From Nitrosomonas supralitoralis (GTDB taxonomy: Bacteria; Pseudomonadota; Gammaproteobacteria; Burkholderiales; Nitrosomonadaceae): a stretch of 64,000 nucleotides of DNA. Under the pieces are notes generated by a model. It worked only from the letters and a program-made list of their open reading frames with translations. It ran no database searches and was not told the DNA's origin. This document shows positions 1 through 64,000 of this stretch, piece by piece. Position numbers and translations under genes: made by a program. Numbering within the stretch: the first letter of the stretch is position 1; each line of letters opens with the position of its first letter. Location of the stretch: positions 1-64,000 of the forward strand of contig NZ_PXXU01000009.1 of NCBI RefSeq assembly GCF_003011925.2, given 5' to 3'.

Positions 1-225
1 TTTAAATGGAAGATAGTGAGTAATTGCAGCTAACTCTAAAGTTGCTGTGAGCGTTGCGGTTATGAGCTGTACTTCTTTGTCTGATTAACAAATCGACTTT
101 GGTGAATTTCTTGTTTTCATGCATATTGTGCGAGTATCACAGTGAAGATAATGAAGCTTAATAATAAAGAACGAGTTCACGGCACAGCAAAATTTCAAGA
201 TTTTTCCACGCAATCCTCTTTATAA

Positions 226-251
226 CCAGTAACTATAGCAACAGTTACTGG
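226..251. promoter_or_regulatory. Perfect 9-bp inverted repeat upstream of the multicopper oxidase
   Basis: CCAGTAACT (226-234) and AGTTACTGG (243-251) form a perfect inverted repeat with an 8-nt spacer, 115 bp before the oxidase start. It may be an operator or an RNA hairpin in the leader. There is no T-tract, so it is not an obvious terminator. Regulation of the oxidase through it is inference. The rest of 1-366 shows no gene. Confidence 0.35.
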
Positions 252-366
252 ACAGAGAGTAATCGTCAATGGTCCTTTCTAAAATTAATCTGACTAGCAG
301 CTTGCAGTAGGGAAGTCATGCGGCATGATGATTAAGGTCTTTACATAAAGTCAAGAGGGGGTAAAA

Positions 367-2352
367 ATGAAGGAAAATCAATCAAAAAAGATGTGTTGTA
401 ACTTAATGGTTGCAGCATTCCTGTGCGTAGGATTGCAGGTTTCAGTGCATGGAGCATTACCAGGAGGTTCACTCGATCCAACAACGATTCCGAAGTATAT
501 CAAGCCACTCAAAATCCTGCCCGCAATGCCGAAATCAACCAACCCAAATAACTTCTCTGGGGATTATTATGAGATCGCAGTCAGACAGTTCCAGCAGGAA
601 GTGGTACCAGGTTTAAATACCACCGTCTGGGGTTATGGCTCGATCAATGATGATACAAGTTTCAGCTACCCAGCCTACACCATTGAAGCAAGCCAAAATA
701 AACCGGTCCGGGTCAAGTGGATAAATGATCTGAAAAAGCCAAACGGCAAATACCTACGACACCTTTTACCGATTGATCAGACCCTGCATTGGGCTAATCC
801 AATCATGGCAGATATGCACGGCGATGATCCTAAGCCCTACACTGGACCCGTGCCAATGGTGCCGCACCTTCATGGTGCGCACGTAACCCAGGATAGTGAT
901 GGTTATCCAGAAGCTTGGTTTCTGCCGAATGCCACTAATATTCCAGCTGGCTATGCCAAATTTGGCACCAAGTATGAACAATTCAAAGGGGAAGCTGAAA
1001 CAGCCTACGGACAAACATGGGAGCCAGGCACCGCCGTTTATCAATACCCTAACGACCAACGGGCTGCTGCTCTCTGGTATCATGACCACTCTCTGGGTAT
1101 GACTCGCACTAACGTGTATGCCGGCCCGACTGGTTTCTACTTGATTCGCGACGGAAACGACGATTTAACCTCTGGTCTTCCCTCAGGAGCCTACGAGATC
1201 CCCCTGATCATCCAGGATAAATCGTTTAACAAGGATGGATCGTTGTTCTATCCGGACAACCGCGCCTTTTTCGAAGGACTGAAACAGAGTAAGCTGAAAA
1301 TACCATTTATTCCTGAGCCGACAATTGATGGTGAGCAGAGCGATGTATCGCCTATCTTTAATCCGGAATTCTTTGGCAATACCATGGTAGTCAATGGCAA
1401 AACCTGGCCCTATCTCGAGGTGGAAAAACGACGCTACCGTTTTCGTATATTGAATGCTTCAGATTCCCGTTTCTTAATCCTGAAGATGAGCAACAATCAT
1501 AAGTTTTGGGTAATTGGTAATGACGGTGGTTTCTTGGCGGCGCCAGTTAAGCTTGATAAGCTGCTGATCGCGCCTGCTGAACGATTCGATATTATTATCA
1601 ATTTCACTAAAATTCCGGCAGGCACAAAGATAACTCTGCAGAATATTGGCCCGGATGAACCTTTTGGGGGCGGAGAGCCAGACTTAGATTTCGATTTGGC
1701 AGATCCTGATACCACTGGTCAAGTAATGCAATTTCGTGTGGTAACGAGTAACGGTTCCGATAACAGTATTCGACCAAGAAATTTACTATTGCCTGCGATC
1801 ACCCCCATTCCCGGGACTCCGGTTATCCGCCATTTGTCAATCAACGAGCTGGTATCCAAAACGGTCTTTGTTCCCGTTGATAGCGAAGGCGATCCGGTAT
1901 TGAACAACGCGGGCAATCTTGTCGCTGTGCCAGCAAATACTCCGGGAGCCGGTATGTTTGGTCCGGTAAAAGCCGAATTAGGAGCTATGGAAAACGGCGT
2001 TCCGATACCTCAGTCCTGGATGGGGCTGATCAGCAATACACCTACCGTGGGCCAAACCGAAGAATGGGTACTTTACAACTATACTGAAGATGCTCATCCT
2101 ATCCATCTGCATCAAATACAGTTCGAAGTTATAGAGCGTATCGATCAAATGGGAAAGGTCACAGGTCCAGAGTCTTGGGAAACCGGGTTTAAGGATACCG
2201 TCATTGCCTATCCGGGTAACGGAGATATAAATCCAGGCATTACCCGCCTTAGAGTCAAATTTGACCTCCCAGGGCTTTTCGTGTGGCACTGTCATATTCT
2301 TTCGCATGAGGACAACGAAATGATGCTTCCGATTAAAACTGTAGCGCCATAA
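367..2352 (+). CDS. Secreted multicopper oxidase (CotA/bilirubin-oxidase-like)
   Basis: This is a periplasmic or exported multicopper oxidase that would couple one-electron oxidation of a substrate (metal, phenolic or bilirubin-type) to reduction of O2 to water. The 661 residues begin with a signal peptide (hydrophobic residues about 11-30). All copper motifs are present: HLHG at 167-170, WYHDH with His239 and His241, HPIHLH at 577-582, and HCHILSH at 641-647 followed by Met652, the usual type 1 axial ligand. The order and length fit the three-cupredoxin CotA-like family rather than two-domain laccases. The start is preceded by a strong GAGGGGG ribosome-binding site. The gene is monocistronic: it has a terminator directly after it and no nirK or other denitrification gene beside it, so it is not obviously the ncgA of the nirK cluster. 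The substrate cannot be told from sequence. Confidence 0.9.
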   Translation: MKENQSKKMCCNLMVAAFLCVGLQVSVHGALPGGSLDPTTIPKYIKPLKILPAMPKSTNPNNFSGDYYEIAVRQFQQEVVPGLNTTVWGYGSINDDTSFSYPAYTIEASQNKPVRVKWINDLKKPNGKYLRHLLPIDQTLHWANPIMADMHGDDPKPYTGPVPMVPHLHGAHVTQDSDGYPEAWFLPNATNIPAGYAKFGTKYEQFKGEAETAYGQTWEPGTAVYQYPNDQRAAALWYHDHSLGMTRTNVYAGPTGFYLIRDGNDDLTSGLPSGAYEIPLIIQDKSFNKDGSLFYPDNRAFFEGLKQSKLKIPFIPEPTIDGEQSDVSPIFNPEFFGNTMVVNGKTWPYLEVEKRRYRFRILNASDSRFLILKMSNNHKFWVIGNDGGFLAAPVKLDKLLIAPAERFDIIINFTKIPAGTKITLQNIGPDEPFGGGEPDLDFDLADPDTTGQVMQFRVVTSNGSDNSIRPRNLLLPAITPIPGTPVIRHLSINELVSKTVFVPVDSEGDPVLNNAGNLVAVPANTPGAGMFGPVKAELGAMENGVPIPQSWMGLISNTPTVGQTEEWVLYNYTEDAHPIHLHQIQFEVIERIDQMGKVTGPESWETGFKDTVIAYPGNGDINPGITRLRVKFDLPGLFVWHCHILSHEDNEMMLPIKTVAP

Positions 2353-2380
2353 AAATTCAGATCAAGAAGGAATAAATGAA

Positions 2381-2407
2381 AGCCGCAGCTATGCTGCGGC
2401 TTTTTTT
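2381..2407 (+). terminator. Rho-independent terminator after the multicopper oxidase
   Basis: AGCCGCAGC, a 3-nt loop, then GCTGCGGCT followed by a run of T form a perfect 9-bp stem 28 bp after the oxidase stop codon. Confidence 0.9.
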
Positions 2408-2555
2408 GCCTTGAGAATCCAAGTGAACCGTAATATTCTTTCAGTAAATACGTTGGCATAAGCAAGGAGAAAGATGTTAAATCAGATCAACTATACTGCG
2501 AAATGCCAGACAAATAGGTAAGGCACGCAGAGACTGGATGCGTACTGAAACCCAA

Positions 2556-3422
2556 TCAAACGCATAAAGCTTCGGTTAATACTCGCACTTCCTCTTCAGA
2601 ATCCTGCAAAACATTGCTCAGCGTTGCATCATTGGTATACAAAGTGCAACTGACGTCAACATCGCTACCTTGTTGATTAGAAGGCAAGGCAAAAGGAGAT
2701 TTGACGGGAGCCAATTGATTGGCGATTAACAGTGTATCGCCAAGCGATCTGGGTGGACATGTTAAATGACCTTGCCACAGATAAACAATATTTTCCAATA
2801 CAACCTCTGGAACTGAAAGAGCTTTTAGGACGGCAGTCCCGATCGTAATTTCACAATCGAGCGCGCGTTCGGCATCCAAATCTTCATCACCGCTCCATGA
2901 ACTCGCCATGCTTTCATCAATTAATCCCGGATAATACTTTTCTCGCGCCAACAAGTAAAACCAGCCAATTTCATGAATCATTCCAGCGAACATGGCTGTT
3001 TCCGGATCCTGTCCAGTGACGCGACGTGCTATGCTTTGGGCCAGCGCAGCCATATATGCGGAATGTTTCCATAACTGATCGGCCTGTTCGTTTTTGACTT
3101 GTGTTCCTACCAGTTGCTGTACCACCACGGCGGTTGCCAGATTGCGCACAGTTCGCATACCAATCAGCGTGATTGCTGAGCGCACGTCGGCGATTTTCTT
3201 TCCTGAGCGGTTAAATAGAACTGAATTGGCTATTGCGACTACTTTTGTCGATAGCAGCGGTTCGGCTTGAATCAGTCGAACCATGGAATCGAGACTGCAG
3301 TCAGGATCTTCTAATTTCTCTTTGATTCTGATCGCCACAGTGGCTGAAGTTGAGAAAATCAGTCGTCCTTGTTCCACCTCGGCTGCCAACACACTTAATA
3401 TTGCACTCTTTTCCATAATCAC
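2556..3422 (-). CDS. HDOD domain signalling protein
   Basis: The 288-residue protein is a stand-alone HDOD domain (a metal-site-degenerate relative of HD phosphohydrolases), a family that acts in bacterial signalling and stress or cell-cycle regulation without known catalysis. Family-like features are the N-terminal helical segment (residues about 20-90, with LIQAEPLLSTKVVAIANS), ITLIGMRTVRNLA around 83-95, and MFAGMIHEIGWFYL around 145-158 where HD enzymes carry their metal ligands. It lacks an attached EAL, GGDEF or receiver domain. Either of two close methionines (residues 1 and 3) could start it. It is transcribed alone, divergently from proA. The partner and signal are unknown. Confidence 0.75.
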   Translation of the reverse strand: MIMEKSAILSVLAAEVEQGRLIFSTSATVAIRIKEKLEDPDCSLDSMVRLIQAEPLLSTKVVAIANSVLFNRSGKKIADVRSAITLIGMRTVRNLATAVVVQQLVGTQVKNEQADQLWKHSAYMAALAQSIARRVTGQDPETAMFAGMIHEIGWFYLLAREKYYPGLIDESMASSWSGDEDLDAERALDCEITIGTAVLKALSVPEVVLENIVYLWQGHLTCPPRSLGDTLLIANQLAPVKSPFALPSNQQGSDVDVSCTLYTNDATLSNVLQDSEEEVRVLTEALCV

Positions 3423-3620
3423 CTCGCTTTACCGTTCCGGGCAAAGCATGATTTATTGTCAATAAATTTGCAGGTTACGCCAAGATGTAAAAAATAAATT
3501 AATGAAAAAAGCAATTATTAGAAGCCATTTCTCGCGCGAATTGGGTCGACGTTATTATAAAATATAGTTTTGTAACTGACGGCTGCTATGGCAGCTTATA
3601 ATAAAGCCCTTATCTTGTAC

Positions 3621-3626
3621 TATAAT
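3621..3626 (+). promoter_or_regulatory. Candidate -10 box upstream of proA
   Basis: A consensus TATAAT lies 44 bp before the proA start codon. A clear -35 box at the right spacing was not found, so this is a tentative promoter. Confidence 0.35.
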
Positions 3627-3669
3627 TCCAAATTACTCACAGATTCAGATTTCGATTAAAACTTAATTC

Positions 3670-4935
3670 ATGAACATCATAGATATTAAAAGTTATATGC
3701 ATCTAGTTGGTCTGGAGGCGCGCACAGCCTCCCGGCTGGTTGCAAAAGCCGATACTGCGGTTAAAAATCAGGCGCTAACCGCTATGGCCAATGCCATTCG
3801 GCGTGATGAGTCATTATTATTAACGGCCAACACCAAAGATCTTGAAAACGCACGTGCGAAAGGGCTGGAGGCTTCAATGATTGATCGATTGACTTTATCG
3901 GCCAAAGGCGTTGCAACAATGGCTGAAGGTTTGTTGCAGATTGCTGCGCTGGCTGATCCAGTAGGAGAAATCAGTGGGCTAAATTACCGCCCATCTGGTA
4001 TCCAGGTGGGAAGAATGCGTGTGCCTTTAGGTGTAATCGGCATTATTTATGAGGCACGTCCGAATGTAACAGCTGACGCTGCAGGTTTGTGCTTGAAAGC
4101 GGGCAATGCGGCAATTTTGCGTGGTGGCTCGGAAGCCATTTACAGTAATCAAGCGATTGCCGCCTGTGTGAAAGAAGGATTGCGTCTGGCCGGACTGCCC
4201 GAAACGGCTGTGCAAGTGATTGAAACCATCGATCGCGCCGCAGTCGGTGAATTGATTACCATGAAGGATTTTGTCGATGTGATTGTACCTCGTGGCGGCA
4301 AAGGCTTAATTGAGCGCATTGCCAAAGAAGCACGCATACCGGTGATTAAGCATTTAGATGGTGTTTGTCACGTGTACATTGACGATCAGGCTGACTTCGA
4401 TAAAGCGGTCCGGATAGCGGATAACGCAAAAACCCAACGTTACGGTACCTGCAACACGATGGAAACGCTGCTGATCCATACGGATATTGCACGGAGTATA
4501 TTGCCCGTGCTGAGTAAAATTTATTTTGATAAAGATGTTGAGTTACGAGGCGATGAAACGGCGTGCAGCATTGTTCCACGAATCAAAGCAGCTACCGAGC
4601 AAGATTGGTATGAAGAATACCTGGCACCGATACTGAGCATTCGCATTGTTGATGGATTGGATCAAGCAATTGACCATATCGCAAAATATGGCTCGCAGCA
4701 TACCGATGCGATTGTTACCGAAAACTATACCCGTGCGCGTCGCTTTCTGCGTGAAGTCGATTCCAGCTCAGTAATGGTCAATACCACTCCACGTTTTGCA
4801 GATGGATTTGAATATGGCCTGGGCGCAGAAATTGGCATTTCTACAGACAAAATCCACGCACGCGGCCCGGTCGGTCTGGAAGGATTGACCAGTCAGAAAT
4901 TTATCGTGCTGGGTGACGGCCAGATAAAACAATAA
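3670..4935 (+). CDS. proA: Gamma-glutamyl phosphate reductase
   Basis: This NADPH-dependent enzyme converts gamma-glutamyl phosphate to glutamate-5-semialdehyde, the second step of proline synthesis, in the cytoplasm. The 421 residues match the usual ProA length. Visible family blocks are [16 protein letters not shown] (about 119-134), [15 protein letters not shown] (about 142-156), VPRGGKGLI, and [12 protein letters not shown], with the catalytic cysteine at Cys261. The C-terminus ends in the typical [12 protein letters not shown] block. No strong Shine-Dalgarno precedes the ATG, and an in-frame Met at residue 12 is an alternative start. The gene is followed after 21 bp by the dihydrolipoamide dehydrogenase gene, so the two may be co-transcribed although their pathways differ. 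proB is not in the window. Confidence 0.97.
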
Positions 4936-4956
4936 ACTCAACAATCAAAGGGTATT

Positions 4957-6723
4957 ATGACGCAAGTTGTTGAAGTAAAAGTTCCCGATATCGGTGATTT
5001 TAAGGAAGTTCCGGTTATTGAAGTGCTGGTTGAACCTGGCGCCTCAGTTGAAAAAGAAACCTCTCTCATTACGCTGGAAACTGACAAGGCTTCGATAGAA
5101 GTACCTTCTCCACACGCCGGAGTAATCAAGGACATAAAGATCAAGATCGGCGATAAGGTATCCGAAGGTGCGCTTATCCTCACTCTGGCAGTGACCGAAC
5201 ACCCCACAGACACAAAGAAATCCGAAAAAGCACTCGAAATCAATCAAGAAGGGCCAGTTGTACCGGTTGAAGCTCCGACATCTTCATTAGCATCAGCGCA
5301 ATCCATGTCACCAGGCGATATCCATGCAGAGGTGGTGGTACTGGGTGCCGGACCAGGAGGATATACTGCGGCGTTCCGCGCCGCCGATCTTGGGAAAAAA
5401 GTGGTTTTAATCGAACGCTATCCCACGCTCGGCGGAGTGTGTCTGAATGTTGGCTGCATCCCATCCAAGGCTTTACTGCATGTCGCCAAGGTGATAACTG
5501 ATGCAGAAGAGGCGCAAGCGCAGGGGATTGTATTTGGCAAGCCTCAAGTCGATATAAACAAACTGAACACCTGGAAGGAATCAGTCACCGGCAAGCTGAC
5601 CAAGGGCCTGAGAGCGCTGGCTAAGCAACGCAAGATAGCAATCATCCACGGCACTGGAAAACTTGCTACGCCACATCTAATTCATGTTGAAACAAGCGAA
5701 GGTGCAAAAACAGTGCCATTTGACAACTGCATTATTGCGGCTGGATCCAGCGTTACCCGCATTCCTGGTTTTCCATATGACGATCCACGCTTGATGGATT
5801 CTACCAGTGCTCTCGAACTGAACGATGTACCTCAACGTATGCTGGTTATCGGTGGCGGCATTATCGGTCTGGAAATGGCGACAGTCTATGACGCGCTGGG
5901 AAGCAAAATCAGTGTAGTGGAATGGATGGATCAACTGATTCCGGGTGCTGATGCAGATCTGGTAAAACCATTGTATCGCCGCATTAAGAAGCGCTACGAA
6001 GCGATTTATCTCAAAACCAAGGTAACCCGGATTGAAACTGGAAAAGCCGGGCTCACTGTAACCTTTGAAGGTGATAATGCACCGAAGCCGCAAATCTATG
6101 ATCGCATTCTAATGGCGGTCGGACGCCGTCCGAACGGTCGCGCAATCGGTGCCGAGGAAATTGGCATCCAAATCAACGAGCGCGGTTTCATTCCGGTGGA
6201 TCGGCAGATGCGTACCAATCTTCCGCATATCTTTGCGATCGGCGATATAGCGAGCGAGCCGATGCTGGCCCACAAAGCGACATATGAGGGAAAACTGGCG
6301 GCCGAAATAATAGCCGGACATAAAGCAGGCTTTGATGCTCGCACTATCCCTTCAGTAGCGTATACCGATCCCGAAATCGCCTGGATGGGTCTGACCGAGA
6401 GAGAAGCCATTCAACAGGGAATAGATTACGAAAAAACCCGCTTCCCTTGGGCAGCCAGTGGTCGGGCGATCTCGATGGCACGCGATGAGGGACTCACACA
6501 ATTACTTCTGGATAAAAAGACACGCCGTATTCTGGGTGCAGGAATTACAGGCGTTAATGCCGGTGAACTGATTGCAGAAACCGTACTGGCATTGGAAATG
6601 GGTGCAGACATGCAAGATATTAGCTTGACAATCCATCCGCATCCGACACTATCAGAAACAGCTTTATTTGCTGCTGAAATAGCAGAAGGAACTATTACTG
6701 ATCTTTTTATACCTAAAAAATAG
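4957..6723 (+). CDS. lpdA: Dihydrolipoyl dehydrogenase with N-terminal lipoyl domain
   Basis: This is the E3 flavoprotein of 2-oxoacid dehydrogenase complexes, which reoxidises dihydrolipoamide with NAD+. The 588 residues comprise an N-terminal lipoyl domain (1-80, ETDKAS with lipoyl-acceptor Lys44), a flexible Ala/Pro/Ser linker (about 82-120), an FAD-binding [10 protein letters not shown] motif near 130, redox-active cysteines in [13 protein letters not shown] (Cys162 and Cys167), an NAD-binding [10 protein letters not shown] motif, and the C-terminal HPHPTLSE active-site base motif. Lipoyl-fused E3 proteins of this length are typical of the pyruvate dehydrogenase of many proteobacteria. 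The E1 and E2 genes are not nearby. The start has a plausible AAAGGGT ribosome-binding site. Confidence 0.95.
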
Positions 6724-6788
6724 CCTGAGAAATAAAATTACAAGTTATTGTTAAAAAAACAATCTTCATAATTATTCCATAAACCATA

Positions 6789-7199
6789 ATGGCCTTTAGA
6801 AAAATTTATCTCATTTCATTCATCCTCTTGCTTTTTATGGAAAATGGAGTAACAAATGCGTTTGCGACACATATTTCACAGCCTATCCTTGTAGACCCCA
6901 AAACACACTATACCGTTGGCGACACCATTATTCTGCATGGATGGGTGGAATATAATGCGCAACCCGCTCCCGATGTTCTACTTAATTTCAAGTTAACTCA
7001 TTCTGATTCTGATGAAGCACCTGTGGCTGATCAATCATATCCTAGTGATCAAAAGGGTCGTTTTGAATTTAAATTCGATACCACGAATGAAGCTCCTGGT
7101 GCTTATCTATTCACCATTACATCGCATTGTCTGGAAATCCATCGTTATGCCTGCACTTATAAAAATCAAACGCTATCCATTCAGTTAAGCAATCCATAA
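6789..7199 (+). CDS. Small secreted protein, beta-sandwich-like, function unknown
   Basis: The 136-residue protein has a clear signal peptide (residues about 5-26) and then one domain with alternating hydrophobic strands (HYTVGDTIILHGWVEY, GRFEFKFDTTNEAPGAYLFTI). This pattern resembles Ig-like or MG2-type extracellular domains that assemble or present ligands. Two cysteines near the C-terminus (in SHCLEIHRYACTY) could form a disulfide in the periplasm. It lies 65 bp after lpdA and before the transglutaminase/ATP-grasp cassette on the same strand, but no functional link is demonstrated. I do not recognise a specific family. Confidence 0.6.
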   Translation: MAFRKIYLISFILLLFMENGVTNAFATHISQPILVDPKTHYTVGDTIILHGWVEYNAQPAPDVLLNFKLTHSDSDEAPVADQSYPSDQKGRFEFKFDTTNEAPGAYLFTITSHCLEIHRYACTYKNQTLSIQLSNP

Positions 7200-7314
7200 C
7201 AATAACTTATATATAGTGATTGAGCATCACATTGCAGAGCCATGTTTTAAACTGCATCCGACAAACGGTTAGATTAACTGATATTATTCGTGCAGCCACA
7301 ATGCTTCCGTTTAA

Positions 7315-8094
7315 ATGACTAGAAATAAGAAAGTTATGAGAATTACTCACCTACCTTGCGCGAAAACTTGTTGTCATTATTTGATGTTAATGCTTGCAAT
7401 ATTCTTGTTGTCAGGCTGCAATACAGATAAAAATCAACTAGCGGAACGTGAAGCTATGATTAGTGCCAGAGAATCAGAACTGGTTACCTTGTTTGCTGAA
7501 CTGGTCGAACAAAAAAAGTCCTTAGAAAAGGAAAATTTCGAAAATCATCTCGAGACAATACAGGAATCAACAACTAAAACTTGTTCATGCGATTCAGATT
7601 CTAGTGAAAATACCGAAAAAGAATCATCGGAGATGACTGAGACTAAAACAGTATTAGGTGGTATCGAGAATGTTTTTCTTGATCCACCTGGCATGGAATT
7701 TAGCGCACGAATCGACACCGGGGCACAAACTTCCTCGTTGAATGCGCTCGATATTGTTGAATTTGAAAGAGATGGGAAGCCTTTCGTAAATTTCAATTTA
7801 ATCCATCCGCAGACTGGAGAAAAACTGGAATTGACCCGACGCCTTCGCCGTCATGTGCGCATCAAGGGACGCGGCGGCAGGGAATCACATCGACGTCCGG
7901 TAGTCAGAATACGTGTAGTTCTCGCCGATATTGATGAGCAGATCAATTTTACACTGGAAGACCGTAGCCGTTTCAAGCATCAGATACTGATCGGACGCAA
8001 CTTATTGCAAGATCTGGCTGTTGTCGACGTAAGCAAGAAAAATGTTGCGACATCCAAAACCGAAAAATCCGATATAACGGGTGATATCAAATAA
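7315..8094 (+). CDS. RimB-like ATP-dependent zinc protease family lipoprotein (retropepsin-like)
   Basis: The 259-residue predicted lipoprotein has the lipobox LLSGC near residue 35, a short coiled-coil-like charged segment (about 42-80), and a C-terminal domain of the family annotated as 'ATP-dependent zinc protease' (about 110-250). That fold is retropepsin-like: IDTGAQTSS carries the probable catalytic Asp134, and ILIGRNLL with VVDVS forms the typical end. Such proteins are consistently found beside RimK-type ATP-grasp ligases and are proposed to cut the products of those ligases. An in-frame Met at residue 8 is an alternative start. The stop codon overlaps the next start (TAATG), indicating translational coupling with the two following genes. 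Protease activity is inferred, not shown. Confidence 0.8.
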   Translation: MTRNKKVMRITHLPCAKTCCHYLMLMLAIFLLSGCNTDKNQLAEREAMISARESELVTLFAELVEQKKSLEKENFENHLETIQESTTKTCSCDSDSSENTEKESSEMTETKTVLGGIENVFLDPPGMEFSARIDTGAQTSSLNALDIVEFERDGKPFVNFNLIHPQTGEKLELTRRLRRHVRIKGRGGRESHRRPVVRIRVVLADIDEQINFTLEDRSRFKHQILIGRNLLQDLAVVDVSKKNVATSKTEKSDITGDIK

Positions 8095-9644
8095 TGCACG
8101 CAAAACTAAGGCTCTATATTCTCGTTATCCTGATTATGGGATTTGGAATTGGTCTGATTTTATACAAGCACTTCGCCTTAGGATTTCCTTTATTGCCAGA
8201 TGACAAGAAATCAGTCTGGACTATTGAAGCCAGAATAGATTTTACCGCGCGAGGCGAGCCGGTGGTCGTGTCTTTTGCATTACCTCCGCAGACCCCGGAA
8301 ATTGTCTTTTTGAAAGAGGACTTCGCTTCACCTGATTATGGTTTTAGTGAAATTACTTCGCCCGCTGGACGTCGTGCTCAATGGAGCAAAAGAACCGCGA
8401 CTGGTCCGCAAACAGCTTATTACCGGCTTAGTTTATATGAGACTGAGAAAATTGTACCGGTTCAATTAACGGATGATCTTCCACCTGAACCTGAGAAACC
8501 TGAATTTGATGAAGTGATCAAAACAGCAGCAATTACTTTGTTGGAGCAGGTGCACGGCAGATCCGCCAATACTGAAATTTTTACTCGTGAATTAATTACT
8601 ACATTGAATTCCAAAGCACCCAGTCAGAATCAGAGCTTGTTACTCAATGAGAAATCCAGTGAAGATTATAAGACGCATCTGATTATCAACCTGTTGGCGA
8701 TGGAAGGGATCAGCGCACGCATTGTCCGCGGACTATACCTTGAAGATGGCCGGCGCAGACAATCGCTGATCAACTTCATAGAAGTATATATTGGCGGGCA
8801 ATGGCTCCTGTTTAACCAGAATTCTGGAGTGCATGGTAAGCCGGAGAATTTTCTGATCTGGCAGCGTGGCGATCAATCTTTGCTTGATGTGGTTGGCGGT
8901 AAGAATTCGCAAGCATCCTTCTCCATTATTAAAAATATGCATTCGACCCGCAATCTGGTAGTAAGCGATGGCATGAACAAACAAGCTGGCTTGGTAGATT
9001 TTTCCATATACAGCCTGCCCATTGAGCAGCAAAATGCGTTCAAAATGATTTTATTATTACCGATTGGTGCTTTAATAGTCGTTATCATGCGTTTGCTGAT
9101 AGGTATCCGAACTTCCGGCACCTTTATGCCTATTCTGATTGCATTAGCATTGATACAGACAACTTTGCTGACCGGCATTATCATTTTTTTATCGGTCGTC
9201 GGGATAGGATTATTGATCCGATCGTACTTGTCGCGTCTGAATCTTTTGTTTGTTGCTCGTATTTCGGCTGTGATCATTGTAGTGATCGCGATTATCGCGA
9301 GTATTAGCATTATCAGTAACAAGCTCGGACTCGATCAGGCTATGACGGTCACATTCTTTCCGATGATTATTTTGTCATGGACCATAGAACGCATGTCGGT
9401 GCTGTGGGAAGAAGATGGCCCTCGAGAGGTATTTATCCAGGGAGGCGGTAGTCTGTTGACGGCGGTGATTGCCTATTTATTCATGACCAACCGGACCGTT
9501 GAATACCTTTCTTTTAATTTCCCAGAATTGATGCTGGTTAATCTGGCTCTCATCCTGGTTCTGGGACAATATACCGGTTACCGTTTAACCGAGTTGTATC
9601 GTTTTCATTCCTTGGAAAGACGCAATGCTTCTGGCGAGCGCTAG
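8094..9644 (+). CDS. Inactive transglutaminase-like domain fused to 7 TM helices
   Basis: The 516-residue membrane protein has an N-terminal anchor (about 5-25), a periplasmic region with a transglutaminase-like fold (about 130-270, including LLAMEGISARIVRGL and YIGGQWLLFNQ) and a C-terminal block of about seven hydrophobic helices starting near 312. The family is known as 'inactive transglutaminase fused to 7TM', because the catalytic Cys-His-Asp triad is not kept; I see no Cys at the expected place. It is the middle gene of a conserved trio with a retropepsin-like protease and a RimK-like ligase. It overlaps the first by 1 nt and the third by 20 nt. It probably presents or exports the peptide or peptide-modified product made by the ligase, but this is an inference from context. 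Confidence 0.85.
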   Translation: MHAKLRLYILVILIMGFGIGLILYKHFALGFPLLPDDKKSVWTIEARIDFTARGEPVVVSFALPPQTPEIVFLKEDFASPDYGFSEITSPAGRRAQWSKRTATGPQTAYYRLSLYETEKIVPVQLTDDLPPEPEKPEFDEVIKTAAITLLEQVHGRSANTEIFTRELITTLNSKAPSQNQSLLLNEKSSEDYKTHLIINLLAMEGISARIVRGLYLEDGRRRQSLINFIEVYIGGQWLLFNQNSGVHGKPENFLIWQRGDQSLLDVVGGKNSQASFSIIKNMHSTRNLVVSDGMNKQAGLVDFSIYSLPIEQQNAFKMILLLPIGALIVVIMRLLIGIRTSGTFMPILIALALIQTTLLTGIIIFLSVVGIGLLIRSYLSRLNLLFVARISAVIIVVIAIIASISIISNKLGLDQAMTVTFFPMIILSWTIERMSVLWEEDGPREVFIQGGGSLLTAVIAYLFMTNRTVEYLSFNFPELMLVNLALILVLGQYTGYRLTELYRFHSLERRNASGER

Positions 9645-10620
9645 AAAACTCAGAAGCCTGGGCATCATCGGGATGAACCAAAGAAACTTTGGTTTGATCT
9701 CTCGCTATAATCCGCGCCATTTATACCCGCTTGTTGACGACAAGCTCAAGACCAAACTGTTAGCACAGGAAGCTGGTGTTACCGTACCAAAACTACTCGG
9801 CACAGTTCAATATCAGCATGATGTCAAATTATTAAAGGAAATACTTCGCCCACACGATCAGTTTGTAATCAAACCCGTCAAAGGAAGTGGCGGCAAGGGC
9901 ATTCTGGTCATCACTAAGCATGATCATAACCTTTACTTCAAGCCCAGTGGTGATTCCATCCAGTTGGCGGATATTGAAAGACATGTATCAAATATTCTAA
10001 GCGGATTGCATAGTCTGGGCGGCAAACCCGATACAGTCATGATTGAATCATTAATACAATTGGATCCGATTTTTTCGAACTATAGTTACGAAGGCATTCC
10101 GGATATCCGTATTATCGTATTTCAAGGTTATCCTATCATGGCAATGTTACGGTTGACGACTCACGCTTCGGATGGCAAAGCCAACTTGCATCAAGGTGCA
10201 GTGGGCGTAGGAATCGATATTGCAACAGGTCGTGCGTTGCATGCGGTGCAGTACGGTAAAACTGTTTTGCATCATCCTGACACAAGAAAAACCTTCTCAG
10301 AATTAACTGTTCCACATTGGAATAAACTACTACAGCTTTCCGCTGCTTGTTATGAGATGACCGGCCTGGGCTATTTAGGTGCTGACCTGGTATTGGACAG
10401 AGATCAAGGTCCCATGATCATAGAACTTAACGCACGCCCCGGACTTGCCATTCAAGTTGCTAACTTCACCGGTTTAGCACCACGGGTTGCCGCAATCGAA
10501 GCACTTAAAACTATAGACACCGATCCACAATCGCGTGTTGCTTTCAGCAAGAATCAGTTCGCTATCGACACTAATACTCAATCATCTCGACAACTACGTA
10601 CACGCTGTGATGATTCGTGA
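9625..10620 (+). CDS. Alpha-L-glutamate ligase-like ATP-grasp protein (RimK-related)
   Basis: The 331-residue cytoplasmic ATP-grasp enzyme probably forms an amide or peptide bond, as RimK does when adding glutamate. Visible ATP-grasp elements are the nucleotide-lid segment FVIKPVKGSGGKGILVI (about 90-106), the basic/central strand with DIRIIVFQGYPIMAMLR, and the Mg-binding end MIIELNARPGLAIQVAN (about 263-279). It begins inside the end of the 7TM gene (20-nt overlap), so it is part of the same transcript and likely the same pathway. The acceptor and amino acid added are unknown. It faces the diguanylate cyclase gene convergently with 42 bp between. Confidence 0.85.
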   Translation: MLLASARKLRSLGIIGMNQRNFGLISRYNPRHLYPLVDDKLKTKLLAQEAGVTVPKLLGTVQYQHDVKLLKEILRPHDQFVIKPVKGSGGKGILVITKHDHNLYFKPSGDSIQLADIERHVSNILSGLHSLGGKPDTVMIESLIQLDPIFSNYSYEGIPDIRIIVFQGYPIMAMLRLTTHASDGKANLHQGAVGVGIDIATGRALHAVQYGKTVLHHPDTRKTFSELTVPHWNKLLQLSAACYEMTGLGYLGADLVLDRDQGPMIIELNARPGLAIQVANFTGLAPRVAAIEALKTIDTDPQSRVAFSKNQFAIDTNTQSSRQLRTRCDDS

Positions 10621-10662
10621 CTTGGAAACAATCTTGCAGAATCGCTTGTCGACTTGCATGTG

Positions 10663-12327
10663 TTAATCGTTATTATTGACAATTACTTTGTTCCGTCCTC
10701 TTTGCTTAGCTTGATAAAGTGCAGCATCAGCCGCTTCACTCAAACTTGCAGCATCGGGGAAATGCGCAAGATCTGCGATACCACAGCTAAAATTCACTGT
10801 GAATTCCTCATCGTGACTCAAATGCAATAATCGCGAGAAAACGTTACGTATCTCGTCAATAACCTTCGCTGACGAATCGGCATCAGTATCATTCATAATA
10901 ATTGCAAATTCTTCGCCTCCATATCGTCCTACAATGTCCGTTTCTCGCAAGCGTTGCTTGAGTAATCGCGCTAAGCTTTTGATAACGCGGTCTCCTGCCG
11001 CATGCCCGTAGGTATCATTGATTTTCTTGAAGAAATCAATATCCAACATGGCAAATGACAGTGAAGAATTCAATCGACTGGAGCGTATTACTTCACGTGC
11101 AAGCTCTTCTTTGATGGCTGTATGGTTAAGTAAACCGGTCAATCCATCATGAATCATCAAAGAACGTAAGAAACGTGCCCGCGTTACACGCGTTGTTACT
11201 GCCGAGATTAAATATGCTGGATCGATGGGCTTAACCAGAAAATCATCACCGCTCAAACTCATAGCCTCCGGTTGTGTATTGAAATCATTCTCGGAAGAAA
11301 GATAGACAATCGGGGTGCTCAGAAAACCGTCTATCTGTCGGATGACTTTTGCCAATTCAACCCCATTGCATCCCGGCAAATACAAATCCATCAGAATAAT
11401 ATCCGGATTAAAATCATTCAAATTCTCGAATAACTGCATTGGCTCGGATACCGTTTTTACATGCATTTCTGCTTGTTCTAATATGGCCGCATGATAAGCA
11501 AGCAGCGTTGGACTATCATCCACAATCAATATACGAAACGGATCCTGAATTTGCGATGCTGTGATCAAATCCAACTGATCAATCAACTCATTGGAGTTAA
11601 TAGGCTTTGTAAAATATGCGACACTACCGGCGCGTACTGCACCCAGTCGATATGACATATCGTCATGCGCAGAAATAAAAATCACTCGAACCGGCTGAGT
11701 CAGCCCTTTCTGAATTTGTTCCATGATTTGAATTCCACCCATTTCATCCTCAGGAAACTCAATATCCATCAGAATAATCGCATGCGGCCTTTGCTCCACA
11801 GCGATACGAAATTTATCGAGATGATTAAAAACTTCTACTTCATAACCATAGTAGCGTAACTGCAAGGCAAGCTCTTGCGCGGCTTCAAAATCGTCTTCAA
11901 CCACAAATATCAGGTTGGATGCAGGAATGTCTGGAAGAAACACATGCTCATCGGTAGCTTTTAAAATGCTGTCGGTTGTCAGAATCGATTCTTTCTCGAC
12001 AGAAATTCTTTTGAGCTCCTGTATCTGTTGAAGAATCCTGGTTGCTTGCAAAGCATCGGCTGAAGTATCTTTCTGCATCAGGCTCTTGAGAACCTGTTCC
12101 AGTGCACGTGCCTCTATACTGAGTTCGGGATAACCAAATGTCTTACCATTGCTGACTAAATTATGCACTGAACGATGCAGATCTTGCAGCACTTTAACAT
12201 CCCATTCAATTTGCAATTTATTCCAGAGAGCCTCAATTTCATCCATTCTGTCTGGAAGTTCATGTGCAAATAATGCTAATAACAAACGCATTCTTTCACG
12301 GAATTCTCTGTGTTCTGTCGTGTTCAT
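10663..12327 (-). CDS. Diguanylate cyclase, Hpt-REC-REC-GGDEF
   Basis: The 554-residue cytoplasmic signalling protein should make cyclic di-GMP. Domains in order are an N-terminal helical Hpt-like region (about 1-110, with SVHNLVSNGKTFGY), a first receiver (about 140-260, VVEDD and MDIEFP), a second receiver (about 265-385, VDDS, MDLYLP and KPI) and a GGDEF domain (about 395-550). The active-site signature is GGEEF at 470-474, a functional variant. The inhibitory RxxD site (RETD, 461-464) lies five residues before it, so product feedback is expected. The Hpt plus two receivers suggest that it belongs to a multistep phosphorelay. No histidine kinase is adjacent. It is preceded by a 545-bp spacer and transcribed alone. 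Confidence 0.9.
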   Translation of the reverse strand: MNTTEHREFRERMRLLLALFAHELPDRMDEIEALWNKLQIEWDVKVLQDLHRSVHNLVSNGKTFGYPELSIEARALEQVLKSLMQKDTSADALQATRILQQIQELKRISVEKESILTTDSILKATDEHVFLPDIPASNLIFVVEDDFEAAQELALQLRYYGYEVEVFNHLDKFRIAVEQRPHAIILMDIEFPEDEMGGIQIMEQIQKGLTQPVRVIFISAHDDMSYRLGAVRAGSVAYFTKPINSNELIDQLDLITASQIQDPFRILIVDDSPTLLAYHAAILEQAEMHVKTVSEPMQLFENLNDFNPDIILMDLYLPGCNGVELAKVIRQIDGFLSTPIVYLSSENDFNTQPEAMSLSGDDFLVKPIDPAYLISAVTTRVTRARFLRSLMIHDGLTGLLNHTAIKEELAREVIRSSRLNSSLSFAMLDIDFFKKINDTYGHAAGDRVIKSLARLLKQRLRETDIVGRYGGEEFAIIMNDTDADSSAKVIDEIRNVFSRLLHLSHDEEFTVNFSCGIADLAHFPDAASLSEAADAALYQAKQRGRNKVIVNNND

Positions 12328-12872
12328 AGTTTTGTCTACCTAATGAGATTAGAATTCAGCTATCACTTGTATTGAAAGGATTTTCCCGACTCTGTCGATT
12401 GTTGTCTAAGCATGTATGATTAAACTAAATTCATTTTTTGACCCAATCAGTATATTGTTAAAACTAAAATTTAATCTTTAAATCTAACATATAAAAATCA
12501 ATTACTAAATTGATTCATTTCAAACTTGAGTTCGACATCATATATAAGAATGCCAACTCAATAAAATAAAATTGCAGCCTTTGACGTTGGTTCAGAGCTG
12601 CTTATTATTTATTATCTGTTTAAAGATTCGTTCAGATGTAGTGCTCGAAGCATATAAGTCACTCAGGTTTATGTTTTTGCGAATGAATATTACCTTAGCA
12701 CATGGGATTATCTGATTTCACAACTGATCAGAATCAGCGCTCCAGCGCTTTTCAGTGCCTGACTTTTGTTATGCGAGCCCTTACTTCACATTAACTCTAA
12801 CACTTTTTGTCCAGTGATAGAATCGTCCATTCAGTTCCACATTATCTTCAAAACAATTGTTTTATTTAAAAG
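12328..12872. other. Gene-free AT-rich spacer
   Basis: This 545-bp stretch separates the diguanylate cyclase start from the end of the next minus-strand gene. It presumably carries the cyclase promoter. I see no credible reading frame, RNA gene or strong hairpin in it. Confidence 0.6.
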
Positions 12873-13601
12873 CTAATCAACAACTTCAATTTCTGAAACA
12901 ACCGATCTTGATCCGAATCCATAAAAATTAGTGAAATAAGCAAGCCGATCGCTATAGTGTACTTTCACGAGTACAGCGCTTTTTAAAACTGTGACTGCAA
13001 AATCATACAAATCATGGTCATCTATGAAGAAATGGCGAAATTTGCTCCCACCTGTACCGACCTGTATTGTCATAAAATAACTTCTATTTGTACTCTTGTT
13101 TTTAATCAAATTCGTTATTCTTCCGAATTCAACCCCTTGGGAAATTTCCCTATCCATAGTATAAATGCTGCCAATCAGATGTTTTTGTTCCAATGGTTGA
13201 TTTTGAATCACTGGATAAACATTCACCAATTCATTCACAGCTGAGCAAGAAAGCAAGGAATTTTTTTTAGGTGTTTTAAATTCTAATACGATGTCATTTC
13301 CGATAAGATTCTCAAGCTCTTCGTAGCGATCTTTTTCAAAACAAAACTCCCATGGATTGGAAACAAGGTTAGGTGGTTGATTTCCAAGACTGATAAAGGT
13401 CATACTCTCATGTCCAAGTGATACTTCCCCAACATAAGCCCTGGTTACATTCGTGTCACGGCTTACCTTACTTAATTGACCCGAGGCGTAACCCTCCGTA
13501 CTTAGCAGTAGAGGTCCGGCAGCAACCCATTGAGGGATATAAGTCAGCAAAAATAATAAAAACATCACATTGATGCCGAAATACCTAAGTGACTTAGTCA
13601 T
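12873..13601 (-). CDS. Secreted protein of unknown function
   Basis: I chose the ATG at 13601 (242 residues) because it is preceded by an AAGG ribosome-binding site and starts directly with a signal peptide (hydrophobic residues about 9-27, ending VAAGP). An upstream in-frame ATG at 13646 would add 15 charged residues. The mature protein is about 215 residues, with two cysteines (one in EFCFEKD, one in LLSCSAV) that could pair in the periplasm. No domain is recognised. It stands alone, with spacers of more than 400 bp on both sides. Confidence 0.6.
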   Translation of the reverse strand: MTKSLRYFGINVMFLLFLLTYIPQWVAAGPLLLSTEGYASGQLSKVSRDTNVTRAYVGEVSLGHESMTFISLGNQPPNLVSNPWEFCFEKDRYEELENLIGNDIVLEFKTPKKNSLLSCSAVNELVNVYPVIQNQPLEQKHLIGSIYTMDREISQGVEFGRITNLIKNKSTNRSYFMTIQVGTGGSKFRHFFIDDHDLYDFAVTVLKSAVLVKVHYSDRLAYFTNFYGFGSRSVVSEIEVVD

Positions 13602-14070
13602 AACTCTTACGCCTTTATTTTTGTAATGAGTGTATCCAATGCACAAATCCTATATACCTTTAAAAGAGTTTCCAATATGCTTCTCGATTTAGTCAATTGA
13701 TACAGGTCTATTCCTGCTGATGCTAATTTACACGGTTACAGGCAAACAATAACTGAATGAAAAACATGCAATGTGATTATTGTCCGGGTGATCACATCTT
13801 TTAGCCAGATCCGGCATGTGAGTATATATAAAAAACAGTATGCATAACTTCAATTCATCATGGAAAATCTGACGACGTTGAGAATCCTGAGTTTGAACGA
13901 TGCTGCGCTAGCACAAAGATTTAATGGGCGCGGAACAGTTTTAGCTATCTGAGAGTGAGCAATTACTGTTACGTTGCGCGTTCTAAAAATCAGAATAGAG
14001 CAAAAATCCGACAATAAAGATTAAAATGCTTTTTGAGATTCACCCTCAAAAATATATCTCGGAGAATATT
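13602..14070. other. Intergenic spacer
   Basis: Divergent promoters for the secreted protein on the left and the VIT-family transporter on the right must lie here. I see no gene, RNA or clear operator. Confidence 0.5.
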
Positions 14071-14760
14071 ATGAGTCGCCATAAGATACATCGATCACAT
14101 CGCATCGGATGGTTACGTGCTTCTGTGCTCGGCGCCAATGATGGCATCGTTTCAACAGCAAGTCTTATTATTGGGGTGGCATCGGCTCAAATACTGCATG
14201 CGGATATCCTTATTGCTGGTTCCGCTGGTTTGGTTGCAGGCGCCATGTCCATGGCTGCCGGCGAGTACGTATCGGTAAGCTCTCAATCCGACACAGAAAA
14301 AGCAGATCTTGAAATCGAAAAGGATTCATTAAAAAATGACTTTGAATTTGAACTAAAAGAGCTTGCCAATATTTATGAAAAAAGAGGATTGGACTCAAAT
14401 CTGGCCCAGCAAGTAGCACAGCAGCTAATGGCATATGATGCACTGGGAGCGCATGCAAGAGATGAGTTAGGCTTAGCTGCGAACGCCAAAGCTCGCCCCA
14501 TTCAGGCCGCTTTATTCTCGGCGGTGACATTCACCATTGGCGCTGGCTTACCATTATTGGTTGCATGGAATATTCCGGGTACTCAGCTTATACCGGCAGT
14601 TGCGGTATCTTCACTCTTATTTCTGGCAACCTTGGGCGGTCTTGCTGCACGTGCTGGTGGCGCGTCAATAGTTATTGGCGCGCTCAGAGTTACATTTTGG
14701 GGTGCACTTGCAATGGGCCTGACTGCGACAGTCGGTAGATTATTTGGTGTGGCTGTATGA
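14071..14760 (+). CDS. VIT1/CCC1 family transporter
   Basis: This membrane protein of the VIT1/CCC1 family exports Fe2+ or Mn2+ from the cytoplasm (vacuolar iron transport in eukaryotes). I start it at 14071 because a GGAG ribosome-binding site stands just upstream and homologues begin with the same HRSHRIGWLRA-type block; the longer frame from 14026 would add 15 residues. The N-terminal LGANDGIVSTASLIIGVA motif and AGAMSMAAGEYVSVSSQ are hallmark VIT sequences, followed by the cytoplasmic metal-binding helical region rich in Glu (about 80-140) and three C-terminal TM helices. At 229 residues it has the expected length. It is transcribed alone. The metal is not decidable from sequence. Confidence 0.92.
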   Translation: MSRHKIHRSHRIGWLRASVLGANDGIVSTASLIIGVASAQILHADILIAGSAGLVAGAMSMAAGEYVSVSSQSDTEKADLEIEKDSLKNDFEFELKELANIYEKRGLDSNLAQQVAQQLMAYDALGAHARDELGLAANAKARPIQAALFSAVTFTIGAGLPLLVAWNIPGTQLIPAVAVSSLLFLATLGGLAARAGGASIVIGALRVTFWGALAMGLTATVGRLFGVAV

Positions 14761-14889
14761 TCACTCGGAACCAGCCCTTATTTAACAGACCTACATGGAA
14801 TCTCTTATCAAAGCAAGGTCTTGGAATATTGCTTAAGGGATAAACTGCAGCTCTAAATACGGCCTGTTAACCATCTTCAAACCGGACTA

Positions 14890-15252
14890 TCAATGCACAC
14901 TTTGTGGCTGGAGATGATTCCCGACGATTTCGGCGGAGATGATCTGCAATGCCTGCTCTGGCATCAACTTTGAGTCATCTACCAGCCAGCTCTTTCTGTT
15001 TAAAGGGTGTTCGGAATGCATAAGCTTGCTCATAAAGTCCAACAGAAAACCGCTGACTATCCGCTGTGCGGATTGGCTGGTATCGCCAAAGCTGTTTGCG
15101 CCATGAATCGCCATCTGCTGCAAAAACAAAATGGCCTCATCTTGCGCATGAAAATCATCTTTGGTCATCACTCCGGGAGAATTTAGCCATGGCTTTTCTT
15201 TGAGAAGCTCAAGAATCAATTCAGCAGCGTAATTCGAGTTAACATTTTTCAT
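14890..15252 (-). CDS. Hypothetical protein, mostly helical
   Basis: A 120-residue soluble protein without signal peptide or membrane segment. It is predicted to be alpha-helical and has no cysteine. I do not recognise a family. It lies alone between the VIT transporter and the DUF3617 gene. Its coding status rests on an uninterrupted frame with natural amino-acid composition. Confidence 0.5.
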   Translation of the reverse strand: MKNVNSNYAAELILELLKEKPWLNSPGVMTKDDFHAQDEAILFLQQMAIHGANSFGDTSQSAQRIVSGFLLDFMSKLMHSEHPLNRKSWLVDDSKLMPEQALQIISAEIVGNHLQPQSVH

Positions 15253-15417
15253 ACATATTCGTCAGTTAAACAGACTCAATAGCGAATTCGTGGAAGAGTG
15301 AAGGCATATTTAGACAATGTTGAAACACATAGCAAGGCTATGCAACAAATAATCGGAAAAAATGAACTGCTTTAATTCCCATTGGCGCAATGTTCTGATC
15401 TTGAACCCGACAGATTT

Positions 15418-15831
15418 CTAGCAATCACCAATTCGCCTACCCGTGTAAGTATGATCTATTTCCATTGGATCTGATTGAGGCATTCTCATTTTAATGATGG
15501 CGGAACCTGTGTATTTATCTGCACTAAAAACAATTCTTCCTGCGCCTGCCATCATCAGATCACTGTCACATTTCATTTGCCAAGTCGCAGTATTTTTGGT
15601 GATTGTATAGTTATAAAATTGACATGACTCATGAACAGCAATAGGAGGTTTATCCTTATGCTTATCATTCACGCAAACTATGTCCTTATGCGCTGGCACT
15701 TGAGCTTGAACACCCGGAATCATTGTTTGCGTTGTCACTTCCCACCGACCGTTCCGAATTTTTTCGGCATGTGTACTGAAAGCGAGAAAAAACATAACAT
15801 TCAACACCATGAATCTAATAAAATGATTCAA
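15418..15831 (-). CDS. DUF3617 family secreted protein
   Basis: A 137-residue periplasmic protein of the DUF3617 family, whose function is unknown. It has a signal peptide (about 5-22, ending THA). The family signature follows: GRWEVTTQTMIPG at the start, two cysteines that bracket the core (VCVNDK and SCQFYNYTI), MKCDSD, a GxxxFSADKYTGSAIIKM strand pair, and a terminal GRRIGDC. The cysteines probably form disulfides. It is a single-gene unit. Confidence 0.8.
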   Translation of the reverse strand: MNHFIRFMVLNVMFFLAFSTHAEKIRNGRWEVTTQTMIPGVQAQVPAHKDIVCVNDKHKDKPPIAVHESCQFYNYTITKNTATWQMKCDSDLMMAGAGRIVFSADKYTGSAIIKMRMPQSDPMEIDHTYTGRRIGDC

Positions 15832-15948
15832 CTCATCCCCCCTTACAAATAATCGAGAATAAGAAGTTCGACAAATTTAAATCGCTGCCTGCTATAGAAT
15901 GAGAATAAACGCACCATCAGAGGCACTAGTTGTGACTGGCAACAGAAT

Positions 15949-16461
15949 CTAAAAGCTACCCATAAAATCGCCTTTGCCAACTTCCAATCCATTGTGTCGC
16001 AAAATTGCATAGGCAGTAGTCACATGAAAGAAAAAATGCGGCAAACCATAATTGATCAAGTAGTTGTAGCCAATCAATTTTTTCTCTTTCGGCGTACCCG
16101 GGCGCAACACAATTTCACGCGTTTCGCTACTTTCGAATTGCGCTGGCGTCAAGCTTTCGATAAACGTCAGTGTCTTGCTGATACGCACCTGTAAGTCGGC
16201 GAAGGTTTGCTCATTGTCCTCATAAGCCGGCACTTCAACTCCAGCCAACCGTGCTGATACGCTCTTGGCAAAATCGGCGGCGACTTGCACCTGACGGAGC
16301 AAGGGAAACATATCAGGATACAGCCGAGCATTCAGCAACACTGTCGGTTCAATTTTTTTCTCGGCTGCGTAGGTTTCGGCTTTGCCCAAAATAACGCTTA
16401 AACTGTTCAGAAGCTGTTTAAAAACAGGTATGGATGTTTTATACATATATGAAGTGGTCAT
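15949..16461 (-). CDS. DUF1993 family protein
   Basis: A four-helix-bundle cytoplasmic protein of the DUF1993 family (DinB-like fold, function unknown). I use the ATG at 16461 (170 residues), preceded by GGAAA; an ATG at 16482 is the longer alternative. Family features are MYKTSIPVFKQLLNSLSVIL near the N-terminus, LYPDMFPLLRQVQVAADFAK around 50-70, and YNYLINYGLPHFFFHVTTAYAILR near the C-terminus. It is transcribed alone. Other members are annotated only as DUF1993. Confidence 0.85.
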   Translation of the reverse strand: MTTSYMYKTSIPVFKQLLNSLSVILGKAETYAAEKKIEPTVLLNARLYPDMFPLLRQVQVAADFAKSVSARLAGVEVPAYEDNEQTFADLQVRISKTLTFIESLTPAQFESSETREIVLRPGTPKEKKLIGYNYLINYGLPHFFFHVTTAYAILRHNGLEVGKGDFMGSF

Positions 16462-16617
16462 AAAATTTTTCCGGTAAATCAATTAAATTATTATTGAATA
16501 TTGAAACCAAGTATCTCATGAATAAGCATGTCTTAGGATGGCAGCCCTTGAAATATCTCACTAAAGCCGTCTGCCCAGGCTATTGATTCTATATTACAGG
16601 AAATTTACGCCATCTTT

Positions 16618-17475
16618 TTAATTCTCAGGCCTGTTCATAGGCGACCAAGGATAATCCTTTAAATGGCTCTGTAATTCCTCATCACGATAGCGATTAACTC
16701 GTAACAACACCTGAATGGTTACCATGACAATCGGTAGTGTGAATATCAATATGCCGGTCAGCGCAATCAGATACTCGCCTATCCACAGTGTAACCATCCA
16801 ATTGAAAATCAACACCGACAAATAGAGGGCCGGTCCCAGTAAAGAACGGAAAGGCATGGCAAATATCCCATACGGCGCTTCTTCCTCGCGCCTGCGATCA
16901 ATCCGTTGAAAAGCCGCCACCAACAAGAAACTGGTCAGCAGCCACCCGACGTAGTTTGAAATCGGCACACCAAAATGCAACCCCGCTTCATAGTATCCGT
17001 ATATTTGGCCGAGAAACCAGCGATTGCCTTGCAATGCCACCGGATCAATGATGATATCCAAGAATGTTTGTAGAAAAGCAGCCAGCACCAATACAGCCCA
17101 CGATTGCCTGATAGCGCGAGTTTCCAACGTAATCAGATCCGTGTCTTTTGTTGCCAGAGGCGACAGAATAAGCAGCGCCATCGTATAGCTGCAATAAGTC
17201 AGAAAAACATACGAAAGCGAATCAAAAAAAGGCACTCCCCAAACCCACAGTTCCTGATGACTGGTATCGTCGATATAATAATACCAACCGTAGGGAAACC
17301 CGGTGGTAATGGAAAGCTTCTCCGATGCAAAGGCAATCAGGTAACCCACGACTGTAAATATCAGAGTCTTGCGCCAACCCACATGCGGTACACAAGCCAG
17401 CAGAAATGCCGCAAAAAAGGTAAATACATAAGGGCGCATGACTATGGTGTCAATAGCGATATCAAGCATAAGCAA
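16618..17475 (-). CDS. CruF-like carotenoid biosynthesis membrane protein (DUF422)
   Basis: A 285-residue integral membrane protein with about seven hydrophobic segments, matching the DUF422/CruF family annotated as carotenoid biosynthesis proteins (CruF is a carotenoid 1',2'-hydratase). Typical blocks are ASEKLSITTGFPYGWYYY (about 50-67), VPFFDSLSYVFLTY and IDPVALQGNRWFLGQIYGYYE. No crt genes lie nearby, so a role in carotenoids is only the family label and may not apply here. It has no partner in the window and its upstream side is the long gene-poor stretch. Confidence 0.7.
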   Translation of the reverse strand: MLMLDIAIDTIVMRPYVFTFFAAFLLACVPHVGWRKTLIFTVVGYLIAFASEKLSITTGFPYGWYYYIDDTSHQELWVWGVPFFDSLSYVFLTYCSYTMALLILSPLATKDTDLITLETRAIRQSWAVLVLAAFLQTFLDIIIDPVALQGNRWFLGQIYGYYEAGLHFGVPISNYVGWLLTSFLLVAAFQRIDRRREEEAPYGIFAMPFRSLLGPALYLSVLIFNWMVTLWIGEYLIALTGILIFTLPIVMVTIQVLLRVNRYRDEELQSHLKDYPWSPMNRPEN

Positions 17476-18746
17476 CTCCTAGGTTGATGAACTGGTGTGA
17501 GTCCCGCAACCGGGGATGAATCGTCAAGCCTCACGAATTTTGCAACAGTAAGATGTCGGAATTCTTATCATATAATTCCAACTTCTTGGTTAAACCGATC
17601 CGCAAAGCGATTGCAGCTTGAACGAAGATTGGATGCTCTGGCTATCGAATATCCATATCCAGCAGGGTGGCATTTGATGAACAAGAAACAAGGCAAGACT
17701 TGTGACACTATGTGTTCTTCACCATTTTTTTCAAACAGTACCGCTGCGGTAGCGTAATGCAATCCAATTTCGTCTGCAATCACTTTCATTGCTCAACTTC
17801 AACATGCCCGATGAGTAACTCACTGTTTAAGATTATAGAAGTACGGATTCTATTCGCTCCATTAAAAAACCTGAATCATGACGTCGCCGAGTGGAATTGA
17901 TAGCGCCGTTAAAATCGATGATTCAACTACTGGAACTGGGAAGCCGTAATCATCATTGTCACCCGTTGAGGAGAAAAATCTGACACCTCAGTTGCTAGTG
18001 CGTCAGCAGAACCCTGAAATTGTCAATCAAGAACTAAGTATTACGATGTTGCGCGGTGATACCCAGAATTTCCTTAACAGGTCTACATGGTTTACTGCGA
18101 TTATTAAGACTGCATCCTGAAGTATCAGAGAATACGTGGGCTGCAAGCTATATGTTAGCAGGCGTACAGAAAAAAACTCCAAATACTCTAAAATGTTTTG
18201 CAGTGCTCATACATCTCTTTTTTATGAGTCGACCGCACCAGCCAGGGCGTCTCATTCCGCCTAGCCGGATGGCTGGATCTGAATCCCCAGTGCGTGACTC
18301 CCTAAGCCCTCTCTCTGCGCACTGGGGTTTCATTCCCATCTCCAATCAACGGATGCAGATGAGGGATAAAATATAATTTTCCACTATCTACTCATAAAAA
18401 ATAGGCTCAAGCCTTTGCAATAGGCCATAAATTATTCCATTTTTTTTATTGGCGCGATTATTTTTAACGTAATACAATCGAAATTCTTTTCAATTACTAT
18501 CAGTGCATCATTTCAACACGCTGAGAAATAAATCATCGTTTATTTTTACTGAAGACCAAACTTCAATTTTCTACTTCAGTTGATTGATTCGCATCCGCGA
18601 CGGTATAACGCATTGCACCAAAAAACTAAGTGATAGATACTACAGAAGCCATCAATTAAAACAGATACCACTCTATCAATGAAACAATGCCAATAGTTCG
18701 GTCTATTAAGCTGCTAGACTAAAAACCAAAACACGAGAGGGAGTTT
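17476..18746. other. 1.27-kb gene-poor stretch with decayed coding fragments
   Basis: No intact gene is credible here. Two fragments look like former coding DNA. On the minus strand about 17730-17789 reads IADEIGLHYAT, resembling the helix-turn-helix of some transposase-linked domains before losing similarity. On the plus strand about 17958-18210 reads EEKNLTPQLLVRQQNPEIV and, in another frame, HPEVSENTWAASYMLAG, as if one gene had been frameshifted. The source family is not recognised. From 18380 to 18746 the DNA is very AT-rich and featureless, ending in a GAGAGGGAG ribosome-binding site for the lysozyme gene. Confidence 0.4.
18238..18327. repeat. GC-rich double-hairpin element
   Basis: Two inverted repeats stand side by side in otherwise AT-rich DNA: CCAGCC (18238-18243) with GGCTGG (18271-18276), and CCCCAGTGCG (18285-18294) with CGCACTGGGG (18318-18327), a perfect 10-bp stem with a 23-nt loop. 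Composition differs sharply from the flanks. It could be a REP-like or other mobile-element palindrome or a structured RNA; it has no terminator T-run. Confidence 0.5.
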
Positions 18747-19259
18747 ATGCTGAACAATCAAATGAGTGACAAGGGAATAGAGCTGCTCTTGTCTATCGAG
18801 TCGTTCAGGGGAACGCCCTATGACGACCAGAACGGTGATGCGATTTCTAATTGGGTTAAAGGCGCAACCATCGGTTATGGCCATTTAATCAATCAGGACG
18901 AGTGGAATCGATGCGGTGACAATTATAAAAATGGCATTACCAAGGAACAAGCAAAGGCATTGTTTTTGCAAGATCTGGCACCTTTCGTATCTGGTGTAAA
19001 TACCAAAGTAACAGCAACTATTTCGCAAAATCAATTTGACGCGCTCGTAATACTGGCTTTCAATATTGGCTTAGCTAATTTTGCAAACTCTTCGGTTCTA
19101 AAACTTGTAAACGATCTATCAACACAAACAAATTATCCAAATCTGGAAGCCGCATGGAAAGCATGGAACAAGTCACAAGGTAAGGTGATGCAGGGATTAG
19201 TAAATCGGCGCAATGCAGAATGGAATATATATTCCAAAAATGTTTACGCGCATTGGTGA
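18747..19259 (+). CDS. GH24 lysozyme, probable secreted antibacterial effector
   Basis: The 170-residue muramidase belongs to the T4/P21-type glycoside hydrolase family 24 and would cleave peptidoglycan. The catalytic Glu18 (LLSIESFRG), Asp27 (PYDDQNG) and Thr41 (GATIGYGHL) are in place; the insert between Asp27 and Thr41 is the kind seen in lysozymes associated with type VI secretion and in some phage endolysins. FDALVILAFNIG and LVNRRNAEWNIY complete the family pattern. There is no signal peptide, and no holin, spanin or phage structural gene is nearby. A DUF1311/LprI protein begins 4 bp after its stop, which argues for an effector-immunity pair rather than phage lysis. No VgrG, PAAR or Hcp gene is in the window. 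Confidence 0.9.
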   Translation: MLNNQMSDKGIELLLSIESFRGTPYDDQNGDAISNWVKGATIGYGHLINQDEWNRCGDNYKNGITKEQAKALFLQDLAPFVSGVNTKVTATISQNQFDALVILAFNIGLANFANSSVLKLVNDLSTQTNYPNLEAAWKAWNKSQGKVMQGLVNRRNAEWNIYSKNVYAHW

Positions 19260-19263
19260 CAGT

Positions 19264-19722
19264 ATGAAAAAAATAATACGACGAAACCTTTATAATTTTG
19301 TTCTGATCGTTGTATTTCTGTGCTATAGCTTATTCACTCATGCGATAGACAACCCGGATGCGCCAGATTACGTGAGTGATTTTCTAAAGCACGCAGAAGT
19401 GTATGAACGAGAAATCCAACAGACAACACACACCACACAAAGTTATCTAACCGCATACGCAGCTTACGAAAAATTTCTGGATAAGGAACTCAATACTGCC
19501 TATAACCAATTGATGGTACATCTAAATGAAGATGTACAGCTTGTTTTGAGAAACTCGCAACTCAAGTGGCTAAGCTATCGCGACAAGGAATTTGATTTTA
19601 TTGCCCGCAACTGGACGGCGCAAAAATTTGGCAGTTCTGCGGTCATTTCCCGGGGAGGTTATCGCACCAAGCTTATCAAAGACCGGACTATGATATTGTT
19701 ACAGTATTTACAGAATTATTGA
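19264..19722 (+). CDS. LprI/DUF1311-like lysozyme inhibitor, probable immunity protein
   Basis: I start this at the ATG at 19264 (152 residues), just after the lysozyme stop; the frame is open further upstream, but only this ATG begins a signal peptide (about 8-26, ending THAI). The mature domain carries the DUF1311 pattern: FLDKELNTAYNQLM (a conserved LxxxLNxxY segment) and LRNSQLKWLSYRDKEFDF (a conserved QxxWLxYRD segment). LprI-family proteins inhibit lysozymes in the cell envelope. With a 4-bp gap to the lysozyme gene the two are surely co-translated, so this likely protects the producer's periplasm from that lysozyme. Unlike many family members it has few cysteines. Confidence 0.8.
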   Translation: MKKIIRRNLYNFVLIVVFLCYSLFTHAIDNPDAPDYVSDFLKHAEVYEREIQQTTHTTQSYLTAYAAYEKFLDKELNTAYNQLMVHLNEDVQLVLRNSQLKWLSYRDKEFDFIARNWTAQKFGSSAVISRGGYRTKLIKDRTMILLQYLQNY

Positions 19723-19824
19723 TCAAGAAGAACAGCAATTGCTTCTTTTCTTTAACTTGATTTACCTGAAAAAGTTCAATCACCTATTTACCATCACTGC
19801 ATCCAACAGCCAGGATCAAACAAA

Positions 19825-19905
19825 GGGTCGGATACAGAATTGAGAATATAAATTACAAAACAAAAGTATATGCGATTCATCGACAATATTCTCAACTCGC
19901 GACCC
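19825..19905. repeat. Long imperfect inverted repeat
   Basis: GGGTCG (19825-19830) and TTGAGAATA (19840-19848) pair with TATTCTCAA (19887-19895) and CGACCC (19900-19905), giving an interrupted stem of 15 bp around a 38-nt centre. It lies between the inhibitor gene and the convergent FRG gene. It may be a relic of a mobile element or a two-way transcript end. The remaining part of 19723-20041 shows no gene. Confidence 0.45.
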
Positions 19906-20041
19906 TATTCCCTTGCGGGCTCGAGAACCGATTGGGTGACGGGTTAGTCGCAGGTATGTAACACACAAGCAGGATCAGCCCTAGTGGTTATGAGCTAGCG
20001 AATCACAGCAATTAATGCGAGCGTGTAATGTCGAATTCTGT

Positions 20042-21004
20042 TTATTCTAATCTTTTATGCTTAAAAAAGAAGCCATCGCGACTACTACCAAGTGGGCCGA
20101 GATAGCGATCCCAAACGGCTTGCTCCTTTAACGATCTTACAACGCCGTCATAACCGGTAAACATTCGAGCACCGTTTATATTTTCGTCTGCCAAAATTCT
20201 ACAAAGAGTAGCGCTTTCCGACCATGGTAATTCAAATTTAATAAACGCATGGCCAACCCAAGGTTGCTTTGATAAGTGTGATGCGACCAAGCGCTTTAGT
20301 TCCTCAAGAGAGGATTTAAAGTCTAGCGTCCGCATGCCTTTAGAGTTGTGCCACCATAGGAGAAAAAGTCCTAGCTGCGCACGTAGATTCGCATTTGTCG
20401 CAGATGGAGCGGTTACAATCCGAAGATTTATTGGATCAGTGGATATATGCGATGAAAGCGAACTAGCATATACAAGAAATGCCAGCGATACTGCCCAGAC
20501 ACCAAGCTTACCGTTTTTTCCAATGGAAAACTTCGTTGCTGAGCTACTTGCGGCAAAATATGCAGCATGTAGGCTATTGCGAGTAAAATCTAGTAAACGC
20601 GTTGGAATCCCATGATGTTGAGCAAGCGCCATAAGCGTCTGTATCGCTGGATCTGCAAAAAATATTTCCGAATTAGAAGTACCCAAGTTAATTAATTCGC
20701 GCACACGCATATGTTCTGGAATCGCTAGCCCTGCCGCATCACAAGCATAAACGAAACGTCTTAACAACGATAGCTCCTCGCGCTCTTGTCGATCGATCTG
20801 CTCTGGATAGGTGTGCGTTGGTTGATGAAGTGGATAACCAGCAACCTGAAATGGTAACCAAGCTTCGTCGCGATACGCCAATGGAATGAGCAAACGGGAA
20901 CAATCAGACTGTCCACGAAAAATCCAATCTTTTGGTCTATCGCCCCAAAGAGCTCCAGTCGGCCTTAACAATTGCAGCAAATCAGCAGCTTTTGCAACCG
21001 ACAC
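20042..21004 (-). CDS. FRG domain-containing protein
   Basis: The 320-residue protein carries an FRG domain, named for its conserved Phe-Arg-Gly: here DWIFRGQSDCSRLLIPLAYR at about 26-45, followed by the helical LLRRFVYACDAAGL and the strand-helix block QHHGIPTRLLDFTRNSLHAAYFAA, a universal FRG feature. The domain's activity is unknown; family members often lie in accessory and defence-like regions. The only start in good register is GTG at 21004, but the frame stays open to a stop at about 21054 and the extra residues (KVKDITESIEHV) look natural, so the true start may be an unusual codon upstream. It stands beside the lysozyme pair in an accessory stretch. Confidence 0.8.
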   Translation of the reverse strand: MSVAKAADLLQLLRPTGALWGDRPKDWIFRGQSDCSRLLIPLAYRDEAWLPFQVAGYPLHQPTHTYPEQIDRQEREELSLLRRFVYACDAAGLAIPEHMRVRELINLGTSNSEIFFADPAIQTLMALAQHHGIPTRLLDFTRNSLHAAYFAASSSATKFSIGKNGKLGVWAVSLAFLVYASSLSSHISTDPINLRIVTAPSATNANLRAQLGLFLLWWHNSKGMRTLDFKSSLEELKRLVASHLSKQPWVGHAFIKFELPWSESATLCRILADENINGARMFTGYDGVVRSLKEQAVWDRYLGPLGSSRDGFFFKHKRLE

Positions 21005-21138
21005 AACGTGTTCAATGCTCTCTGTTATATCCTTAACTTTTGATCTCCCCTTCTATCTGGTGAGCAAATAAGCAATCTTTTAGTTATTAACTTTCAGATA
21101 TTCTCGCTCGGCACAAAATGACAAAAGCCCAAAGAAAT

Positions 21139-22029
21139 TCATTCCGTCAACAACCTTAAAGCCTCCCGATACTTGTCCATCGTCTGTTGCAAAATTTCAT
21201 CAGGCAATTCCGGTGCGGGCGCCTTTTTATTCCAATCCTGAGTTTCCAGCCAGTCGCGCACGAATTGCTTATCGAAACTGGGGGGATTCTGCCCTGCCTT
21301 ATATTGATCGGCAGGCCAGAAGCGCGATGAATCGGGTGTCAATACTTCGTCGATCAGATACAGCTCACCGGTTTCATCCAATCCAAACTCAAACTTGGTG
21401 TCGGCTATGATGATGCCGCGTTGTAGCGCGTAATCGGCCGCTGCGGTGTAAAGCTGGATGGCTTTTTCGCTGACTTGAGTGGTCAGGATTTTGCCTAATT
21501 GCTGCTCCACTTGTGTTAATGCAATGTTTTCATCATGCGCACCGGCTGCAGCTTTGGTTGATGGCGTAAAAATCGCGCCACCGGGCAGTTTCTCAGCCAG
21601 TTTCAATCCGACGGGTAGTTGAATGCCGCAAATCGCACCGGTTTGCTGGTAATCTTTCCAGCCTGAGCCAATCACATAGCCGCGCACAATGGCTTCGATC
21701 GGCAAGGGTTTCAAGCGCCAGATGACAAATGCGCGATCGCGCACTTGTTCGCGCTCATTTTCAGCAACGACTGATTCCGGTGCCATGCCGGTCAAGTGAT
21801 TAGGTAGGATATGCGCTAGTTTCTGAAACCAGAAATTGGATAGCGTGGTCAGGACGTTGCCTTTACCGGGTACGGCCGTGGGCAGAATTACATCGAAAGC
21901 GGACAAGCGATCTGTTTGCACGATCAGCAGCTTATCGTCACCAACGGCGTAAATATCCCTGACTTTGCCGCGATGTAAGAAAGGCAGGCTTTTGATGCTG
22001 GTTTCAAATAATGATGATGATTGCGTCAT
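21139..22029 (-). CDS. purC: SAICAR synthase
   Basis: This enzyme, phosphoribosylaminoimidazole-succinocarboxamide synthase, joins CAIR with aspartate using ATP in purine synthesis. I start it at the ATG at 22029 (296 residues), because a GGAG sits 5 nt upstream; the TTG at 22044 would add five residues. Family blocks are [14 protein letters not shown] near 18-31, [65 protein letters not shown]. Length fits the yeast/proteobacterial type of about 300 residues. It is the last gene of a purE-purK-purC operon, 11 bp after purK. Confidence 0.97.
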
Positions 22030-22040
22030 AGGCTCCGGAT

Positions 22041-23174
22041 TCAAGGATGTTCAAGTTGTTTTTTAATGCGAATGGCTTCTCGCAACGCATTGTCAATATT
22101 CGTGCTTAGAACGGTGTAATGCCCCATTTTACGACCAATACGTGCTGCGTTTTTGCCATATAAATGCAGTTTAGCCGATGGATGTTGCAAGACTCGATGC
22201 CAGTCAGGTTTTCCATTGTGCCATAAATCGCCCAATAGATTGACCATCACTGCAACACTGTGTTGCGTAGTGGCTCCGAGCGGAAGGGCGCATAATGTTC
22301 GTACTTGCTGTTCAAATTGCGATGTGACGCAGGCATTGATGGAATAATGCCCGCTGTTATGCGGCCGCGGTGCGATTTCATTGATCAGCAGCGTATCATC
22401 CTGCAACACAAAAAACTCAACACACAACACGCCCTGATAATTCAGCTTCCTAACCACTTGACAAGCAATATCTTGCGTTTTCTGTGCGAGTTCCATCGTT
22501 ACTCTGGCCGGCACAATACTGATATCGAGAATACCGTTGACATGCTGATTCTCGGAGACTGGAAAGGTCTGCAATTCCCCGTCGCTGCCACGCGCCACGA
22601 CGACCGATAATTCTTTTTTTATCGGCATGAATTTTTCCAGCACGCATACAGCTTGATTGAGCTGATCGTAAGCAACTATCAATTCGTCAGTGTTAGCAAC
22701 CGGGATCTGGCCTTTGCCATCGTATCCAAACTGGCTTATTTTCAGAATACCGGGAAGAAATTGCGCAACATCCAGGGCAATCAAATCTTGTTGCTGCACA
22801 ATCACGGAAAACGGCCCGACCGAGAAACCGTGGTCTAACAAAAATTGTTTTTCCAGCACGCGATTCTGTGCAATCGCGACACTGTATACATCCGGCTTGA
22901 CGATGCAGGACTCAGCGAGTTTCTGCAGCGACTCGGCAGGGATGTTTTCAAATTCGGTAGTAATCGCAGCACATTGGTTGCCAAGTTTTTCCAGCGCCGT
23001 ATGATCGGCAAATTCCGCGCAAACAAAATCATCCGCAACTTGTCCGGCAGGACTGTCGATCGCTGGATCAAGCACTGTCACCCGGTACCCCATCTGTTGC
23101 GCCGCATGAACAAACATACGTCCAAGCTGCCCGCCACCCAGGACTCCGAGCATAGCGCCAGGCATGATGCGCAT
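22041..23174 (-). CDS. purK: N5-carboxyaminoimidazole ribonucleotide synthase
   Basis: This ATP-grasp enzyme carboxylates aminoimidazole ribonucleotide with bicarbonate and ATP to give N5-CAIR. The 377 residues show the N-terminal [12 protein letters not shown] nucleotide-like motif, [23 protein letters not shown] in the ATP lid, and [26 protein letters not shown] with the metal-binding Glu and Asn and substrate residues. Its ATG overlaps the purE stop (TAATG), so translation is coupled. PurE in the same operon uses its product directly. Confidence 0.97.
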
Positions 23175-23662
23175 TATTTCGGCAACTCAGAAGTCAGAAC
23201 AGATTCGGCCTGTTTCTGCCGATATTGTTTTAACTGTTCGCTCAGTTCATTGTCATAAACTGCCAGTAATTCAACCGCGAAAAGTCCGGCATTGGCCGCG
23301 CCAGCCTCGCCGATGGCAAACGTGGCGACAGGAATTCCTCTGGGCATCTGCACAATCGAAAGCAACGAATCCAAGCCTTGCAAATGTTTGGAGTTCACCG
23401 GAACGCCAAGGACCGGCAAAGTGGTTTTTGCCGCAATCATGCCCGGTAGGTGCGCCGCCCCCCCCGCTCCGGCGATAATGCACCGAATACCGCGCGCTTT
23501 GGCTTCAGAGGCAAATTGAAACATTAAATCCGGCGTACGATGCGCTGAAACCACTTTCGCTTCATGAGCAATATTGAATTCACTCAGGATCGCTACCGCA
23601 TGCTGCATTACACTCCAATCACTTTTACTGCCCATCACAATGCTAACAAATGGTTTAATCAT
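23174..23662 (-). CDS. purE: N5-carboxyaminoimidazole ribonucleotide mutase
   Basis: PurE rearranges N5-CAIR into CAIR. The 162 residues are the usual class I length. Visible motifs are [14 protein letters not shown] (phosphate binding), [11 protein letters not shown] with the catalytic His, [18 protein letters not shown] and [10 protein letters not shown]. It is the first gene of the operon purE-purK-purC, read leftwards from the 246-bp spacer shared with the divergent exbD gene. Confidence 0.97.
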
Positions 23663-23908
23663 ATAACTTCAATCGATTTTAAGTTTGAGAATAATTATTT
23701 AGTAACACGTTACTCGATTATCTCTTGAAACACGGCTGGCTATTTTATAAGTCTGTGCAATAATTGTGTGATCTATTTCGATAGCTTCAATAAAAATTGC
23801 AACTGGTATTATACTAGCCATCTTTGCAGTTGCATTTTTACATTGACATAATTATTCAATGTATTAAATTTGAAAATTGACTTTCCATTAACGACGGTTT
23901 TTATCTGA

Positions 23909-24340
23909 ATGAATTTTCAACGCGGGAAACAAAGTGACGAACCAGAAATCAATCTGGTGCCAATGATCGACGTGCTGCTGGTAATACTGATCTTCCTGGT
24001 AGTGACAACAACCTATTCGAAGTTTGCCGAACTTGAAATCACTCTCCCGCAGGCCAGTGATGAGGAAGTCGACAAAAATATCGACAAGCCAAACAATATA
24101 GACATAACCGTCAATGCGCTGGGAGATTACACCATCAATATGATACCAATCAAGTTTTCCAGCATTGAAAGTTTACGTGACGCTTTGCAGTTCGCAGCCA
24201 AAGATCGACCCGATCCTTTTATCATTATCAGCGCAGATGCCAAGGCTACGCACCAGTCAGTCATTACAGTTATGGAAGCTGCCCGCTTGGCGGGTTACAA
24301 TAAAATCACTTTCACCACGGAGACGAATAATGCAGACTAA
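23909..24340 (+). CDS. ExbD/TolR family biopolymer transport protein
   Basis: A 143-residue inner-membrane protein with one N-terminal TM helix (about 20-40) and a periplasmic domain. The family signature is EINLVPMIDVLLVILIFLV, with the proton-path Asp in MIDVLL. ExbD or TolR works with an ExbB or TolQ partner to energise TonB- or Tol-dependent processes. No ExbB, TolQ or TonB gene adjoins; the neighbour to the left is divergent purE. It starts a plus-strand run with sodB (75-bp gap) and hisGD, likely by chance of arrangement. ExbD versus TolR cannot be separated. Confidence 0.88.
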   Translation: MNFQRGKQSDEPEINLVPMIDVLLVILIFLVVTTTYSKFAELEITLPQASDEEVDKNIDKPNNIDITVNALGDYTINMIPIKFSSIESLRDALQFAAKDRPDPFIIISADAKATHQSVITVMEAARLAGYNKITFTTETNNAD

Positions 24341-24415
24341 AGATTACTCCGAATCGTGATTGAATTCATTAAAACTATTGCAATAAATTAACATTTCACT
24401 TCTAAGGAGAGCACG

Positions 24416-25057
24416 ATGACCAATGTCAACCTCGATAACTTTTCCCAGGCAGCACAATCCGGTTCGCAGTATGTCTTAGCCCCATTGCCTTATTCAGACA
24501 ATGCACTACAGCCTGTGATATCTGCAAATACACTGAGTTTCCACTATGGCAAGCATCACAAAACCTATGTCGACAACTTGAATAATCTGTTGGCAAACAG
24601 CGACCTAGCAGGCCAGTCATTGGAGCAAATTATCAAGGCAACAGCAGGACAAGCGGATAAAGCTGCAATATTTAATAATGCTGCGCAAGTCTGGAACCAT
24701 ATGTTTTATTGGCATAGCCTGAAACCCAATGGCGCCGGCGAACCTTCGGCAAAACTGAAACAAAAAATTGAAGCTTCATTTGGAAGTCTGGAGGCTTGCA
24801 AAAAAGAATTTTCCCAAGCTGCATTAACCCAGTTTGGAAGCGGTTGGGCATGGTTGGTGCAGGATGGCGATAAAATCGCTTTGGTCAAAACTGGCAACGC
24901 CGAAACGCCGCTGACAAAAGATGTCCGGCCGTTATTAACCATCGATGTTTGGGAACATGCCTACTATCTGGATTATCAGAATCGCCGTGTCGATTATGCG
25001 AATGCGATTCTGGATAAACTGATCAATTGGGATTTTGCTGAAGCCAATCTTAAATAA
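24416..25057 (+). CDS. sodB: Superoxide dismutase, Fe/Mn family (Fe type)
   Basis: This enzyme dismutates superoxide to oxygen and hydrogen peroxide. The 213 residues carry all metal ligands in family blocks: [23 protein letters not shown], and [15 protein letters not shown]. The Fe-type signature is [15 protein letters not shown] 17-residue N-terminal extension precedes the usual [13 protein letters not shown] start; it does not look like a signal peptide. The start has an AAGGAGA ribosome-binding site. It lies 11 bp before hisG. Metal type is inferred from residues only. Confidence 0.95.
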
Positions 25058-25068
25058 TCCCACTCTAT

Positions 25069-25713
25069 ATGACTGATATCACCATCGCCCTGTCAAAAGG
25101 GCGAATTTTCGATGACACTGCACCTATACTCAACGCCGCAGGAATTGAAGCGCTGGATAATCCGGAAACATCGCGCAAATTAATTCTCTCCACTAACCGG
25201 ACGAATGTACGTCTGATCATAGTGCGTGCATCGGATGTACCGACTTATGTACAGTATGGCGCTGCAGACCTCGGTATCGCTGGTAAAGATGTACTGCTGG
25301 AGCATGGTGGCGCAGGTCTCTATCAACCGCTGGATCTGAATATTGCACGTTGCCGCATGATGGTAGCGGCACCGATAAGTTTTGACTACGATTCAGCGGT
25401 TCGACAAGGTGCAAGATTACGCGTTGCCACCAAATACGTACAAACCGCCCGCGAACACTTTGCTGCTAAAGGCGTGCATGTCGATCTGATCAAATTGTAT
25501 GGTTCGATGGAATTGGCGCCTTTAGTGGGTTTGGCGGATGCCATCGTTGATCTCGTTTCAAGCGGAAACACATTAAAAGCTAACAACCTCAAGGCGGTGG
25601 AAGAAATCATGACTATTTCATCAAGATTGATTATTAATCAGGCAGCCTTAAAGCTGAAAGGAAACACCATACAACCGGTATTGGATGCATTCTCTGCAGC
25701 CATCAAAGCATAA
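25069..25713 (+). CDS. hisG: ATP phosphoribosyltransferase, short form
   Basis: HisG condenses ATP with PRPP, the first step of histidine synthesis. At 214 residues it is the short form, lacking the C-terminal regulatory domain, and therefore should need the HisZ subunit for activity and feedback control. Motifs are [34 protein letters not shown] and the PRPP-binding stretch [15 protein letters not shown]. hisZ is not in the window. hisD follows after about 33 bp. Confidence 0.96.
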
Positions 25714-25746
25714 ATCAATCCCTTCGTGTCAATTCACTCCACTAAC

Positions 25747-27051
25747 ATGATCGAAATAAAACGATTTAATTCAAAAGACACTGATTTTAATTCCAATCTT
25801 GATAAACTTCTGGCGTTTGAGAATGCTCAGGACGACACGGTCGACTTAACCGCATCGAAGATTCTTGCAGATATTAAGCAGCGCAAAGATGTCGCTTTGA
25901 TCGAATATACCAATCGGTTTGACAGATTGTCGGCAACTTCTGGTAAAGATCTTGAACTCACGCAGGATCATTTGCGGCGATCACTCATCACATTGCCATC
26001 AACCCAGCGAACTGCATTGGAAAAGGCAGCCGAACGGGTCCGCAGTTACCATGAGAGGCAGTTGATGAATTCATGGCAATATATCGACTCGGAAGGCACG
26101 TTATTAGGCCAAAAAATAACGCCACTGGATCGTGTTGGACTTTATGTTCCCGGTGGAAAGGCTTCCTACCCTTCTTCGGTTTTGATGAATGCAATTCCAG
26201 CCAAAGTCGCCGGCGTAAAAGAATTGATCATGGTCGTTCCGACACCGAATGGCGAAAGAAACGACATGGTTTTGGCAGCCGCCGCCATCAGTCAGGTGGA
26301 TCGCGTTTTTACTATCGGTGGAGCTCAAGCTGTTGGCGCATTGGCTTATGGTACTGAAACCGTTCCGCCCGTGGATAAAATTGTCGGCCCAGGCAATGCC
26401 TATGTCGCGGCTGCAAAACGCAGAGTGTTCGGCATCGTCGGTATCGATATGGTGGCCGGACCGTCTGAAATTTTGATCATTTGCGATGGTCAAACCCATC
26501 CGGATTGGATTGCTATGGATTTGTTTTCCCAGGCTGAGCATGACGAACTAGCTCAATCTATTTTGTTATCACCCGATGCTGAATTTCTTGACCGAGTGAC
26601 GCTTAGCCTGAATCGCCTGTTAGCAGAAATGTCACGCAAGGACGTCATTCGTGCTTCGTTGGAAAATCGTGGTGCTTTGATTCAGGTCAAGGATTTGGAC
26701 GAAGCTTGTGCAATCGCCAACCGAATCGCACCAGAGCATCTAGAATTATCTCTTGAGCAACCGGAAAAATGGATTGATAAAATCCGCCATGCCGGCGCCA
26801 TTTTCATGGGTCGCAATGCCTGTGAAGCACTAGGAGATTATTGCGCCGGCCCCAATCATGTATTGCCAACATCACGAACAGCACGATTCTCATCTCCATT
26901 GGGTGTGTATGATTTCCAAAAACGCAGCAGCTTGATCCAGGTCTCGCAGCAGGGCGCAGCCAAACTGGGAGAAATTGCATCGGTGCTTGCGACTGGGGAA
27001 GGATTGCAAGCACACGCTTTATCGGCAGAATACCGTTATAAAAATCGATAG
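25747..27051 (+). CDS. hisD: Histidinol dehydrogenase
   Basis: HisD oxidises histidinol to histidine in two NAD-dependent steps, using zinc. I take the ATG at 25747 (434 residues; [11 protein letters not shown] begins like homologues), while a GTG at 25726 would add seven residues. Family blocks are [80 protein letters not shown] and [15 protein letters not shown]. It forms an operon with hisG. hisC and hisB do not follow as in many relatives. Confidence 0.95.
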
Positions 27052-27097
27052 TAGTGCGATTTCACTGCGATTGTTTCGATACTTGCGGGGTTTATAA

Positions 27098-27922
27098 ATG
27101 CCAGTTATTACTTCACGTGACCACCCGCTAGTAAAACAACTGATCAAGCTGGAGGGATCGGCACAATATCGCAAGAAAACTGGCCTGACGCTACTTGACG
27201 GCATCAACCTCATTCAAATTTACTGCTCGATATTGGGTAAACCGGAAAATCTGATTGTCAGCGAATCGTATTATGAAGATGCTGATAATAAACATTTCAT
27301 AGACATAATCTTTGGACACAAACCTCCTAAAATAACCATCATTAGCAACTCGTTGTTTCGTGCAATATCTCCGGTAAAGACACCTATCGGCATACTCGCG
27401 CTTATTTCAATTCCCGCATTGAAGGAACAAGCTTATAGCAGAAAAGTAGTTTTCAGCGTGCTGCTGGAGGCAATCCAGGACCCCGGAAATCTTGGCTCGA
27501 TATTGCGTTCGGCAGCCGCCGCCGGTGTCAACAATATCTATCTTTCAAAACATTGCACTGACGCCTGGTCCCCGAAAACATTACGGGCTGGCATGGGCGC
27601 TCATTTTTTTTTGCATATCCATGAAAATAGTGATCTAAAACATATTGCACAGCAATTCAAAGGAACTGTAATTGCTACATCCATACAGGCATCAAAGAAT
27701 CTTTTTGAAATTTCATTAGTTGGACCCACAGCTTTCATATTTGGTAATGAAGGCGCAGGATTATCTAAGGAAATGATACAAGCCGCAGATGAAAATATCG
27801 TAATTCCCATGCCTGGTAAAACCGAGTCACTGAACGCCGCAGCTGCAGCCGCTATTTGTTTTTTTGAGAAAGTACGCCAAGAAAGAGACTCAATACTATC
27901 TTCCAATATTGGAACTAAATAA
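27098..27922 (+). CDS. TrmH/SpoU family RNA 2'-O-methyltransferase
   Basis: This SAM-dependent enzyme methylates the ribose of an rRNA or tRNA nucleotide. The 274 residues include an N-terminal RNA substrate-binding domain (about 1-95) and a C-terminal SPOUT domain with trefoil-knot motifs: LLEAIQDPGNLGSILRSAAAAGV (motif 1), FIFGNEGAGLSKEM (motif 2) and VIPMPGKTESLNAAAAAAICFFE (motif 3). The precise target nucleotide cannot be told. It is 46 bp after hisD and may be read with it. Confidence 0.9.
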   Translation: MPVITSRDHPLVKQLIKLEGSAQYRKKTGLTLLDGINLIQIYCSILGKPENLIVSESYYEDADNKHFIDIIFGHKPPKITIISNSLFRAISPVKTPIGILALISIPALKEQAYSRKVVFSVLLEAIQDPGNLGSILRSAAAAGVNNIYLSKHCTDAWSPKTLRAGMGAHFFLHIHENSDLKHIAQQFKGTVIATSIQASKNLFEISLVGPTAFIFGNEGAGLSKEMIQAADENIVIPMPGKTESLNAAAAAAICFFEKVRQERDSILSSNIGTK

Positions 27923-27971
27923 TGCAGAGGTGTATCATACTGCACCTAACAACACACTCGTTTGGAGTATT

Positions 27972-28319
27972 ATGAAAATTACATGCTTATCCCTCGTCAT
28001 CCTGCTTGGATGCTCGTTATTCAATCCTGTCAATGTCATGGCGTCCCATCATGAACCGCAGAATCAGCAGGAATCCAAAGCAAAAATGCTGGATGATGAA
28101 GGAATTGTTGTCAACACTATGGATGCTGCTGGTTACACCTATATGGAATTGGAAAATAGTGGACATAAGTTCTGGATTGCTGCCCCCACAACCAAGGTTA
28201 ATATAGGTGATCATATCCGTTACTCTGGAAGTATGGTCATGTCCAACTTTACCAGCAAAACATTGAATCGCACATTCAGTACAATCGTTTTTGTTACTTC
28301 TACGCAGGTTAAAAAATAA
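27972..28319 (+). CDS. Small secreted OB-fold-like protein (NrfJ-like)
   Basis: I start it at the ATG at 27972 (115 residues), which begins a signal peptide (about 4-24, ending VMASH); the frame is open upstream but overlaps the methyltransferase. The mature part, GYTYMELENSGHKFWIAAPTTKVNIGDHIRYSG then MSNFTSKTLNRTFSTIVFV, matches a small family related to NrfJ, presumed periplasmic, unknown function. It converges with uvrB with only 4 bp between. Confidence 0.65.
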   Translation: MKITCLSLVILLGCSLFNPVNVMASHHEPQNQQESKAKMLDDEGIVVNTMDAAGYTYMELENSGHKFWIAAPTTKVNIGDHIRYSGSMVMSNFTSKTLNRTFSTIVFVTSTQVKK

Positions 28320-28323
28320 CCTT

Positions 28324-30354
28324 TCAAGTCACATCAGTAAAACCAATCAGTAATTTATTCTTGAGACTTTTGAGCTCATCACGAAATTGCGCTGCCTGCT
28401 CGAATTCAAGGTTTTTAGCAGCATTGAGCATTTTCTTTTCGACGCGTTGTATCTCCTTGGCCAGTTGAGCTTCACTCATGGCATCATAACGAGCCTGTAC
28501 TTGCGCTGCTTTGAGATTCTGCTGTGCGGATTCATAGTTATAAACACCGTCGATCAGGTCTTTAATTCGTTTCTGTACCGATCGCGGTGTAATGTGATTT
28601 TGCACATTAAATTCCAATTGCTTCTCGCGTCGACGATTGGTCTCATCAATCGCTGCACGCATGGATCGGGTAATGGTTGCGGCATAAAGAATAGCCGTGC
28701 CGTTGATATGACGAGCAGCGCGGCCGATGGTTTGAATCAGTGATCTTTCCGAGCGCAGGAAACCTTCCTTGTCGGCATCCAGTATCGCGACCAGTGAAAC
28801 TTCCGGGATATCCAACCCTTCGCGCAACAAGTTAATCCCGACCAACACGTCAAATTGCCCCAAGCGCAAATCGCGGATAATTTCAACACGCTCTACCGTA
28901 TCGATATCTGAATGCAAATACCGCACCTTAATTTGATGCTCGGAAAAATAATCCGTTAAATCTTCCGCCATGCGCTTTGTGAGAGTAGTAACCAACACAC
29001 GCTCATTCTTGGCTGTGCGTAAATGAACCTCGGACATTAAATCATCAACTTGAGTCGCTACCGGTCGCACCTCAATCGTGGGATCAATCAATCCCGTAGG
29101 CCGCACTACTTGCTCTACAGTCTGCCCGCTGTGTTGATGCTCATAATTCGCAGGTGTTGCCGATACAAACACAGTCTGCGGCATTCTTTTTTCAAATTCT
29201 TCAAAGCGCAAGGGACGATTATCCAAGGCAGACGGCAGGCGAAAGCCATAACTCACCAGATTTTCCTTACGCGAACGATCGCCTTTATACATTCCTCCGA
29301 TCTGCGGCACCGTAACATGGCTCTCGTCAATAATCATCAAAGCGGTGGAAGGCAAGTAATCCAGTAAAGTCGGAGGCGGTTCTCCGGGCTTTTTGCCGGA
29401 AAGATGGCGTGAATAATTTTCAATGCCTTTGCAGAAACCCAATTCATTGAGCATTTCGAGATCAAACCGGGTACGCTGCTCAAGACGCTGCGCCTCAACC
29501 AAGCGGTGCTCCTGGTAATAATATTCCAGCCGTTCGCGCAACTCATCTTTGATGGTTTCCATTGCACGCAATGTAGTGCTGCGCGGCGTTACATAATGAC
29601 TGGAAGGATAAACAGTAAATCGCGATAATTTTTGTAATATACGACCGGTCAACGGGTCAAATAGTGACAGGCTATCCACTTCATCGTCGAACAATGACAC
29701 TCTTAACGCAGCTTCCGAACTTTCCGCCGGAAAAATATCCACCACATCACCTCGAACTCGAAATACCCCGCGCTTGAATTCCAATTCATTACGTTCGTAT
29801 TGCATCTCAGTCAGACGTTTTATAATATCGCGCTGGGAAATTTTCTCACCGTTTCGCAAATGCAAAATCATGCCATGATAGTCCACCGGATCACCGATAC
29901 CGTAAATACATGACACAGTAGCCACGATAATTGCATCATCGCGCTCCAATAGGGATTTGGTCGCAGACAAGCGCATTTGTTCGATATGTTCATTGATGCT
30001 GGAATCTTTTTCGATAAACAGATCCCGCGCGGGCACATACGCTTCGGGCTGGTAATAATCGTAATAAGAAACAAAGTACTCGATGGCGTTCTCGGGAAAA
30101 AATTCGCGCATCTCAGCATAAAGTTGTGCCGCAAGTGTTTTGTTTGGCGCGATTAAAATTGCCGGACGCCCCAAATGAGCAATCATGTTGGCAATCGTAT
30201 AAGTTTTCCCCGATCCGGTAACACCCAATAATGTTTGAAACGCAAGGCCATCATTTATCCCTTCAATTAGTTGCTTAATTGCCGCAGGTTGATCTCCTGC
30301 AGGTGCAAATGCCTGATGTAATTTGAACGGACTATTGGGGAAGGTTGCGATCAC
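28324..30354 (-). CDS. uvrB: Excinuclease ABC subunit B
   Basis: UvrB is the damage-verifying helicase-like subunit of nucleotide excision repair. The 676 residues show Walker [13 protein letters not shown] (about 44-55), the beta-hairpin region [12 protein letters not shown], the DEAD-type IIDESHVT, helicase motifs [17 protein letters not shown], and a C-terminal UVR domain ([19 protein letters not shown]) that binds UvrC. It is full length. The 66-bp gap to the divergent aminotransferase gene holds its promoter; I did not see a good LexA box of the enterobacterial type there. Confidence 0.98.
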
Positions 30355-30435
30355 AGGTATAATTCCAACTGAACATTTTATGTGTTTGTATCATTCTAAC
30401 ATGCCGGTCTATCTATTTTAGTGCGAGGATTTTCT

Positions 30436-31629
30436 GTGGAACTCTCTAGTCGCGTTCAAGCTATAAAACCATCCCCTACCCTTGCTGTTACCGCGCGCGC
30501 CGCCAAGCTCAAATCTGAGGGCAAAGATATTATAGGACTGGGTGCAGGTGAACCTGACTTTGATACTCCTCAGCATATCAAGGATGCTGCAATCGCTGCA
30601 ATTAATAAAGGCCAGACAAAATATACTGCGGTCGGCGGAACTCCCAGTTTAAAAAATGCCATTGTGGCAAAGTTTAAACGAGAGAATAATTTTGATTTTG
30701 ACACCAAACAGATTTTGGTTTCGTGTGGAGGCAAACAAAGTTTTTTTAATCTGGTTTTGTCCGTAATCAATCCCGGTGATGAGGTGATTATCCCGGCACC
30801 TTATTGGGTTTCCTATCCAGACATTGTGTTAATCGCTGAAGGTAAACCAGTATTTATCGATACCGGTATCGAACAGAATTTCAAGATTTCTGCGCAGCAG
30901 TTGGAAGCTGTCATCACGCCAAAAACTAAAATGTTTGTCATCAACAGCCCCAGTAACCCATCGGGAGCTGTTTATACCTTGGATGAACTCAAAGCACTGG
31001 GTGAAGTTTTACGTAAACACCCCAAAATTCTCATTGCCACCGATGACATGTACGAACACATATTGCTTTCTGGACAACGATTTATGAATATCGTCAATGC
31101 TTGCCCGGAATTGTTGCCTCAGACCATTGTTCTTAATGGTGTTTCCAAGGCTTATTCAATGACAGGATGGCGAATCGGTTATTGCGGAGGCCCTGCACAC
31201 ATCATTTCAGCAATGGAAAATATTCAATCACAAAGCACATCGAACCCCAGTTCCATCTCGCAAGCAGCTGCAGAAGCGGCATTAAATGGCGATCAATCCT
31301 GCATCAACCCCATGGTCGCAGCTTTCAAAGAACGTAACACCTATATGACTGAACAATTGAATCAGATGAATGGTGTGCATTGTTTATCATCGCAAGGCGC
31401 ATTCTATGCATTTGCAGATGCTCGTTTATCAATCCACACGCTATATAAAAGAAACCTGATAAGCGCACAAAATGATATCGCGTATAGCGAATATCTACTG
31501 GAGAAATCAGGAGTCGCTGTGGTTCCAGGTTCCGCATTTGGGTGTGAAGGCTATATGCGACTATCCTTTGCAACCTCAATGGAAAATCTAAGGCAAGCAT
31601 TAAGTCGCATGAAAAATCTGCTGGACTAA
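30436..31629 (+). CDS. Aspartate aminotransferase, class I
   Basis: This PLP-dependent enzyme exchanges the amino group between aspartate and 2-oxoglutarate. I take the GTG at 30436 as start (397 residues; ELSSRVQAIKPSPTLAV is the family N-terminus) since a GAGG sits 8 nt before it; a GTG at 30421 is the alternative. The PLP-lysine motif is NGVSKAYSMTGWRIGYCGGP, with INSPSNPSGAVY and the C-terminal arginine in GYMRLSFATS. It belongs to the I-gamma group (AspC of Thermus and rhizobial AatA); prephenate activity is possible. It converges with flhC. Confidence 0.93.
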   Translation: MELSSRVQAIKPSPTLAVTARAAKLKSEGKDIIGLGAGEPDFDTPQHIKDAAIAAINKGQTKYTAVGGTPSLKNAIVAKFKRENNFDFDTKQILVSCGGKQSFFNLVLSVINPGDEVIIPAPYWVSYPDIVLIAEGKPVFIDTGIEQNFKISAQQLEAVITPKTKMFVINSPSNPSGAVYTLDELKALGEVLRKHPKILIATDDMYEHILLSGQRFMNIVNACPELLPQTIVLNGVSKAYSMTGWRIGYCGGPAHIISAMENIQSQSTSNPSSISQAAAEAALNGDQSCINPMVAAFKERNTYMTEQLNQMNGVHCLSSQGAFYAFADARLSIHTLYKRNLISAQNDIAYSEYLLEKSGVAVVPGSAFGCEGYMRLSFATSMENLRQALSRMKNLLD

Positions 31630-31662
31630 ATTCATTATTCCTGCAGATTTTTGATTATTATT

Positions 31663-32199
31663 TTAATGAAGCGCGGCCATTGCTGCTTTCTTAGTTTTTC
31701 CAGCCCGAGAAGGTATATTACATAAACCGCACACGTGATTGGAGTGAATTTCGAGGGAATGCACCACATACTTGCCATGACACCTCACACAGGGCGCTAT
31801 GCACAACACGCCACTGACAACAAAGCGCACTAAAGTCCAGGCACGCGTTAAGCTTAATACTTTCTCTAACTGGTTAACCTTAACGTGCTCATTGTAGAGC
31901 TTGTAACTTTTAATTAAAGCATCAATACCTTCAATACCGGTATTTGCGGTCACATAATTGTATATATTAATGAACAACGAAGAGTGCATATTCGGTTGCC
32001 AGCTCATAAACCAATCTTCCGAATAGGGCAGCATTCCTTTGGGGGGCGAAACTCCTCTAATTTCTTTATATAGCTTTACTAATCTTTCTCGACTCAGATC
32101 TGTATTCATTTCGAGCACCTGTAATCGGGCCCCTAATTGAATCAATTCAGTTGCCAGTTGAATTTGCTTGGCTTCGGTGATAATGCTTCGATTGCGCAT
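31663..32199 (-). CDS. flhC: Flagellar transcriptional activator FlhC
   Basis: FlhC forms the FlhD4C2 complex that turns on class II flagellar genes. The 178 residues include the N-terminal helical DNA-binding part (RLQVLEMNTDLSRERLVKLYKE, about 32-53) and the four zinc-ligating cysteines in VLCIAPCVRCHGKYVV and HVCGLCNIPSR near the C-terminus. It follows flhD by 28 bp. No other flagellar gene lies in the window. Confidence 0.95.
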   Translation of the reverse strand: MRNRSIITEAKQIQLATELIQLGARLQVLEMNTDLSRERLVKLYKEIRGVSPPKGMLPYSEDWFMSWQPNMHSSLFINIYNYVTANTGIEGIDALIKSYKLYNEHVKVNQLEKVLSLTRAWTLVRFVVSGVLCIAPCVRCHGKYVVHSLEIHSNHVCGLCNIPSRAGKTKKAAMAALH

Positions 32200-32227
32200 G
32201 AGGTTAGCCTTTTTTATATATTTACTT

Positions 32228-32545
32228 CTATGCCACAGTTTCTGCAGGTATTCCTGCCATCAAAATAGCTGCGTGCGACTTAGCGACGGATTGTTCACGA
32301 TTATCGTTGGATAGCATTTCGGCAATCAAACGATCATCAAAACGGAAACGACAAAGTAACAAATTTGATGCAGCCATTTTAATTAATTGTGCAGAGGTTA
32401 ATTTATCCAGAATATCAGCAAGATCCTGGTTGATGCCTAATCGATACATGGCAGATACCTTATCGTCATGCAACATTTGCTTCGCAAGCAATAAATAGCT
32501 CAAATTAATATCTCTGATTTCATCCAACATTTGATCTGTATGCAT
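32228..32545 (-). CDS. flhD: Flagellar transcriptional activator FlhD
   Basis: FlhD is the partner of FlhC in the flagellar master regulator. The 105-residue protein has EIRDINLSYLLLAKQMLHDDK near the N-terminus, the typical dimer region and a C-terminal helical part. It is the first gene of flhDC and has a strong AGGGGGT ribosome-binding site. A long leader of up to 540 bp precedes it, where the promoter and regulators should bind. Confidence 0.95.
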   Translation of the reverse strand: MHTDQMLDEIRDINLSYLLLAKQMLHDDKVSAMYRLGINQDLADILDKLTSAQLIKMAASNLLLCRFRFDDRLIAEMLSNDNREQSVAKSHAAILMAGIPAETVA

Positions 32546-33085
32546 TTTAAATTACCCCCTAAATGAAATAAAATTTAATTCAAAAACATCTGTTCGTGTA
32601 GATGATATTTTCAATTATGACGTGAAGGAAGTAAATGAAAGATAGGCTTAAACGAGGTTAGGTAAACTTCTTATCGCAATGTAAGAATATTACCTACACC
32701 ACTCGAGCCATATTTAATTGAATCTGGTAGATTTATTATTAATCTGGGCAACTAAGTCAGCATGATAGCTACTTGTGACTTGATAAAAGAAACAAATATC
32801 GTGCACGGTAATCGTGTAAAAGATGATAATGAATTCAAGCAAATCTTCAGTCCCAATTCCCATAATAACTGGTCATCAGGTCAAAAATAATAGTTGCTTC
32901 GTTCATTTATTTCTGACCGCTGAACGATCAATAGAATTCATAATATCATGAATCCAAAGAGTATCAATCTTAAGAATATCGACGGAAAAATACTTTAAAT
33001 CAGCAATTTTAAACAGTTAGAAATACATTTATTTTTCTAAGGTCTTGAGTACTCTAACCACTGGTAATTCAATTGGATCAATGTT
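32546..33085. other. Long leader region upstream of flhDC
   Basis: This 540-bp AT-rich spacer has no credible gene. It presumably holds the flhDC promoter and control sites. I did not find a clear CRP-like or other palindrome. Confidence 0.5.
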
Positions 33086-33538
33086 TTATGAAGTTGAACC
33101 CAAAAACAAATCCGGAACCATTTCCTTGCGTTGCAGTAGGCTCCGTTCCACTACGCGCACTTTATTGAACAGAATGGTCAATTGTGAATAGAATTGTTCG
33201 CTAGCCATCAATTGTTTCCACTCATCGCCATCCGGATCATCTTCATCCAGATTGCGCCAAAAAAGATTGCCGAAGCTATTAAATGAAATGGGATGTCCTG
33301 CGACCAAAGCAGCTTTAATTTTTTGGTCAATCCAACGTTGTCGTCTCTCGATTAAGCCCTCTACTCCATCACACACAACAACAGATAGATAATCATATAA
33401 ATCTGTAATTCTACGTATGCTTTCAAGTTCAGAACACTTTTTTTTGTTGATGACATTGGCCATCAATTCTTGCAAAGCTATAGTAGAAACTTTAAGACTT
33501 ACACCCGTTTGTAATACGTATATTTTATCAAGGCACAT
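33086..33538 (-). CDS. Hypothetical protein
   Basis: A 150-residue soluble, charged, mainly helical protein. No signal peptide or TM segment is visible and I recognise no family. The start is uncertain: the ATG at 33538 has no ribosome-binding site, and the Met at residue 27 (33460) is a candidate. It lies between flhDC and an acidic duplicated protein on the same strand, 102 bp away. Confidence 0.5.
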   Translation of the reverse strand: MCLDKIYVLQTGVSLKVSTIALQELMANVINKKKCSELESIRRITDLYDYLSVVVCDGVEGLIERRQRWIDQKIKAALVAGHPISFNSFGNLFWRNLDEDDPDGDEWKQLMASEQFYSQLTILFNKVRVVERSLLQRKEMVPDLFLGSTS

Positions 33539-33640
33539 AAATCATTAAAAATATATAAAACAGCCGTAGCTAATGAACACTTCGATTGAGAATCGAAGCT
33601 AAGGTTCATTCTTGCTGTAATTACTGCGATACACCTTATA

Positions 33641-34141
33641 TTATTCGTAGCGTATAAACTCTTCAGCAAATGCTTCTGAACCATGTCGATCAATCAGTGA
33701 TTCAATTTCAGCAAGCAAATTATCATCTTCGTCCTCATCCAAAACACCAGAGCCCACCAGGCTTGCGGTTAATCCTGAAACCATCGCGTCCCTGACCATA
33801 TCCAGGGTCGGTGGATTTTCCAGATCCATGTCACTAACCAATGCTTCAATGACACGCGACAAGGGCTCGCTGGCGACTCTCTGAATAAAATCAATCGCAG
33901 CGGCCGTTTCCCCATATTCTTCAATCAATGCATTTAATTCATCGACCAAGGATTCATTAATATCAAAATGATGAAGCTGTTCTGTTTCAGTAAATGCCTC
34001 CGTCAATAAACCGGTTACAAAATCACGGGCCATGCCCAGTGTAACATCCTGCTCAGGTTTTGATCGATTTAAGCAATTTTCAAATAATGCAGATAAATTG
34101 GGGCTGACACGGGTTGCAACATCAATCGGATTTCGTATCAT
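33641..34141 (-). CDS. Acidic protein with internal duplication, unknown function
   Basis: The 166-residue, very acidic protein consists of two similar halves of about 55 residues: DVTLGMARDFVTGLLTEAF followed by NALIEEYGETAAAIDFI, and PPTLDMVRDAMVSGLTASL followed by SLIDRHGSEAFAEEFI. Both halves keep the pattern TLxMxRD, GL, then L, I, LI, G, A and FI. This points to an ancient tandem duplication of a helical module. No signal, TM or known domain was seen. It has an AGGAG-type ribosome-binding site and so is probably expressed. Confidence 0.6.
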   Translation of the reverse strand: MIRNPIDVATRVSPNLSALFENCLNRSKPEQDVTLGMARDFVTGLLTEAFTETEQLHHFDINESLVDELNALIEEYGETAAAIDFIQRVASEPLSRVIEALVSDMDLENPPTLDMVRDAMVSGLTASLVGSGVLDEDEDDNLLAEIESLIDRHGSEAFAEEFIRYE

Positions 34142-34192
34142 AAAAAGCTCCTGGCTAATAATTTATTATTAATACAATACATCATCAATCCA

Positions 34193-34448
34193 TTAGTGAT
34201 GTATCGATTCAGCAAGACAAGCAACCACTTCTTCGTCACTCACTTGTGGGAAATTCAAATAATACTGACCAACTGCATTGAAACCCGGTGGCGATGACAA
34301 GCACACGACCCGATTCGCCTTTCCGTGCATTTTTGTGAGCATTAGGCGGTGCCATGGGCACAGCACAAACCAACGGGGTTGGGCCACGATAATCAGAAAG
34401 CACTCCTGCCAATTTGTTAGCTGCAGCAATACGATCAGAAGAAATCAT
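34193..34448 (-). pseudogene. Phosphoribosyltransferase pseudogene (internal deletion and frameshift)
   Basis: The first frame from ATG 34448 reads ISSDRIAAANKLAGVLSDYR and PLVCAVPMAPP, like the N-terminus of the PRT proteins that often pair with dienelactone hydrolases. It jumps directly to what in intact proteins is the late VAVPVAPP segment, so roughly 100 residues including the PRPP loop are missing. After NARKGES the sequence changes frame and ends RVVCLSSPPGFNAVGQYY and VSDEEVVACL, the family's C-terminus. A dienelactone-hydrolase-like gene persists 2.5 kb away. The gene should be non-functional. Confidence 0.65.
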
Positions 34449-34458
34449 GACTTACTCC

Positions 34459-34713
34459 TTAGCATGATGACAGCATGGTACGTTTAGCCAACGAATCCAA
34501 TTCTTTCAGTGAACGAGATTTCAACACAGTGTTAATTTCCAGCCAACCGCACCTAGTTTGATCGATCAGCGCGAAGAATGGCAAAATCGCAGTGCTGGGC
34601 ATCGTAAAATTGTCGCCCCTTTCCAACATATAAGCAATTTTCTTAGAGATCTCAGCAATGACAGCATTGTGTTTCGCATACAACTCAGTTTTTGCACTTT
34701 TTTTGTATCTCAT
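34459..34713 (-). CDS. Small hypothetical protein
   Basis: An 84-residue basic, soluble protein without recognised domain. It contains LERGDNFTMPSTAILPFF and QTRCGWLEINTVL. It lies just upstream of the phosphoribosyltransferase pseudogene (10-bp gap), in a decaying region, so it may itself be a remnant. Confidence 0.35.
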   Translation of the reverse strand: MRYKKSAKTELYAKHNAVIAEISKKIAYMLERGDNFTMPSTAILPFFALIDQTRCGWLEINTVLKSRSLKELDSLAKRTMLSSC

Positions 34714-35304
34714 TTTCAGAAATTGATTTATCTAAAAAATGCCAAACTAAAATATATTATTCAAAATAATACCACAGCTTACTCGTTGCGCCGGCCGTTC
34801 GAGATTCTTTCAACCATTTTGAGCAAATGGAGAAATTGATTAATAGATTGAATAAAAAATGTATTCTATATGTGTAGGAAGCTACCAATGCTAAACGCAG
34901 CGATAATTTTTGCTTGATAACAAGCAAGGCTGAAGCTTGACAAATTCATCAAAGCGATCAAGATGTATGTAGTAGTGCTGACATTGTTATAAATGCTTTT
35001 ATCCGGATAAATGGACAGTGTTTATAATTTTGAGTGAATCTGTTGTTGCAAAGGAGATTGATCATGAGTACCCGAGTCAAACACCCGGATTGCTATAAAA
35101 TCGCTCGACATGACGACATTAATCAGGAACAAAACATGATTGTTAGAGAATAATAGGCAAGCTAACGAAACTAACAGCTCTCCTTAAACATAGCACAATG
35201 TTCTACAACGGCCATTGGCATTGAATAGAAAACCGTAAACGCGACTTGGGTCACATTAATCAATCCACAGCTGTTTTATTCAAATAACAAGAAAGGAGCA
35301 TAAT
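34714..35304. other. Gene-poor spacer before the CBS gene
   Basis: Nothing beyond one mini-gene candidate (35064-35153) is visible in these 590 bp. The stretch is AT-rich and sits in the decaying region next to the PRT pseudogene. Confidence 0.5.
35064..35153 (+). CDS. Possible 29-residue peptide or remnant of a gene start
   Basis: An ATG with a strong AAAGGAG ribosome-binding site 7 nt upstream opens a 29-codon frame (starting STRVKHPDCYKIARHDD) that ends TAA. The good ribosome-binding site suggests a once-translated gene start, now truncated, or a real small peptide. No family is recognised. Confidence 0.25.
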   Translation: MSTRVKHPDCYKIARHDDINQEQNMIVRE

Positions 35305-35754
35305 ATGACTATCGGTGAAATTTGTAATCGTGAAGTAATTGTAATTCAGCGGAATGAAACTATACAGGAAGCTGCAAAACTGATGCGTCAGTTTCATGTA
35401 GGCGCTGTCATCGTGATCGACAAACCCAATGGCCGCGCGATCCCTGTAGGGATAGTCACGGATCGTGATTTGATTGTCGAAGTTATGGCTACTGAATTGG
35501 ACGAAACGGTCATTACGGTTGGCGACATCATGTCACCGGATATATTTACCGTGAAAGAGAGTGCCGAAACACTTGAAGCGATTGAATTAATGCGTCGCAA
35601 AACTAGCCGTCGCTTGCCGGTCGTTGATGATGCCGGAGAATTGGTTGGCATTTTAACTCTGGATGATGCCCTACAATGGTTATCCGAAGCACTGCTTGAT
35701 CTCGCCAAACTGGTCAGATACGAGCAGAAAAAAGAAGTTCGTCATCGTCCGTAA
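35305..35754 (+). CDS. Two-CBS-domain protein
   Basis: The 149-residue protein is a tandem CBS pair (Bateman module), which binds adenine nucleotides as an energy sensor. CBS1 (about 5-60) has RNETIQEAAKLMRQFHVGAVIVID and VGIVTDRDLIVEV; CBS2 (about 75-135) has VKESAETLEAIELMRRKTSRRLPVVD and LVGILTLDDAL. No effector domain is attached, so it probably regulates another protein. It has an AAAGGAG ribosome-binding site and ends in a long hairpin. Confidence 0.9.
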   Translation: MTIGEICNREVIVIQRNETIQEAAKLMRQFHVGAVIVIDKPNGRAIPVGIVTDRDLIVEVMATELDETVITVGDIMSPDIFTVKESAETLEAIELMRRKTSRRLPVVDDAGELVGILTLDDALQWLSEALLDLAKLVRYEQKKEVRHRP

Positions 35755-35764
35755 TGATGTTGAT

Positions 35765-35806
35765 TCAAGGTAATCGGAAAACTGTATCGCTGACCGATTA
35801 CCTTGA
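35765..35806 (+). terminator. Perfect 13-bp hairpin after the CBS gene
   Basis: TCAAGGTAATCGG (35765-35777) and CCGATTACCTTGA (35794-35806) form a perfect stem with a 16-nt loop 10 bp after the CBS stop. A T-tract is lacking, so it may protect the mRNA or act as a weak terminator. Confidence 0.5.
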
Positions 35807-36438
35807 GTAAGATTGAGAAGTCTCACTTGAACTCCTGTAACAGCGGCAAATATTCTAATGGAATACCAGCGGAATTTGCGCATGCTTTACAAGCAACGCA
35901 CCGTCTGATCTCGCCGACATTACCGCCAGCCTGCTTGATGCTGAATTAATGAGAAACAAAAGTTACTAGAACGATTGATACGGATGAGCGCCTGCAAAAA
36001 TGCTGCAAATTCTGACACGCCACATAGAAGTTTTGCGACAATTATCTGTGTGTAACCGCTTGACTTAAGTAGAGTGATTTTCATAACAATGGAAAACGTG
36101 ATTGACAATGTTTCACTGCAGAAGTATTACACCAATCCTTTGTCTCATAGCATCTCCCGGTAAAACAAGGCAGATTCAACAACTAATTGTGACATAGCCA
36201 AAAATAATTCAATTCAGACCAGAAAATTCTGAATTCAACCCAATATCCAAAAAAAAACCTGCTCGATACGCTGCTGCGCGGTGAATTATTCAGTGCTTCC
36301 ATAACTTCTAAAAAACTGTTGCTTAAAATTTCTGTCAGAGTATAGTTAACTGAAGCAAGGTTATGTTGCATTTTCATATTACTGAAATATATCTTTGCTA
36401 TCCTGGATTCTAACACTTTATACAAGGAGTGGCGCCAG
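35807..36438. other. Gene-poor spacer with a possible coding remnant
   Basis: In 35821-35960 short open pieces such as GIPAEFAHALQATHRLIS and, in another frame, DLADITASLLDAELM look protein-like but are interrupted and shifted, as in a decayed gene. The family is not recognised. The rest is featureless up to the AAGGAG ribosome-binding site of the next gene. Confidence 0.35.
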
Positions 36439-36774
36439 ATGAAACAATTCTCAATTGCAACCGATCTTAATATCGATTTTCCGCTAAACCAACGAAAAAA
36501 TTGCAACCCATTTTTTGAAGCAGGTCAGTTAAGGCGTGCAAAAATGCATGCATCACGCTTCATTGAAGCATTAGATATCAAGAGACTACTGACACCTTCC
36601 ATGTATCAATTATTGGAAGCAAGCCTGATACTGGAATCAACAAACACGCGAGTTCTCGCTTTCTATTTAAAAAGAACTCCGGCCAATATCCGTAAAGAAT
36701 TCGAGAAAATCTGCGCCACGTTAGGAAGATACGAGGAGTTCTCAAAAGATTTTTATAAACAACCCCCTCCTTAA
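36439..36774 (+). CDS. Small hypothetical protein, possibly helix-turn-helix
   Basis: The 111-residue soluble protein has an AAGGAG ribosome-binding site. The central-to-C-terminal part (LTPSMYQLLEASLILESTN then VLAFYLKRTPANIRKEFEKI) resembles the helix-turn-helix spacing of LuxR-like DNA-binding domains, but not strongly enough to assign. It is followed by a hairpin at 36848-36880. Confidence 0.45.
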   Translation: MKQFSIATDLNIDFPLNQRKNCNPFFEAGQLRRAKMHASRFIEALDIKRLLTPSMYQLLEASLILESTNTRVLAFYLKRTPANIRKEFEKICATLGRYEEFSKDFYKQPPP

Positions 36775-36847
36775 TTATGCAATCTGCCTGATCAACAATT
36801 CAATCGTCAAGCAGTTAACTATCAAATATGACTGATATTTCTTCGAA

Positions 36848-36880
36848 AGCAGTAAAATTCTTAACAGAAAATTTACTGCT
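36848..36880 (+). terminator. AT-rich hairpin after the small hypothetical gene
   Basis: AGCAGTAAAATT (36848-36859) pairs with AATTTACTGCT (36870-36880). It sits between convergent genes and could end transcription from either side. No clean T-tract follows. Confidence 0.35.
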
Positions 36881-36937
36881 TCACCGAAAGCACTACTAAA
36901 ACAGTTATTGCTCTGGAAATTCGAAAAATCTATTTCA

Positions 36938-37564
36938 TTACAAATACTTCATAAACCAGTGAGTAGCATGCTGTGCAGCCTGCTCTAAAGTGTCAGGTTC
37001 TTCAAACAAATGCGTCGCTCCCGGAATCAAAACCAGATCTTTTACGCATCTCATTAAAGCATAAGCCTGCTCGTTCAATTCAATTACACCGTAATCCTCA
37101 CTGCCAACGATGAGCAATACCGACGCGGTCACTTGGCTTAAGGCAATCTCACCTGCCAAATCCGGACGTCCGCCACGCGATACCACGGCAGCAATAACCG
37201 ATCCCATTCTTGCCGCAGCTTGTAATGCAGCGGCTGCGCCTGTACTGGCTCCAAAATAACCGATTTTCAGCATCTGGGTTTCCGGATTAGCCTGGATCCA
37301 TGCGGTAGCAGCGAGCAAGCGACATGTCAGAAAATCAATATTGAAACGCATCGCATAATCTTGATCTTCTGCATCTGTCAATAAATCGAACAACATCGTG
37401 CCGACACCCTTTTGCTGCAACTCTCTGGCAACATAAGTATTGCGCGGACTGAAACGGCTGCTGCCACTGCCATGCGCGAATAATACGATGCTCCGCGTCG
37501 AAGCTGGCAACACCAGTTCACCGTTCAGCTCAACGGTGCCGACTGTAATTTTTACCATGGTCAT
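36938..37564 (-). CDS. Dienelactone-hydrolase-like alpha/beta hydrolase
   Basis: A 208-residue cytoplasmic alpha/beta hydrolase. The oxyanion loop is LFAHGSGSSRFSPRN, the nucleophile elbow GASTGAAAAL, the acid is probably in RGGRPDLAG or GSEDYGV, and the catalytic His in PGATHLFEEP. This subgroup is often fused or adjacent to phosphoribosyltransferases of the kind seen as a pseudogene at 34193-34448. Its ATG overlaps the AmrS stop (ATGA), so it is the last gene of the Memo-AMMECR1-AmrS operon. The substrate is unknown. Confidence 0.85.
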   Translation of the reverse strand: MTMVKITVGTVELNGELVLPASTRSIVLFAHGSGSSRFSPRNTYVARELQQKGVGTMLFDLLTDAEDQDYAMRFNIDFLTCRLLAATAWIQANPETQMLKIGYFGASTGAAAALQAAARMGSVIAAVVSRGGRPDLAGEIALSQVTASVLLIVGSEDYGVIELNEQAYALMRCVKDLVLIPGATHLFEEPDTLEQAAQHATHWFMKYL

Positions 37565-38658
37565 GCTATCGCTCTAATTCTGACCGGAATACGTTGTCTG
37601 CCGAATTGCCCAGCACATTGATCATAACGACCTGCAATTGCCGCATTACAATTTGTGCAACGTCCATCCGCAGTTAAGTGATATTGCTTAATTTCATACC
37701 AATCGCGCACGGTGGCTGCACTTCCGCAGGATGGACAAAAAGTGGTATCGCCCTCGATATAGTGCACATTACCGGTATATACATAGTTTAAACCGGCATT
37801 CAATGCAATATTGCGCGCCCTGATTACAGTTTCAGCCGGCGTTTGCGGTATATCGTTCAGTTTGTAATCAGGATGAAAGGCACTGAAGTGCAGCGGCACA
37901 TCGGCCCCCAATTCTTTGATGATCCACTCGCTCATCGCGCTGATTTCCTGATTTGAGTCATTTAAACCAGGTATCAGCAATGTCGTCAATTCAAGCCATA
38001 CATCAGTTTCATGTCTCAGATATTTTAAGGTATCTAACACCGGTTGCAGATGCGATCCAGTTTGCTTGATATAGAATTCTTCGGTAAATGCCTTAAGATC
38101 AACATTAGCGGCATCCATTTTGGCAAAAAAATCCCGGCGCGGTTCGGCATGGATATACCCCGCCGTCACTGCGACTGTCTTGATACCCGCAGCGTTACAA
38201 GCATCTGCCACATCCATCGCATATTCCGCAAAAATCACCGGATCGTTGTATGTAAATGCAACGCTTTTGCAACCATATTGTTTCGCACACTGCGCGATAG
38301 CCTCCGGACTGGCCTGGTCTAGCAATTTATCAAAGCTGCGGGATTTGGAAATATCCCAATTCTGACAGAACTTGCAGGCAAGATTACATCCTGCCGTGCC
38401 AAAAGATAAAATGCTGCTACCCGGAAAAAACTGATTTAATGGTTTTTTTTCAATGGGATCCACACAAAAACCGGATGAGCGCCCATATGTCGTCAGTACC
38501 ATGGCCGCACCAACGCGCCCACGAACAAAACACGCTCCACGTTGTCCATCATGCAGTTTGCAATCACGCGGACATAAATCACACTGAATTCGGCCATCGT
38601 CAAGCAAATGCCAATATTTAGCCGGATGTTGTTGAGAGGTGCTAATCGGTTCATCCAT
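37561..38658 (-). CDS. amrS: AmmeMemoRadiSam system radical SAM enzyme
   Basis: The 365-residue radical SAM protein, related to pyruvate formate-lyase activating enzymes, coordinates a 4Fe-4S cluster via Cys91, Cys95 and Cys98 (CNLACKFC). N-terminal CDLCPRDCKLHDGQRGACFVR is a second cysteine-rich motif of this family, and CPSC with CTNC near the C-terminus form a zinc- or cluster-like site. The system's three proteins (Memo, AMMECR1 and this enzyme) occur together widely; the reaction is still not established to my knowledge. It overlaps the AMMECR1 gene by 8 nt and the following hydrolase by 4 nt. Confidence 0.93.
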   Translation of the reverse strand: MDEPISTSQQHPAKYWHLLDDGRIQCDLCPRDCKLHDGQRGACFVRGRVGAAMVLTTYGRSSGFCVDPIEKKPLNQFFPGSSILSFGTAGCNLACKFCQNWDISKSRSFDKLLDQASPEAIAQCAKQYGCKSVAFTYNDPVIFAEYAMDVADACNAAGIKTVAVTAGYIHAEPRRDFFAKMDAANVDLKAFTEEFYIKQTGSHLQPVLDTLKYLRHETDVWLELTTLLIPGLNDSNQEISAMSEWIIKELGADVPLHFSAFHPDYKLNDIPQTPAETVIRARNIALNAGLNYVYTGNVHYIEGDTTFCPSCGSAATVRDWYEIKQYHLTADGRCTNCNAAIAGRYDQCAGQFGRQRIPVRIRAIA

Positions 38659-39247
38659 GTGTGAGCTCCTTAAAATTATCCTTTTCGCGCCATTTACTGA
38701 CAGTATATCGAGATAGCTTAATCTCTTCAGACCAGAAATCTTCGGCTAACCGTGCTTTCGATTTTAACTTAGCCAGAAATTGTTGGGGTTGAGGAAGGCT
38801 CTCCCATACTTGAGGCAGAAATGTACTGCGATGCGGCCCACATTCGAGCACAATGCCGTCAATATTCGGACGCAATTGTGACAGTACATCGACTTCGCTG
38901 TTAAAACCCAGCGGTTGCAATTGAGAGAGCAACGACACTTCGACTTCTATCGTATCGAGCTCTTCTTCCGCCAACGGTACGAAGCGTTGATCACGCAACG
39001 CAGCCAGGACGGCATTATTACTGACATCTTCAAGCAGCGGATCACATGCTTGCAGAGAACCGACACAGCCCCTTAGCTCACCATATTGGATTAAAGTAAC
39101 AAAGGTTGCTCCCGGTTTGTTAAGCCAAGACATATTTTCTTCCACCTCTGCCGCTGTGCAGGATACATGCAAAGCTTGTGCAATGGCCGTCCGTGCAATT
39201 TGCAGCAGAATCTTTCCCTGTTGAGCATTCTCCAGTAACATGATCAA
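38651..39247 (-). CDS. amrA: AmmeMemoRadiSam system protein A (AMMECR1 family)
   Basis: The 198-residue protein is of the AMMECR1 family, conserved from bacteria to humans. It shows the signature ATFVTLIQYGELRGCVGSLQA (about 48-68), with the invariant LRGCxG, then VSNNAVLAALRDQRFVPLAEEEL and a SxFLPQVWESLPQPQQFLAKLK end. The function is unknown; a catalytic role for the LRGC cysteine is suspected. It overlaps the Memo stop by 4 nt (ATGA) and AmrS by 8 nt. Confidence 0.93.
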   Translation of the reverse strand: MIMLLENAQQGKILLQIARTAIAQALHVSCTAAEVEENMSWLNKPGATFVTLIQYGELRGCVGSLQACDPLLEDVSNNAVLAALRDQRFVPLAEEELDTIEVEVSLLSQLQPLGFNSEVDVLSQLRPNIDGIVLECGPHRSTFLPQVWESLPQPQQFLAKLKSKARLAEDFWSEEIKLSRYTVSKWREKDNFKELTHG

Positions 39248-40038
39248 ACCTTCCTTGAATTAAATGCAATGGCCGCATAACCCACCACTTGATCTCTAGA
39301 TCCCGCAGTATCGCCAGAATTCCTCAGATCCAGCAAATGCGCCGTCAGGTGGTGCTTCTGAGCTGCGATGATCAAGCCGTTAATAACTCTGCTCCCACAG
39401 GCATGATCTTGTACTATCGGTTGTTGCAGTTGCAATATCGATTGCACTGTTTGCTCGTCGATACGTTGTGCAGTTGCATAGGGTAAATAATGCGACAAGT
39501 CCGAGCTGATCACGATCAACGTTTCGTCACCGCCCCACAGATAATCCAATACTTCAGCAACTTCTTCGGCTGAAGCCATGCCAACCGCCAATGGCAGCAG
39601 GGTAAAGTCACCTAATACACTTTGTAGAAACGGAAGCTGTACTTCCAAAGAATGTTCCAATGTATGCGCTGCTTCGCTTACGCCCACTTGCGGTAAGTGG
39701 GCGATTGCGTTAACTAAATGTGCATCCACTTTTACGTTGCCCAGCGGTGTAGAGAAACTATCCACGCCTGGTAAAGCCAAGCCATGTATGGCTACCCGAT
39801 GCACTGGCCCTAGCAATACCACACGCTGAATGTTTGCTGCGAGCGCACGTAAGGTGACATAAGCCGTTGCCGCGATAGCACCTGAATATTGATATCCGGC
39901 GTGTGGAACAATTAACGCTTTTGGATTGAAGTCCTGTTGATTCGCTTTTTCAAGCAAAGATTGCACGTCCTGCCTTAATTGCTGTACATCAGCTGAATAA
40001 AACAAACCGGCGACTGCAGGGGAACGAATAGTTGTCAT
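39244..40038 (-). CDS. amrB: AmmeMemoRadiSam system protein B (Memo family)
   Basis: The 264-residue protein belongs to the MEMO1 family, structurally like non-haem iron aromatic ring-cleaving dioxygenases. Family marks are RSPAVAGLFYSADVQQL, LIVPHAGYQYSGAIAATAY with a metal-site His, VLLGPVHRVAIHGLALP, AHTLEHSLEVQLPFLQ, and VISSDLSHYLPYATA. It is the first gene of the operon amrB-amrA-amrS-hydrolase, each overlapping the next. Confidence 0.93.
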   Translation of the reverse strand: MTTIRSPAVAGLFYSADVQQLRQDVQSLLEKANQQDFNPKALIVPHAGYQYSGAIAATAYVTLRALAANIQRVVLLGPVHRVAIHGLALPGVDSFSTPLGNVKVDAHLVNAIAHLPQVGVSEAAHTLEHSLEVQLPFLQSVLGDFTLLPLAVGMASAEEVAEVLDYLWGGDETLIVISSDLSHYLPYATAQRIDEQTVQSILQLQQPIVQDHACGSRVINGLIIAAQKHHLTAHLLDLRNSGDTAGSRDQVVGYAAIAFNSRKV

Positions 40039-40235
40039 AATGCATTCTCTTGTTGATTCACGCTATCATTATCAGACAGGGAATCAAGCAATAAATTGCA
40101 GCTATCTAACTAACTGACACACAATTTCTTTATTGAATTCACTATTGTTTCAATAAACTTGGTTCCATATTGTCAAAAACAAAATGTAACCTTAGCAAGT
40201 GTTGCAACTTCAAGACTTAACAATAATAAACCTGA

Positions 40236-41486
40236 CTACCAACCATCCCGATAAATAGTCATAAGTTTGATCGCATTTTCGGCTAGCTGGTCAATACTAT
40301 GGCGGCCAAGTCTCAAATCTTTCAGATCCGCCTGACGATTTGGCAAAATTTCTCTCGATTTAAAATCAAATTGAATCAAGGGTGTGACATGATGAGAATT
40401 TAAATATATCTTTCCAGTTTTATCGGTATTAGAAAACGGGTCATGAATATCGACAATCACATAAATTAAATCTTGAAGCTGTTCTTTGGTGAGTGAAATC
40501 GTATAGGTATCAAAGAAATGATCAGGAACAGGGGAAGAATTAAAAGCAAATGTTTCCAATCCCAGAACAGCGCCAATCGCTTGCGCTAATCCACCACCTA
40601 AAGAATGCCCTGCCACGGTAATTTTTGCGCCAGGGTGCCGATTGACCACATCTTGAGCAAATCTAAATGCATCTTTAAATTGATCACTCACGGTACCCGT
40701 GCCTATGGCAGCATCTGCAATGGCATCGCGCGCAGTATCTTCCAATTCCTTAAACGAGCAAGGAAAGCTGCAGGTTTCCGTGCCACGAAATACCAGTGCT
40801 AACTCACTGGTATCACGGTTCATGAACACGCCTGCATCCATTCCCGAGCTTTTTCCATTGGATTCAATCAATTCCCAGGAGCCTACCGCAACATTATCAA
40901 AATCATAGATCGCATCAGCGAGTTGCGCATAAGGAATAGACCGTACCAGTAAGTCAACCGCACGCCGTTCATTTGGAAACAACATGCCATAGGGTTTCCA
41001 AGTGACATTGGGCACATACTCGGGATTGTTATACAGCGCGACTGAATTCAGCTCAAATACTGAAACTGCATCTACGGTCGCATCATCGCCATCTGTCACC
41101 CAGTTTAAACTGACAGCATATCGCTCAGTTCCATAAAGCTTGGGAACATTAACCTTAGGTAAGGTCAGCACACCGTTTAGAAGGGAGAAAGTTGGGCTAT
41201 GCGACTCGGAATCATCGTCAAACTCAGTGCTTAACAATATAAATCGGTTCGGATTATCCGCACCCTGCCACTGCAACAACGCTTTATATAATTGATCGCC
41301 AGATGAATCGGTCACGATGATTTTTTGTAAACATACTAACCCGTTGGATTCAATAAACGTAACCGGGGCTGTCAAATTGACGCATTCATCCGGTAATGCG
41401 TTGACTGCGGACACTGCAAGGATCAGTCCAGCAGCGCTGATCAGTCTGACTAAATTGAGATACCACTTTTTCATTAATTGACTCAT
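40236..41486 (-). CDS. Secreted class 3 lipase
   Basis: The 416-residue exported lipase or esterase has a signal peptide (about 10-31, ending VNAL), an N-terminal beta-rich part (to about 150) and a class 3 lipase domain. The catalytic Ser lies in VAGHSLGGGLAQA, the Asp probably in IVDIHDPFSN and the His in NSHHVTPL. ALVFRGTETCSFPC marks the beginning of the fold. It is read on the same strand as the ApbE gene, 64 bp downstream, so it may be the tail of that cluster. Substrate unknown. Confidence 0.85.
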   Translation of the reverse strand: MSQLMKKWYLNLVRLISAAGLILAVSAVNALPDECVNLTAPVTFIESNGLVCLQKIIVTDSSGDQLYKALLQWQGADNPNRFILLSTEFDDDSESHSPTFSLLNGVLTLPKVNVPKLYGTERYAVSLNWVTDGDDATVDAVSVFELNSVALYNNPEYVPNVTWKPYGMLFPNERRAVDLLVRSIPYAQLADAIYDFDNVAVGSWELIESNGKSSGMDAGVFMNRDTSELALVFRGTETCSFPCSFKELEDTARDAIADAAIGTGTVSDQFKDAFRFAQDVVNRHPGAKITVAGHSLGGGLAQAIGAVLGLETFAFNSSPVPDHFFDTYTISLTKEQLQDLIYVIVDIHDPFSNTDKTGKIYLNSHHVTPLIQFDFKSREILPNRQADLKDLRLGRHSIDQLAENAIKLMTIYRDGW

Positions 41487-41550
41487 GGGTTGGTTAAATC
41501 ATAAACCCTAACAGGATAACCCTTATTCAGAATATATGTGGACTTAAGTA

Positions 41551-42471
41551 TTATATTTCAGCCCTCTCTAACAGAGACCCTCCGGATTCCCCGCTCACAT
41601 TAACCCACAAGTGCGGCAAACCCAGTGTATTTAACCACTCAGCTCCAGCTTCCCCTTTCAACATACCAATGGTTGATGCACTGCCAGCAACGACACAGAA
41701 TTCACCCAGCACGCTGACCGCCGCCATATAATGTACCGGCCAACCGGTTTTAGGATTGAGCACATGGCCGTAACGAATACCGTTCAGTGTGATACAACGC
41801 TCATAATCCCCACTACTCGCCAATGCTCCTGTATGCAATAACAGTGTTTGCAATACCCCATCCGGATTTCGAGGATGACGGATGGCAACACGCCAAGGGC
41901 TGCCGTCCTGATGCGGACCAATTACTCTAATATCGCCCCCCAGATTAATCAGTCCATGGTGTATGCCAGCATCCCAGCATAATGAAGCAGCGCGATCGAC
42001 GGCATATTCCTTGACGACACCGCCAAAATCAATTTCCATTTCCGCAGCAGTGAACTGCAGAACTGGACGCTGCCAGCTAATTCTATGCCAACCGATTTTA
42101 TTCAAAAGAGCTCTAATTGCTTCCGGAGCAGGTATATTTCCTGACTTGAAGTTCCAGGCGCGACGCAGAATTCCGGAAGTAATATCAAACAAACCATCGC
42201 TTTGCTGATAACAAGTGTCCGCATAATCAAGTAATCCGGCAGTTTCATCATCCACACGGATATGCCCACCTTGCGCTGCAATGCGGTTTATTTCGGACAG
42301 AAAACTGTCTGCCCGATAACGAGAGTACTTTGCTTCAAGGCGATGCACATCATTCATAGCCAATTTGGCTGTACGCGCGGCCTTCATTTTGTGACTGGCA
42401 TAAAGCTGAATCGCGCAAGGCGAGCCCATTGCGCTGAAAGCAAAATGATAGTACTTTAACTGCGCCATCAC
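41551..42471 (-). CDS. apbE: FAD:protein FMN transferase (ApbE)
   Basis: ApbE attaches FMN from FAD to a Thr or Ser of a target protein. The 306 residues show SAMGSPCAIQLYA at the start, DGLFDITSGILRRAW, EIDFGGVVKEYAVDRAAS, LINLGGDIRVIG, VAIRHPRNP and HVLNPKTGWPV, which form the FAD and Mg sites. Unlike typical ApbE it has no visible signal peptide or lipobox, so cytoplasmic modification before export, or a non-standard export route, must be considered. It lies 43 bp after the DUF3570 gene, whose product carries a matching acceptor motif (T113). Confidence 0.93.
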   Translation of the reverse strand: MMAQLKYYHFAFSAMGSPCAIQLYASHKMKAARTAKLAMNDVHRLEAKYSRYRADSFLSEINRIAAQGGHIRVDDETAGLLDYADTCYQQSDGLFDITSGILRRAWNFKSGNIPAPEAIRALLNKIGWHRISWQRPVLQFTAAEMEIDFGGVVKEYAVDRAASLCWDAGIHHGLINLGGDIRVIGPHQDGSPWRVAIRHPRNPDGVLQTLLLHTGALASSGDYERCITLNGIRYGHVLNPKTGWPVHYMAAVSVLGEFCVVAGSASTIGMLKGEAGAEWLNTLGLPHLWVNVSGESGGSLLERAEI

Positions 42472-42514
42472 AAATTACTCGCCCAATAAAACATAGCGTA
42501 ATGACTCAATCCAT

Positions 42515-45229
42515 TTAGAACTCATAACTCCAGGTTGCCGACAACATTCCCTGCCGATCAAGCTGATATCCATTAAAGTCGCTCCTGATCGGTTGCAGCC
42601 ATTCTAATCCTAGCTGGTTCCCGGCAAAACGTCCGCCAAGAATCCGAACGTTCACACCAAATCCCATATCAAAGAATTGCCCGCCATAATTGGACGGAAA
42701 ATCCATCGGGCCGATACGCGCGTTAAATTTATTAAAATCCCGATGAATCGCATCCTGCCAAGTGTAAGCACCACGTATCGTGGCAGTCAGCCAATGCTTC
42801 AAATCATAACCACCCCAGGTTGTAGCCTGAAACTGGTCACCCAAGCGATAACCTGATTTATTCTGCTCTTCCAAACGCTTGATACCGCTGAATTGCGTAC
42901 CCCATGACCAGCGGTTGTATTCACCCGCATAAGTCAGGCTTGGGGTAAAATCCCAGGTACCGCTGCCCAGTTGCATGCCAAAATGGATCAAGCCACCATC
43001 AATCTTAGCGATGCGGCGCAGCTCGATATCCACTTTTCCTGTGGGCGCGCTGAATCCGAGATTCGCGTGCACACGATGACCGGGAATGTCCAGCAATTTT
43101 ATCATCGATGAGAAATAGGTATCGCCCACTGCACCGGTTTCATGCCCGGCTGCGCCTGTGTGTTCATGCACACCCGGCCTAGGAGGCGGAGCTCCGTCCA
43201 GCCTGCGCAAATTCATATCCATGTCCATGAAGGTCGGCATCAACATGACATTGAGCCAATGGGTCGGTGCATACATAAGGTCCACCATATGCATACGCAT
43301 GTTCATGAATGTCGGTACAAACCGGCAAAGCCCGATATCGCTGCAACCCTGATCAACGATAGTTTGATCATTTACCGTCTGGGTGCCATGCATCATATTT
43401 CCACCGGTCCAATTGTACATAAACCGATAACCTGCCATGAAATCTCCAGCCTTGTCGAGCATGTGACCAAACATGATACCTGCGGGAGGAATTTTGTGAT
43501 GCTGATGTGAAGTAGCATGAGAATGTGATTCAGAAGACCCACCAGACGTACCCATCGGTGGTAATGTCGCGGGTTCAATATCGAACTTTATCGCCGCATT
43601 CGCCACATAGTAGTCAAAATCTGCAAAACTGTTGCTTCCACCGCCGCCGATCTGCATTGAGCTGGCACGGGTATAGTATTCAAAACCGGCCTCCAGCGCG
43701 ACACCTTTGCCAAGCGTCTTACTCAATATTACCCCGCCGCTTAATGCGCCAAAGCCTGCCAAGCGGTGATCACTGGAAAAATGATCGGGTAATTTTCCAG
43801 AGTCGTATGATGTCATTTTAGGTGCGGCATTCACTGAAAAATCCACCGCATTGCCATTTTGATCAACCAGATCAAACTGCGTCTCACCAAAATACTGTTT
43901 AGTTAGATTATTCTGATCAACCCAGACTTTTCTTCCCAAACTATCAATTTCCTGTTTACTAAAAGCTTGCTGAGAAAACAAATAGGGTCGATAAAAACTG
44001 GCAGAATCTTGCGAGTAATAACGAATCCGGGGTGTCAACGTCCATCCGCCACCAATCGGTTGCACCCAACTGGCATCGAAAGTATGCGTATTCACCCCCC
44101 AATCGTCAACCGACAGTCGATACCCTAGATGCATTGCCGCATTGAATGGGCTGATATATTGAATGTATTTGGCATTTAAAGCGATTTGATTGCGAATATT
44201 GGGACGTTGTTCGATAAAGGCACGCACATCTCCACTAATTAAACTATTGTTTAATTGAGCCGGATCAATAAAAATAATCGATGTCGCCTTATAAGGATTT
44301 TCCAGGAATCCAGAGCTATGCGTGTAACCCACATTAGCATCAATCAACGCATTTTTTGTCAACACCTGGGTTAGCCCCACGTTCGCCACCCAGTCTTTCC
44401 GGTCTCCTCGCAGAATCTCAGAACCATCACGTCTCACTATTTGCTGCGCGTAAGCTTGTTTAGTGATATATGGCGATGAATCATGATCCAGAATTGCGCC
44501 GATTTCGCTGCTGGTGTAGCCACCACCAAATTTAACACTGGTGAGTTTCTGATTAAAATCCAGACGACCACCTATATTACCAAAACTTGATTGATAATCT
44601 CTTTCACGGGAGAATCCCCCTCCCACATTCATAGCCGCTTCATTCCATTCATAACTTAAGCCAAAATTAGCTTGGCGACGTGTTTCCGGAGAAGCTGATG
44701 ACATGACCAGGACCGATCGGGTATCGATACCGCCCACTAATTGTTTGGTGATGGGATCTCGTCCGATAGGATTTAAATCATGGTCTAAAAGAACCTGACT
44801 ATTGGCTAACGGAGAGGCCCCGACGACTACCCCATTAACTGTATAGGGGCGATTACCGCCATCGGTAGCCAATGGCGTCGTAGTGACTGGAGTTGCTCCC
44901 GACCAGGTATCTTGGGTATAACCAAACGTGAATTTGAAGCGATCAGTGAACGAGAAAACCCCACTGCCGTGCAAAACATCTGCTGAAATAGGTTTTAAAT
45001 TATTGGGAGCACCAAACAGATTGCGTTCACCTTCCTGGTAACGGCTATATTGAAAATTAACCCGGTCTTGACCGGCCGCATGTCCCGGTGATAATAATAA
45101 ACCGGGCAATACCATTGCCGCGGATGTAAGCGCCTGGAGTGTATTCCTTGGCTTTACTGATGAGGTTATTTCCGGGAGAGGGATTGGCTGACAGCCACGT
45201 TGACGCCGAGGCTTACTATTTCGCTGCAA
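42515..45229 (-). CDS. DUF3570 outer-membrane protein fused to a second His/Met-rich barrel domain
   Basis: The 904-residue exported protein has a long signal region (about 28-52, ending HAA). Residues about 55-560 are DUF3570 (NFQYSRYQEGERNLFGA and TFGYTQDTW). D107-T-W-S-G-A-T113 matches the D-x-x-[ST]-[GS]-A-T motif where ApbE puts FMN on the Thr. About 566-577 is a His-rich linker (HSHATSHQHHK). The rest (about 580-904) resembles a second outer-membrane transporter-like barrel, rich in His and Met (MRMHMVDLMY, FMDMDMNL, HEHTGAAGHETG), suggesting copper binding, and ends WSYEF like an outer-membrane barrel. DUF3570 proteins are usually about 400 residues; here the two parts are one protein. 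It follows the DUF4266 lipoprotein by 39 bp. Confidence 0.88.
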   Translation of the reverse strand: MQRNSKPRRQRGCQPIPLPEITSSVKPRNTLQALTSAAMVLPGLLLSPGHAAGQDRVNFQYSRYQEGERNLFGAPNNLKPISADVLHGSGVFSFTDRFKFTFGYTQDTWSGATPVTTTPLATDGGNRPYTVNGVVVGASPLANSQVLLDHDLNPIGRDPITKQLVGGIDTRSVLVMSSASPETRRQANFGLSYEWNEAAMNVGGGFSRERDYQSSFGNIGGRLDFNQKLTSVKFGGGYTSSEIGAILDHDSSPYITKQAYAQQIVRRDGSEILRGDRKDWVANVGLTQVLTKNALIDANVGYTHSSGFLENPYKATSIIFIDPAQLNNSLISGDVRAFIEQRPNIRNQIALNAKYIQYISPFNAAMHLGYRLSVDDWGVNTHTFDASWVQPIGGGWTLTPRIRYYSQDSASFYRPYLFSQQAFSKQEIDSLGRKVWVDQNNLTKQYFGETQFDLVDQNGNAVDFSVNAAPKMTSYDSGKLPDHFSSDHRLAGFGALSGGVILSKTLGKGVALEAGFEYYTRASSMQIGGGGSNSFADFDYYVANAAIKFDIEPATLPPMGTSGGSSESHSHATSHQHHKIPPAGIMFGHMLDKAGDFMAGYRFMYNWTGGNMMHGTQTVNDQTIVDQGCSDIGLCRFVPTFMNMRMHMVDLMYAPTHWLNVMLMPTFMDMDMNLRRLDGAPPPRPGVHEHTGAAGHETGAVGDTYFSSMIKLLDIPGHRVHANLGFSAPTGKVDIELRRIAKIDGGLIHFGMQLGSGTWDFTPSLTYAGEYNRWSWGTQFSGIKRLEEQNKSGYRLGDQFQATTWGGYDLKHWLTATIRGAYTWQDAIHRDFNKFNARIGPMDFPSNYGGQFFDMGFGVNVRILGGRFAGNQLGLEWLQPIRSDFNGYQLDRQGMLSATWSYEF

Positions 45230-45268
45230 ATTGTGTTTACCTCAATTGCCGATCCGAAATGGATCAGC

Positions 45269-45520
45269 TTAATAACAGCCACAACCTCCACCGCCGGAAG
45301 AGGATTTATGACTCGGTGCTGCTTCCCGGCTACTATAGTTATGGGATTGCATTTCGCTTTGCAAAGGATAAGGATCAATTTCCATTTGCGTTTTTGCCAG
45401 ATTACCGCGCTCCCATGGAGCTACGCTCACACAAGCTGTCAAAAAAATACATGCTATAAAGATATAACAGCGTGCAATTATAGCTCTAATATTTAGTTTA
45501 ATCATGGGAGATATAGACAT
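45269..45520 (-). CDS. DUF4266 lipoprotein
   Basis: I start at the ATG at 45520 (83 residues) since AGGA lies just upstream; the TTG at 45535 would add five residues. The lipobox is FLTAC. The mature protein begins CVSVAPWERGNLAKTQM, the DUF4266 hallmark (PWERG.LA), continues HNYSSREAA and ends with the family's glycine-cysteine tail, GGGGCGCY. The two C-terminal cysteines could bind metal or exchange disulfides. It is always found by DUF3570 and often by a thioredoxin, as here (22 bp after the TlpA gene). Function unknown. Confidence 0.85.
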   Translation of the reverse strand: MSISPMIKLNIRAIIARCYIFIACIFLTACVSVAPWERGNLAKTQMEIDPYPLQSEMQSHNYSSREAAPSHKSSSGGGGCGCY

Positions 45521-45542
45521 TGCAAATCCTGACAACTGGAAC

Positions 45543-46040
45543 TCATTCCTTCAGCAGTTGCGTAATCAAGGCACGTAACTTTTCTGATTCACCCGTACGA
45601 AACCCTTGATGAATATGACGAACATTACCATTGCGATCAATCAAAAAGGAAGTTGGCATTGCCATTAACTCAAATTCTTTGGCACATTGTTTACTGAGAT
45701 CGGCCACAATCGAAAAATCAACCGGATTCTTGGCAAGGAATGCTTGCGCATCGACAACTTTCTCATCCAGATTGATACCGACCACATGTAAACCTTCATC
45801 CTTCAAATCCTGATCCAGTTGATTCAGAAAAGGAAAAGACTTTATGCAGGGCGGACACCATGAGGCCCAGAAATCCATGTATACCACCTTACCTTTCAAT
45901 TCCTGCAGATTATAGGTTGGATCCCCGTCCAATGTAGTAAATTGACATGAAGCTGATGCTTGTTCCAGCTGTTCTGCTAATAATGGCCCTGTAAACAGAA
46001 GCAGTACAAAAGCAAAACAAGATAATTTTATATTTTTCAT
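45543..46040 (-). CDS. TlpA-like periplasmic thioredoxin
   Basis: The start at 46040 (165 residues) is preceded by GAGGTGG at suitable spacing. A signal peptide (about 5-22, ending LLA) leads to a TlpA/ResA-type thioredoxin fold with the redox motif FWASWCPPCIKSFPF and the cis-proline AMPTSFLIDR. A further cysteine pair lies near the N-terminus (SASCQF) and in the helix (KQCAKEF). It would reduce or isomerise disulfides in the periplasm, with the DUF4266/DUF3570 proteins the likely clients by context. Confidence 0.92.
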   Translation of the reverse strand: MKNIKLSCFAFVLLLFTGPLLAEQLEQASASCQFTTLDGDPTYNLQELKGKVVYMDFWASWCPPCIKSFPFLNQLDQDLKDEGLHVVGINLDEKVVDAQAFLAKNPVDFSIVADLSKQCAKEFELMAMPTSFLIDRNGNVRHIHQGFRTGESEKLRALITQLLKE

Positions 46041-46094
46041 AGTTAAAACCACCTCAATGATCTCAAAGCGCTCTTATGTAAACTAATATGACCG

Positions 46095-46556
46095 TTATTG
46101 AAATTGATGAACAAGAACTTCCGACGTTCCTGTATGTACATTATCGAATGTCATACAATGATAAGACACAATAAATTTACGTAGGCCCGGACCAGTTTTG
46201 TTAACAAGTAAAAGATAAGGGCCTTGCCCACCAAACACACTGATATTATCGCTAAACCTACCATCACCGGAAATTGCGTCAGTAGTATTAATTGCATGCT
46301 TGCCTTGAATTATCTGCAAGTTCACCAATAAGTTTTCTTGTGGCAACGAAGTATCTTGAACACTGGCAACCAAATGATCTGGGGGTCCATTTCCATCATC
46401 AAAACATGTAACTTGCCCATATCCAGTAAAACTCGCAACATTACCATTAGGATCCATGATAGCCCCGGCATCATGCGCACTACTTATACATGCATACCCA
46501 AGCGTAGCTAAAGTAAAAACAATACTTAATGCTTTTTGAAAAAATAGCTGTGACAT
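46095..46556 (-). CDS. Secreted protein with predicted N-terminal histidine
   Basis: A 153-residue exported protein. The signal peptide ends ACISSA, and cleavage there leaves His-Asp-Ala-Gly as the mature N-terminus. The mature part is a predicted beta-sandwich with two cysteines (VTCFDDG, SYHCMTF) that can pair. An N-terminal His next to a secreted beta-sandwich is the pattern of copper-binding proteins such as CopC and YcnI, so copper binding is suspected. No family name is recognised. It is 54 bp before the TlpA gene on the same strand. Confidence 0.6.
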   Translation of the reverse strand: MSQLFFQKALSIVFTLATLGYACISSAHDAGAIMDPNGNVASFTGYGQVTCFDDGNGPPDHLVASVQDTSLPQENLLVNLQIIQGKHAINTTDAISGDGRFSDNISVFGGQGPYLLLVNKTGPGLRKFIVSYHCMTFDNVHTGTSEVLVHQFQ

Positions 46557-46691
46557 GATCGTACCCCATTGATAGTTTAATAGTTTATATTTCCAAATAG
46601 CGTCATATCGCTCAGCGCATTTGACGATCCAATCGCAGGTGTTTTATACATCTGTGATTACGTTCTTTTCTGGCGCAAAAGCAACCTTGAA

Positions 46692-47438
46692 TTATTGCGG
46701 CCAAACCTGATTGCCATTAAAAATAATCGGCATATCACGGTTAATTTGCGCTGCTGATGGCTTTACTTCGACCACCTGACCGGTTCCACAAGATGCTGGC
46801 AAAGGATTAGTTTCGCTACGAAGAATGGTCAGTGATGCAGGACCATCATCAGTGGTGCTGACACGGTCGTAAATGGTCCCAAGATTGTTATGCGTCCAGA
46901 AATTAACTGTATTTTCATTAAAACCGGATGCAGGTGTGATTTCACAAATATCCGCGATTGAGATATAAAATTTCACACTCGCTGCACAGGATGTAGGTTC
47001 AATGAGCGCCGCACTGGTTCTAAAGGGGATATAGCCAGACATATCATGTGGCAGGGAGTCACCACCGCCAGCCCAAAAACCAGAAACGTTTCCATTGGCA
47101 TCCGGTTTCTCAGCCTGGAAGGTAAAAACTGCTTTACTATAAATTTTCGTATTAAGATTTCCCCAGTTTTGTATAAACTCAGTCAGGTCACCGGTATGTG
47201 GCTGACCATCAACCAAAATGGATGAATCCACTCCATCTGGAAACACTACGCTGGTGCCAATTACATTATTCTCACCACAACCATGCCCAATTACCACGTT
47301 ATTGGTTACTCTAATATTTTCGGAAACTTCGGGTACTTCCAGGCGCGTATGAGCTAACGCGTTATGTCCCAATGTTGAAATTACAGCAGCAATTACAGAA
47401 CACGATATGAATTTTATTTTATTATGACTTATCATCAA
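46692..47438 (-). CDS. YcnI/DUF1775-like secreted protein
   Basis: A 248-residue exported protein. The signal peptide ends HNALA and the mature protein should start HTRLEVPEV, giving an N-terminal His as in YcnI, which binds copper through a single-histidine brace. The IGHGCGENN and SVVFPDGVDS segments match the DUF1775 core. Four cysteines in the mature part could form disulfides. It starts the minus-strand run that leads to TlpA, DUF4266, DUF3570 and ApbE, 135 bp from the next gene. DUF1775 membership is based on these segments and is moderate. Confidence 0.7.
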   Translation of the reverse strand: MMISHNKIKFISCSVIAAVISTLGHNALAHTRLEVPEVSENIRVTNNVVIGHGCGENNVIGTSVVFPDGVDSSILVDGQPHTGDLTEFIQNWGNLNTKIYSKAVFTFQAEKPDANGNVSGFWAGGGDSLPHDMSGYIPFRTSAALIEPTSCAASVKFYISIADICEITPASGFNENTVNFWTHNNLGTIYDRVSTTDDGPASLTILRSETNPLPASCGTGQVVEVKPSAAQINRDMPIIFNGNQVWPQ

Positions 47439-47632
47439 ACTTCCTTTTTTGTTAATTCAGACTCCGTTGATATTTTGTTATTTCCTGATGATTGCAACTC
47501 GATACAATTTTCAGTATAAGTTTTTAGAATCCTGAAATCGCAATTTCAACCACCCGTTGATCACATGCCAATTGCAATTTCATTCAAACTATTCACTTTT
47601 TTAATTATCTATTCCCTGGACATGATTTTCAA

Positions 47633-47649
47633 TGTGACAAATTGTCGCA
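47633..47649. promoter_or_regulatory. Palindromic operator site 1
   Basis: TGTGACAAATTGTCGCA is a near-perfect palindrome (TGYGACA, 3 nt, TGTCRCA). It lies 195 bp before the YcnI-like start. The surrounding 21 bp (47631-47651) are repeated as an inverted copy at 47710-47730 with one mismatch. This is the arrangement of a dimeric regulator with two sites. The regulator is unknown. Confidence 0.65.
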
Positions 47650-47711
47650 CCTCTCATCCACAGTTTAGGAAAAGCACTTTTTATTCTATTTTTGTTTGTG
47701 TTTCAGGCCGG

Positions 47712-47728
47712 TGCGACAATATGTCACA
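47712..47728. promoter_or_regulatory. Palindromic operator site 2
   Basis: TGCGACAATATGTCACA is the inverted second copy of site 1, centred 79 bp away. Together they form a paired operator upstream of the minus-strand redox cluster, or for a plus-strand transcript ending at 47999. Confidence 0.65.
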
Positions 47729-47973
47729 TTGATTTTGCAGTAATAAAAAACTATTATGGTCACACAGATTGTATTCGAATAGTTGTGTTTGCAAAGCATG
47801 TGTGATTGAAACGAAGATCCTCGGTTTTTGCTAACTTCAATGGTTTATTGTTACTTCAGTTCCAGAATCTGGAGCTTGTTAAATACGTCTGATTGGGCTC
47901 AATTTACTGGACTGCTCAGTACTCTGCCCAAAGTTGTTTTGTTTGGTATTTACTCATGATTTACCCTCCCTTG

Positions 47974-47999
47974 ACCTCCGGCTACGTCGGAGGTTTTTT
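47974..47999 (+). terminator. Rho-independent terminator without an upstream plus-strand gene
   Basis: ACCTCCG, a 7-nt loop and CGGAGGT followed by six T form a classic plus-strand terminator. The nearest plus-strand gene ends more than 11 kb upstream, so it implies a small RNA or an unannotated short transcript. Confidence 0.8.
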
Positions 48000-48024
48000 C
48001 AAAAATGAGCATTACAGTTTTTAT

Positions 48025-48477
48025 TTATTCTTTTTTAATAATCGTAATCTCATTGACGACGTCATTTTCATCATACTCAACCTGAAACGCCATGTCGTTC
48101 CCACTGAAGGCAATTTCGGTCGGCGTTCCAACCAGTTCCCATAGCCCTAGCGTTGCAACATTGGCTGCACCATGCAGAAATGCCCTACCAGCCTTAGTAC
48201 CTGTGCTATAGCCTTGTATGAATTTAAAAATTTCAAACCGTTTGCCGTCTTTATATTCACTCATAACAGGCGCACCAAATTCTGAGATTAATTGGGTTCT
48301 TGTCACACCTTCCTTTAATAGCTCGATGTCTTTCTTTTCCGGTTGTTTAGCCGCCATAAAAACTGAGCACCCGGAAACCACCACTACCCAAACAAGCCAC
48401 TGTGTTGTCAATAACAACCGTCTTTTTACTCTTCGCACATTTACCAACAAGTCATTAATCCATTTTCTAACGTTCAA
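48025..48477 (-). CDS. Predicted lipoprotein, BamE/SmpA-like
   Basis: A 150-residue predicted lipoprotein with an unusually basic N-terminus and the lipobox VVSGC at about residue 37. The mature part has LLKEGVTRTQLISEFGAPVMSEYKDGKRFEIFKF, similar to the SmpA/OmlA (BamE-like) beta-alpha fold, followed by a glycine-rich helix and a C-terminal strand. It is transcribed alone. True function unknown. Confidence 0.6.
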   Translation of the reverse strand: MNVRKWINDLLVNVRRVKRRLLLTTQWLVWVVVVSGCSVFMAAKQPEKKDIELLKEGVTRTQLISEFGAPVMSEYKDGKRFEIFKFIQGYSTGTKAGRAFLHGAANVATLGLWELVGTPTEIAFSGNDMAFQVEYDENDVVNEITIIKKE

Positions 48478-48822
48478 TTAATATCAGAAAAATTCATTGA
48501 ATCGGGTGATATTATTTCCCTGAATTCAGAAAATTCTGTTCCTTTGCTTATTATTTCACCAGTTAATTATTACAACGAAATGCAGCTATCCAGATCGAAA
48601 ATCAGCGTTCATAATATGATTTATGTATATATCTAATTGATATAATGGAATCAATAAATAGTATTTCTATTTATATCTAAAAATTGCTATATTTCGCTCC
48701 TATCAATTTTACGAATGTTCAATGTAGCTCAAAAATAAATGGCTCAGATATACAGCCGAACATCGTTTAACCTACCAAGAAAATAATAATTTTAATGATC
48801 TTACCGTAATACCAGGTAATTC
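48478..48822. other. AT-rich divergent promoter region
   Basis: These 345 bp between the divergent lipoprotein and porin genes are very AT-rich, with no gene and no clear operator. Confidence 0.5.
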
Positions 48823-50499
48823 ATGCAGGAGAATACAGTGAAATTTGTTTGGTTTTTCTTACACATCGTGGCTGTAAGCACATTTATTCAGCCCGTTGAG
48901 GCTGCATCCAACGATCCATCAACGATTGAAGGAAAAGCAAACAAATCGAGTGTCGTCCGGATAGTTCAGACAGGCGCCGCAGATTTAAAAACAGCCAGCA
49001 ATGAATCGATTGATCATTCAAGGTCATTGCCAGCCATCGTACCAGAAGCAAAAGCGAATGTAAGCAAGCAATTGACCAGCTATCATAGCCGTTCTGATAG
49101 TTACGCCACCAACCCGGAATCCGACCCGCCACGTTATGTGCGTCGTTTAAGCGATGTCGGCATTCCGGCATTTAACGATTTTACCTGGCTCGATATCGGC
49201 TTGGAGCATCGCACCCGATTCGAGCACCGCCATAACGATATCCGTCGTATTGAAGGAGGTAATGATGATCCTGTTTTCTTCCGTCATCGTGCCTGGATTG
49301 GAATAAGGGACATCCTGGACCCATTCCGTTTTGCAGTAGAATTCCAGGATTCACGAATCGCTAACAATAAGCACCCTTCCACCGACCAGGAAAGAAATGA
49401 ATTCGATCTCCTCAATGCTTATGGTGAGCTATATTTCAAAACAGCACTCGGGGTCGATGACCGAGGCAATGATCGTCCGATTCGATTCCGCGTAGGACGG
49501 ATGGCATACGAAACAACCGACCGGCGATTTATCGCGCGCAATGAATGGCGCAATACCACCAATACATTTGAAGGTTTTCGCCTGAACCTGGGCCGTGAAG
49601 CCAATGACTGGGAATTGGATCTGTTCGGAATGCAGCCTGTTAGGCGCTTGCAAACCAAATTTGATGTAGCCAATGATCACTTATGGTTTTTTGGTGCTAT
49701 CGGCCACTGGCGCAAGTGGTCTGACATCATCACAATACAACCGTATTATATGGGGCAGAAACAAACGGCCAATCCAGATGGTTTTACCGCCACCAACCGA
49801 CTGGATCGGGAAATTCATATGCCTGGAATTCGGGCTTACGGTAAGGTGGCTAATCTATTTGACTATGATTTCAGCTATAACCATCAGCTAGGATTTAGCG
49901 GCCCTAATCGGCAGGATGCACAAGGCTATACTATCGAAGTAGGGCGTAACATTGATCATGCCTGGAAGCCCCGTATCAGTTTATTTTACGGATATGCGAG
50001 TGGCGACAAGAATCCCAATGACAATGTCGACAATCGTTTTGACCGCTTTTTTGGATTTGCGCGTCCTTGGTCAGCTGATCATTATGTGGTTTATGAAAAT
50101 CTTAAGGCTCCAAAAATCAGATTTGATCTTCAACCCATGCAAAAAATTGGATTCGAACTCACTTATGGCGGATATTGGCTCGCTAGCAGTAGCGATCGTA
50201 TGTTTGATTTTCTCAATGGCAATATCAGCAACACCGTCAAGGACCCCGGATTCAATCGCGACCGGACTGGTCAAAGCGGCGATTTCATCGGTCATTCATT
50301 GGAAGGACGCATACGCTTCCAACCCACGCCACGAATAAATGCTATCCTGGGCTATACGCATTTTACCGCCGGAGATTTCGTAAAGAACCGTATCGCAGCT
50401 AGTCCATCCTGCGCGAATGGCAACATAAATATTTGCGTTGATCACCGCTCTGGCGACACCGATTTCTTGTATTTTGAAGTATTGATCAGTTTATTGTAA
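48823..50499 (+). CDS. AlgE-like alginate export family porin
   Basis: A 558-residue outer-membrane protein. The signal peptide (about 8-27, ending VEAA) is followed by a disordered part (about 30-115) and then an 18-strand-type barrel of the alginate export family: WLDIGLEHRTRFEHRHND, FRHRAWIGIRDILDPFRFAVEFQDSR, FRVGRMAYETTDRRFIARNEW, and LYFEVLISLL at the end, the last residue being aliphatic rather than aromatic. In non-alginate producers such porins pass small or charged solutes. It is alone between spacers. A second family member lies at 58208-59899. Confidence 0.85.
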   Translation: MQENTVKFVWFFLHIVAVSTFIQPVEAASNDPSTIEGKANKSSVVRIVQTGAADLKTASNESIDHSRSLPAIVPEAKANVSKQLTSYHSRSDSYATNPESDPPRYVRRLSDVGIPAFNDFTWLDIGLEHRTRFEHRHNDIRRIEGGNDDPVFFRHRAWIGIRDILDPFRFAVEFQDSRIANNKHPSTDQERNEFDLLNAYGELYFKTALGVDDRGNDRPIRFRVGRMAYETTDRRFIARNEWRNTTNTFEGFRLNLGREANDWELDLFGMQPVRRLQTKFDVANDHLWFFGAIGHWRKWSDIITIQPYYMGQKQTANPDGFTATNRLDREIHMPGIRAYGKVANLFDYDFSYNHQLGFSGPNRQDAQGYTIEVGRNIDHAWKPRISLFYGYASGDKNPNDNVDNRFDRFFGFARPWSADHYVVYENLKAPKIRFDLQPMQKIGFELTYGGYWLASSSDRMFDFLNGNISNTVKDPGFNRDRTGQSGDFIGHSLEGRIRFQPTPRINAILGYTHFTAGDFVKNRIAASPSCANGNINICVDHRSGDTDFLYFEVLISLL

Positions 50500-50564
50500 A
50501 TCATCACAGTTATGAAACACCGGATAACTGCAGATTGGATTGATTGAATTAATTCATAATTATG

Positions 50565-53012
50565 TTAAAAATTTTCATAGCGGTTGATATCAAATATACC
50601 CGCGATCAAAGGTTGCCGCTCATTCTGCCAGGCAGTAAAGTCGTGCAGAATCTCCCAGAATTGAGGATGTGTACGCCGCACACCCCATGTTTCTACAATA
50701 TGTTCGAAGTGCTCCGTTTTCTCAGCATTACTGAGTAATGAAACAAATTTTTCAATATATGCGACAGGCACATCAAAAATGAAATTAGGGTAACTACCAA
50801 TAATTCCTGGATATATTGTGAGCTGATCTTTCTCAGGCTGGTACCTTAATTCCTCTCCCAGGATAAACGCAACATTGCTATGCGCGCGATCTCGCAGCAA
50901 CGTATAAACAGTACGCTCATTTTTTTCATTTCTGACACGAACAAATGTCACATCCGGCAATTGCTTGATCCCAGCCAATTCGGCAGCGGGTCGAGCCGTT
51001 ATGGTGGAAAAAGCCGCATCCGCTTTTTGCACCCAGCGCGGTTGGTCCGATCGACTGCAATTTAATTCTTGACATCGATTCAACGGATCGGATGACATGG
51101 TATTAACCGATTGGAAATGCTTTAGAATTCTTGATGCCAGCTCTTGTTTAGGGTTTTCTGTTGTAAAAACCTCTGCCGAGGGAGATTCATCATCAATGGT
51201 TGCGTAAATAATTCCGAATTTTAGCTGGCCCGAATCCTGATACCAATCATGCAGTATGTTTTCCCGCTGTCCGGCTGGCATCAAGCGCATGAAGTTATGC
51301 TCCGAACCATTGCGTATCAGATCGAAATAAAGTCGAGTCAATAGTTTATGTGCAACATTGCCGAATACATCGAAATTAACCACGAGCTCGTAGTAAGTTT
51401 GCTCAAGCAACGGATAATCCATTAACCATAGTGTCTGTGGAATATCACCAACAAGCCCTGCGACAACCGATGCGCTATCATGGTGGCGAAAAATAGTCAG
51501 CAAGGCATTCTTATTTTTGCCATCGCCATCCCATATATGAGCGAGTGAAGCGCCTTGCTGTTGCTGTGATATATACTGATTCTGACGCAATGCCAGGTAA
51601 TCGTTATGACGTTTCAGATAATGCAGCCAGTTTTCCCCCATTGCGAGCAGGCCATCGTCTTGTCCGGGTATTCCCAGCAATGGAATCACTTCACGCTGAT
51701 AAGAAGCATTGGTTACAAAAAGATCGGATTCCGGATTCTGGAACAATGTCCAGAAATGGTCACGTATCACATCGGAAGCAATCTGGCCACGGCAAACCGG
51801 CCCATGAATGAAAGTACGCACGAAATATTCCGCACTATCCAGCATAAACTGATAGCGGGCATAAGCTGGTATATCGGCAAAAGTCACAAACGGATTGGCG
51901 CGTTCCGTATAACTGTAACCTGGCAATTCGCCCATTGGCCAGGGTTTACTGAAAAACAGAGTCTTGATTCGCTGTTGTCTTGCCTGATCGAGCGGATACG
52001 GAATGCGACGTTTGTGCATGACGCTGCCTGCGATCGGACGCAAGCGGTAGAAAAACGGTCTCATGGGATCGTCATTCGGGCTAACTGTAGCTATAGGTTC
52101 GATATCCTCGCCGGACGGCGTAGATGAGCGTAATAACTCAAAGAAGCGAAGTTCTCCATCCAACTCAGGAAAATACAAAGATGCCACAAACAGATGTTCA
52201 TACAACCAGCGCGCCACGAGTTTGCTGCGTTTTTCATTCTGGTTGAAAAATGATTCCCAATGCTCAATTATTTGCCGCTCGCCACTTGTAAGCGTAATAG
52301 TCTCATTCGGAATCACCGCACCTTGATTGACCCATCCGGCCAAGAGCGAATATTCCTGATCGCTAAGTCCGGTTACCGCAAATGGCATACCACTCAGTGG
52401 ATAATCATGCGCATACTCTGCAAATTTTTCACTGGTTACACATTGGTTTTTTCGGTTAATGCCCAGCTCAATTGAATCCGGCAATTTACTGTTAGGAGGA
52501 AAAGGAAATTGTTTAGCCAGCGAGATCATGCCTGATATCAAAGGTTTCGTCTGCTCATTTTCAGCTTGTAGAACAGAATGAAAACCACGTTCGCGCCAAC
52601 CAGAAACAGTTAACTCGTCTATGCCCAATCGAGTGGGTTGCATAGCTTCGGTACGCACTCCGCCATAAATTGATTCGCGAAAAGCGCCACGCAACAGTCC
52701 TTCCGCGCTTTCTAACTTAAGCTGGCATGGCGCATCGAAACAACTGTGGCATGTTAAACATTTGGTTTCAAGAATCGGTCGAATTTCTTTGGCATAGGAG
52801 ACTGGATGTTCGGCGGGCGCAGGCAAAGCAACCGGTGACGATGCAGGAGTGCTGCTGGGCAGCATAGTGTTATTATTCTGACAAGCAGACAACAAAAAAA
52901 ACAAACTTAACAAATACATGCATGGATGATATATCCACATGAAAAAACTCCATAACTTGGTATTGATCGAAGAAATTCTACTTAATGGCTTATTTATTGA
53001 AGTCGTTGACAA
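50565..53012 (-). CDS. cti: Fatty acid cis/trans isomerase
   Basis: Cti turns cis-unsaturated membrane lipids into trans forms in the periplasm as a rapid answer to solvent or heat stress. The 815 residues include an N-terminal membrane anchor or lipobox-like segment (about 22-45, LLSACQN) and a c-type haem site CLTCH with Cys85, Cys88 and His89, followed by CFDAPCQLKLES, which is diagnostic for Cti. The remaining domain (YPLDQARQQRIKTLFF, ANPFVTFADIPAYARYQFMLD, GPVCRGQIA) is full length. No partner gene is adjacent. Confidence 0.93.
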   Translation of the reverse strand: MSTTSINKPLSRISSINTKLWSFFMWIYHPCMYLLSLFFLLSACQNNNTMLPSSTPASSPVALPAPAEHPVSYAKEIRPILETKCLTCHSCFDAPCQLKLESAEGLLRGAFRESIYGGVRTEAMQPTRLGIDELTVSGWRERGFHSVLQAENEQTKPLISGMISLAKQFPFPPNSKLPDSIELGINRKNQCVTSEKFAEYAHDYPLSGMPFAVTGLSDQEYSLLAGWVNQGAVIPNETITLTSGERQIIEHWESFFNQNEKRSKLVARWLYEHLFVASLYFPELDGELRFFELLRSSTPSGEDIEPIATVSPNDDPMRPFFYRLRPIAGSVMHKRRIPYPLDQARQQRIKTLFFSKPWPMGELPGYSYTERANPFVTFADIPAYARYQFMLDSAEYFVRTFIHGPVCRGQIASDVIRDHFWTLFQNPESDLFVTNASYQREVIPLLGIPGQDDGLLAMGENWLHYLKRHNDYLALRQNQYISQQQQGASLAHIWDGDGKNKNALLTIFRHHDSASVVAGLVGDIPQTLWLMDYPLLEQTYYELVVNFDVFGNVAHKLLTRLYFDLIRNGSEHNFMRLMPAGQRENILHDWYQDSGQLKFGIIYATIDDESPSAEVFTTENPKQELASRILKHFQSVNTMSSDPLNRCQELNCSRSDQPRWVQKADAAFSTITARPAAELAGIKQLPDVTFVRVRNEKNERTVYTLLRDRAHSNVAFILGEELRYQPEKDQLTIYPGIIGSYPNFIFDVPVAYIEKFVSLLSNAEKTEHFEHIVETWGVRRTHPQFWEILHDFTAWQNERQPLIAGIFDINRYENF

Positions 53013-53197
53013 TTTCTCCGTTGACTCACGAACGATTAATTCTAACGTGACTCGCCAAAAAAAATTCGAACTTTGGATTGCTCATTTATATATCAATCAA
53101 ATATAAACCGAGTATTGAATTGAGCGTTCAGCAGGTAGAATTTCTTATTCTGTTGCGAATAAATGTAAAGATTCGCTCATCAATCTATGCTTCAGAT

Positions 53198-54313
53198 TCA
53201 CGCCAGAACATTCATAGCAGGCGTATACATCAATCCTAGATCGCGCGCCACTGCCTCATAAGTCAATCGACCCTGAAAAATATTCAGGCCATTGCACAGA
53301 TGCGGATCTTCCATCATTGCTTTGCGATAGCCTTTATTGGCAAGCGCCAACACAAACGGCAAGGTTGCATTATTTAATGCAAAAGTGGAGGTTCTGGCCA
53401 CAGCTCCCGGCATGTTGGAAACACAATAATGCACCACGCCATCGATGGTAAAAATGGGATTGGCCAGCGTTGTGGGTTTGGAAGTCGCAAAGCAACCGCC
53501 TTGATCAATCGCAACGTCAACCAGCACAGCACCGCGGTTCATACGGCTAACCATTTCACGGGTCACCAGTTTGGGAGCTGCCCCTCCTGGCAGCAACACA
53601 GCACCAATAACCAGATCGGCGGACAAAACATGTTCTTCCAGTGCATCCACGGTTGAAAAGATAGTATTAATTCTGGACCCGTACTGAAAATCCAGCTGCT
53701 GCAGGCGGTGGATCGATTTATCCAGCACTGTCACATGCGCTTCTACGCCCATGGCTATCCGTGCGGCATTCGTACCAACCACACCGCCACCAATGACCAC
53801 AACGTGCGCAGCTGGCACACCGGAGACGCCTCCGAGCAGCATACCACGACCACCTTGATCCAATTCCAGCGCATGAGCACCCGCCTGAATCGCCATACGT
53901 CCTGCGACTTCACTCATCGGTGCCAGCAACGGCAAACCACCAAAGCTATCGGTAACCGTCTCGTAGGCGATGGCGATGCAGCCTGAATCCATCAACCCTT
54001 TGGTTTGCACTGGATCGGGCGCAAGATGCAGATAGGTGAATAGCACTTGTCCCTCACGCAGCAGCGAAATTTCAGCTGGTTGTGGCTCCTTGACTTTGAC
54101 GATCATGTCCGTTCTGGCATAGATCTCCTGCGATGACTCCACGATCTCCGCTCCTGCGCACTGGTACTTGTCATCGCCCAAATCAATTTGTACCCCTGCA
54201 TTCTTTTGCACCATGACCTCATGGCCATGCGCAATCAGCTCTCGTACCGCCGTCGGCGTCAGACCCACACGCGATTCATGAGTTTTAATTTCCTTCGGTA
54301 CGCCGATACGCAT
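53198..54313 (-). CDS. ald: Alanine dehydrogenase
   Basis: Ald interconverts alanine and pyruvate with NAD and ammonia. The 371 residues match the family: [79 protein letters not shown] (NAD site), [17 protein letters not shown] and [20 protein letters not shown]. It follows the SDR gene by 24 bp. In an ammonia oxidiser it could handle ammonium assimilation or release, but that is inference. Confidence 0.96.
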
Positions 54314-54337
54314 TATTTGATTCTCCGTTCCTATCCG

Positions 54338-55078
54338 CTAAATAATTCCACCGTTGACACCAATATTTTGCCCCGTAATCCAGCGAGCTTCTTCGCTAAC
54401 CAGAAACAACACCACTTGGGCAATATCGTCCGTTACTCCAATTCGTCCCAATGCCGCCATTCCGGACATACGCTCTATGTCCGCTGCAGTTTTTCCCGTG
54501 CGAAACAATTCTGTATCAACCGGGCCAGGTGAAACGATATTAGCGTTAATGCCGCGTTTTCCCATTTCACGCGCAAAAATACGCGTCAATTGTTCCACAG
54601 CTGCTTTAGTCGCGGCATACGCACTGTATTTAGGCAGCATCAAACGTGTCACGGTACTGGATATTGTCACGACACGTCCATGATCTGCCAGTTTTGCAGT
54701 CGCTTCACGCAAGGTATAAAAGACACTCTTGAAATTGATATCAACTATACGATCAAACTCATCGTCGCGGATTTCGGAAATTTCTTTAAACAACAGGATT
54801 CCGGCGTTATTGACGAGAATATCAATCTGGCTAAACTGTTCAACAGTTGCAGTGAAAAGCTTTTGTACCGCAACCGGGTCACTGACATCGGCTTGAATAA
54901 CTTTGCACTCACCACCCGCTTGGGTAATGGCTGCACAAACTTGATCCGCAGCCATCCTATTTTCTACATAATTAATAGCAACCTTTGCACCCGCCTTGGC
55001 TAATGCAAATGCGATCTCCGCGCCTATCCCCCGTGCGGAGCCCGTAACAATTGCAACTTTTCCATGTAAGGATTGCAC
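54338..55078 (-). CDS. SDR family oxidoreductase
   Basis: A 246-residue short-chain dehydrogenase/reductase with the Rossmann motif TGSARGIGAEIA (about 12-23), NNAGIL (about 89-94), and a catalytic Ser, Tyr, Lys set in VTISSTVTRLMLPKYSAYAATKAA. The substrate cannot be told; it resembles 3-oxoacyl-ACP reductases but is more likely a general SDR. It is read with ald. Confidence 0.9.
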   Translation of the reverse strand: MQSLHGKVAIVTGSARGIGAEIAFALAKAGAKVAINYVENRMAADQVCAAITQAGGECKVIQADVSDPVAVQKLFTATVEQFSQIDILVNNAGILLFKEISEIRDDEFDRIVDINFKSVFYTLREATAKLADHGRVVTISSTVTRLMLPKYSAYAATKAAVEQLTRIFAREMGKRGINANIVSPGPVDTELFRTGKTAADIERMSGMAALGRIGVTDDIAQVVLFLVSEEARWITGQNIGVNGGII

Positions 55079-55115
55079 GGTAAATTATTGCTGGAATGCA
55101 GTGCGTTTATCCGGC

Positions 55116-55766
55116 TTACTTGGATTCGTCATAGCTTTTAAGGAATTTCACGATACTCTGATAATCATGCTTCTCAGCCCATGTCAAGGCATTGTCACCG
55201 TGTTCATTTTTAATCGCCAATTCAGCACCACGTTCCAGCAACAAAGAAACCGCATCCAGATGATTCTCTCTGACCGCCATCATCAAAGCAGTCGATCCGT
55301 TTTCTGTTGTCGAATTAATATCGGCGCCGCCACTCAGCAACAATCGAATGATCTCCAGATGTCCTCCAGAGGCAGCATAGATTAACGGATTCCATCCACT
55401 GTGATTAATTTCCGCACCCTTGATATAGAGCTGCCTCACTATTTCGGTTTGACCATGATAGCTGGCCAGCATAATCGCTGTTTCTCCATAGCCGTTCCGA
55501 ATATCTGGACTGGCTCCAGCTTCCATCAAGATTTCCGCAAGTTTCAAATTCTTGCTTTTTGCAGCAAGCATCAATGGAGTGTAGCCTTCCTTATTCGGTG
55601 TATCTGGATTCGCGCCCTTGCTAAGCAACTTGGATACTTCGGAAAGATTATCCTTTTCAATTGCCCAGATCAAATCTTCTTGAATACCGGCAAAAGTCGT
55701 AAGTGGCCAACTAAAAACTGCGACTAGGACTAAAGCCAGAATACGTGGTCTAGTTAGATAAGCCAT
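55116..55766 (-). CDS. Secreted ankyrin-repeat protein
   Basis: I start at 55766 (216 residues), where the Met begins a signal peptide (about 8-26, ending TFAGI); an upstream frame runs into the TatD gene. Five ankyrin repeats follow, with recurring units such as NKEGYTPLMLAAKSKNLKLAEILMEAG and ENGSTALMMAVRENHLDAVSLLLERG. It binds proteins, probably in the periplasm. It overlaps the end of the tatD gene by 17 nt, so it is read with it. Confidence 0.88.
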   Translation of the reverse strand: MAYLTRPRILALVLVAVFSWPLTTFAGIQEDLIWAIEKDNLSEVSKLLSKGANPDTPNKEGYTPLMLAAKSKNLKLAEILMEAGASPDIRNGYGETAIMLASYHGQTEIVRQLYIKGAEINHSGWNPLIYAASGGHLEIIRLLLSGGADINSTTENGSTALMMAVRENHLDAVSLLLERGAELAIKNEHGDNALTWAEKHDYQSIVKFLKSYDESK

Positions 55767-56532
55767 TTTTTGAAATTTTAAATAAGTTAAAAAAATTGTT
55801 TGTTGTTGCGACAGCAATGTCATTTAATTCCACAGCACGTAAACGCGCGATTTCTTCTGCTACATGACGCACAAAGGCAGGCTGATTTTGTTTGCCACGA
55901 AATGGCACCGGAGCAAGATAAGGCGAATCAGTTTCAATCAGCATTCTATCTAACTGAATGTTCCTGGCAACTTCTTTTAACGCTAATGCATTTTTAAATG
56001 TCACAATACCAGAAAATGAAATGTAAAAATTCATCGCAATCGCTTGCTCCGCGACCTCCCAACTTTCGGTAAAACAATGCATCACGCCACCTACTTGATC
56101 AGCACCCTCCTCGCGCATGATTCTTAGCGTATCTTCAGCAGCCGCGCGTGTATGAATGATCAATGGCTTGTTTGCTTTGCGTGCGGCACGGATATGTTGA
56201 CGGAAACGCTCCCGCTGCCATTCCAAGTCCCCTTGCAAACGAAAATAATCTAAACCAGTTTCACCAATAGCAATGACTTTGGGGTGATTGGCCAACTCTG
56301 CCAATTCGTGCGCCTGCGGTTCAATCTGATCTTCGTAATCCGGATGAACACCTACGGATGCAAACAAATTGTGATGCGTTTCCGCCAAGGTGCGTATCCG
56401 CGGAAAATCCGGCAAATTGACACTGACACATAGCGCATGCGTGACTTGATTCTCCTGCATGTTAACTAATAGTTGATCAAGATCTTTTGCAAGATCGGGA
56501 AAATCAAGGTGGCAATGTGAATCTATAAACAT
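55750..56532 (-). CDS. TatD family hydrolase
   Basis: A metal-dependent DNase of the TatD/YcfH family. The start at 56532 (260 residues; MFIDSHCHLDFPDL) is right for the family, with SHCHLD metal ligands; an earlier frame start is unlikely. Other blocks are GVHPDYED, AIGETGLDYFR, PLIIHTRAAAEDTLRIM, GVMHCFTESW and LIETDSPYLAP. It follows queD by 19 bp. Confidence 0.95.
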   Translation of the reverse strand: MFIDSHCHLDFPDLAKDLDQLLVNMQENQVTHALCVSVNLPDFPRIRTLAETHHNLFASVGVHPDYEDQIEPQAHELAELANHPKVIAIGETGLDYFRLQGDLEWQRERFRQHIRAARKANKPLIIHTRAAAEDTLRIMREEGADQVGGVMHCFTESWEVAEQAIAMNFYISFSGIVTFKNALALKEVARNIQLDRMLIETDSPYLAPVPFRGKQNQPAFVRHVAEEIARLRAVELNDIAVATTNNFFNLFKISKNGLSN

Positions 56533-56551
56533 AGAATAAAGTATTAAATAA

Positions 56552-57001
56552 TTATCGGACACCGCGCACTGCATCAGCCCAACAATTGGGCGTTTCAAAC
56601 AAGCGCACTTGTTCTAATTGCAGATGATTGCCATAGCTATCCTGGTAAGCGCTATCCAAAATGTTAAAAGCGATAAGCGCCAGATTCTCAGCAGTAGGCT
56701 GAACATCCAGGATGACAGTTTTATGATCTTCGATTGATTGCAAAAATTGCAAAACTTGTTGATCTCCGGAATAAACCAGAAATGCATGATCCCAGTGATC
56801 CACCAGGGCTGATTTTGCAATTTGCTTCACTTCGGAAAAATCCATAACCATACCTTGCTGTGCGACGCCTTCGTCAGCGATAATGTTACCCGACAAGGTA
56901 ATTTCAATACAATAGCGATGACCGTGTAAATGACGGCATTGGCTGTTATGCGTTGAAATGCGATGGCCCGAGTCAAATTCCAACCTGCGTGTGATTAACA
57001 T
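56552..57001 (-). CDS. queD: 6-carboxy-5,6,7,8-tetrahydropterin synthase
   Basis: QueD forms carboxy-tetrahydropterin for queuosine synthesis. I take the ATG at 57001 (149 residues) because LITRRLEFDSGHRI matches the family start. Zinc ligands are in FDSGHR and CRHLHGHRY, the latter with the catalytic Cys. VMDFSEVKQIAK, LDHAFL-like DHWDHAFLV and VRLFETPNCWADA complete the fold. It begins the minus-strand run queD-tatD-ankyrin-SDR-ald and faces a radical SAM gene across 45 bp. Confidence 0.93.
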   Translation of the reverse strand: MLITRRLEFDSGHRISTHNSQCRHLHGHRYCIEITLSGNIIADEGVAQQGMVMDFSEVKQIAKSALVDHWDHAFLVYSGDQQVLQFLQSIEDHKTVILDVQPTAENLALIAFNILDSAYQDSYGNHLQLEQVRLFETPNCWADAVRGVR

Positions 57002-57046
57002 ACGTACAATTTTAATAGCGCTAAATAAATTAATTGGATTGTAACA

Positions 57047-57907
57047 TTGCAATCAAAACCTAACTTATTGAATACGATTGATCACAGTCGTGACCGTGCC
57101 GGGCTCACTTATGTTTATCCGGTCATATCCCGCCGTGCCGGTGGTGTATCGATCGGTATTAACCTTAATCCAAACAATGCCTGCAACTGGCGCTGCGTAT
57201 ACTGCCAGGTACCGGAACTTAAACGCGGCTCGGCGCCTCGCATTGACCTGAACAAACTGGAAATAGAATTGCGATCATTCTTGCACGAATTGATTCATGG
57301 CGATTTCATGCACAAACAGGTACCTCCGGAAGCCAGAAAAATTCACGATATCGCTATCTCCGGTAATGGTGAACCCACCAGCGCAAAAGAATTTGATCAA
57401 GTTATCGAGTTGATTGGTCGCGTCAAAAAAGACTTTACATTGCCGGCAGAATTTAAAATAGTATTAATTACCAATGGCAGCCTGATTCATCGACCTATGG
57501 TACAAGCTGGTCTGAAACATATGGCTGCCCTGAATGGAGAAGTCTGGTTCAAATTTGACCGCGCATTGGCAAAAGAGAGGCAGCGTATCAATAATACCTC
57601 GATTAGTCTGAGAAAAATCTATGATCATTTGCGAATAGCCACTTCACTCTGTCCTACTTGGCTGCAGACCTGCATTTTCCAGATTGATGGCGCCCCCCCT
57701 GCTGAAGAGGAAATTATTGCTTATATAAAATTCTTACAGCATCTGATTGATCATGAGATTCCAATTAAAGGTGTTCTATTGTACGGCATTGCACGCCCTT
57801 CGCTGCAACCTGAAGCAGCACGGCTATCAACAGTGGATGAACCATGGCTAACGGATTATGGAAATAGAATTCAAGCGCTCGGCATAACGGTAAAAATCAA
57901 TCCATAA
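57047..57907 (+). CDS. COG0731-type radical SAM protein
   Basis: A 286-residue radical SAM enzyme with a CxxxCxxC cluster site, Cys46, Cys50 and Cys53 (NACNWRCVYCQVP), an ISGNGEPTS motif for SAM binding and INLNPNNACNW. It resembles the family of wyosine-base-like enzymes (COG0731), whose bacterial members are uncharacterised. It begins with a TTG codon 45 bp from divergent queD. It lacks the short length and the Cys pattern of QueE, so it is not an obvious queuosine enzyme despite the neighbour. Confidence 0.8.
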   Translation: MQSKPNLLNTIDHSRDRAGLTYVYPVISRRAGGVSIGINLNPNNACNWRCVYCQVPELKRGSAPRIDLNKLEIELRSFLHELIHGDFMHKQVPPEARKIHDIAISGNGEPTSAKEFDQVIELIGRVKKDFTLPAEFKIVLITNGSLIHRPMVQAGLKHMAALNGEVWFKFDRALAKERQRINNTSISLRKIYDHLRIATSLCPTWLQTCIFQIDGAPPAEEEIIAYIKFLQHLIDHEIPIKGVLLYGIARPSLQPEAARLSTVDEPWLTDYGNRIQALGITVKINP

Positions 57908-57982
57908 GTATCATCACTCAAATTTTCTGTTATCGCCATGAATTTATCTCCGTGTTGCTAATTTGCAACAAAAGATAATTTC

Positions 57983-57996
57983 TTGATATTGATCAA
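57983..57996. promoter_or_regulatory. FNR/ANR/NnrR-type box
   Basis: TTGATATTGATCAA is a perfect match to TTGAT-N4-ATCAA, the binding site of FNR-family regulators that sense oxygen or NO. A TATAAT lies at 58010-58015 and a TTTTAA at 58019-58024; the latter would put the box near -41.5, the class II position. The next gene is the porin at 58208. The site is seen; regulation of the porin is inference. Confidence 0.65.
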
Positions 57997-58207
57997 TACT
58001 ATTATTTTGTATAATTGATTTTAACGTAAAACTGTAAGAATAATCTGATGAGATTTTATACAGAGATGATATCCATCCAGGCCTTAGAAATTGTGCTTAT
58101 CGCTAATAATGGCTGCTCTAATCGTGCAATAAAACCATAACTCCACCAGCAACAATGTTTTGTGTTCTCAGTAATATCGTATTAATCCCACTCACAGGAG
58201 CTTCGTA

Positions 58208-59899
58208 ATGAATTCATCGCGCGTGTTTTCTTTTTCAGCAGAACATTCTGCCGAGTTAAGAATGCATTGGATAAAGAAAACACCACATTGGTTATCCAAT
58301 ATCGGCTTTACTTTTGTTGTTGCTATGTGCCTAATTTCTCAGGCCCACGCAACAAATCCAGCACCTACAAATACAAACACTCCGACAGTTGCAACACCTG
58401 CCGATGCATCACAGGCTGCGGATCGATTTGATATGTCGAAGGTACCTCCTATCACTGCGGCATCGCGCCCCGGCTTGTTTTCTCTGCCGTCCTCTGGCCC
58501 CGGTTATTATTCTTTCTGGGACATGGTTACCAGCAACAAACGCGAAAAACCACCGGTTGCGCCTTATGCTCCTTTTGCGCTATTGACCACGCCAGCCTAT
58601 GACATCGACTTTCGCTATCTGGACAACCCAGATCATGAAAAAGACATTTTTGATCCGGTCAAAAGAATCCATTTAGCCAGTGATTGGCTATTATCATTTG
58701 GCGGCAGTTTCTGGTATCGCTACGCAAATGAAACCGACAGCCGTTTAAATGCTGCCGGTACTGACAATAGTTTTCATTTGCTGCGCACACGGTTCCATGC
58801 CGATTTATGGTACAAAGATAGAGTACGATTATTTGCTGAATTTATTGATGCCCGTATTCTCGGAGCTGATTTACCTCCCCTCGCAACGGATAGAAACCAT
58901 ACCGATATGCTCAATTTGTTCACTGATATCAAACTGGCCAATGTCAACAATGGTCCTGTTTATATCCGTGTCGGACGGCAGGAATTACTGTATGGTTCAC
59001 AAAGATTGATCTCCACACTGGATTGGGTCAATACTCGTAGAACATTTCAAGGTGTAAAAACTTTCTGGCGTACACCTGAATGGGATGTTGACGCATTCTG
59101 GGTGCGTCCGATGATAACCGAAAAAGGTAATTTTGATAATTGGGATACGCAGCAGAATTTCTTTGGTTTGTGGGCTACCCACAAACCAAAACCCGGTCAT
59201 TTGATCGATCTTTATTTTCTCAGCCTGGAGAATGACCGCAATCTTCCTGCAGCCAATGTATTGGCAGGGAATATTCTGCAGGGTAATTCTCATGTACATA
59301 CCTTAGGCAGCCGGCTTGCGGGCAATTTTGACAATTTCCTTTACGAACTGGAAGGTATGTATCAATTCGGCCAGCGCTCCGGTCTGGATGTGTCCGCTTT
59401 TGCTGTGGCTACCGGAGTCGGTTATCGATTCGCTATGCCAATGAACCCGCAAGGCTGGATCCGTTATGATTTCGCATCTGGCGACAGTAACTCCAAAGAT
59501 GGCAGAAGCAATACTTTTAATCAACTGTTTCCGTTCGGTCACTATTATCTGGGTTTCCTGGACCGTGTAGGACGTCAGAATATTCATGATATCAATGCAC
59601 AATTCACCATGAATCCAATGCCGTGGGTTACCTTTATTTCACAGTACCACCGATTCTATCTGGCGAATGAGCGCGATTATTTGTATAACGCTGCAGGCGC
59701 AGCCACGCTGCGAGACATTACAGGCCAATCCGGCAGCCATGTGGGGGATGAAGTTGATTTCCGGTTCAATCTTCATATCAACCGTCATCAGGATGTACTG
59801 ATTGGATATACAAAAATGTGGAGTGGCAATTTCTTGAAGAAACAAGTGCCTGGAATCTCCCCTGATCTCTTCTATGTTCAGTACAATATCCGGTTTTGA
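58208..59899 (+). CDS. AlgE-like alginate export family porin
   Basis: The 563-residue outer-membrane protein has an unusually long N-terminal region before the signal peptide hydrophobic core (about 34-50, ending AHAT), a proline/threonine-rich linker, and the alginate-export barrel: WLLSFGGSFWYRYANETDSR, LLRTRFHADLWYKDRVRLFAEFIDAR, YIRVGRQELLYGSQRLISTLDWVNTRRTFQG, and C-terminal VQYNIRF with terminal Phe. It has AGGAG before its start. A perfect FNR-type box lies upstream, and a GC-rich hairpin follows the gene. Confidence 0.88.
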   Translation: MNSSRVFSFSAEHSAELRMHWIKKTPHWLSNIGFTFVVAMCLISQAHATNPAPTNTNTPTVATPADASQAADRFDMSKVPPITAASRPGLFSLPSSGPGYYSFWDMVTSNKREKPPVAPYAPFALLTTPAYDIDFRYLDNPDHEKDIFDPVKRIHLASDWLLSFGGSFWYRYANETDSRLNAAGTDNSFHLLRTRFHADLWYKDRVRLFAEFIDARILGADLPPLATDRNHTDMLNLFTDIKLANVNNGPVYIRVGRQELLYGSQRLISTLDWVNTRRTFQGVKTFWRTPEWDVDAFWVRPMITEKGNFDNWDTQQNFFGLWATHKPKPGHLIDLYFLSLENDRNLPAANVLAGNILQGNSHVHTLGSRLAGNFDNFLYELEGMYQFGQRSGLDVSAFAVATGVGYRFAMPMNPQGWIRYDFASGDSNSKDGRSNTFNQLFPFGHYYLGFLDRVGRQNIHDINAQFTMNPMPWVTFISQYHRFYLANERDYLYNAAGAATLRDITGQSGSHVGDEVDFRFNLHINRHQDVLIGYTKMWSGNFLKKQVPGISPDLFYVQYNIRF

Positions 59900-59917
59900 A
59901 CATTACCAAATCAACAC

Positions 59918-59941
59918 AACCACCGGAAAACACCGGTGGTT
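59918..59941 (+). terminator. Perfect hairpin after the second porin gene
   Basis: AACCACCGG (59918-59926) and CCGGTGGTT (59933-59941) form a perfect 9-bp stem with a 6-nt loop, 19 bp after the stop. There is little T-tract (TTATAAC), so termination may be weak. Confidence 0.6.
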
Positions 59942-60094
59942 ATAACTCTCTGATGAACGATAAACACGCAAACAACTAACAACTTGATAAAAACTAATTG
60001 CAGTGGTTGTGCATGTCGTAAATAGCGGGAAACAGTTTTAGAATTTAATATGCATGCTCCCACCAATCTGCAATGATTCTACTTACTGCGGAGT

Positions 60095-60997
60095 TTAACG
60101 AGCACGTTCATTCAAAATAAAATCCCGCACTATCTTGATCTGGTGATCATCCATTAGCATTGGGGCATGACCGATACCAGGTAATTCAACCACCGCAGCC
60201 TTTGCACCTCGCACTTGCATTTGTGCTGCCGTTTCTGCCAACAAAATATCTGATTCCATACCGCGTAAAACCAAAGTAGGAACGTTGAGTTGATCCCATT
60301 GTGCCCATAAATCAATATCAGAAATTTCGTGCGCCTTAAAACTCACTGCAATTCTTGGGTCGTATCGAAAACCGTAAGTACCATCGGCATACTCACGAGC
60401 ACTATGAATCGCCATATGATTCCATTGCTCGTCAGTCAGAGGACCAAAAGAAACTGAAATCATTTTCATGTAATTCTTAAATTCCTCAAAACCAGCAAAA
60501 CGAGGATCTTTACCAACATAATCGGCTATTCTTTTTAATGCTACCGCAGGAATTAACGGGCCAAGATCACTTATCACCAACTTATTGATTGAAACTGGCA
60601 GATTTGGTTGCAACGCCAACACCATTCCAATCAATCCTCCCATAGAGACACCCACCCAATCCAATATTATTTCCGTGGTGTATTGTGATTTGAGATAGTT
60701 CAGTAGCGATATCGCATCCGAAAGATACAATGGGTAATAATCATAATCATGCGCATGCTGCAGCCAATCACTTTGGCCTCGTCCAACAACATCAACGCAA
60801 ATCACCCTGCAATCCGTCTGAAGCGTACGCGCCAGATAATCGAAATCACGACAATTACGTGTCAATCCATGCACACAGAGCACAATATGTGGATTCTTAC
60901 GGTCACCCCAATCGGTGTATGCAATATGATGGGGTTCTTTTGGCTTATCGTCAGATGACAGAGTTGGTACAAGTAGTCGATTTACAGGGATTTTCAT
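60095..60997 (-). CDS. Alpha/beta hydrolase
   Basis: A 300-residue cytoplasmic hydrolase of the alpha/beta fold. The oxyanion region is LCVHGLTRNCRDFDYLA, the nucleophile elbow GVSMGGLIGM, the acid probably in LRGMESDILL and the His in PGIGHAPML. It resembles the haloalkane dehalogenase/epoxide hydrolase-like or esterase family; substrate unknown. It is transcribed alone with a 368-bp spacer upstream. Confidence 0.85.
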   Translation of the reverse strand: MKIPVNRLLVPTLSSDDKPKEPHHIAYTDWGDRKNPHIVLCVHGLTRNCRDFDYLARTLQTDCRVICVDVVGRGQSDWLQHAHDYDYYPLYLSDAISLLNYLKSQYTTEIILDWVGVSMGGLIGMVLALQPNLPVSINKLVISDLGPLIPAVALKRIADYVGKDPRFAGFEEFKNYMKMISVSFGPLTDEQWNHMAIHSAREYADGTYGFRYDPRIAVSFKAHEISDIDLWAQWDQLNVPTLVLRGMESDILLAETAAQMQVRGAKAAVVELPGIGHAPMLMDDHQIKIVRDFILNERAR

Positions 60998-61365
60998 GAG
61001 CTTATTATGCTATCTTTTCAGATTTAAGGAATTTGCTTTTACTGTAAGCAGATACCGTAAGATTTTAAACAACTATCTCCGGTATCACCAGAGTAGATAT
61101 CTCTCTAACAAACTGCTGAAAAAGCATCTGGACAAATCGATACAAGGAATAAACGGGCAAAAATCGCAGCTTACCCTAAAATAAGCACTTTAAACTCGTT
61201 CCTATCGCAGCACCGACAATGCAGATGGTTTTTCAAAGGGCTCCTAAAGCCCCATGATTTTTTGTTGCGTATTGAATACTGGCTGTGTAAAAATTTTCAA
61301 ACAACATATGATTGCTTTCTTAAACAAACAAGCTACCTTAACTAAATCTTGAATAGAAGTAAAAT
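60998..61365. other. Intergenic spacer
   Basis: Between the divergent hydrolase and LpxK-like genes I see no convincing gene or RNA. A 62-codon frame (60996-61184) is basic, overlaps the divergent start codon and has no ribosome-binding site, so I do not call it. Confidence 0.45.
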
Positions 61366-62376
61366 ATGAAATTGTCTGACCTTTACTGGCATCGAATCAC
61401 TCCACTGCATTTTCTATTGTGGCCAATAAGTGTTCTATATGGTTTTTTCTTATCTCTGAAAAGATTATGTTATTGGCTGGATATTTTGCCTTCTGTCAAG
61501 TTACCTGTACCTGTCATTATGGTTGATAGTATAAGTGTTGCTGATGGCGGCAAAACCCCCTTGCTTCTTTGGCTTGTGGATTTCCTGATAACTCAGGGTT
61601 ATCGGCCTGGAATCATAACGCGTGATAACTCTGACAATCCCGTCTTACCACATGAAATAACCTCTGACAATGATTTACTTAGCACTGATGGAAAAGCATT
61701 TTTATTAGCTCATCACTGCCGAAAATCCTGTCCGGTATGGGTTGGAAAAGACAGAGCCGCCACCGCACAAGAATTATTGAGCACTTATCCGGCATGTAAT
61801 ATCATTATCTGTAATGATGGGATGCAATATTATCGACTTGAGCGCGATATAGAAATCATAGTCGTTGATTTCAGCGAACATAGTTCTGGCAATGGATTAT
61901 TACTGCCTGCAGGACCGCTGCGCTTGAAGCCTAATCAGTTAAGAGAGTCCGATATTATCGTAACAAATGGGAAACCAAATTTTCATCTCGACATGAGCAA
62001 GTGGGGCAAAACCTATAATATGCGATTGACAAACGATACTGTATATAACGTGCTTGATCCTGAAATTCAGCGACCCATCTCCAGTTTTAAAAATAAACAG
62101 CTGCATTTTCTGACTGACATTGATAACTCTCGCTGGTGCTTGGATTACATACAAAAAATGGAACTGAATGCGGAATTACACTCTTATGCAGAAAATCATC
62201 GATTTAGTCAGCACGAGATTTATCTCCCTGAAGCTGATGCTATACTAATGCCGGAAGAAAATGTGCTACAGTGCAAAAAATTTGCTAATGACAAACTGTG
62301 GGCTTTGCCGAAGAGAGCTTGGATTAATGACGAATTACAAGCACTCCTACTAAAGAAACTAAAAAACAAAAATTAA
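61366..62376 (+). CDS. LpxK-like protein with eroded kinase motifs
   Basis: LpxK phosphorylates the 4' position of the lipid A precursor. This 336-residue protein keeps the overall LpxK layout: an N-terminal membrane helix (WHRITPLHFLLWPISVLYGF), the P-loop-region VDSISVADGGKTPLLLW, WVGKDRAATA, NDGMQYYRLERDIEIIVVDF and GNGLLLPAGPLRLKPNQLRES. However the P-loop has lost its early glycines (only GGKT with Gly62, Lys63 and Thr64 stays), the usual SRGYGG is TRDNSDN, and the usual DDG[LF]QH is NDGMQYY (Asn150 replaces Asp). It is also not next to msbA or kdsB. It is either a divergent paralogue with changed function or an inactive one. Confidence 0.75.
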   Translation: MKLSDLYWHRITPLHFLLWPISVLYGFFLSLKRLCYWLDILPSVKLPVPVIMVDSISVADGGKTPLLLWLVDFLITQGYRPGIITRDNSDNPVLPHEITSDNDLLSTDGKAFLLAHHCRKSCPVWVGKDRAATAQELLSTYPACNIIICNDGMQYYRLERDIEIIVVDFSEHSSGNGLLLPAGPLRLKPNQLRESDIIVTNGKPNFHLDMSKWGKTYNMRLTNDTVYNVLDPEIQRPISSFKNKQLHFLTDIDNSRWCLDYIQKMELNAELHSYAENHRFSQHEIYLPEADAILMPEENVLQCKKFANDKLWALPKRAWINDELQALLLKKLKNKN

Positions 62377-62591
62377 TCCCAGAGAATCATTACATTTTTT
62401 TAAGTTACAAGAAAAATTTCAACCTGGAAGAAATCGTGGATAGGTACTTTGCTATTCACGGTTTTGTACGTTTAAGCTATGAAAAAAAGCATCCATTCCA
62501 TCCTAAAAAAAGCTAAATCTAGTTTTCTTTAAAGGAAGTGTGTAGAATCTTGCGGTTTTCCAATTAAGAAAATAAGTGGATCATTAATCCT

Positions 62592-63821
62592 GTGGCATTT
62601 TTCGTACAAAAATATGGCGGCACATCAGTCGGGAGTACCGAACGGATAAAGAATGTTGCTCGCAGAGTGGCAAAATTTCATTCGCAAGGACATCAAATTG
62701 TAGTTGTCGTTTCAGCCATGAGTGGTGAAACAAACCGCTTGATTGCATTGGCTCATGAAGTACAGGAGAATCCGGATCCACGTGAACTAGATGTAATGAT
62801 CTCTACCGGCGAGCAAGTGTCGATTTCATTATTGGCAATGGCATTAACGGAACTTGATATCAAAGCTAAAAGCTATACTGGATCCCAAGTTAAAATTTTA
62901 ACTGATAGCACACACACGAAAGCTCGAATACTGAATATTGATGAAGCTGGGATTCGAGCTGACCTCGACGCTGGTTATGTAGTTGTCGTTGCAGGATTTC
63001 AGGGTGTAGACGAGAAAGGCAGCATCACAACACTTGGTCGGGGTGGATCAGATACTACTGGAGTTGCCCTGGCTGCAGCTCTAAAGGCTGATGAATGCCA
63101 GATTTATACAGATGTTGATGGAATCTATACAACAGATCCACGTGTTGTAGCTGAAGCAAGAAGGCTAAACACCATAACCTTTGAAGAAATGCTTGAAATG
63201 GCTAGCCTTGGCTCCAAGGTATTGCAACTAAGATCTGTTGAATTTGCTGGAAAATACAAAGTAAAACTGAGAGTTTTATCGAGCTTTGAAGATGAAGGTC
63301 AAGGCACTTTGATTACTTTTGAGGAAGATGAAAATATGGAACAAGCAGTTATTTCAGGGATCGCATTTAATCGCGACGAAGCAAAAATTACTGTATTAGG
63401 TGTTCCAGATCATCCTGGTATTGCTTATCAGATTCTTGGACCCGTAGCTGATGCCAATGTCGATGTGGATATGATCATCCAAAACGTTGGTCAGGATGGC
63501 TTAACAGATTTCTCATTTACTGTTCATCGTAATGAATTTAACAATACGATGAACATTTTAAAAGAAAAAATTCAACCTCATATTGGTGCACGTGACGTAC
63601 TTGGAGGTGATAGAATTGCGAAAGTATCAATTGTGGGCGTTGGAATGCGCTCGCACGCCGGCATTGCCAGCAAAATGTTCCGGGTATTAGCAGAGGAAGG
63701 AATTAATATACAAATGATTGCCACTTCTGAAATAAAAATATCAGTTGTCGTCGATGAAAAATATATGGAACTAGCTGTCCGAGTTTTACACAAAGCTTTT
63801 GATCTTGATCAAGAACCCTGA
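62592..63821 (+). CDS. lysC: Aspartate kinase
   Basis: Aspartokinase makes aspartyl phosphate, the entry to lysine, threonine and methionine synthesis. The 409 residues start at a GTG with FFVQKYGGTSVGSTERIKN, show STGEQVSISLLAMAL, TTLGRGGSDTTGVALAAALKADECQIYTDVDGIYTTDPR and, after about 265, two ACT domains (KITVLGVPDHPGIAYQILGPV and VSIVGVGMRSHAGIASKMFRVL) for feedback control by lysine or threonine. Length is that of the beta-subunit-containing LysC type found in many beta-proteobacteria. A tRNA-Ser gene follows. Confidence 0.97.
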   Translation: MAFFVQKYGGTSVGSTERIKNVARRVAKFHSQGHQIVVVVSAMSGETNRLIALAHEVQENPDPRELDVMISTGEQVSISLLAMALTELDIKAKSYTGSQVKILTDSTHTKARILNIDEAGIRADLDAGYVVVVAGFQGVDEKGSITTLGRGGSDTTGVALAAALKADECQIYTDVDGIYTTDPRVVAEARRLNTITFEEMLEMASLGSKVLQLRSVEFAGKYKVKLRVLSSFEDEGQGTLITFEEDENMEQAVISGIAFNRDEAKITVLGVPDHPGIAYQILGPVADANVDVDMIIQNVGQDGLTDFSFTVHRNEFNNTMNILKEKIQPHIGARDVLGGDRIAKVSIVGVGMRSHAGIASKMFRVLAEEGINIQMIATSEIKISVVVDEKYMELAVRVLHKAFDLDQEP

Positions 63822-63882
63822 ATTTAATCTCATGAATTGGTCAATGAACTAACATACAATTAATTACATTTAATATTTTAAC

Positions 63883-63975
63883 GGAGAGATGGCCGAGTGG
63901 TCGAAGGCGCTCCCCTGCTAAGGGAGTATAGGCACAAAAAGCTTATCGAGGGTTCGAATCCCTCTCTCTCCGCCA
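63883..63975 (+). tRNA. tRNA-Ser (anticodon GCT)
   Basis: The acceptor stem GGAGAGA (63883-63889) pairs with TCTCTCC (63965-63971), followed by G and encoded CCA (63973-63975). The anticodon stem CTCCC/GGGAG encloses CTGCTAA with GCT at 63917-63919. A long variable arm (GGCACAAAAAGCTTATC region) and the T stem GAGGG/CCCTC with TTCGAAT are typical of tRNA-Ser reading AGC and AGT codons. Confidence 0.97.
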
Positions 63976-64000
63976 ACACATTGTCCACCATCATCCAAAC

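Follow-up and report, generated by a model that had tools for sequence, protein, structure and literature searches.

Flavinylation of DUF3570 proteins by ApbE is already known. The DUF3570 protein of Chlorobium luteolum, which has two [ST]GA[ST] sites, acquires flavin in E. coli cells that also express its cognate ApbE (PMC8238504). It was mostly in the pellet and was purified in guanidine, still flavinylated, and therefore a DUF3570 protein outside the membrane seems to be a substrate. The cloning strategy is called "similar" to one with signal-peptide-truncated genes, a wording that fits an ApbE with or without a signal peptide. The clusters of that study (Meheust et al. 2021, PMC8238504) share with the locus described here DUF3570 GA[ST] sites, ApbE, a CXC-bearing DUF4266 protein and a thioredoxin-like protein. 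They differ in that here DUF3570 is, by prediction, fused to a second 12-stranded barrel, that the locus has two additional secreted proteins, each with a predicted N-terminal His, and that the thioredoxin matches PF08534/PF00578 best, with DsbD absent from the nine window proteins scanned with Pfam. The words "barrel", "copper", "cytosolic ApbE" and "intracellular" do not occur in the main text of PMC8238504. A second precedent is the cytosolic ApbE of Klebsiella (PMC12052999), which likewise has no signal peptide and acts in the cytoplasm; its target is a soluble cytoplasmic fumarate reductase, whereas the target here would be a predicted outer-membrane barrel with a signal peptide.

We analysed positions 1 to 64,000 of contig NZ_PXXU01000009.1 of Nitrosomonas supralitoralis (GCF_003011925.2), hereafter the window. 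An earlier note on this DNA had proposed that a covalent flavin is placed on an outer-membrane barrel protein by the adjoining ApbE, an idea that is well supported but had already been published (PMC8238504). New here are the predicted second barrel, a possible second flavin site, a distinct branch of ApbE, the operon, and the finding that methanotrophs have it too. The six genes and their features are as follows.

41551 to 42471, minus strand: apbE, from a branch of the ApbE family that has KEYAVD/Gly and no signal peptide (PF02424, 2.1e-72)
42515 to 45229, minus strand: long-form DUF3570 protein of 904 aa, read as signal peptide, barrel 1, His/Met-rich linker and barrel 2 (ORF, PF12094, AlphaFold model)
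45077 to 45229, minus strand: its signal peptide, with a weakly hydrophobic conserved core, LTSAAMVLPGL (conservation, hydropathy)
44888 to 44911, minus strand: site 1, D107-T-W-S-G-A-T113-P114, the codon of the candidate acceptor T113 at 44891-44893
44810 to 44824, minus strand: possible site 2, V136-G-A-S139-P140, in which GAS is kept but not the first S/T or the Asp
43580 to 45064, minus strand: predicted barrel 1, residues 56-550, the DUF3570 domain, about 16 strands (AlphaFold secondary structure, strands counted by hand)
43442 to 43579, minus strand: disordered His/Met-rich linker, residues 551-596, predicted periplasmic (AlphaFold model)
42518 to 43441, minus strand: predicted barrel 2, residues 597-904, 12 strands, a COG4313-like channel with a methionine ladder (fold match 4rl8)
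45269 to 45535, minus strand: DUF4266 small lipoprotein with a C-terminal CGC (PF14086, 1.3e-18)
45543 to 46052, minus strand: TlpA/ResA-like thioredoxin, WASWCPPC (PF08534/PF00578 best)
46095 to 46556, minus strand: 153-aa secreted protein (ORF), predicted mature N-terminus His, following SSA and beginning HDAG
46692 to 47438, minus strand: 248-aa secreted protein of predicted YcnI fold (AlphaFold pLDDT 90.2), predicted mature N-terminus His30, following ALA and beginning HTRL

The DUF3570 gene starts with TTG, preceded by GAGGT, and its product matches PF12094 at 9.4e-109 (Pfam; residues 32-542, model positions 2-427 of 427). As the earlier note had read it, DTWSGAT stands at residues 107-113 (44888-44911), exactly on the minus-strand ORF 45229..42515, with D107-T113 encoded by 44911-44891 and P114 by 44890-44888, and apbE is the next gene downstream after a gap of 43 bp (PF02424 ORF 42471..41551). 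Site 1 fits the ApbE site pattern D-x-x-[ST]-G-A-[ST] (PMC12052999) and is its single occurrence in the 904-aa protein. The same pattern arose in 163 of 20,000 shuffles of the protein, and the match by itself would be only moderately surprising; it is because of conservation in the genus, and not because of the single match, that we accept the motif as real. D-[TIV]-W-[SA]-G-A-T-P is present in all 56 readable DUF3570 gene copies of Nitrosomonas. The genus alignment has 57 rows, among them the split ORF L068, whose aligned piece is without the site and whose other piece has DTWSGATP. Twenty-six residues after site 1 comes x-G-A-S-P, and every one of the 56 readable copies in the genus has it as [VATS]-G-A-S-P (x is V in 44, A in 6, S in 4 and T in 2); some relatives have VSGASP, TTITGASP or DGVSGATP at this place, and S139 is perhaps a second FMN acceptor. 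A separate, motif-less DUF3570 clade has a related D-S-[IV]-S-S-A-S. Two copies, L164 and L173, were assigned to this clade by their N-terminus, yet have the Gly.

The window apbE starts with GTG, with a stop codon two codons ahead of it, and encodes no hydrophobic N-terminus; neither the signal peptide nor the lipobox of exported ApbE lipoproteins is found. The absence of a visible signal peptide, pointed out in the earlier note, is therefore genuine, and it is a trait of the whole branch, at least as judged by a home-made heuristic rather than SignalP: by this rule signal-like N-termini occur in 1 of 112 DUF3570-linked ApbEs versus 16 of 20 controls. (The ApbE comparisons exclude pieces of 230 aa or less, being 8 of 98 and 7 of 68 matches, and repeats identical over their last 200 residues.) The window ApbE keeps the Ser and His columns, but has Gly in a column that is Asp in 19 of the 20 controls and that probably corresponds to the triad Asp285 of Vibrio ApbE (PMC12052999). 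Because of this Gly, we file the protein, whose activity is a prediction from sequence, as a DUF3570-linked branch of PF02424 and not as a canonical ApbE. Of the 114 ApbEs that share a stretch of DNA with a motif-bearing DUF3570, 112 are KE/Gly and 2 are KE/gap (112 of 112 readable ones are KE/Gly), while the other 48 fetched ApbEs comprise 39 with KG/Asp, the state of exported ApbEs, 8 KE/Gly and 1 that is neither. All 8 of these KE/Gly proteins lie in genomes with a motif-bearing DUF3570; five (in G331, G432, G437, G464 and G472) adjoin a second DUF3570 match, and "unlinked" is too strong a word for them. L340 is an exception, a KG/Asp ApbE-like protein lacking both the signal peptide and the His. 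Five further ApbEs lie beside DUF3570 frames with no readable motif: two are signal-like, L165 is hydrophobic though missed by the rule, and those from the split genes L068 and L256 are signal-less.

ApbE and DUF3570 also occur together. Across 73 genomes of the genus (eight others, G487-G494, were left out), ApbE is present in 61 of 62 genomes with DUF3570 versus 1 of 11 without it (Fisher p 2e-10); the exceptions are G032, whose DUF3570 lies near a contig start, and G038, whose ApbE is of the exported type. At the level of the locus, a KE-type ApbE accompanies 51 of 56 DUF3570 copies in the genus (none in 5), a co-occurrence that the earlier note had proposed as a check. Outside the genus, the loci of 52 motif-bearing copies contain a KE-type ApbE (35), a fragment (4) or none (13), and 11 of those 13 are in 9 genomes with a KE-type ApbE elsewhere, the rest being L164 and L173. 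The 13 motif-less copies have no KE-type ApbE at all; 3 have the exported type and 10 have none. An initial test of the motif against ApbE (31/19 vs 3/10, p 0.026) was discarded, as its distance rule was too narrow and missed ApbEs of the genus, and it was redone by ApbE type.

These comparisons bear on whether the signal-less ApbE might serve some cytoplasmic protein, its adjacency to DUF3570 being incidental and the motif a structural strand-end motif. Cytosolic ApbEs with cytosolic targets do exist, as in the Klebsiella case (PMC12052999), and the D-S-[IV]-S-S-A-S of the motif-less clade may mean that part of the motif is structural. We nevertheless judge this very unlikely, given the co-occurrence in the genus, the lack of a KE-type ApbE in every motif-less locus, the published flavinylation of a DUF3570 protein (PMC8238504) and the absence of any FMN_bind match from the N. 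supralitoralis genome. That this DUF3570 protein carries a flavin is, in our assessment, very probable.

Because the missing signal peptide is a trait of the whole ApbE branch, we propose that flavinylation precedes export. The branch seems, from its sequences, to work inside the cell, and would attach FMN to T113 of the unfolded preprotein, which Sec would export with its flavin attached and whose barrels BAM would insert. We consider a cytoplasmic reaction reasonably probable. The conflict with a periplasmic reaction that the earlier note saw in the signal-less ApbE would then be explained, since the reaction would take place before export. It is quite unlikely that ApbE is instead exported by a route needing no N-terminal signal peptide and modifies periplasmic DUF3570 that BAM has yet to insert, as it does exported targets such as NqrC (PMC12052999): the signal-less state is steady in the linked branch, when nearly all other fetched ApbEs, L340 excepted, have a hydrophobic N-terminus or lipobox; the stop codon of DUF3570 and the beginning of the ApbE domain are a median of only 80 nt apart (109 pairs); and the window apbE is the only match in its genome at E <= 0.001, leaving no second ApbE.

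The DUF3570 signal peptide, predicted to be cleaved after A51, has conserved residues L34, T35, A37, A38, L41, P42 and G43. In favour of the explanation proposed here, its median hydropathy in motif-bearing proteins is 1.78 (short form) and 1.94 (long form), and is higher, 2.43, in the motif-less clade (p 5e-7 and 6e-6 for short and long, a difference confounded with clade). Counting against it, the two other secreted operon proteins, at 2.11 and 2.15, are nearer to DUF3570 than is TlpA at 2.38.

The AlphaFold model, built from 57 sequences, depicts the long form as two fused outer-membrane barrels, and the fold matches agree with it, in keeping with the outer-membrane barrel reading of the earlier note. 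Barrel 1 matches BamA (Z 21.4), CymA (18.4) and OmpG (17.4), although matches at Z 17-21 may reflect the common barrel arrangement only. By strand counting without coordinates, T113 would sit where barrel 1 opens to the outside, and by strand parity its side chain would point to the lumen rather than the lipid. The earlier note had named as refuting a T113 buried in a barrel strand with no flavin detected; the residue is indeed within a predicted strand, but near that strand's outer end and lumen-facing by parity. The linker has 6 His and 3 Met in 46 residues. A PDB sequence search with the alignment gave no meaningful match, and a literature search found no two-barrel proteins, to which we attach little weight.

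Barrel 2 has, in the model, the 12-stranded fold of COG4313 (4rl8: Z 23.0, rmsd 2.7, 251 aligned, identity 15%). The window sequence matches no Pfam family at E up to 1; among its homologues, L290 (7.7e-8) and L264 (4.2e-4, below the family cut-off) match PF13557, which we take to be the Pfam counterpart of COG4313 channels. Nine methionines (M642, 644, 646, 648, 652, 662, 664, 672 and 752) form a conserved ladder that recurs in 24-28 of 30 ORFs homologous to barrel 2 but not part of a long form. Methionine is a soft ligand of Cu(I). The COG4313 channel Pput2725 (4RL8; PMC4493636) shares the barrel fold, but barrel 2 makes up the C-terminal half of its predicted two-barrel chain, with a methionine ladder and a His-rich lead. 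PcoB/CopB (PMC12509749) shares a disordered His/Met-rich tail before a 12-stranded barrel, but barrel 2 lacks a Pfam match and is, by prediction, fused to a flavinylated barrel; we did not count the absence of a CopB match as exclusion.

Of the other operon genes, DUF4266, with a conserved CXC and a lipobox recognised by eye, is in 118 of 121 loci and the TlpA/ResA-like thioredoxin in 113 of 121. The 153-aa protein has no Pfam family above cut-off and the 248-aa protein none at E up to 1. The model of the latter has the YcnI fold, its best Foldseek matches being 7ME6, 8UM6 and 7MEK (E 1.2e-4, probability 1.00, target TM 0.74; range 0.68-0.77), and it shares with YcnI a predicted mature N-terminal His, conserved at 90% or more. 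It differs in being clearly longer, at 6-7% identity and a query TM-score of only 0.38-0.43. We tentatively suggest that electrons would run from periplasmic thiols through TlpA and the CXC lipoprotein DUF4266 to the flavin.

Because the same operon, with its YcnI-fold protein, occurs in methanotrophs, it suggests redox and transport of copper (or iron) at the cell surface. On this reading, flavin held at the mouth of barrel 1 would reduce a metal ion at the surface, with Cu(II) to Cu(I) the likeliest case, and the ion would be carried and taken over by barrel 2, with its methionine lining and His-rich tail, and by the YcnI-like protein; we hold the copper role at a little short of even. It is doubtful that iron is the metal instead, with surface Fe(III) reduced by the two-barrel protein and Fe(II) handed on. 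The VIT1 iron transporter is linked with 25 DUF3570-type clusters (PMC8238504), and a Methylosinus barrel-2 fusion adjoins feoB and a PepSY protein, but the nine methionines, kept in most homologues, the YcnI-fold neighbour and the PcoB-like plan of a His/Met tail and 12-stranded barrel (PMC12509749) argue for copper. Nor is copper efflux or resistance likely, with barrel 2 as an exit channel resembling PcoB, whose disordered periplasmic His/Met tail is needed for efflux (PMC12509749): efflux should not call for a reducing flavin on the outer side, and no multicopper oxidase family was found among the nine window proteins scanned with Pfam.

In the class sample, where 10 of 369 genomes have the copper monooxygenase PF04744, so do all 3 long-form genomes besides that of N. 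supralitoralis (G006, G293, G368; Fisher p 1.5e-5). PF04744 is also present in 6 of 7 DUF3570-lacking and 5 of 5 DUF3570-bearing Nitrosomonas genomes tested. The N. supralitoralis assembly has no match, perhaps through an assembly gap. Restriction of the long form to genomes with the copper monooxygenase was rejected as a rule, since PF04744 also has no match in G087, which carries two long forms, and is common in Nitrosomonas genomes that lack DUF3570. Standalone barrel 2 genes (80 neighbouring proteins, 17 loci) have mostly housekeeping neighbours, with only 2 CusB-type and 2 heavy-metal-domain matches, which speaks against a metal role. A literature search tied no paper to the six-gene operon; MEALZ_0810/0811 are induced by copper limitation (PMC11784148), and we found no tie from them to it.

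We lean slightly towards the explanation as a whole, in which a double-barrel DUF3570 protein is flavinylated by a cytoplasmic ApbE and handles metal at the surface. With low confidence, we offer its most specific form: that a dedicated cytoplasmic ApbE branch, its active site remodelled from Asp to Gly and from KG to KE, tags a barrel preprotein with FMN before Sec, the flavin thus reaching the cell exterior within the polypeptide and with no FAD exporter, and that the fusion of this barrel to the methionine channel in nitrifiers and methanotrophs makes a surface flavin reductase together with a copper channel. If FMN is joined to the preprotein in the cytoplasm and passes Sec with it, flavinylation of extracytosolic proteins would need no FAD outside the inner membrane, and ApbE screens that require a signal peptide would miss the DUF3570-linked branch. 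The key enzymes of ammonia and methane oxidisers need copper, and a two-barrel protein that did reduce and move this metal would give these organisms an outer-membrane route for it that can be put to the test.

The D107-TWSGAT-113 motif lies in the DUF3570 protein exactly where the earlier note had placed it. When the protein is shuffled 20,000 times, a match to D-x-x-[ST]-G-A-[ST] arises in 163 of the shuffled versions, and the case for the motif therefore depends on its conservation. Among 57 aligned rows from Nitrosomonas the motif is conserved in all 56 readable copies, as DTWSGATP (48), DTWAGATP (4), DIWSGATP (2), DVWSGATP (1) and DIWAGATP (1); a second site reads [V/A/S/T]GASP in the same 56 copies (44, 6, 4 and 2, respectively).

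A literature search on DUF3570 led to a single paper, PMC8238504. It reports that ApbE modifies DUF3570, in which two [ST]GA[ST] motifs are conserved across 228 aligned proteins, and describes clusters that combine ApbE and DUF3570 with DUF4266 and a thioredoxin-like protein; some of these clusters include DsbD and others lack it. Flavin was detected by UV-visible spectroscopy on the C. luteolum protein, and it took replacement of both serines to abolish it (PMC8238504). The proposal that the neighbouring ApbE flavinylates DUF3570 was thus right in kind, but its core had already been published. In PMC11334425 no mention of DUF3570 was found.

In the window, DUF3570 belongs to a six-gene operon, given here 5' to 3':

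47438-46692, minus strand: 248-aa secreted protein (YcnI-like), first gene
46556-46095, minus strand: 153-aa secreted protein, second gene
46052-45543, minus strand: TlpA/ResA-like thioredoxin, third gene
45535-45269, minus strand: DUF4266 lipoprotein, C-terminus CGCY, fourth gene
45229-42515, minus strand: DUF3570 protein, fifth gene
42471-41551, minus strand: apbE, sixth gene

An alginate-export family porin (PF13372, 48823-50499) lies upstream on the opposite strand, and a lipase-3-like gene (40236-41486) comes after apbE in part of the genus. The 153-aa family (46095-46556) matched no known family in a family search; its mature form is predicted to begin with His, and some methanotrophs carry as many as three adjacent copies.

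Whole-genome searches found DUF3570 in 62 of 73 Nitrosomonas genomes, where most of the open frames span about 900 aa, and in 67 of 121 relatives overall, the genus included; 95 of 369 genomes of the class carry it, and there most frames are shorter, at about 370-560 aa. For locus comparison we fetched 120 stretches, a subset of the DUF3570 matches. Of 121 loci, 118 held DUF4266, 113 a TlpA-like gene and 93 ApbE, with some loci cut short at contig ends. A named-genome scan returned 271 relatives, of which 80 were kept. Going by title, most of these belong to Nitrosomonas or to the Methylococcales (Methylobacter, Methylovulum, Methyloprofundus, Methylocucumis), and a few are labelled just Proteobacteria, beta- or gammaproteobacteria. 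These 80, partly selected by the motif and hence no test of its conservation, carry DUF4266 (80/80), the TlpA-like gene (79/80), the 153-aa protein (78/80), the YcnI-like protein (73/80) and ApbE (65/80), the misses including contig ends. Copper monooxygenase is enriched among long-form genomes, yet not required. No match to its marker PF04744 (AmoB/PmoB) was found in our assembly, perhaps through an assembly gap; of 12 further Nitrosomonas genomes searched, 11 have one to three matches. Genome G087 likewise had no PF04744 match; one of its loci (L079) holds two divergently placed long-form DUF3570 genes, with 959- and 1002-aa frames.

The lack of a signal peptide on the window ApbE was borne out: a TAA stands two codons ahead of the GTG start, so the protein cannot carry one. 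By our own heuristic, a signal-like N-terminus was found in 16 of 20 control ApbEs but in only 1 of 112 linked ones, which share a stretch with a motif-bearing DUF3570. The exception, at L243, has its signal-like segment within a long upstream extension; by eye, the other 4 controls have a hydrophobic stretch too. Linked ApbEs carry KE[YF]AVD and Gly at columns where exported ApbEs show KG and Asp. This Asp probably corresponds to Asp285 in the catalytic triad described for Vibrio ApbE (PMC12052999). ApbEs sharing a stretch with a motif-bearing DUF3570 or split gene comprised 112 KE/Gly and 2 KE/gap (n=114), and those beside a motif-less DUF3570 were KG/Asp in 3 of 3. Among the remaining fetched ApbEs (n=48), 39 were KG/Asp, 8 were KE/Gly and one fitted neither type; all 8 KE/Gly proteins came from genomes with a motif-bearing DUF3570, and 5 adjoin a second DUF3570 match.

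ApbE also co-occurs with DUF3570 in the genus, being present in 61 of 62 DUF3570-positive genomes (in the other, DUF3570 lies close to a contig start) and in 1 of 11 DUF3570-negative genomes, there of KG/Asp type. A whole-genome search found a single ApbE in our genome, the window apbE, and FMN_bind had no match there. All of this is consistent with an enzyme and a target dedicated to each other.

In one clade, made up of shorter DUF3570 proteins, the motif position mostly reads D-S-[IV]-S-S-A-S, with the Gly missing, and KE-type ApbE was found at 0 of 13 motif-less loci. The clade at L164-L178, where DSISSASID mostly replaces the motif, is predicted to be DUF3570 without flavin. Its loci usually retain DUF4266 and lack KE-type ApbE, and its signal peptides are more hydrophobic.

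Because the enzyme lacks an export signal and its target has one, the simplest order would be flavin attachment first and export of DUF3570 afterwards. FMN would be expected to fit through SecYEG, and less hydrophobic signal peptides suit slow, post-translational export. The median best 12-residue Kyte-Doolittle score was 1.94 for long (n=60) and 1.78 for short (n=46) motif-bearing DUF3570, against 2.43 for the motif-less clade (n=15); secreted proteins of the same loci, scored by a slightly different rule, gave 2.38 (TlpA, n=116), 2.11 (153-aa protein, n=68) and 2.15 (YcnI-like, n=82). The low values suit post-translational export, though they are confounded with ancestry. The signal peptide (45077-45229) has the core LTSAALVLPGL in long forms, and its conservation looks above usual for signal peptides; by eye, many short forms have a different core, AL-x-x-AT-x-SLL. 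According to PMC8238504, the C. luteolum protein came mostly from the pellet, was purified in guanidine and was flavinylated; the enzyme therefore seems able to act on protein outside a membrane.

An AlphaFold model of the long form (57 sequences, mean pLDDT 76.6, pTM 0.71) comprises barrel 1 (residues 56-550, 16 strands by our count), a disordered linker (551-596) with 6 His and 3 Met, and barrel 2 (597-904, 12 strands). By VIA-align, residues 584-904 resemble 4RL8 (COG4313; Z 23.0) and residues ~51-551 BamA (21.4), CymA (18.4) and OmpG (17.4). T113 falls within strand 3 (98-119). Counting the strands, this one would run outward; by alternation, with F98, F100, F102 and Y104 to lipid, the side chain of T113 probably points inward. 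The second site (V136-G-A-S139-P140) would lie in the long loop 120-171, on the outer side like T113. Barrel 2 methionines 642, 644, 646, 648, 652, 662, 664, 672 and 752 are kept in 24-28 of 30 barrel-2 homologues that are not long forms, and M668 and M670 in 3 of 30 each; by parity, the ladder formed by the nine conserved methionines would face the lumen. Standalone barrel-2 genes (366- and 380-aa frames), among the best-scoring standalone matches, occur in two copper-monooxygenase genomes with no DUF3570 match (G257 and G370). On a Methylosinus sp. C49 plasmid (L291:2312-7008), a 738-aa outer-membrane protein fuses an N-terminal PF13505 domain to a barrel-2 homologue and adjoins feoB and a PepSY_TM gene.

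The 248-aa protein, whose predicted mature N-terminus is His, is modelled with a YcnI-like fold: YcnI chains were 5 of 6 Foldseek matches at E < 0.001 (TM-score 0.68-0.77 on target, 0.38-0.43 on query). Linker and barrel 2 resemble PcoB in plan (PMC12509749). Because of this fold, the PcoB-like plan and the methionine ladder we tentatively favour copper as the metal handled by the two-barrel system, at somewhat less than even confidence, with iron in its place, or an efflux role for a copper system, as less probable alternatives. Electrons may pass from TlpA through DUF4266, by analogy with the thioredoxin-CXC transfer proposed in PMC8238504.

A search of the open-access literature found no paper on a cytosolic ApbE with DUF3570. 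As far as that literature goes, three points would be new: the predicted branch of cytoplasmic-type ApbEs, the operon with its fused two-barrel DUF3570 as modelled here, and a proposed order of flavinylation followed by export.
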